Positions 1-20,025 of a stretch of DNA of 20,025 nt are shown here, one piece after another. Under the pieces are notes generated by a model. The model made no database searches. It was not told the DNA's origin and saw only the letters and a program-made list of their open reading frames with translations. The stretch's first letter is position 1; every line of letters begins with the position of its first letter. The DNA is from a virus. Location of the stretch: positions 1 through 20,025 of IMG/VR virus record IMGVR_UViG_3300004369_000201; one strand, given 5' to 3'. The translations under genes and the position numbers were made by a program.

Positions 1-716
1 CCTACTTGCGTAGCACATTTATTATTCACCTTCTCATTTAAGGCTATACCCCTTTTGGCATTGTTGCGTACTGAAGTGGGGTAGTCCTTATAGCTTTCAA
101 GCTCAGTACGCTTACCCTTTTTTGTGCGGAGGTCTTTCTTAATGATAGCCTTAATAGCATTCAACTGCTCTTCCGCTTCTTTCTCTGGGTCTTGTTTAGA
201 TGCCTCTACCTTGTCTACAAAGTAGCCCTCAATAGAGAAGCCCTTAACCTTACCCGTCTTTACATAACTCTCCCACAACTCATCGTTAAGTATCTTCATA
301 CTCACCATCCAAGTACCTACGGGTAAGTCCATACCATACATACGGCTCTTGTCTTGCTCACCTTCAATAATCCAGCTCTCTACAACACTTGTGCCTTGAA
401 CATCCATCTGGTGTTCTAATGTAGCTTTGTTTTGATTGCCGTTGATGAAGAACAATTCACTTGCCTTTCTTACCGTGTCTTGCGAGAAGTAGATGTAATA
501 CTCATCCTCTCCGTTTCTACGATAGATAGGTTTGTTAGGAATTAAAGCTGCACCCATTAAGATGCGCTTCTCCTTGTCTACTGTTTTTAACTCTACTCGC
601 TGCTCTTCTTTTAAGGCAACAAAGTCGGATTCAATCGCAGGAGACTCTACCACACTAATGGCTTGAATACCCGCTTGTAAGCTCTCTGAATCTAATAATA
701 GTTCTACTATTCTCAT
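1..716 (-). CDS. XkdF-type phage serine protease (prohead protease), partial
   Basis: Reading down from the ATG at 716 gives 238 open codons that run off the left edge, so the C-terminus is missing. The N-terminus (MRIVELLLDS, then ISVVESPAIESDFVALK at residues 20-36) is typical of the XkdF putative serine protease family. Residue H102 (ATLEHQ) and S161 in KGFSIEGYF are the likely catalytic pair; S-x-E is the pattern known from S78-like prohead proteases. The family matures the capsid by cutting scaffold and capsid protein. From about residue 200 a second, Lys-rich segment (YPTSVRNNAKRGIALNEK, 212-229; then NNKCATQVG) resembles a domain often fused behind XkdF proteases. The start overlaps the stop of the tape-measure gene (TAATG), which implies coupling. 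Family assignment is firm; the catalytic residues are inferred from motif position. Confidence 0.88.
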   Translation of the reverse strand, partial: MRIVELLLDSESLQAGIQAISVVESPAIESDFVALKEEQRVELKTVDKEKRILMGAALIPNKPIYRRNGEDEYYIYFSQDTVRKASELFFINGNQNKATLEHQMDVQGTSVVESWIIEGEQDKSRMYGMDLPVGTWMVSMKILNDELWESYVKTGKVKGFSIEGYFVDKVEASKQDPEKEAEEQLNAIKAIIKKDLRTKKGKRTELESYKDYPTSVRNNAKRGIALNEKVNNKCATQV

Positions 717-2599
717 TATGGGAATGATACTTGGTTAATTCTGTTTCTATCTAACTGCTGTTGTGAGGTAACATCACTACCTACTACATATGCTCTTACT
801 GGGTTGCGTTGCAAGGATTCTAATATAGCGTTCTGACCCGTAGAGCCTACCATATTAAACTGAGGTGATGTTGCTGCCGCAGTAAGATTACCGATGGCAG
901 TATCTACACTACCCGCAGATTCAAACTCGGTTGATTTGATTTTAGCAATTTGGGCTGCACCCGTTGCCGCAGCAATACCTGCCTTTACAAAGTTCTGCCC
1001 CGTGAGGGCATCTTGTGGTACTGCGAGTTGTGCCATTACCGCTTGTGAAGTGTTGATAATGGCTTGTGCAATCTGCAATTTCTTGTTTCTATCAAAAGCC
1101 TTTTTTGCCGCAACTTCGTCTTCCTCATCAAAGTTCTCGTTTCGCAGAGACAATAGGCTTAAAGCATCGGTAGCCATTTGCAACCCACCCTCTATGGATG
1201 CTCTATTGACTTCGTGTCTCTTACGAGCTTCCTCACCCTCTTGGACTGTACGCTCGGCATTAAGCACGTTAATCTGACTAACCATATCTTGGTAGGCTTG
1301 AGTGCCTTCCTTGTATAGCGACTTTTGAAACTTCAGTGCCTCAAGTCTACTCTGGTACAACTTCTTGTTTAACTCCTGCTCAAGAGTCAATTGCTTTTGT
1401 GCATTAAGTTCAGCCTCAATAGCTGCCTCTGCTTCAATCTCTGCTACCTCTTGTTCAGTTTCTGCTTTAGCAATTAGTAAGTCAATAGCCTCTCTGTCCA
1501 GAGCATTTTGATTCATCTTATACTCCGAACGGAAGCCGTCTACTTGCGCTTCAATACCTGCAAGTTCGTTAGTAGCTTGTATGTATTCCTTCTGGAACTC
1601 TATGTTGTCTTTTTCTTTATCTAAAATAGCAGCTTTAGCATCTACGACTCTTTGAGCGTTGGCTAACATTACCTGCTCTTGCTCATCAAGCACCTTACCT
1701 AAATCTTCGTTAGCCTTCTTGCGTTGCTCAATAGTTAGGGTCTCGTCATCACGAATCTGGCGTAGTTTCTCCGCTTGTCTATCGTACTTCTCGATTAAGC
1801 CTTGTGCTAACACCTCTGCAATCTCTGCTTCTTTGTTAAGCTTCGTCATCGCACGGGCGTTGTCTAATACCGCCCCTGCGTCAATCTTCTTAAGTCCATT
1901 TACAACCTCAGTACCAATCGTGCCAACTTCTTGAATAGCCTCTCCAATGTCGTTAGCAATGCTCTTACCTGCTGCTAAAGCCCCCTCTCCGATTTCTACG
2001 ACCTTCAGTCTGGTCTCCTCCAATTGTCCTTTTAGCTCCTCAATGTGTTGGGCATCGTTGCCCCCGAAATACGACTGCTCCCACGCCAACTGCGCACCCA
2101 ACACCGCAGCCCTAATGCCTTGAAAGGCAAGTTGTACGGGTACAATAGCAACGGTGAGAATGTTCTTGAGAACCCTGCCTAACGCATCAAAGTTCTCCGA
2201 AGACTGGGCTACATTGTTGTACACATCTTCCAGTACGCCAGAAACTTCAGAAAATATACCAGCGAGGAAGTTGAATGATGTAGAAAAGGCATCTACCACT
2301 TTCTGGTTGTTGTCAAACAAGTCCTTAAGTATTCTAAACCCCTCCAATAGCAGTCCGATACCTGCGGCTTTGATAGCTATACCTAACCCCTTAAACCCAG
2401 CACCTAAGCTCTTGATACCCTTCTTGCTGGTCTCAGCACTCTTACCAATGTCTTTAGTAGTATCGGCAATGTCGTTAATGCTCTCCGCAGTCTTGTCGGC
2501 TTGTTTCTGGGAAGCCTTTAACGCCTCAATGAGTTCGTCTAACTTTTTCTCAAGACCCGAAAGGTCAGCACCTATAATTATGTTCTTCTCTATCGCCAT
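716..2599 (-). CDS. Tail length tape measure protein
   Basis: This is a 627-residue protein with the make-up of a tape measure. It has a polar, Ala/Lys/Glu-rich helical N-terminus, a Gly/Ala hydrophobic stretch at residues 67-92 (LGAGFKGLGIAIKAAGIG), and a second hydrophobic stretch near 148-172. A long coiled-coil part rich in E, Q, A and K follows over roughly 240-470, and the tail is Ala- and Gln-rich. Tape measures set siphophage tail length and pass into the cell with DNA. At the usual rule of about 0.15 nm per residue this would give a tail near 90-95 nm, which is short. The start at 2599 overlaps the preceding small gene by 10 bases. It sits directly before the XkdF protease gene. There is no peptidase or lytic domain that I can see. 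The call rests on composition and context, not on a catalytic motif. Confidence 0.75.
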   Translation of the reverse strand: MAIEKNIIIGADLSGLEKKLDELIEALKASQKQADKTAESINDIADTTKDIGKSAETSKKGIKSLGAGFKGLGIAIKAAGIGLLLEGFRILKDLFDNNQKVVDAFSTSFNFLAGIFSEVSGVLEDVYNNVAQSSENFDALGRVLKNILTVAIVPVQLAFQGIRAAVLGAQLAWEQSYFGGNDAQHIEELKGQLEETRLKVVEIGEGALAAGKSIANDIGEAIQEVGTIGTEVVNGLKKIDAGAVLDNARAMTKLNKEAEIAEVLAQGLIEKYDRQAEKLRQIRDDETLTIEQRKKANEDLGKVLDEQEQVMLANAQRVVDAKAAILDKEKDNIEFQKEYIQATNELAGIEAQVDGFRSEYKMNQNALDREAIDLLIAKAETEQEVAEIEAEAAIEAELNAQKQLTLEQELNKKLYQSRLEALKFQKSLYKEGTQAYQDMVSQINVLNAERTVQEGEEARKRHEVNRASIEGGLQMATDALSLLSLRNENFDEEDEVAAKKAFDRNKKLQIAQAIINTSQAVMAQLAVPQDALTGQNFVKAGIAAATGAAQIAKIKSTEFESAGSVDTAIGNLTAAATSPQFNMVGSTGQNAILESLQRNPVRAYVVGSDVTSQQQLDRNRINQVSFP

Positions 2600-2721
2600 T
2601 TGCCTAATGCTTCTATAAGAGTTCTTGGGTATTGGTACTTGCCTTTAGCAACCTTTATATCCTCGTCTCTTTCGTTAGTCTCCTTCAGAGCCTTTATAAG
2701 ATAACCTAACTTACTATACAT
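2590..2721 (-). CDS. Small basic protein between tail gene and tape measure (43 aa)
   Basis: This frame encodes MYSKLGYLIKALKETNERD followed by EDIKVAKGKYQYPRTLIEALGKWR. Its ATG at 2721 overlaps the end of the 664-residue tail gene (stop 2714-2716), and its TAG at 2590-2592 lies inside the first codons of the tape measure gene. This double overlap, in a block where every gene is chained the same way, is the main support. I recognise no family. Its position just before the tape measure would suit a small tail-assembly factor, but that is inference only. Confidence 0.6.
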   Translation of the reverse strand: MYSKLGYLIKALKETNERDEDIKVAKGKYQYPRTLIEALGKWR

Positions 2722-4708
2722 CGTTAAGCAATTCTAATTGAGCTTCACCCGTTGTTAGGTTGAGCTTCATTTGGTTTATAATGTAGTTTCTTTCAGCTAT
2801 CGTCAACTTGTCGTTAATCTTCAATGCCAACATTAAGCCCAAAGGTAGCCGTGCTTTGTACTGGAACAGCCTCCTGCTAACCGAATACAAGTCTGTGATA
2901 TAGTCCTTCCAGTAAGTATTATATAAGCCCGTAGCAAAGCCTTGTAACAAGTAAGGGTCAACCTCTGTGCTGAAGTTTAAAGTCTTAGTTACATCAGCAG
3001 CAGTAGTGTCATTCACATTACCCACTAAGTGGAAGTCCGTCTTAGAGTTTTCAGTATTTGTCATATCTATGTAAGCGTAGGGGCTTGTGCCTCGTATCTG
3101 CCCCGCCAAATAAAATATAAACGGATTGCCTACATAAGGCTCAATCTCTCTGGTAATACTCTTACCTACATTGATTGTAGTTAGTCCATTGTCGAGGTCT
3201 GTAAGTCGCTCAAAGAGCATATTATCAAAACCTACCTCTACCTCAAACTCTTCACCATCAAAGGCAAAGTCAGCTCTTAAATCACCATAGCCTATATCGT
3301 TTTGCAGTCTATACTGCTCACCTAATATAGCCTCTGTTTCATTGTAGCTAAAAGATATTCTACGATAGAGCGATGGTTTACTAATAGTAACCTCTTCCGT
3401 ATCAATGTATTGTGTAACATCTCTTGTACTTCCCTCTGCATACCAGTCATCTAAAGGTTCAACATCATACTTATTATTACTCGTTGGCACTATTATTAAG
3501 TTGAAAGCCCTTACAAGGCTTCCTATAAAGTCGCTTACCTTTTGCTCTGGCAGTTGGTCGCTAATAACTACACTTGACGTGTATATCTGCGATGCTGAAG
3601 TAGAAGCCGTAGCGATGTTTACGGGTGTGGTTATAGGCACAATAACAAACGATGCTGTAACTGCCGTTAGCGTTATCACACTTGCATCCCAAGCTGCAAT
3701 GGGAGAGAACTTAATTTGAAACTTATCTCCATCGGTAGGGTTGGTTATAAACCGTACAGTTGAATTTCCAGTGTCTTCTTTCTTTGCGTAGAGTTCACCA
3801 TTAACATATAGAGAGATAGCATAGTCATCAGTAGAAGTTACAGCTACATCTATGTAGTCCATATCTGTCATACTGCTCTCGTTAAAAGTGAAGATGTCAG
3901 TAGAGGTATTGAAACCAGAACCCGTAGCACTTGTGAAGTCTATAACCTCGTCTGTACTTCCATTCGGTTGGTCTTTGAACATATACCCAGCTCTCCTATG
4001 ACACCACATAAACAACTTACCAAAGTCAGCAGAGGCAAAGAAGTCGCTTTCAAATTCTATTGAATACTTCGTCTCTATCGCATCTATAATCTTCTGTAAC
4101 TTAACCGCAGGTTTCAAGTCGTAGTAGAACACTCCGTGTTCGGGGTGTCCATTGTGATACCAGATATTATCTGGATTGTCATCACTACTCGTAGAGTCGT
4201 AGAACCAATTCCTTACTGGAGATATAAGGGGATAGATAATACTACTATCTGTACCACTTACAAAACCATCTAACCCCGCTTCAATGTTCGTGTCATTGTA
4301 CGAGTGGTCTAAAGCTGATAAGTCAAGGTCGTTAAGTTGGTCTTCACCAAACTTGTCCTTCAAAGAAGTGACATTACTATAAAACCCTACATTGTAAGCA
4401 TAAGGCTCACCGCCTTTTATCTGTACACCCTCTAACTCAAGAACACCATCTCTAAAGAGATTGTTATTCACCTCTATAAAAGCCGATACCCTTACCTTAG
4501 CATCAAAACCACCAAAGACATCTACATTGTAGTAGTGCTTAAAGATAGCGTTGTTTATTGTTGACGCTGGAATAGTAAAGCTATTTGTAAAGTCACCAAA
4601 GACCTTAGAGATGTCCTTAATGTTCTGAACACTTAGGTTTATCTCTATGCTCTCGTCTTGAAATAGGTCAGCTCTTTGACCATCAATATATAGGTCTACT
4701 TTATACAT
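2714..4708 (-). CDS. Large tail/baseplate structural protein (664 aa)
   Basis: This protein begins MYKVDLYIDGQRADLFQDES and contains the stretch DISKVFGDFTNSFTIPAS (residues about 32-49) followed by IFKHYYNVDV. I associate this N-terminal pattern with conserved virion proteins of Bacteroidetes phages, usually left as 'structural protein'. The rest is rich in beta-prone, Thr/Ser/Asp/Tyr-containing stretches with no enzyme motif visible. It overlaps the 414-residue gene upstream by 8 bases, and the two probably work as a pair in the distal tail. Length and beta-rich character would suit a tail hub, distal tail or baseplate protein, but the exact role is unknown. A structure prediction would be decisive: a Dit/gp27-like hub fold would support this reading. 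Confidence 0.65.
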   Translation of the reverse strand: MYKVDLYIDGQRADLFQDESIEINLSVQNIKDISKVFGDFTNSFTIPASTINNAIFKHYYNVDVFGGFDAKVRVSAFIEVNNNLFRDGVLELEGVQIKGGEPYAYNVGFYSNVTSLKDKFGEDQLNDLDLSALDHSYNDTNIEAGLDGFVSGTDSSIIYPLISPVRNWFYDSTSSDDNPDNIWYHNGHPEHGVFYYDLKPAVKLQKIIDAIETKYSIEFESDFFASADFGKLFMWCHRRAGYMFKDQPNGSTDEVIDFTSATGSGFNTSTDIFTFNESSMTDMDYIDVAVTSTDDYAISLYVNGELYAKKEDTGNSTVRFITNPTDGDKFQIKFSPIAAWDASVITLTAVTASFVIVPITTPVNIATASTSASQIYTSSVVISDQLPEQKVSDFIGSLVRAFNLIIVPTSNNKYDVEPLDDWYAEGSTRDVTQYIDTEEVTISKPSLYRRISFSYNETEAILGEQYRLQNDIGYGDLRADFAFDGEEFEVEVGFDNMLFERLTDLDNGLTTINVGKSITREIEPYVGNPFIFYLAGQIRGTSPYAYIDMTNTENSKTDFHLVGNVNDTTAADVTKTLNFSTEVDPYLLQGFATGLYNTYWKDYITDLYSVSRRLFQYKARLPLGLMLALKINDKLTIAERNYIINQMKLNLTTGEAQLELLNDV

Positions 4709-5945
4709 ACCTTAAATCAAATGCTTCTTCTACTTCTATCGTGTAGTTAATCATTTTGTCGTTAACCGACTTCTGTAATGTTAGGGAGTTGCTTACAACA
4801 TTAACGGGTACACCGTCAAGTAAGATACGCTCACTCAATAACATCTCCTCCATAATAGTACCGTAGTCCTCACCTACAAAGCCAGTATTTAGAGTTATGT
4901 TCTTTCTACCATTGGTGTTTATCCTTTGGTACTTATTGCTTGTCGTGTCGTAGGTGTACCCAGAAACACTACTGCTACCCAAAGACCTTCTGTACTGCTC
5001 ACTCGTAGTGCTAATAGCGTTGTTACTTCTCTTAAAGAAAGTAACACTCTCCCATACACCATTCTTATTTACAAACTGCATAACGCTTGGCGAATACTTG
5101 CTCTCACACGTTGGGTAGAACCTTCTTGTGTCTAAGGTATTCCCAAAGCAGTCCTTTAGGTTAATGTCGTAGTAGCTCGTATAGTTCAATGGCTCTCCAA
5201 CAGTATCTAACCAAGCTGTAAGGTTATCAATACCACAAGGGATTAACATCACCCTTTCCTCAGCTTGTAGACCTTGCAGTTGTGCTTCGGTAATACTAAT
5301 GCTTACATTGTATTCCAAATCGGTCAATACCTCAACGGTGTCAAGACCTATGTTAGCACATTGCGCTCCTCCCTCAACAATACCTCCATCAGCAAGGACT
5401 CTATCTTTATACGCCCAGTAGATGTCATAGCCCTCACCCCACTTACCAAGATATACGGGTACAACCTCATTGCCAGAGTCCTTAATGTACTTCTCAGCGT
5501 TAACACTTGCAAAGCCTTTAGTCACCTCTTTGTTAGCTCCCTCAGTAAAGTTGTGGTAGCCATTAGTTGCCTCAAAGATATCCGTACTCCCCGTGTCGTT
5601 TGAGATTGTAGGTGGGTCAGCTTTGTTGTAGTAGCTGACGTTGTAGTCTGCTTGAACCCACACCACACTATCGTTAGGCACATAGCTTATATCGGTAGCG
5701 TCAAAGCCCGTATGTGCATTAGAGAGGTACTCTTGTACCATAGGTGCAACATCAAAGGACACGTCAGTTCCTGCAAACACATCTCTAAACAAAGTGTATT
5801 CTGGTGATGCAGGTCTTGAAGACCTTGACCCACTCCATATATATACCTCTAAGGTGATGTCCGTTATAGAACTCGCAAGAGCCGAATACGGTGCTGTTAT
5901 ATATATAGGGCTTCTTGCCCCTACTAAACTCGTTGGTGTTATCAT
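4701..5945 (-). CDS. Tail structural protein, partner of the 664-aa protein (414 aa)
   Basis: The protein starts MITPTSLVGARSPIYITAPY and continues with alternating hydrophobic/polar beta-type segments (DITLEVYIWSG, DVSFDVAPMVQEYL). The opening 'RSPIYITAP' and the 'L.R.V..G...FDVAPMVQEYL' pattern recall a conserved virion protein type of Bacteroidetes phages, but its job is not established to my knowledge. There is no signal peptide and no transmembrane segment. The start at 5945 overlaps the stop of the gp10-like gene (ATGA), and the end overlaps the 664-residue gene by 8 bases. The tight chain suggests the two large proteins are made in a fixed ratio. It may be a distal tail or tail-tip component. 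Confidence 0.6.
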   Translation of the reverse strand: MITPTSLVGARSPIYITAPYSALASSITDITLEVYIWSGSRSSRPASPEYTLFRDVFAGTDVSFDVAPMVQEYLSNAHTGFDATDISYVPNDSVVWVQADYNVSYYNKADPPTISNDTGSTDIFEATNGYHNFTEGANKEVTKGFASVNAEKYIKDSGNEVVPVYLGKWGEGYDIYWAYKDRVLADGGIVEGGAQCANIGLDTVEVLTDLEYNVSISITEAQLQGLQAEERVMLIPCGIDNLTAWLDTVGEPLNYTSYYDINLKDCFGNTLDTRRFYPTCESKYSPSVMQFVNKNGVWESVTFFKRSNNAISTTSEQYRRSLGSSSVSGYTYDTTSNKYQRINTNGRKNITLNTGFVGEDYGTIMEEMLLSERILLDGVPVNVVSNSLTLQKSVNDKMINYTIEVEEAFDLRYV

Positions 5946-6508
5946 CGTTTGGTAAATTTCAAAAATTCATCTACATCCATAGAGACTGCTTTTAGCACCT
6001 CCTCTGGTAGCTTCTCAAATTCCATTCTAAATGGTGCTTGGAAGAACTCACTCTTGGGAATCCCTCGTTGCTTAATACTTCTGCTTATTAAGAAGGCTGC
6101 CCTATCAAGGTTCGCCTCTGTCTGCTTCACAAAGCTATTGGTCTTTAGGTCTCTTGCCTTAACTTTCTTCTGAGCCATCCAAGTTCTTATAGAACCCTTT
6201 GGAGGCTGCTTACTGTCAAAACCAAACCTACTGCCGTTAGGTACTTTATACTTCGTACCATCAACCCCCTCATCAATGTACTTACCATAGTCCTCCATCG
6301 TGAAAGACATAAGTAAGTGTACTCCCGTTGTTAAGTCGTAATCTAAGCTATCCTTGAGCTTACCAGAGCTTACTTGTCTTCGTCTCTTTTTCTTACCGTC
6401 ATTATAGGTAATAGTACGAGTAGCACCAAGATTAAGTCTCGCTGCTTTAATCACTCGCTCGGCAAACTGCCGTAGCACCATCTCAGTATTTTTAGTGACT
6501 ACGGACAA
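5942..6508 (-). CDS. HK97 gp10-like head-tail/tail completion protein
   Basis: The protein has 188 residues. An N-terminal helix (FAERVIKAARLNLGA) is followed by a basic loop with KKKRRRQ, then SSGKLKDSLDYDL and a beta segment (LLMSFTMEDYGKYIDEGVDGTK) and a C-terminal helical part (AAFLISRSIKQRGIPKSEFF). The order 'sample is asymmetric: SGxLxxSLxY ... YGxYxxxG ... RGIPxSxFFxxPF' matches the gp10-like minor tail/neck family of HK97 type. These proteins act at the head-tail joint or in tail completion. It overlaps genes on both sides (10 bases with the 155-residue gene, 4 bases with the 414-residue gene). The neighbour upstream looks like a tail terminator, which fits the usual neck gene pair. 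Confidence 0.7.
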   Translation of the reverse strand: MSVVTKNTEMVLRQFAERVIKAARLNLGATRTITYNDGKKKRRRQVSSGKLKDSLDYDLTTGVHLLMSFTMEDYGKYIDEGVDGTKYKVPNGSRFGFDSKQPPKGSIRTWMAQKKVKARDLKTNSFVKQTEANLDRAAFLISRSIKQRGIPKSEFFQAPFRMEFEKLPEEVLKAVSMDVDEFLKFTKR

Positions 6509-6966
6509 ACAGTAATAGTATTAGGGATGTCAATACTCAAGGTGAGATTCCAACCTACTAACAAGTTCTCAAATCTATCCTCAAAAGGTTCGGCACTTGG
6601 TGTGCCATTCAACTGGTATCTATCTAACATTAGGTCTGCCCTCTTTAGATGGCTTATCAAGTCGTTAGCAACAAGGAGCTGGGTGTTTAAGATGTCGTGT
6701 CTATTATCTACACCATAGAATATCTCTGCCTCATCTCTTGGGTCTTCCTTACTTACATCAGCAACATCCATAAACAAGATGCTCATTGAGTAGGTAATAC
6801 CAATGTCGTTAAAGGTGACGTTGTTAACCATTATATGAGATAGGGGGAATATAGTCTGCTTGTTGAGGTCTACATCAAAGATGTCTCCCTCTGTTACGGT
6901 GTTCACCTGCTTATTAGCAATAAGGTGTTCTCGTATCTTTGTAGTAATGTCGTAGAATGAACTCAT
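6499..6966 (-). CDS. Putative tail terminator / neck protein (155 aa)
   Basis: This 155-residue protein starts MSSFYDITTKIREHLIANKQ and ends with a beta strand (GWNLTLSIDIPNTITVCP). Length, an N-terminal helix of the kind 'lr.hL..n..VntVt.GDi..vDl.K.tiFP', and its place beside a gp10-like gene fit the tail terminator/tail completion group (lambda gpU-like in role), which caps the tail tube and joins it to the head. This is a context-based call; no diagnostic motif is visible. There is a 43-base gap upstream to the end of the frameshift extension of the chaperone gene. The gap contains the palindrome GGTTAACC and an A/T-rich stretch ahead of the ATG at 6966. Confidence 0.5.
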   Translation of the reverse strand: MSSFYDITTKIREHLIANKQVNTVTEGDIFDVDLNKQTIFPLSHIMVNNVTFNDIGITYSMSILFMDVADVSKEDPRDEAEIFYGVDNRHDILNTQLLVANDLISHLKRADLMLDRYQLNGTPSAEPFEDRFENLLVGWNLTLSIDIPNTITVCP

Positions 6967-7009
6967 AGTAGTCTATTATAAAAGGTTAACCTCTATGAGC
7001 GAAAGGTGT

Positions 7010-7261
7010 TTAAGATAGCTTCATCATTCTACGCTCTACATCGCTCTTCTCCTTATCGTACACCAACTTAGTTAGGCATTGTCTCAAAGGTAGGTTGGTT
7101 ATAGAATCATATCTTGCTACATCACCACCAGCTAAATGGTCTACGCTTCCGTACCATCCCCACTTCCTTGAAAAGTTTGCGGAGGCTGAAAGGTCAGCTT
7201 GTCCTTCTCCTCCACTAAAGAGGTCGGGGTACTCTTCAATAACTTGTTGCTTAAACGATAA
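7010..7261 (-). CDS. Frameshift extension of the tail assembly chaperone (83 codons, -1 frame)
   Basis: In the -1 frame relative to the 202-residue gene, 83 codons are open from the T9 run down to TAA at 7010-7012. They begin LSFKQQVIEEYPDLFSG and include FSRKWGWYGSVDHLAGGD, then VARYDSITNLPLRQCLTKLVYDKEK and a basic tail. The 'KWGWYGS...LAGGD...V..L....CL..L.Y.K.K.E' pattern is what I expect from the C-terminal part of phage tail assembly chaperones made by programmed frameshifting. There is no ATG in this frame until the last five codons, so independent initiation is unlikely. It runs 131 bases past the zero-frame stop and fills what would otherwise be an unexplained gap. The product would be 163 + 83 = 246 residues. 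No experimental proof; the reading is from sequence alone. Confidence 0.8.
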   Translation of the reverse strand, partial: LSFKQQVIEEYPDLFSGGEGQADLSASANFSRKWGWYGSVDHLAGGDVARYDSITNLPLRQCLTKLVYDKEKSDVERRMMKLS

Positions 7262-7749
7262 AAAAAAAGCGTAGCACCTAAAGCTACATCTAATGGAAAG
7301 TCTGAATAACCATCTGTACCATTATAAGGTTCTACCTCGTAGAGGTCACCTCTTTCTTTTACGATAGGTCTATACAACACCCCAATAGTCTTATGTAGGC
7401 TTTGCATATCGGCAAGGTAAGCATCCAAGTCTATGTACTCCCCAAAGCTCATCTCCTCAAGATTAGGAATAAACCCATACTCTCTACCTCTAAAGGTTAG
7501 TCTTCTGGTAAGTGGGTGCTTGGCACTTATCATAGTGAAGATGTCGCTGCCTATATCCATTATATCGTCTGCCTTCATAGCATAGGCAACCTTGAGAGGG
7601 ATGTTAGCGAATATCTCTAATGCCTTTAGCATTGTAAAGGTGTCATCTCCTTCAACCTTGAGGAACTTCTGGTACTGCTCAATAGTTAACTCCCTTGCGC
7701 TCTCTGGTAGCTTAATCGTTACCTCCTTACCTAACTGCGTATGTGCCAT
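7141..7749 (-). CDS. Tail assembly chaperone, zero-frame product (202 aa)
   Basis: The zero-frame protein starts MAHTQLGKEVTIKLPESARE and has a helical body with RGREYGFIPNLEEMSFGEYIDLDAYL-type segments (split here: RGREYGFIPNLEE, MSFGEYIDLDAYL) and LHKTIGVLYRPI. Near the end, TLFFYR is encoded by CTT TTT TTT TAT, a T9 run (7260-7268) that offers a perfect X-XXX-XXX slippery heptamer. Tail assembly chaperones bind the tape measure and are normally made as a short form and a frameshifted long form. It overlaps the large terminase gene by 23 bases upstream. Zero-frame residues after the run (about 39) are Ser/Thr/Pro/Gln-rich and end GSGDGTEA, which looks like a linker-like tail. The position right after terminase, far from the tape measure, is unusual. 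Confidence 0.75.
   Translation of the reverse strand: MAHTQLGKEVTIKLPESARELTIEQYQKFLKVEGDDTFTMLKALEIFANIPLKVAYAMKADDIMDIGSDIFTMISAKHPLTRRLTFRGREYGFIPNLEEMSFGEYIDLDAYLADMQSLHKTIGVLYRPIVKERGDLYEVEPYNGTDGYSDFPLDVALGATLFFYRLSNKLLKSTPTSLVEEKDKLTFQPPQTFQGSGDGTEA
7260..7268 (-). other. T9 slippery run, probable -1 ribosomal frameshift site
   Basis: Nine T residues on the minus strand are read CTT TTT TTT TAT in frame zero. T-TTT-TTT within it is an X-XXX-XXX heptamer on which both tRNAs can re-pair after a -1 slip. Slipping leads straight into the 83-codon chaperone extension. Stimulatory structure downstream was not assessed. Transcriptional slippage on the same run is an alternative. Confidence 0.75.
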
Positions 7750-8944
7750 ATGTTTTGTTCTTCTTTCTATTGTAGTTGCATAATGCTAAACTCATTACCG
7801 TGTCATCGTGTAAGCCCGTAGGGTGTCCGTATCTAATACTTCGTGTCTTAGGGCTGTACTCGTATGTAAACACGTTTAACTCGTTGTATAAGGGACTAAA
7901 TAATTCTTTTGAGGGTATGTGTACACCCACCTCGTTAAAGTCCAGTATAAGCCCCTCTATGATTTCGTTCTTAGACTTGTTCGTAGTGATAAAGGGGTGG
8001 GTATTGGCATACTGGCTTTTTATCTGCTCAAAGATAGGGTCACCTACACCATTCACTTCAATCAATAACGAAGCGTTGTACTGACGCACACGCTGCACTA
8101 CCTCAGCTATCATCACACTCCATTGGTTCTTATTATCTCGGTAGATGTCTACAACCCTACCTTTAGAGTCCATCAAGGTAAGTACAGTGTAATCCTCTTG
8201 CTTACCAATATCCAGCCCTGCGAATACCTTACCACTTGGCTTAGGGTATGCAGGAAAGGTACACTCGTCTATATTCGCAAAGACCTCACCACCTCCGTCT
8301 ATAAACTCTGCTAAGTATTCTTGCTTGAATATCTGCTCTGGTACTGTTCTCTTCGCATCGTCTATCTCATCTCTTGAAATGAAGGGAGTGTCGTAAGAGC
8401 TGCCCTTATAGCTTTTGTAGTTAGGGTAGTCATCACTCTGCCCATATTGAAATAACTCATAGAACCAGTTCTTACCTTTGGGTGTAGAGATGAAGAGAAC
8501 CTTCTTACCTCTTACAAGTAGTGTCGGCTTGATAGCCTCACTCCAAGCATCGTCTTTAATAAAGGCTGCCTCATCTATGATAGCATAGTCTAAAGTCATC
8601 CCCCTTATGTTGTCATATCTTTCAGCACTCCTAAAGTAGATAACACTACCGTTCTTTAGTTCCAGCTCTGAGGAAGAGTAGTTATTAGACTTCACTACAC
8701 CAGATGCGCCTATGGCAGACATCAGTTCCTTCTGCACCTTATTCGCTTGGGAGTAAACTGGAGATACCCATAGTATCTTACAAGGGCTGTTATTAAAGCA
8801 CCAATACAATGCAAGGTTCATACCCATCATAGACTTACCGAACTGTCTACCGATAGATGCTATATGGTACTTCTCCTTACCCTCTACAATAGAAGATAGG
8901 AGTTCTGCTTGTACCTTATGTGGGCTGAAACCCGTTACTGTCAT
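7727..8944 (-). CDS. terL: Terminase large subunit (packaging ATPase-nuclease)
   Basis: This 405-residue TerL carries all expected motifs. The Walker A variant GRQFGKS is at 32-38, Walker B LDYAIIDEAAF has D124-E125, and a coupling-type STPKGK is near 153-158. The RNase H-like nuclease acids are D245 (AGLDIGKQEDYTV), E296 (LLIEVNGVGD) and D380-D381 (GLHDDTVMSL). The enzyme pumps DNA into the prohead and cuts concatemers. Length is normal for a compact TerL. The start overlaps the small terminase stop (ATGA at 8941-8944), and the end overlaps the tail chaperone gene by 23 bases. The absence of a portal gene right after it is noteworthy, since portal usually follows. Confidence 0.93.
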   Translation of the reverse strand: MTVTGFSPHKVQAELLSSIVEGKEKYHIASIGRQFGKSMMGMNLALYWCFNNSPCKILWVSPVYSQANKVQKELMSAIGASGVVKSNNYSSSELELKNGSVIYFRSAERYDNIRGMTLDYAIIDEAAFIKDDAWSEAIKPTLLVRGKKVLFISTPKGKNWFYELFQYGQSDDYPNYKSYKGSSYDTPFISRDEIDDAKRTVPEQIFKQEYLAEFIDGGGEVFANIDECTFPAYPKPSGKVFAGLDIGKQEDYTVLTLMDSKGRVVDIYRDNKNQWSVMIAEVVQRVRQYNASLLIEVNGVGDPIFEQIKSQYANTHPFITTNKSKNEIIEGLILDFNEVGVHIPSKELFSPLYNELNVFTYEYSPKTRSIRYGHPTGLHDDTVMSLALCNYNRKKNKTYGTYAVR

Positions 8945-9246
8945 TCGTCTCTTTCATTGATGGGCGTACCGAACTCAAACCTAATGTTCTTGAATAGGTC
9001 TGCACCATCAGCACCAGTAACCTCTTGACGAGCTAACTTAGGAATCATATACTCGCTCAACTTGAGCATTAAGTCCATCGCTCTCTCTGGGTTCTCTGCT
9101 GCTACTTGTGTAAGCCACTCCGTCATATTAGTGAGGTTGTCCTCAACTAACTTCTGGTAGGCTTCTCTTATCTCTGCTGTAGACTTATTAGGCTTCCCCT
9201 TAGGTCTACCCTTTGGGTTGGTAACCTCTCCTTTCTTGAATGCCAT
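8941..9246 (-). CDS. terS: Terminase small subunit
   Basis: The protein has 101 residues. The N-terminus MAFKKGEVTNPKGRPKGKPN has the 'NPKGRPKGxPN' basic, AT-hook-like segment common in phage small terminases and DUF5681-type proteins. A helical region (STAEIREAYQKLVEDNLTNM, then WLTQVAAENPERAMDLMLKL) follows, and the C-terminus has the 'IRFEFG' strand. Small terminases recognise the packaging site and load the large subunit. Its direct overlap with terL is the strongest support. The start at 9246 lies within an 8-base inverted repeat (9245-9269). Confidence 0.8.
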   Translation of the reverse strand: MAFKKGEVTNPKGRPKGKPNKSTAEIREAYQKLVEDNLTNMTEWLTQVAAENPERAMDLMLKLSEYMIPKLARQEVTGADGADLFKNIRFEFGTPINERDE

Positions 9247-9269
9247 TATAAATGATTATAGTTTATAAT
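9245..9269 (-). promoter_or_regulatory. Inverted repeat around the terS start codon
   Basis: ATTATAAA at 9245-9252 and TTTATAAT at 9262-9269 are perfect inverted copies with a 9-base spacer. The left arm includes the terS start codon. It could be an operator for the late genes or an RNA hairpin that hides the start. The arms are pure A/T, so chance occurrence is possible. Confidence 0.3.
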
Positions 9270-9275
9270 GTTAAC

Positions 9276-9518
9276 CTACTCATCTCTTTTGCGTTTAGCC
9301 TCTTCTCTAAAGAGTTTCTTGATTGCTTGGGTGTTAGCACGTCTTGCTTGTCTGTTCTCTCGTGTAGGGGCTTCTGGTAGTTCTATAAAGTTCTTTAAGA
9401 AGGCTTGTTCATCTCTTGAGAGCTGTCCTCTTAGGTGTACTTGTACTAACAGTTCAAAGAGGTTGTTTAGGTTGTTTCTATTAATGAGTACATTAGCACT
9501 CTTTGCTTGTTCTTCCAT
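9276..9518 (-). CDS. Hypothetical protein ahead of terminase (80 aa)
   Basis: The protein starts MEEQAKSANVLINRNNLNNL and continues as a helical, Leu/Glu/Arg-rich chain that ends in a strongly basic segment (NTQAIKKLFREEAKRKRDE). I do not recognise a family. There is no transmembrane segment, no Cys pair and no enzyme motif. The basic C-terminus could bind nucleic acid, and its position 30 bases before the small terminase would suit a packaging accessory, but both points are inference. Spacing to the gene upstream is 26 bases. Confidence 0.6.
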   Translation of the reverse strand: MEEQAKSANVLINRNNLNNLFELLVQVHLRGQLSRDEQAFLKNFIELPEAPTRENRQARRANTQAIKKLFREEAKRKRDE

Positions 9519-9544
9519 AAGTTATTTAACGGTGGTGTTAGCCA

Positions 9545-9730
9545 TTACATTTTAATTAGTCTTAGTCTTCTTTGGTACTTACGGATGAGTAGAGCGTTAT
9601 TGGTAATCGTGTCTTGCAACTCCGTAGTCCAACCGAACCTACTTGCTTGGATAGAGAGATTGACATTGTCAATCATTAGCATAGATAAGAACTTCTCTAC
9701 CTCTCTGATGTGTTTGTACTTCCTAATCAT
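9545..9730 (-). CDS. Hypothetical protein (61 aa)
   Basis: This is a short, basic, probably all-helical protein beginning MIRKYKHIREVEKFLSMLMI and ending IRKYQRRLRLIKM. The ATG at 9730 overlaps the stop of a tiny upstream frame (ATGATTAG). There is no recognisable family or motif. It is supported by coding-like composition and by its place in a continuous minus-strand gene chain. Confidence 0.5.
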   Translation of the reverse strand: MIRKYKHIREVEKFLSMLMIDNVNLSIQASRFGWTTELQDTITNNALLIRKYQRRLRLIKM

Positions 9731-9788
9731 TTTCTATGCCGTTATCGGTTAGGTCTCTATTCATTAGTTGTATTAGCGTGTCTTTCAT
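9723..9788 (-). CDS. Tiny gene MKDTLIQLMNRDLTDNGIEN-D (21 aa)
   Basis: A 21-residue frame begins at the ATG at 9788 behind the A-rich leader AAATAAAGAGAAATGAAAG, which resembles the leaders of neighbouring small genes. It ends in a TAG that overlaps the start of the 61-residue gene. Its first four residues (MKDT) equal those of the methyltransferase at 10283, so the start region may be a copied gene front. It may be a true micro-gene, a leader peptide, or a remnant. Confidence 0.35.
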   Translation of the reverse strand: MKDTLIQLMNRDLTDNGIEND

Positions 9789-9800
9789 TTCTCTTTATTT

Positions 9801-10283
9801 TTATTTTATAAAGGCTACCCAATGTGTTTGTGCTCTTTTACCGCTAATATGTCCAAACAATGGTTTTTGGTCTGTGAGTTTTAGTATTTCCTTTATTGGT
9901 ATTTCGTATTCATCCCATTTAAAAATTAAAGTTCCATTTGGTTTTAATACTCTAAAACATTCAGAAAACCCAACTTTTATCATTGTTTGCCAATCAATTC
10001 CTTTTAGTGTTCCATAAGTTTTTGCCATAACACTATTTTCACCAAATTTTATAAAAGGCGGGTCAAATACCACTATATGAAAACTATTATCATCAAAAAC
10101 CATTTTTGTAAAGTCACCAACTACATCAGGTTTTACTACTAATGTTCTTTTTGGGTGGCTTTTATCGGGTTTTATATGATAAGTTTCATTCCTTTTATCG
10201 TGAAATAAAACTCTGTCATCATTTTTATCAAACCACATTCCCTTTGGGCCGCAGCATACATCTAATACTCTCGTGTCTTTCAT
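9801..10283 (-). CDS. SAM-dependent methyltransferase with DPPF motif
   Basis: The protein has 160 residues. The N-terminal VLDVCCGPKGMWFD (6-19) is the SAM-binding motif I, and VVFDPPF (71-77) is the catalytic [D/N/S]PP[Y/F/W] motif of amino-methyltransferases acting on adenine N6 or cytosine N4. The C-terminal FRVLKPNGTLIFKWDE is the usual class I strand 6 region. The layout fits small phage methyltransferases that may protect phage DNA from restriction, though the base and site cannot be read from sequence. The gene is visibly more A/T-rich than its neighbours, with many A and T runs, which hints at separate acquisition. It overlaps the 69-residue gene by 4 bases and carries a copy of the junction repeat over its start. 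Confidence 0.8.
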   Translation of the reverse strand: MKDTRVLDVCCGPKGMWFDKNDDRVLFHDKRNETYHIKPDKSHPKRTLVVKPDVVGDFTKMVFDDNSFHIVVFDPPFIKFGENSVMAKTYGTLKGIDWQTMIKVGFSECFRVLKPNGTLIFKWDEYEIPIKEILKLTDQKPLFGHISGKRAQTHWVAFIK

Positions 10284-10489
10284 TGTTTCTCTTTGGTGTT
10301 AAAGGTTTCTACCACTGGAGCATAACTTTGGACTACTTCCCCCTTCACCCAAACTGAACTATTAAACTCTTGGTGCATTACTTTGGGTTTCCAAAACTGC
10401 CACCAGCGAGGTGAGGATTCAACTACAAAGGTTGTTTCTAATCTGCTCCATCCGTTTAAGGAATCTGTTACTTTTAATTGTGTTTTCAT
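10280..10489 (-). CDS. Hypothetical protein (69 aa)
   Basis: The protein begins MKTQLKVTDSLNGWSRLETT and has a Trp-rich centre (SSPRWWQFWKPK). It ends VETFNTKEKQ. The last residues are encoded by the junction repeat (10286-10311), so this C-terminus is partly a product of that repeat rather than of selection on the protein. It overlaps the methyltransferase start (ATGA). No family recognised. Confidence 0.5.
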   Translation of the reverse strand: MKTQLKVTDSLNGWSRLETTFVVESSPRWWQFWKPKVMHQEFNSSVWVKGEVVQSYAPVVETFNTKEKQ

Positions 10490-10536
10490 ATCTTGTTCTT
10501 AAGGTTGTAACTGATGTTCGGGATACGAAACATCAT
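10486..10536 (-). CDS. Possible leader peptide (16 aa)
   Basis: A 16-residue frame, MMFRIPNISYNLKNKI, starts at 10536 behind an AAAAAAGAA run and ends in a TGA that overlaps the ATG of the 69-residue gene. The overlap suits translational coupling. At this length, chance is a real alternative. The wider stretch 10490-10618 holds no larger gene on either strand that I can support. Confidence 0.25.
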   Translation of the reverse strand: MMFRIPNISYNLKNKI

Positions 10537-10618
10537 TTCTTTTTTATTATATGCTTAAAATCTCATTAATGATGCAAATAAGCACCTTGTTGTTTCTTTA
10601 ATGATACATTACCCTCGT

Positions 10619-10744
10619 TCAAATCTCTTTAGTGTTAAGGGTTTCTAATTTTTCAAGGGTGTCCTTTAGAATCACATTCCAAGCGAACTTATCCTTGTCA
10701 GCGTTCCAAAGTTTCTCATACATCTCCAGTAGTATCTCTCTCAT
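10619..10744 (-). CDS. Small hypothetical protein (41 aa)
   Basis: The frame gives MREILLEMYEKLWNADKDK then FAWNVILKDTLEKLETLNTKEI. The start at 10744 sits behind a junction-repeat copy. Its C-terminal ETLNTKEI is encoded by another, more diverged copy (10622-10647) and parallels ETFNTKEK of the 69-residue protein. It is Trp-containing, amphipathic and probably helical. No family recognised; support is the leader, the start and the composition. Confidence 0.5.
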   Translation of the reverse strand: MREILLEMYEKLWNADKDKFAWNVILKDTLEKLETLNTKEI

Positions 10745-10763
10745 TTCTCTTTTGTGTTAAAGG

Positions 10764-10868
10764 TTAAGGATTGACAATAGCAAGAATTAGCATAGCAATG
10801 AATACTAAAATAAATAGTAACCCTGCCTTTGGGTTGGGTGGTCTGTCATTAAAATATCCTTCATACAT
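10764..10868 (-). CDS. Small single-span membrane protein (34 aa)
   Basis: The frame is MYEGYFNDRPPNPKAG followed by LLFILVFIAMLILAIVNP. The second half is one clear transmembrane helix preceded by a short polar, Pro-rich N-terminus. The ATG at 10868 lies 3 bases after the stop of the 56-residue gene upstream. Tiny membrane proteins are common in phage early regions. The function is unknown. Confidence 0.5.
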   Translation of the reverse strand: MYEGYFNDRPPNPKAGLLFILVFIAMLILAIVNP

Positions 10869-10871
10869 AAT

Positions 10872-11042
10872 CTATTTCTCTTTCTCTTTCTCAAGCAAAT
10901 AGTTTGCTAACACACTCTCAAGTGGCTGACCCTCCTTATTTACTCCGTGTGGTGAATTTCCATTAAGGAATACATATTGATTATCATCATAGTTGTTTTG
11001 CGCTAACCAATCTTTTGCTTGTTGTAGTTGTAGTTCTCTCAT
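10872..11042 (-). CDS. Hypothetical protein (56 aa)
   Basis: The frame gives MRELQLQQAKDWLAQNNYDD, then NQYVFLNGNSPHGVNKEGQP and LESVLANYLLEKEKEK. The ATG at 11042 follows a junction-repeat copy with the AAAGAGAAATG leader. The reading frame is clean and ends in a Lys/Glu-rich tail. The MRE- opening is shared with the 41-residue protein. No family recognised. Confidence 0.55.
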   Translation of the reverse strand: MRELQLQQAKDWLAQNNYDDNQYVFLNGNSPHGVNKEGQPLESVLANYLLEKEKEK

Positions 11043-11054
11043 TTCTCTTTTGTT

Positions 11055-11225
11055 TTAAAGGTTAACCCATTCCCATCCAAAACACAATCTCATCATAGTG
11101 CGATGAAACCAATTTGGCTTGTGGGTAAAATTAAATTGTGTATGGTAAGTATCGTTACCTAATCTGTAACCACCTACATAGGTTGGTACATTAATTGATT
11201 CTGCTTTAATTGAGTCTACTTTCAT
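11055..11225 (-). CDS. Hypothetical protein with WFHRTMMRLCFGWEW motif (56 aa)
   Basis: The frame gives MKVDSIKAESINVPTYVGGY, RLGNDTYHTQFNFTHKPN and WFHRTMMRLCFGWEWVNL. The aromatic C-terminal segment 'KPNWFHRTMMRLCFGWEWV' resembles a short protein type I have the impression of in other Bacteroidetes phages, with no known function. The stop TAA is itself part of a junction-repeat copy. It is preceded by a diverged repeat copy at its own start. Confidence 0.6.
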   Translation of the reverse strand: MKVDSIKAESINVPTYVGGYRLGNDTYHTQFNFTHKPNWFHRTMMRLCFGWEWVNL

Positions 11226-11227
11226 TT

Positions 11228-11425
11228 TTATTTTGTTTTAAAGGTTTCGTTATTCGGTATAAAATGAATGGTAAGATTTACAAGTTGGTTATCATCTTGT
11301 CTTGTCCAACTGATTGCCTCTACACTACATAGATTTACACCCATATAGTTAGGGATTGTTTCAATAGGTAGTGGGCAATCTGCTCCGTCAATGATTTCTT
11401 GGATTGTTTTAATTTCTGTTTTCAT
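11228..11425 (-). CDS. Hypothetical protein (65 aa)
   Basis: The protein starts MKTEIKTIQEIIDGADCPLP, continues IETIPNYMGVNLCSVEAISW and ends NLTIHFIPNNETFKTK. It is an alpha/beta-looking small protein with two Cys that are not spaced like a zinc site. Its start carries the best copy of the junction repeat (11425-11450), and its end (ETFKTK) is encoded by a diverged copy. No family recognised. Confidence 0.55.
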   Translation of the reverse strand: MKTEIKTIQEIIDGADCPLPIETIPNYMGVNLCSVEAISWTRQDDNQLVNLTIHFIPNNETFKTK

Positions 11426-11535
11426 TTCTCTTTGGTGTTAAAGGTTTCTAATTTGCGCCCGTTATTATTGGTGTGCGCCTATTTTTTGTTGTGAACATTT
11501 AAGGCTCATCGTTGTGAGGATTTGTGATTCGCGAA
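11426..11535 (-). other. Short non-coding gap with a junction repeat and a palindrome edge
   Basis: This 110-base gap separates the 49- and 65-residue genes. It holds the best junction-repeat copy at its left end and the 14-base palindrome TGATTCGCGAATCA (11525-11538) at its right end. Two frames of 14 and 16 codons occur but lack convincing leaders. Confidence 0.4.
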
Positions 11536-11685
11536 TCATCGTGGGTCTATATCCTCTTTAGTGATGATAATCTCAATGCCCTCGTACTTGAGCTGTTGTA
11601 ATGCCCTACGGCAATCTCTGGCTTTCTCTATTGTGTCAAAGACTACATCAAATTTGCCTTTAACGAATACTCTAAACTTGTTCAT
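11536..11685 (-). CDS. Hypothetical protein (49 aa)
   Basis: The frame gives MNKFRVFVKGKFDVVFDTIE, KARDCRRALQQLKYEGIEII and ITKEDIDPR. The beta-alpha-beta feel (FRVFVKG ... helix ... GIEIIITKED) suggests a compact ferredoxin-like fold. The ATG at 11685 overlaps the stop of the HNH gene (ATGA). Its own stop lies inside the palindrome TGATTCGCGAATCA. No family recognised. Confidence 0.55.
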   Translation of the reverse strand: MNKFRVFVKGKFDVVFDTIEKARDCRRALQQLKYEGIEIIITKEDIDPR

Positions 11686-11927
11686 AGTAATTTAAGGTGT
11701 TTTTGTTTTAGCATCTCTTTGTACTGTGGGTAGTCACCGTATTTTATGTGGTCGGCTCTACATAGAGCCATTAGATTCTCAATCGTGTCTTTCTCCTTGC
11801 TACCACCAGAACCTCTGTTCTCTATGTGGTGGATGTCTACGGCTCTTGCACCGCAAACCTCACAAGGGATAAAGTCATCTAACACATACCCGAAGTAATC
11901 CATATATATCTTGGTGTGCTTTTTCAA
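11682..11927 (-). CDS. HNH endonuclease
   Basis: This 81-residue protein has the full HNH signature: C22-x2-C25 (CEVCGA), then VDIHHIENRG with H33-H34, then N51 in IENLMALC56 and H60 (RADH). The two Cys pairs fit a structural zinc and HH/N/H fit the metal-dependent nuclease centre. Small phage HNH proteins nick or cut DNA and in some phages assist terminase. Here the gene is about 2.4 kb upstream of terminase and overlaps the exonuclease gene, so a recombination or homing role is equally possible. Length is normal for a stand-alone HNH. Confidence 0.85.
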   Translation of the reverse strand: MKKHTKIYMDYFGYVLDDFIPCEVCGARAVDIHHIENRGSGGSKEKDTIENLMALCRADHIKYGDYPQYKEMLKQKHLKLL

Positions 11928-12733
11928 AGCTCTCCTTGAATGGTGTAGTTGTTAACCATCTCTTGTATCTCCTCCAGAGGTCTGTTCTCAAAGAAGTCGT
12001 GGTACTGGTTTAAGGCAAACATTACCTTCTCCTCTCCCTTGTTAAAGAACTCCTCACTAACAGAGTATACACCTACATCACAACTTAGCTTATCAATAAC
12101 CAAGAACTTAAACTTAGTGTAGTCCACATTGAATAGACGGCAGTATAGATACACTTGTACATCGTAGGAGTATTTATGTCTTGCAGAATACACAAAGTTG
12201 CGTAGGTCGCTGGTAGTCTTCAAGTCAATGATAGTACCGTCTCTTTTTATAATGTCGGCTTTGCCTCTAAAGGGATAGCCCTCTACATAGTCTACCGCAG
12301 GAATCTCAAACTGTGAGTCTCTTAATAGTTCTACGGCTTGATGGTTCTTAAAGAGTGCTTCAGTCATACGCTCTGCAAGTTTACGCTCTTTAGTAGTGTA
12401 GATAAGGTGTGAGGGGTTCGCATCTTTCGCATCTTTCCACTTCTTAGTATTCTTACTGGCTACATCAACAAAGACCATCTCGTCTATCTTGTGTGGCTCT
12501 AATACCATTGTATGGATTAGCCTACCATCTCTTAACGCTTGGCTGTTTGTCTCCTCACCATACTGCATAAGGTTGTAGTAGGTTCTTGGAGAGTCCAAGA
12601 TTTTCTTTAGGTTAGATGAGCTGAAGGCTACCTTACCTAAGTAACCATAGTAGAAGTCATCTTCAATAGCTTGTTGTACAAGCCAGTCTTGTGCGTGGGT
12701 TTCCCCGTTGAGCATTGTAATTTGTTTAGACAT
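11924..12733 (-). CDS. RecE-type PD-(D/E)XK exonuclease
   Basis: The protein has 269 residues. In order, LRDGRLIHTMVLEP includes H74, FEIPAVDY includes E143, and FRGKADIIKRDGTIIDLKTT gives D160, D170 and K172. Y190-DVQVYLY with Q193 and Y197 completes the QxxxY motif. This is the motif order of the RecE / lambda-exonuclease-like branch (exodeoxyribonuclease VIII, DUF3799 type), which degrades one strand of duplex DNA to allow annealing recombination. The start at 12733 follows the leader AATAACACCTATG, similar to other early leaders. I see no recognisable annealase next to it; the SSB-like protein is 4 kb upstream. Confidence 0.85.
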   Translation of the reverse strand: MSKQITMLNGETHAQDWLVQQAIEDDFYYGYLGKVAFSSSNLKKILDSPRTYYNLMQYGEETNSQALRDGRLIHTMVLEPHKIDEMVFVDVASKNTKKWKDAKDANPSHLIYTTKERKLAERMTEALFKNHQAVELLRDSQFEIPAVDYVEGYPFRGKADIIKRDGTIIDLKTTSDLRNFVYSARHKYSYDVQVYLYCRLFNVDYTKFKFLVIDKLSCDVGVYSVSEEFFNKGEEKVMFALNQYHDFFENRPLEEIQEMVNNYTIQGEL

Positions 12734-12746
12734 AGGTGTTATTTAT

Positions 12747-12989
12747 TTATCGGGTTAATCCCATTGCTTGAATAAAGCGTTGACCCTTATCGTAGTCAAT
12801 GCCCTTAATAAGTCGGTAGATAAAAGCTGAGGCTCTCTTAATACTCTCCATCTCTGCCTTGCTTGTCTCAATACCAGTATTGGCATACATCTGAGCATCT
12901 ATGTGCAGAAGTTGGTCAATCGTCTCTTTGTCGCTTAACGCTTCGTCAAAAGCTATCTGTGCCTTGTAAATGGCTTCTGTGTGTTTCAT
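12747..12989 (-). CDS. Hypothetical protein (80 aa)
   Basis: The protein begins MKHTEAIYKAQIAFDEALSD and is almost wholly helical and acidic/polar. The ATG at 12989 is chosen because it overlaps the stop of the Cys-rich gene (TGATG); a GTG one codon earlier is possible. The C-terminus (RLIKGIDYDKGQRFIQAMGL) is basic and aromatic. It lies 13 bases before the exonuclease gene and is probably co-expressed with it. No family recognised. Confidence 0.6.
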   Translation of the reverse strand: MKHTEAIYKAQIAFDEALSDKETIDQLLHIDAQMYANTGIETSKAEMESIKRASAFIYRLIKGIDYDKGQRFIQAMGLTR

Positions 12990-13165
12990 CACGCTTGTTC
13001 TTGTATTTGTCGTGTAATTATATCTTCATCGCATACGCATCTCTCCTTCTCACAATCGTGGCAGCAGTCACAAGTCCAACTGTCATCACAATACTCAAAG
13101 CAGATGTCACATTGTGACGCTCGGTCTTCTTGGTACGAAGCCAACTCTCTATCTAAGTAGTACAT
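12989..13165 (-). CDS. Cys-rich, probable zinc-binding small protein (58 aa)
   Basis: The frame gives MYYLDRELASYQEDRASQ, then CDICFEYCDDSWTCDCCHDC and EKERCVCDEDIITRQIQEQA. Nine Cys lie between residues 19 and 45 (C19, C22, C26, C32, C34, C35, C38, C43, C45) plus one His, in CxxC-like pairs. That is enough for one or two zinc sites. The ATG at 13165 overlaps the stop of the membrane protein (TAATG), and its TGA overlaps the next start. The family is unknown. Such proteins in phage early regions often act on host proteins or nucleic acids, which is only inference here. Confidence 0.65.
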   Translation of the reverse strand: MYYLDRELASYQEDRASQCDICFEYCDDSWTCDCCHDCEKERCVCDEDIITRQIQEQA

Positions 13166-13284
13166 TATATTCGCTCTATGAGTTCGTAGATAAACAAAAA
13201 GAATGCAATGCCTATTGAAGAGGCAATAAACAGAGTGCCTCCATAGAGGAGGTCTTGCTTAAGGGTGTAGGTTTTCTTTGACAT
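13165..13284 (-). CDS. Small membrane protein, first gene after promoter (39 aa)
   Basis: The frame gives MSKKTYTLKQDLLYGG followed by TLFIASSIGIAFFLFIYELI and ERI. One transmembrane helix follows a basic N-terminus. It is the first gene behind the promoter candidate at 13315-13345, with the leader TAAAACACTTATTATG shared with the gene at 19429. It is chained by overlap to the Cys-rich gene. The function is unknown. Confidence 0.6.
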   Translation of the reverse strand: MSKKTYTLKQDLLYGGTLFIASSIGIAFFLFIYELIERI

Positions 13285-13314
13285 AATAAGTGTTTTAGTT
13301 TCTGCTAATATAAA

Positions 13315-13345
13315 CAAAATTCTTAACACCAAACATTACAACAAA
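13315..13345 (-). promoter_or_regulatory. Bacteroidetes-type promoter candidate P1
   Basis: On the minus strand TTTG (13342-13345) is 19 bases from GAATTTTG (13315-13322), one change from the TAnnTTTG -7 consensus. The inferred transcript would start near 13308, about 25 bases ahead of the ATG at 13284. The promoter overlaps the last codons of the gene upstream. No experimental support. Confidence 0.5.
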
Positions 13346-13815
13346 ATTTTATTTACAAAAAAAGGTTGCGTAACTAAAGACTCTAATGGTGGTATCCATC
13401 CCAAAGCATTGTCATCACCAGTAGCAGAGTTGCCTACTATCTTGTAAGTAACCTGCTCCAAGTGGTTTAACAATCCCTTACGCTCAAATACAAAGGCAGT
13501 GTTGCATTCATCTCTTTTTAAGATGTAGATGTAGTATATGGCTTTACTTGCCTTGATACCACTATCCTCATCTTTGTTCGTGTTCTTGAACTCTATGTAC
13601 AGATTCGGTTGCTCTGGTGTTCCTCGTCTATCAGCCCACCAATAAGCCTTGCTATCGTGCTTTACCTCAAAGGTCAGCTCATTCTTTTGGTATGTACTCT
13701 TGACATCCCAATCGTAGAACTTAATTTTTGGCGCACGGATAATATCGGTGTGTCCTCGTTTCTTGATGTAATCACACCAAAGGTCTTCACCAATATCTCC
13801 TTTAACAAAACTCAT
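13336..13815 (-). CDS. PD-(D/E)XK nuclease-like protein (159 aa)
   Basis: The protein begins MSFVKGDIGEDLWCDYIKKR. E10 in an N-terminal helix, D35/D37 in KFYDWDVKS, and E50-V-K52 in LTFEVKHD make up a PD-(D/E)XK-like core. The later LYIEFKN and SKAIYYIYILKRDE segments match a phage nuclease type in which the ligand-binding strands follow the ExK. Such proteins are often resolvase- or repair-related. It overlaps the 77-residue gene by 14 bases. Fold-level assignment is moderately sure; the substrate is unknown, and RusA is a separate resolvase candidate in the same region. Confidence 0.6.
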   Translation of the reverse strand: MSFVKGDIGEDLWCDYIKKRGHTDIIRAPKIKFYDWDVKSTYQKNELTFEVKHDSKAYWWADRRGTPEQPNLYIEFKNTNKDEDSGIKASKAIYYIYILKRDECNTAFVFERKGLLNHLEQVTYKIVGNSATGDDNALGWIPPLESLVTQPFFVNKILL

Positions 13816-14035
13816 TAAGGTCTGTATCTTTTAGTTTTCTATCCCCGTCATAAAACGAGAATGTCTTGTGTGTGTACTCTACACGATAGCCTCCGTAGTT
13901 ACCGCTAACATCAAACTTGTACTCGTTTTTGTCGTGTACGGTTGTAATGCCCTCAGCCTCTTTGTATTCCTTTATCTTATGACCTTGAGTCCAAAGCCAA
14001 CACAAAAGTAGCTTACTAATCTTCGTATTGCTCAT
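13802..14035 (-). CDS. Hypothetical protein (77 aa)
   Basis: The protein starts MSNTKISKLLLCWLWTQGHK, then KIKEYKEAEGITTVHDKNEY and an aromatic, beta-prone part (NYGGYRVEYTHKTFSFYDGD). It overlaps both neighbours (20 bases upstream, 14 bases downstream). I see no motif and recognise no family. It is supported by its place in the overlapping gene chain. Confidence 0.6.
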   Translation of the reverse strand: MSNTKISKLLLCWLWTQGHKIKEYKEAEGITTVHDKNEYKFDVSGNYGGYRVEYTHKTFSFYDGDRKLKDTDLNEFC

Positions 14036-14441
14036 AGACCTTCTTTAAGTCAGCAATATGCTGCGACCATTCTCTTGGGTTGCACGAGCAAGGGATATAA
14101 TACTTATGTTGAAATACTCGTGAGTGTACTCTACTCAATGGCTCTTGAAACTCAGTCTTAACCTCTCTACCATCAAAGGAAGTAAAGAACTGCTTTAGCG
14201 TCTCATACTCACCCTTCTCTAAGCATAACGGTTGTGTTCTTCTTGGGAACAGTTTGTTTAACTTCTCCTTACGAGCATCACACCCACAATCAATACCCGT
14301 TATCTCAGCAAAGGTGTCTACGACTTTCTTTATACCCGTAGCCTTTGTGAATTTTTCAATGTCATCTCCCAGACCCTTAGATTTTGTCGTAGTCTTCATT
14401 GTAGTAGTCTTCTGCGTTCTCTTTGTTTGCTTCTGTGACAT
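14016..14441 (-). CDS. Hypothetical protein with CGCDARKEKLNKLFP motif
   Basis: The longest form has 141 residues, but the first 14 (Thr/Lys/Gln-rich) overlap the sigma-like gene by 65 bases; the internal ATG at 14399 (MKTTTKSKGLGDDIEKF) gives 127 residues and a shorter overlap. The segment GLGDDIEKFTKATGIKKVVD, then GIDCGCDARKEKLNKLFP, is a pattern I have the impression of in other Bacteroidetes phages. Later Cys (PCSCN) could complete a metal site with the CGC. No function is known. It sits downstream of the sigma-like gene and may share its expression. Confidence 0.6.
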   Translation of the reverse strand: MSQKQTKRTQKTTTMKTTTKSKGLGDDIEKFTKATGIKKVVDTFAEITGIDCGCDARKEKLNKLFPRRTQPLCLEKGEYETLKQFFTSFDGREVKTEFQEPLSRVHSRVFQHKYYIPCSCNPREWSQHIADLKKVYEQYED

Positions 14442-14910
14442 ATTGCTTTGTCTTTTTTAATGTATCAAATATGCTGTATAAACTAATCTTCGTCTCCTTC
14501 TCAATGTCTCGCATACTCATATCCGTTGTATGGTATATCTCAAACATCTTCTTATCGTACCAATGTAAGTCGTTAGTGCTTTCCCATATCTTCTCTATGA
14601 GCTTCTCAAAGCCATAGGCTTCATCGTAATCGAATAACTCCTCCTCTTGGTCGTACTCTACCATATCACCAGAGTAGACTATAAGGTCTTTCTTATTCTG
14701 ATGGTTGCGAACCATATTACGAAGGGTAACCCACACAAATAACTTATTCGCCTCACCATTGTACATTATGCGTTCTGGGTCTTCTACATACTTATTGAGG
14801 CGTATGTACATCTCCTGCACGATGTCCTCTGCATAACTACCCGCACCAAAGCTGTGCGCCATCTTAACCCATTCCTTATGTTTTGTAGCAAGTAGATGCA
14901 GTACCGTCAT
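14377..14910 (-). CDS. Sigma-70-family-like (ECF-type) protein
   Basis: The protein has 177 residues from the ATG at 14910, chosen because it overlaps the stop of the 53-residue gene (ATGA); a start at 14955 is possible but would run through that gene. Residues 22-39 (GAGSYAEDIVQEMYIRLN) resemble sigma region 2 ('AEDIVQEvflrl'), and LFVWVTLRNMVRNH (57-70) the following 2.x helix. C-terminal MFEIYHTTDMSMRDIEKETK then ISLYSIFDTLKKTK (about 122-155) resembles the region 4 helix-turn-helix. A phage sigma-like protein could redirect host RNA polymerase to late genes. It may also be a sigma-derived DNA-binding protein without promoter activity. Confidence 0.7.
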   Translation of the reverse strand: MTVLHLLATKHKEWVKMAHSFGAGSYAEDIVQEMYIRLNKYVEDPERIMYNGEANKLFVWVTLRNMVRNHQNKKDLIVYSGDMVEYDQEEELFDYDEAYGFEKLIEKIWESTNDLHWYDKKMFEIYHTTDMSMRDIEKETKISLYSIFDTLKKTKQYVTEANKENAEDYYNEDYDKI

Positions 14911-15068
14911 TCTTCCGTAGCCCAAGTCATTACAATGGCAAAAAGCCCGAAGCACAACTGCAACGAGTGGTACTTGGGCTTTTCGTAATCGTCATCCATC
15001 TCGGAGTTCCAATAGTTAACTCCTATAAGTAGCCCCGCAAGGGGGGCAATGTCAATCGCAAAGTTCAT
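14907..15068 (-). CDS. Small membrane protein (53 aa)
   Basis: The frame gives MNFAIDIAPLAGLLIGVNYW, NSEMDDDYEKPKYHSLQLCF and GLFAIVMTWATEE. Two hydrophobic segments (about 4-18 and 39-49) flank an acidic, charged loop, so a two-span hairpin membrane protein is likely. The start lies within the end of the DnaA-like gene (17-base overlap), and the TGA overlaps the sigma-like start. The function is unknown. Confidence 0.6.
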   Translation of the reverse strand: MNFAIDIAPLAGLLIGVNYWNSEMDDDYEKPKYHSLQLCFGLFAIVMTWATEE

Positions 15069-15492
15069 ATTTATTTATTAAGTCTTTGATTTCTCGCTCT
15101 TTAATATACAACATTTCACGAGTTGTGGACAACTCCTCTCTGGTTTTTTGTAAACGCTCCGTTAGTAAGGCGTTCTGCTTTGTTAACCCCCAGTCCATAC
15201 CCTCCTCTTGAGAGCCTCGTAGCTTGTCCATTATAGCGCAACATTGGTTGAAGAACCTCATATAGTTTGTGTCAAACTTTAGGTTCATCTCGTGTCCTTT
15301 GGTAGCGTGTATTACTACTGCGTGGTTCTTCTTAACTACTTTGGCTATCTCAAGCGTGGTGTACAAGTCTCTTGCAGCTACCATAAAAGCAAACCTCGCC
15401 ATTACATTACGCTGCTCTCTGGTCTTTGTAATCTTATGGTAGGTAGTATAGTTATCGTACTCTTCTTGTAATTGTAATACTGTTGCTCTCAT
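15052..15492 (-). CDS. DnaA domain-IV-like DNA-binding protein
   Basis: The protein has 146 residues. The section REQRNVMARFAFMVAARDLY, then TTLEIAKVVKKNHAVVIHATKGHE (about 45-68), follows the DnaA domain IV layout. That is an R-x(n)-A helix, an S/T-L-x-E-I-A/G helix-turn-helix, and the signature-like 'NHAVVIHATK' where bacterial DnaA has 'DHTTVLHA'. The AAA+ domain is absent, so this is the binding domain alone, followed by a Glu/Arg/Lys-rich coiled coil (from about residue 105). It may guide the phage helicase to an origin or compete with host DnaA. The coiled coil could form a dimer. It overlaps its neighbours on both sides. Confidence 0.72.
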   Translation of the reverse strand: MRATVLQLQEEYDNYTTYHKITKTREQRNVMARFAFMVAARDLYTTLEIAKVVKKNHAVVIHATKGHEMNLKFDTNYMRFFNQCCAIMDKLRGSQEEGMDWGLTKQNALLTERLQKTREELSTTREMLYIKEREIKDLINKYELCD

Positions 15493-15827
15493 TTTAAGTG
15501 TTCGTTTAGATTGTCAAATCGTTCTTCGTAAGCATTTATCTTTCTTGTAAGATTGCGAATAGTTAACTTTAAGTCAGCGTTCTTAGCCTCTGCCGCCCAG
15601 ACCATCTGCTGTACATCTTCTACCATACCTATGGAGGCATCAATAGCAGAGTAGATACTAACGAGGTCAATGAATATATCCATCTCATACTCATTGCTTG
15701 GGTCTTGAGGTTTTAGCGCATTCGCTATCTGCATTAAGTCTTGGTTCTTTTGGCGTAGCCATAGAAGAGCTATGCTCTTACTTCCTCCTCTTACCCAACG
15801 GTAATCTTCGTCTTTTAATTCATCCAT
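15489..15827 (-). CDS. Coiled-coil hypothetical protein next to the helicase (112 aa)
   Basis: The protein starts MDELKDEDYRWVRGGSKSIA and has a long helical C-terminal part (NADLKLTIRNLTRKINAYEE) with heptad-like Leu/Ile spacing. No enzymatic motif is visible. It directly follows the helicase gene with no gap and overlaps the DnaA-like gene by 4 bases. Position between helicase and DnaA-like gene would suit a helicase loader or adaptor, but that is inference. Confidence 0.6.
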   Translation of the reverse strand: MDELKDEDYRWVRGGSKSIALLWLRQKNQDLMQIANALKPQDPSNEYEMDIFIDLVSIYSAIDASIGMVEDVQQMVWAAEAKNADLKLTIRNLTRKINAYEERFDNLNEHLK

Positions 15828-16748
15828 CTAAAAAGGCATTTTGGATTGTTCTTTCTCTTTCTTTCCTATTAAGTTCTCTCCGTGTATTTCAAAACCTACA
15901 TTGTCGGGTAGACTTCTAAAGCGTACTGGCTCATCTAATGGGGTAGGTCTACCTCCAGTCTCCACCTCTTTGACCTTGCGGATATGTACTTGGTTATACA
16001 TCCACTCCGTAGGGTGTTGAATATAGCGATGAATTACTACAAAGTCATCAGCGCGGTTCACCCACTTACCGCCCGACTCAATATCGGCTGCACTTGGTGG
16101 TATAGGGTGACCTGCATACTCGTGTCCCGCAGGGTGTTTCATACGCAAGGCAGATGTTACTGCGTGAGCATTCAACCATATACTTACATCGTGTTGCTTT
16201 GCCCATTGTCTAAAGTGGGTACTAACTTCGTAATCATATTCGTGACCTCCAAGTGTTTTGAACATCTCTTTGTCCTTCACTAAAGAATTGTAGGGGTCAA
16301 TCAAAAAACCATCAAAGCCCTCTTCGTGGTAGATGTCGGTAGCTTCCTCAATCAAGTCCTTGTAAGTGTACATCTTCTTATCTGTGTCAATGATAATGAA
16401 GTAGCGTTGTACTAAGTCCAGAGCCATCTGGAACTCGTCTTCATCTATCTTGTTAATTGGTTTACCCAAGAAGAACTCAGATATTTTTTTAGCTAACGAT
16501 ACTGGTGTGTTTTCAGAACTGAACACAAGCCACTTAACATCGTTCACTATGGTTTGGAGTAACATTAGGTACAGCATCACAGAGGTCTTTCCAACATTTG
16601 CGTGTCCTAATACAACATTAAAGTTGCCTCGTTTGAATCTTAGGTGTGCATCAAGATTCCATTGCCCGAACTTTAGTCCTTCCTTAACTCTGCCCATTCG
16701 GACATTATCAAGTTTACCAAAGACATCGGCATAAGATATTTTAGACAT
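15828..16748 (-). CDS. DnaB/Twinkle-type replicative helicase (RecA-like ATPase)
   Basis: The protein has 306 residues. Walker A is GHANVGKT (48-55), the catalytic-Glu strand is LVFSSEN (74-80), Walker B is GFDGFLIDPYNS (144-155), the sensor strand is IWLNAHAVTS (190-199), and DIESGGKWVNRADDFVVIHR (222-241) with QVHIRKVKEVETGG supplies the arginine-finger region. This is the RecA-type core of superfamily 4 helicases of the Twinkle type, without a primase domain. Phages of this kind use a separate primase, which is not in the window. The C-terminus ends KEKEQSKMPF, like an SSB-type acidic/PF tip. It begins 18 bases after an intrinsic terminator. Confidence 0.85.
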   Translation of the reverse strand: MSKISYADVFGKLDNVRMGRVKEGLKFGQWNLDAHLRFKRGNFNVVLGHANVGKTSVMLYLMLLQTIVNDVKWLVFSSENTPVSLAKKISEFFLGKPINKIDEDEFQMALDLVQRYFIIIDTDKKMYTYKDLIEEATDIYHEEGFDGFLIDPYNSLVKDKEMFKTLGGHEYDYEVSTHFRQWAKQHDVSIWLNAHAVTSALRMKHPAGHEYAGHPIPPSAADIESGGKWVNRADDFVVIHRYIQHPTEWMYNQVHIRKVKEVETGGRPTPLDEPVRFRSLPDNVGFEIHGENLIGKKEKEQSKMPF

Positions 16749-16765
16749 AGGGTGTTTTAGGTATT

Positions 16766-16796
16766 AAAAAAGGGGAGGTGTTACCCTCCCCCTAAA
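16766..16796 (-). terminator. Intrinsic terminator between SSB-like and helicase genes
   Basis: On the minus strand a 7-base-pair G/C stem (GGGGAGG/CCTCCCC, plus-strand arms 16772-16778 and 16785-16791, 6-base loop) is followed by six T. It lies just after the SSB-like stop (16801) and before the helicase ATG (16748). With no promoter seen in between, it probably gives partial termination, so SSB mRNA exceeds helicase mRNA. Confidence 0.85.
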
Positions 16797-16800
16797 AATC

Positions 16801-17322
16801 TTAGAAAGGTAATCCGTCTGGAGCAACTCCAGCAGGTTGTGAGTTTTGATACTGCTCGGCAGTCTCACGCCCTTCAAAGTGTTGCTGATGCGTTACTTGT
16901 GCTTCAGCTTTCTTCATTACCCAGTCAGCAAAGAACTGAGCATTGGCAATAACTACTTGAGGTGTACCACCAATCTCTGCGGCGGCTTTTAAAGCCGTTT
17001 GACGAATGATACTCTCGTCCTTAGAGGTAGTTGCACCACTTGGAGTAGATGTTGCGTTAGAAGGAGTGTAAGTGCCTCCTTGAGCGAATTGAGGGTTAAC
17101 GGGCTTTACAGTAAAGTAAGTCTTGCCGTTGTAGTCTCTTGGGATGTACTCGTAAGTAGCCTCTTGACCTGCCAAGAACTTATTCTGGTTCTGGTCTTTT
17201 GAGTTGTACTTACCATTGTCTCCGTTTTCAAAGGTTACATAGAACCCATAAAGTGTTCCGTACTGACCGTTGTACGGTTCTCCTGCGGACTTCACGTCCG
17301 TTACAATAGATGTTTTTGTCAT
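16801..17322 (-). CDS. Single-stranded-DNA-binding-like protein
   Basis: The protein has 173 residues. The N-terminal part (TKTSIVTDVKSAGEPYNGQY, GTLYGFYVTFENGDNG, ATYEYIPRDYNGKTYFTVKPV) is beta-rich with aromatic residues, compatible with an OB fold. A Thr/Ser/Pro-rich linker follows (about 80-100), then a helical segment and a flexible tail ending APDGLPF. A terminal D-x-x-PF tip is the hallmark of SSB proteins, where it docks partner enzymes. The gene has its own promoter candidate (17347-17380) and its own terminator (16766-16796), as suits a protein needed in large amounts. It is not a clear classic SSB by sequence, so the OB fold needs structural prediction. Confidence 0.7.
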   Translation of the reverse strand: MTKTSIVTDVKSAGEPYNGQYGTLYGFYVTFENGDNGKYNSKDQNQNKFLAGQEATYEYIPRDYNGKTYFTVKPVNPQFAQGGTYTPSNATSTPSGATTSKDESIIRQTALKAAAEIGGTPQVVIANAQFFADWVMKKAEAQVTHQQHFEGRETAEQYQNSQPAGVAPDGLPF

Positions 17323-17346
17323 CGTTATTTAATTTAGTTAATAGTT

Positions 17347-17380
17347 CAAAGTTAATAAAAATGTTTGTTACTTAAACAAA
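17347..17380 (-). promoter_or_regulatory. Bacteroidetes-type promoter candidate P3 (SSB-like gene)
   Basis: On the minus strand TTTG (17377-17380) is followed after 22 bases by TAACTTTG (17347-17354), a perfect TAnnTTTG -7 element. The ATG at 17322 lies 25 bases further. The element overlaps the end of the methyltransferase gene. It explains separate high expression of the SSB-like gene. Confidence 0.6.
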
Positions 17381-18555
17381 GGGTGTAGTTTTTTTGCAAT
17401 TGCTTCTACTACATCCACAGTAACTGCGTTGCCACATTGCTTATAGCGTTGAGTGTTGCTCATCTTCTTTACTTCGCCATCATAAACTCCATACTCGGTA
17501 TGGTTATCGGGGAATCCTTGTAGGCGTTCACACTCTATTGGTGTGAGTCTGCGGATGCGGTAGCCATCGAATAGCCTCAAGCTATTGTGATGTGGTTGCG
17601 TGAGCGTTGGTGATTCATCTCTTGCTTCTCGATTGTACAAGTCAAGTGCCTTTGGCTCTCCTTCATTTAGCGTGTTTCGCTCAATGGTTTCATTTAGTGA
17701 CTTGCTACTATAATTAGGCTGAACAACTAGATTCATAGTCGTATCAGTGGTCAAGCAATTTGATTCGCTATTTTTGTTTAATTCCAAACGCTGCTTGTAT
17801 TCAATGCCCTTACTATTGTCATTTGGATTGTTTGGGTTGCGACCACGAATAGCACCAATCATCGGCTCAACTACGGCTTTTTCGTAGCCATCGGATGCTG
17901 CGCCTTTTACTTTGATAAGTTGCATTCCTGCGTGTCCCTCTTGACCTCTTGCAGTAAGGCACTTTGTAACGGCTTCTCCTGCGCATTCCAATTTGCTATT
18001 TGATTGACTTGTTTCTCCGATAGGAAAAACTCCTCGCCAATTTCGTTTGGTTGTTGTAGAATATCCGACAAGGTATATCCGCTCTCTATTTTGGGGTAGA
18101 AACCACGATGTATTAAGCAGTTGCCATTCAAGTCGATAGCCCCCAATGTTGGCAAACTCTTGGAGGATTGCCGCAAAATCTTCGCCAGAGTTGGAGCTGA
18201 AAGTTCCTTTAACATTTTCCCAGATAAAAACTCTTGGTCTGCATTCCCCAATAAGTCGAATCGCTTCAAGGATAAGGCTGCTTCGCTCTCCTCCCATCCC
18301 CTTACGCTTTCCAGCAAGACTAAAATCTTGGCAAGGACTTCCAAAGGTGATAAGGTTAATTTTTGGGAGGTCTGCTCCCCGAACATCTGTAACTGAGCCG
18401 ACATAAGTGCTTTCTTTAAATTGTTGTTTATATACTGCTACTGCGTGTTTGTCTACTTCCGAGAAGTAGCTCTTGACTTTGTACCCAGCTCTTTCAAAGC
18501 CCAAGTGGAATCCTCCTATACCAGAGAACAAGTCTAATTGGTTAATTTCTTTCAT
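17368..18555 (-). CDS. DNA (cytosine-5) methyltransferase
   Basis: The protein has 395 residues with the standard motif order. Motif I is DLFSGIGGFHLGFE (8-21). Motif IV is GSPCQDFS (72-79) with the catalytic Cys75. Motif VI is ENV (113-115), and motif VIII is QNRERIYLVG (155-164). Motif IX is RRLTPIECERLQGFP (335-349), and motif X is QCGNAVTVDVVEAI (373-386). The enzyme puts a methyl on cytosine C5 and probably shields phage DNA from host restriction. The target recognition region (about 165-330) is long and contains three short Thr-Leu marks (CLTARG 199-204, CLTTD 267-271, PTLTQ 316-320). No cognate endonuclease gene is seen nearby. It overlaps RusA by 14 bases. Confidence 0.93.
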   Translation of the reverse strand: MKEINQLDLFSGIGGFHLGFERAGYKVKSYFSEVDKHAVAVYKQQFKESTYVGSVTDVRGADLPKINLITFGSPCQDFSLAGKRKGMGGERSSLILEAIRLIGECRPRVFIWENVKGTFSSNSGEDFAAILQEFANIGGYRLEWQLLNTSWFLPQNRERIYLVGYSTTTKRNWRGVFPIGETSQSNSKLECAGEAVTKCLTARGQEGHAGMQLIKVKGAASDGYEKAVVEPMIGAIRGRNPNNPNDNSKGIEYKQRLELNKNSESNCLTTDTTMNLVVQPNYSSKSLNETIERNTLNEGEPKALDLYNREARDESPTLTQPHHNSLRLFDGYRIRRLTPIECERLQGFPDNHTEYGVYDGEVKKMSNTQRYKQCGNAVTVDVVEAIAKKLHPLFK

Positions 18556-18916
18556 AGGCGTTTTTTAGTCTAACTTCAACCTCACAATAATTTTTTTCAA
18601 CCTCTGGGTCAAAAGTGATAGTGAGTCGGTTGTAGTGTTTAGGATTGTCGTCAGCAATCCATTCGTTAGATACGAGAGTGTCAGCAGTAAATTTTGAGAC
18701 AAGTACAAGGTTATCCACATCGGCACGAGTGTTGTACCTAATATGGATAGACATACTCTGTGCAATATGGTGGTCATAACGAGCCAGTTCTGCTTCAATG
18801 ATTTTTTTATATTCATCTTTTATTCGTTTTCTAAATGTCCAATGCTTACCAGCGTACAGTGCGTTAAGACTTATCGTCTTCGGTAGCTTGAGGTGTAGGG
18901 TTAAATCTTTCTTCAT
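18542..18916 (-). CDS. rusA: RusA-type Holliday junction resolvase
   Basis: The protein has 124 residues. LPKTISLNALYAGKHWTFRK (11-30) is the typical RusA opening, and RADVDNLVLVSK (64-75) gives D66, D68 and a basic residue (K75). The acidic pair D89-D90 in WIADDNPKHY completes the acidic centre known from RusA (D70, D72, D91 in E. coli). RusA dimers cut branched DNA during recombination and before packaging. Length and motif order are normal. It overlaps the DUF3310 gene by 53 bases and the methyltransferase by 14. Confidence 0.85.
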   Translation of the reverse strand: MKKDLTLHLKLPKTISLNALYAGKHWTFRKRIKDEYKKIIEAELARYDHHIAQSMSIHIRYNTRADVDNLVLVSKFTADTLVSNEWIADDNPKHYNRLTITFDPEVEKNYCEVEVRLKNAYERN

Positions 18917-19226
18917 ATTCCAGTTCCTTCTCTAAGTGGTGTATAGCTTTTCTTAAGTCTTGGGATTTAGGGTTGTCCTTCTTCTTACCTGCTCTGAGTA
19001 GATAAGCTATGGCTACACCAATGTTGTAAGAGTCTCTTGCAAAGTCCATACAAACATCAAAAGCCTCAATCCCCTTGTAGTCACCTAAATAGTAACTTGG
19101 TGTTAACCTCTGTTTGGTTGTACTTTGAGAGTTGGGCAGAGTTGTTTGAGACGTGCAATCTTCTGTCATCGGGAAATCCGAAGTGTAAGTAGAAGTGGTC
19201 TTGTATTGTTGTTTCATTGATTTCAT
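18864..19226 (-). CDS. DUF3310 family protein
   Basis: From about residue 43 the protein reads PSYYLGDYKGIEAFDVCMDF, ARDSYNIGVAIAYLLRAGKK and KAIHHLEKELEYEERF, the known DUF3310 pattern ('P.YY..g.iE..D......f...NIgnaiKYl.RaGkK......DL.Ka..yL..e'). The family is common in phages and linked by name to nucleotide handling, but no reaction is proven. The first 42 residues (Thr/Ser/Gln-rich) overlap another frame, so the true start may be the Met at 19169 rather than 19226. The C-terminal end overlaps RusA. Confidence 0.75.
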   Translation of the reverse strand: MKSMKQQYKTTSTYTSDFPMTEDCTSQTTLPNSQSTTKQRLTPSYYLGDYKGIEAFDVCMDFARDSYNIGVAIAYLLRAGKKKDNPKSQDLRKAIHHLEKELEYEERFNPTPQATEDDKS

Positions 19227-19272
19227 AGTTCTCTGGGTATTCAGTCTGCTTTATCTTGACTATTGTTTTCAT
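19081..19272 (-). CDS. Hypothetical protein overlapping DUF3310 (63 aa)
   Basis: The frame gives MKTIVKIKQTEYPENYEINE, TTIQDHFYLHFGFPDDRRLH and VSNNSAQLSKYNQTEVNTKL-LFR. The ATG at 19272 follows AAAGAGA, the leader type of other small genes here; a start at 19344 would lie inside the 62-residue gene. It overlaps DUF3310 by 146 bases if that gene starts at 19226, or 89 if at 19169. Because the two frames share so much, one of the N-termini is probably wrong. Family unknown. Confidence 0.5.
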   Translation of the reverse strand: MKTIVKIKQTEYPENYEINETTIQDHFYLHFGFPDDRRLHVSNNSAQLSKYNQTEVNTKLLFR

Positions 19273-19429
19273 TCTCTTTGAACGCTTTAAATAAATCCAT
19301 TGCCATTTGCCCCGATATGCCCTTAGTGGCATAGTCTCTAACAATAAACTCCTTGAGGAGTCTTACTTCGTTTACAAGTGCGTCTACACGAGCCTCACAA
19401 AGGTCTATGTACTGGTCTTTAGTTGACAT
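19241..19429 (-). CDS. Hypothetical protein, first gene after promoter P2 (62 aa)
   Basis: The protein reads MSTKDQYIDLCEARVDALVN and continues as an acidic, helical chain ending ENENNSQDKAD. The start at 19429 is chosen because it follows TAAAACACTTATTTATG, the same 13-base leader core as the gene at 13284, just behind promoter candidate P2; the longer form to 19462 would run through the promoter. No family recognised. It opens the early gene chain that leads to DUF3310, RusA and the methyltransferase. Confidence 0.6.
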   Translation of the reverse strand: MSTKDQYIDLCEARVDALVNEVRLLKEFIVRDYATKGISGQMAMDLFKAFKENENNSQDKAD

Positions 19430-19461
19430 AAATAAGTGTTTTAATTTGATACGAATGTACA

Positions 19462-19493
19462 CAAAATAATTTACAACCTACATAAAGAGCAAA
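19462..19493 (-). promoter_or_regulatory. Bacteroidetes-type promoter candidate P2
   Basis: On the minus strand TTTG (19490-19493) is 20 bases from TTATTTTG (19462-19469), one change from TAnnTTTG. The stretch from this element to the ATG at 19429 aligns with that of P1 and ends in the identical TAAAACACTTATT. It lies in the short gap after the GIY-YIG gene. Confidence 0.5.
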
Positions 19494-19497
19494 AAAA

Positions 19498-19848
19498 TTA
19501 GAACCCTCTAAAACCTTCGTATCCCATTAAGTGAAGCGATGTCTCAACATAGTGAGCTTCTATTGCAGTATCGTAGATACCTACAATTTCATAACCCTCA
19601 GTAATTCTCTTGTTTACTTGACCGTGTTGATATATACGAGAGTCTATATTGTTGGTCATACCAACATAATGATGTTCTGGTAAGTAATAGACATAATACA
19701 GTATTTGTCCATTAACCAACTTTTTATTGTTGTAGTAAGATTTGTGACAAGATTTACAATGACCTTGTCTACCATCTTTGGTATTAGGATTGTTATGGAA
19801 GTCTATAATAGATTTCTCATCATTGCATTTATTACACAACTTTAGCAT
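19498..19848 (-). CDS. Zinc-finger plus GIY-YIG homing-type endonuclease
   Basis: The protein has 116 residues. C5-x2-C8 (CNKC) and C31-x2-C34 (CKSC) with DGRQGH between form the small zinc finger often found in phage homing endonucleases. The second half holds the GIY-YIG fold: LYYVYYL (50-56) for the GIY part, HYVGMTNN (60-67) for the YIG part, R71 and H75 (IDSRIYQH), and the acidic residue in AIEAHYVETSL (E97/E102). Such genes cut DNA at specific sites and spread into related phages. The fold appears complete but compact. Its leader is highly structured. Confidence 0.75.
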   Translation of the reverse strand: MLKLCNKCNDEKSIIDFHNNPNTKDGRQGHCKSCHKSYYNNKKLVNGQILYYVYYLPEHHYVGMTNNIDSRIYQHGQVNKRITEGYEIVGIYDTAIEAHYVETSLHLMGYEGFRGF

Positions 19849-19957
19849 AGAGATATAAATAGAGATATAAAAAAAAGAGAGGCTATAAGCCTCTCTATAT
19901 ATATCTATATCTCTTTATTAGATTAGAGACTTACAAGTCTCCGTCTCTATATATTTA
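19849..19957 (-). promoter_or_regulatory. Structured leader of the GIY-YIG gene
   Basis: From right to left it holds a hairpin (GAGACTTGTAAGTCTC, 19926-19941), the AGAGATATA-type arm at 19906-19914, the terminator hairpin at 19876-19896, and a tandem 12-base repeat ATAGAGATATAA (plus strand, 19847-19858 and 19859-19870). The 9-base arms 19849-19857 and 19861-19869 are each complementary to 19906-19914, so the start-codon region could be base-paired. No gene is seen from 19849 to the right edge. Confidence 0.5.
19866..19896 (-). terminator. Terminator-like hairpin ahead of the GIY-YIG gene
   Basis: On the minus strand a 9-base-pair stem (AGAGAGGCT/AGCCTCTCT, plus-strand arms 19876-19884 and 19888-19896, 3-base loop) is followed by eight T. 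It ends about 20 bases before the ATG at 19848. It may end a transcript coming from the right, or act as an attenuator or the end of a short leader RNA. Confidence 0.75.
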
Positions 19958-19963
19958 TATAAG

Positions 19964-19994
19964 CGAAGTTAAAAGAAAAAAAAGATACAGTCAA
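19964..19994 (-). promoter_or_regulatory. Promoter candidate P4 (GIY-YIG leader)
   Basis: On the minus strand TTG (19992-19994) is 20 bases from TAACTTCG (19964-19971), one change from TAnnTTTG. The expected transcript would start near 19957 and contain the leader hairpins. A shorter alternative uses TTG in the nearby TTGTTAACAA palindrome (19998-20007) with TATCTTTT. Weak evidence on its own. Confidence 0.35.
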
Positions 19995-20025
19995 CTATTG
20001 TTAACAACACTTAATAACTACTTCA

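Follow-up and report, generated by a model that had tools for sequence, protein, structure and literature searches.

A conserved −1 frameshift on a run of nine thymines in a putative morphogenesis gene of tailed phages

Results and discussion

Organisation of the locus

The 20,025-nucleotide stretch of viral DNA analysed here (hereafter the window; IMG/VR record IMGVR_UViG_3300004369_000201, positions 1 to 20,025) contains, directly 3' of the terminase large subunit gene terL, a reading frame that carries a run of nine thymines (T9) towards its end, past which the −1 frame is open beyond the zero-frame stop. The locus raises the questions of whether the two frames are joined into one protein, which machine slips on the run, and what the products do. 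Its features are listed in Table 1. On the minus strand the context of the run is GCT ACG CTT TTT TTT TAT CGT TTA, in which T_TTT_TTT (7267–7261) forms an in-phase −1 slip heptamer of the X_XXY_YYZ pattern, and no other A/T run in the window reaches a length of nine. A −1 shift at this site joins the N and C domains in a fusion of 246 aa, whose stop ends at 7010, 131 nt beyond that of the zero frame. A preliminary description made from the letters alone had claimed a slippery heptamer within CTT TTT TTT TAT, 83 open −1 codons with a 131-base overhang, a 246-residue fusion and a position right after terL; all of these, coordinates included, were correct on recount.

Table 1. Features of the frameshift locus and its neighbours in the window.
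Feature	Position	Strand	Evidence and remarks
Terminase large subunit, directly upstream of the frameshift gene	7727..8944	-	Pfam PF03237, 1.4e-20; PHROG_2, 7e-52
Gene 3' of terL, zero-frame product of 202 aa	7141..7749	-	N domain (residues 1-163) plus 39-residue zero-frame tail
T9 slip site	7260..7268	-	T9/T10 at 247/247 distinct junctions
−1 frame extension, 83 codons plus stop (LSFKQQ...MMKLS)	7010..7261	-	C domain with WGWY...LAGGD motif
155-aa gene, directly downstream	6499..6966	-	PHROG_30964, function unknown; tail-terminator-like by inspection only
188-aa gene, second downstream neighbour	5942..6508	-	PHROG_29822, function unknown; HK97 gp10-like by inspection only
Likely tape measure protein, same gene block	716..2599	-	PHROG_1506 (tail length tape measure), 2.3e-4

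The frameshift gene has a terminase on one side and, on the other, a syntenic block to which the tape-measure-like gene belongs. Among the 215 relatives with enough flanking sequence, the 155-aa gene lies downstream in 212 and the 188-aa gene in 201. About 4.4 kb and four genes separate the frameshift gene from the tape-measure-like gene, so that the window lacks the arrangement in which a chaperone gene immediately precedes that for the tape measure protein. The window's own terL was matched by tblastn in 28 of the 203 relatives with at least 1.3 kb of upstream sequence, and at some inspected loci (e.g., L078 and L248) the upstream ORF resembles another terminase. The block looks as if it had been combined with different packaging genes. 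The gene at 3–716, which by inspection resembles a head maturation protease, comes after the tape-measure-like gene, and the tail genes of this phage therefore seem to precede its head genes. At 17368–18555 and 19498–19848, inspection of the translations revealed ORFs resembling a DNA methyltransferase and an HNH/GIY-YIG-type endonuclease, respectively.

Conservation of the junction

Relatives were collected from IMG/VR with the fusion as query, which returned 80 loci, and by further scans with an alignment, a distant relative or the C domain alone as query and a scan of genome contigs, bringing the total to more than 300 loci. Since some contigs enter this total more than once, with differing flanks, counts are given here for distinct junction sequences, of which there are 247 with the window included. 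The second half lies in the −1 frame with respect to the first at all 247; the run is T9 at 240 and T10 at seven, and is never shorter than nine. Such uniformity goes far past what chance would produce. The relation is likewise −1 at all 244 loci with both halves among the first 248 recovered, the other four being an Elizabethkingia record that has no match to the N part and three loci truncated where their contig stops. To lessen the bias of a fusion query, HMM profiles were applied to the 67 loci that the C-domain scan had added, and in each of the 66 that contained both halves the relation was again −1 (T9 in 65, T10 in one). An in-phase slip heptamer was present at every one of the 188 junctions in one of the junction sets. 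The junctions include those of the isolated Nonlabens phages P12024L and P12024S (27% identical, with the −1 relation and T9) and that of a contig from the isolate Galbibacter pacificus CAA-3. The phage group is large and apparently of Bacteroidota, its hosts being taken from a few named relatives. A search among these sequences for relatives with a broken −1 frame or an interrupted run, either of which the preliminary description had named as grounds for refutation, found none in the 247 distinct junctions.

The T10 junctions (L117, L124, L154, L155, L156, L245 and L280) keep the −1 relation; in some of them a Phe codon replaces the upstream Leu or Val, and in others there is an extra codon after the run.

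Selection on both halves

Among 64 separately paired sequences, the N part in the zero frame had a pN/pS of 0.15. That of the C part in the −1 frame was 0.26, with 0.18 in the portion past the stop of the zero frame. When the same C-part DNA was read in the zero frame or in the third frame, the ratio was 1.07 or 1.61. A comparison of synonymous sites on the two sides of the run, which had been suggested as a check, showed that such change drops sharply at the run and stays low for ~21 codons beyond: synonymous differences in the N part were mostly ~0.23–0.37 per comparable codon, 0.05–0.12 in the 21 codons that follow the slip site, and 0 of 186 at the slip-site codons Leu/Val-Phe-Phe. The zero frame is itself partly constrained just after the slip, with a pN/pS of 0.26 in the first eight codons and 0.65 in the next eight, and its stop lies anywhere from 58 to 265 nt past the slip among relatives. 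As judged from these comparisons, purifying selection acts on the −1 frame but not on the zero frame of that DNA, with the first 8–16 codons constrained in both. This pattern fits two products, a short one in which the first ~16 of the extra residues matter and a long one with the C domain.

The preliminary description also held that the −1 frame lacks a usable start, and this is borne out across the group: neither ATG nor GTG precedes the conserved W-G-W-Y motif of the C part in 237 of the 242 scorable junctions (five of the 247 could not be scored). Internal initiation of the C part is for this reason unlikely.

Proposed products and the nature of the slip

The best explanation of the locus as a whole, to which we assign a probability of roughly 0.6, is a programmed −1 frameshift gene of tailed phages whose morphogenesis protein would act in the manner of lambda gpG/gpGT. 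Decoding that stays in the zero frame would yield a product of 202 aa here, the N domain followed by a short tail under constraint, and a fraction of events that slip on the T9 into the −1 frame would give the N+C fusion (246 aa here). The slipping machine would be either the ribosome or RNA polymerase, the same fusion across ...LFF|LSF... being expected from both. The products may then work as gpG and gpGT do, with the N domain acting on the tape measure protein and the C domain recruiting tail subunits. The conserved −1 frameshift is well supported by the sequence comparisons; that both products are made, and in what ratio, is our inference. The literature searched yielded no published description of this frameshift.

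The alternative that survives best concerns the machine. In transcriptional slippage, RNA polymerase would slip on the T9, some mRNAs would gain a U, and ordinary translation of these would produce the fusion; we regard this as having somewhat less than an even chance. A homopolymer of at least nine A or T residues at the transition, a feature of such slippage, is present at 247 of 247 junctions, and the lower limit of nine on the run length is itself in its favour. Bacterial RNA polymerase slips efficiently in vivo on runs of nine A's or T's (PMC5009743), runs of Tn with n>8 are sites of transcriptional realignment (PMC3711429), and U_UUU_UUU is a weaker ribosomal site in E. coli than A_AAA_AAG (PMC5009743). 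The T9 transcriptional slippage of the Shigella mxiE type has the same run length, which is efficient for RNA polymerase (PMC3711429, PMC5009743); the cited cases of this type, however, are not phage tail genes, and polymerase slippage in the window gene is a candidate only.

The eighth thymine of the run bears on the same point. A change of T8 to C would be silent in both proteins wherever the −1 codon is TTA or TTG, as it is at 234 of the 240 T9 junctions, yet T8 is always T. The resulting T_TTT_TTC heptamer would still suit the slip pattern, and the constancy of T8 counts in favour of the polymerase. Against this, UUU at the Z position may simply outperform UUC as a ribosomal site, and T1 and T9 of the run are partly fixed by coding constraints.

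Conserved stimulators of ribosomal slippage are also scarce at these junctions. No conserved downstream RNA structure was found in 73 diverse sequences (mean z −0.14, s.e.m. 0.11, in a test that covers structures other than pseudoknots), the mean z across seven windows ranging from −0.34 to +0.12, and an SD-like stimulator occurs upstream of the run at only 11 of 240 junctions. The scarcity favours the polymerase; stimulatory RNA structures and SD-like elements are nonetheless common rather than obligatory in programmed −1 ribosomal frameshifting. In 234 of 240 junctions the +1 frame meets its stop at one and the same early codon past the run, so that +1 products would end almost immediately. 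The gpG/gpGT frameshifts described in the cited sources are, on the other hand, ribosomal. Taken together, the run length, the invariant T8, the missing structure and the literature make polymerase slippage a serious rival to the ribosome but not the default.

Named and distant relatives

In Nonlabens phages P12024L and P12024S, ORFs _40/_41 and _38/_39 comprise both halves in the −1 relation with a T9 as in the window; unlike the arrangement proposed here, the records annotate the halves as two hypothetical proteins without a frameshift. These loci lie at 8995–9689 (L082) and 2995–3689 (L083), and the N half belongs to PHROG_32199.

In phages further removed, N and C seem to share a single ORF, with no separate N product evident. 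Remote profile similarity to the N and/or C part was found in single proteins of Duneviridae (Flavobacterium phages FPSV-D15, 2A and laban6-1 and Cellulophaga phage Ingeline; PHROG_25418) and of Microcystis phage Mea-Yong924-1 (QXN68085), although the matches are low, at 7–14 bits for the Duneviridae with the A2 profile and 11.6 bits for the Microcystis protein with A3. In these phages a single ORF of 274–301 aa contains, by inspection, an analogous ...FF junction, with T runs of six or fewer. Among predicted viral structures, 10 proteins of 226–267 aa were matched by both the N and the C models, which suggests that they may be single-ORF versions. In Elizabethkingia phage TCUEAP1, the C profile finds the protein encoded after terL with 24 bits, in one frame.

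Flavobacterium phage 6H was considered as a second kind of frameshift, its 191-aa N ORF ending soon after an in-phase T_TTT_TTC. This record was set aside because FPSV-D15 and 2A, to which the phage is closely related, carry one ORF of 293 aa and a different sequence at that place. The junction of the 6H gene (L249, 10352–10927) differs from theirs perhaps through a sequencing error, perhaps through a real local change.

Identity of the protein

The preliminary description had called the product a tail assembly chaperone fusion reached by a −1 shift on the T9 run, with no distinction between ribosomal and transcriptional slippage. Its frameshift and fusion are strongly supported by the comparative evidence; the chaperone role is plausible but less secure. 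The two-product architecture has its parallel in gpG/gpGT (PMC5009743): in lambda, too, one gene in the tail block gives an N protein and a fusion extended by a −1 frameshift. The window gene differs from the lambda gene in lacking a sequence-family match, in following terL at ~4.4 kb before the tape-measure-like gene, in its T9 site, in a predicted alpha/beta N domain and in distant relatives that are apparently one ORF.

The N and C parts were folded separately rather than as one fusion chain, giving a mixed alpha/beta model for the N part (178 aa, pLDDT 86) and a helical one for the C part (84 aa, pLDDT 82). Neither model had a fold match in the PDB, and sequence searches there gave no chaperone either. 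Among predicted viral structures the matches of the N model were the Nonlabens protein, numerous uncharacterised proteins of phages and, weakly, one BFVD model named as a tail assembly chaperone (Foldseek E 0.03). Searches of Pfam and PHROGs assigned the window protein to no chaperone family; PHROG_32199, of unknown function, matches the N part in all 73 members scanned, and PHROG_166, annotated "tail protein", matches it weakly in two of the 73.

A different neck or tail morphogenesis factor would account for these results if the frameshift, though real, only tuned the dose of the C domain. Such a factor is less likely than not, though a substantial possibility. The missing chaperone family and fold matches speak for it, as do the relatives, in Duneviridae and one Microcystis phage, that apparently have a single ORF, and a position next to terL and the conserved 155-aa gene instead of the tape measure gene. 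It is opposed by the production of N alone together with N+C, which is the hallmark of gpG/gpGT, and by the weak matches named tail and chaperone, which with the position in the tail block make the chaperone role plausible. By analogy, a G/GT-like tail assembly chaperone is thus the most likely role, but the gene was not filed in the gpG/gpGT family because the tape measure gene does not adjoin it, no chaperone family matches it and the fold comparison gave no more than the one weak match to a model named as a chaperone.

The remaining alternative, a sequencing or assembly error, a pseudogene or two separately started genes, is exceedingly improbable: homopolymer runs are error-prone and the Nonlabens deposits do list two ORFs, but the 247 distinct junctions come from separate assemblies as well as isolate genomes and all combine the −1 relation with T9 or T10, both halves are under purifying selection, and a start codon ahead of the conserved motif is missing at nearly all scorable junctions.

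Implications

Standard gene calling misses this frameshift gene in a large phage lineage, and the two isolate records checked overlook it. A further reading, which we put forward tentatively, is that in tailed phages of a widespread lineage, apparently one of Bacteroidota, slippage of RNA polymerase on an invariant T9 may set the ratio of a short to a long tail-assembly factor that distant phages would encode as a single ORF. At this locus an all-T slip site is strongly supported and has natural variants in the hundreds, and the T9 run allows slippage by the ribosome and by RNA polymerase to be told apart in a direct test. The distant phages, which apparently have both domains in one ORF, may serve as a natural experiment on why the short form is made.
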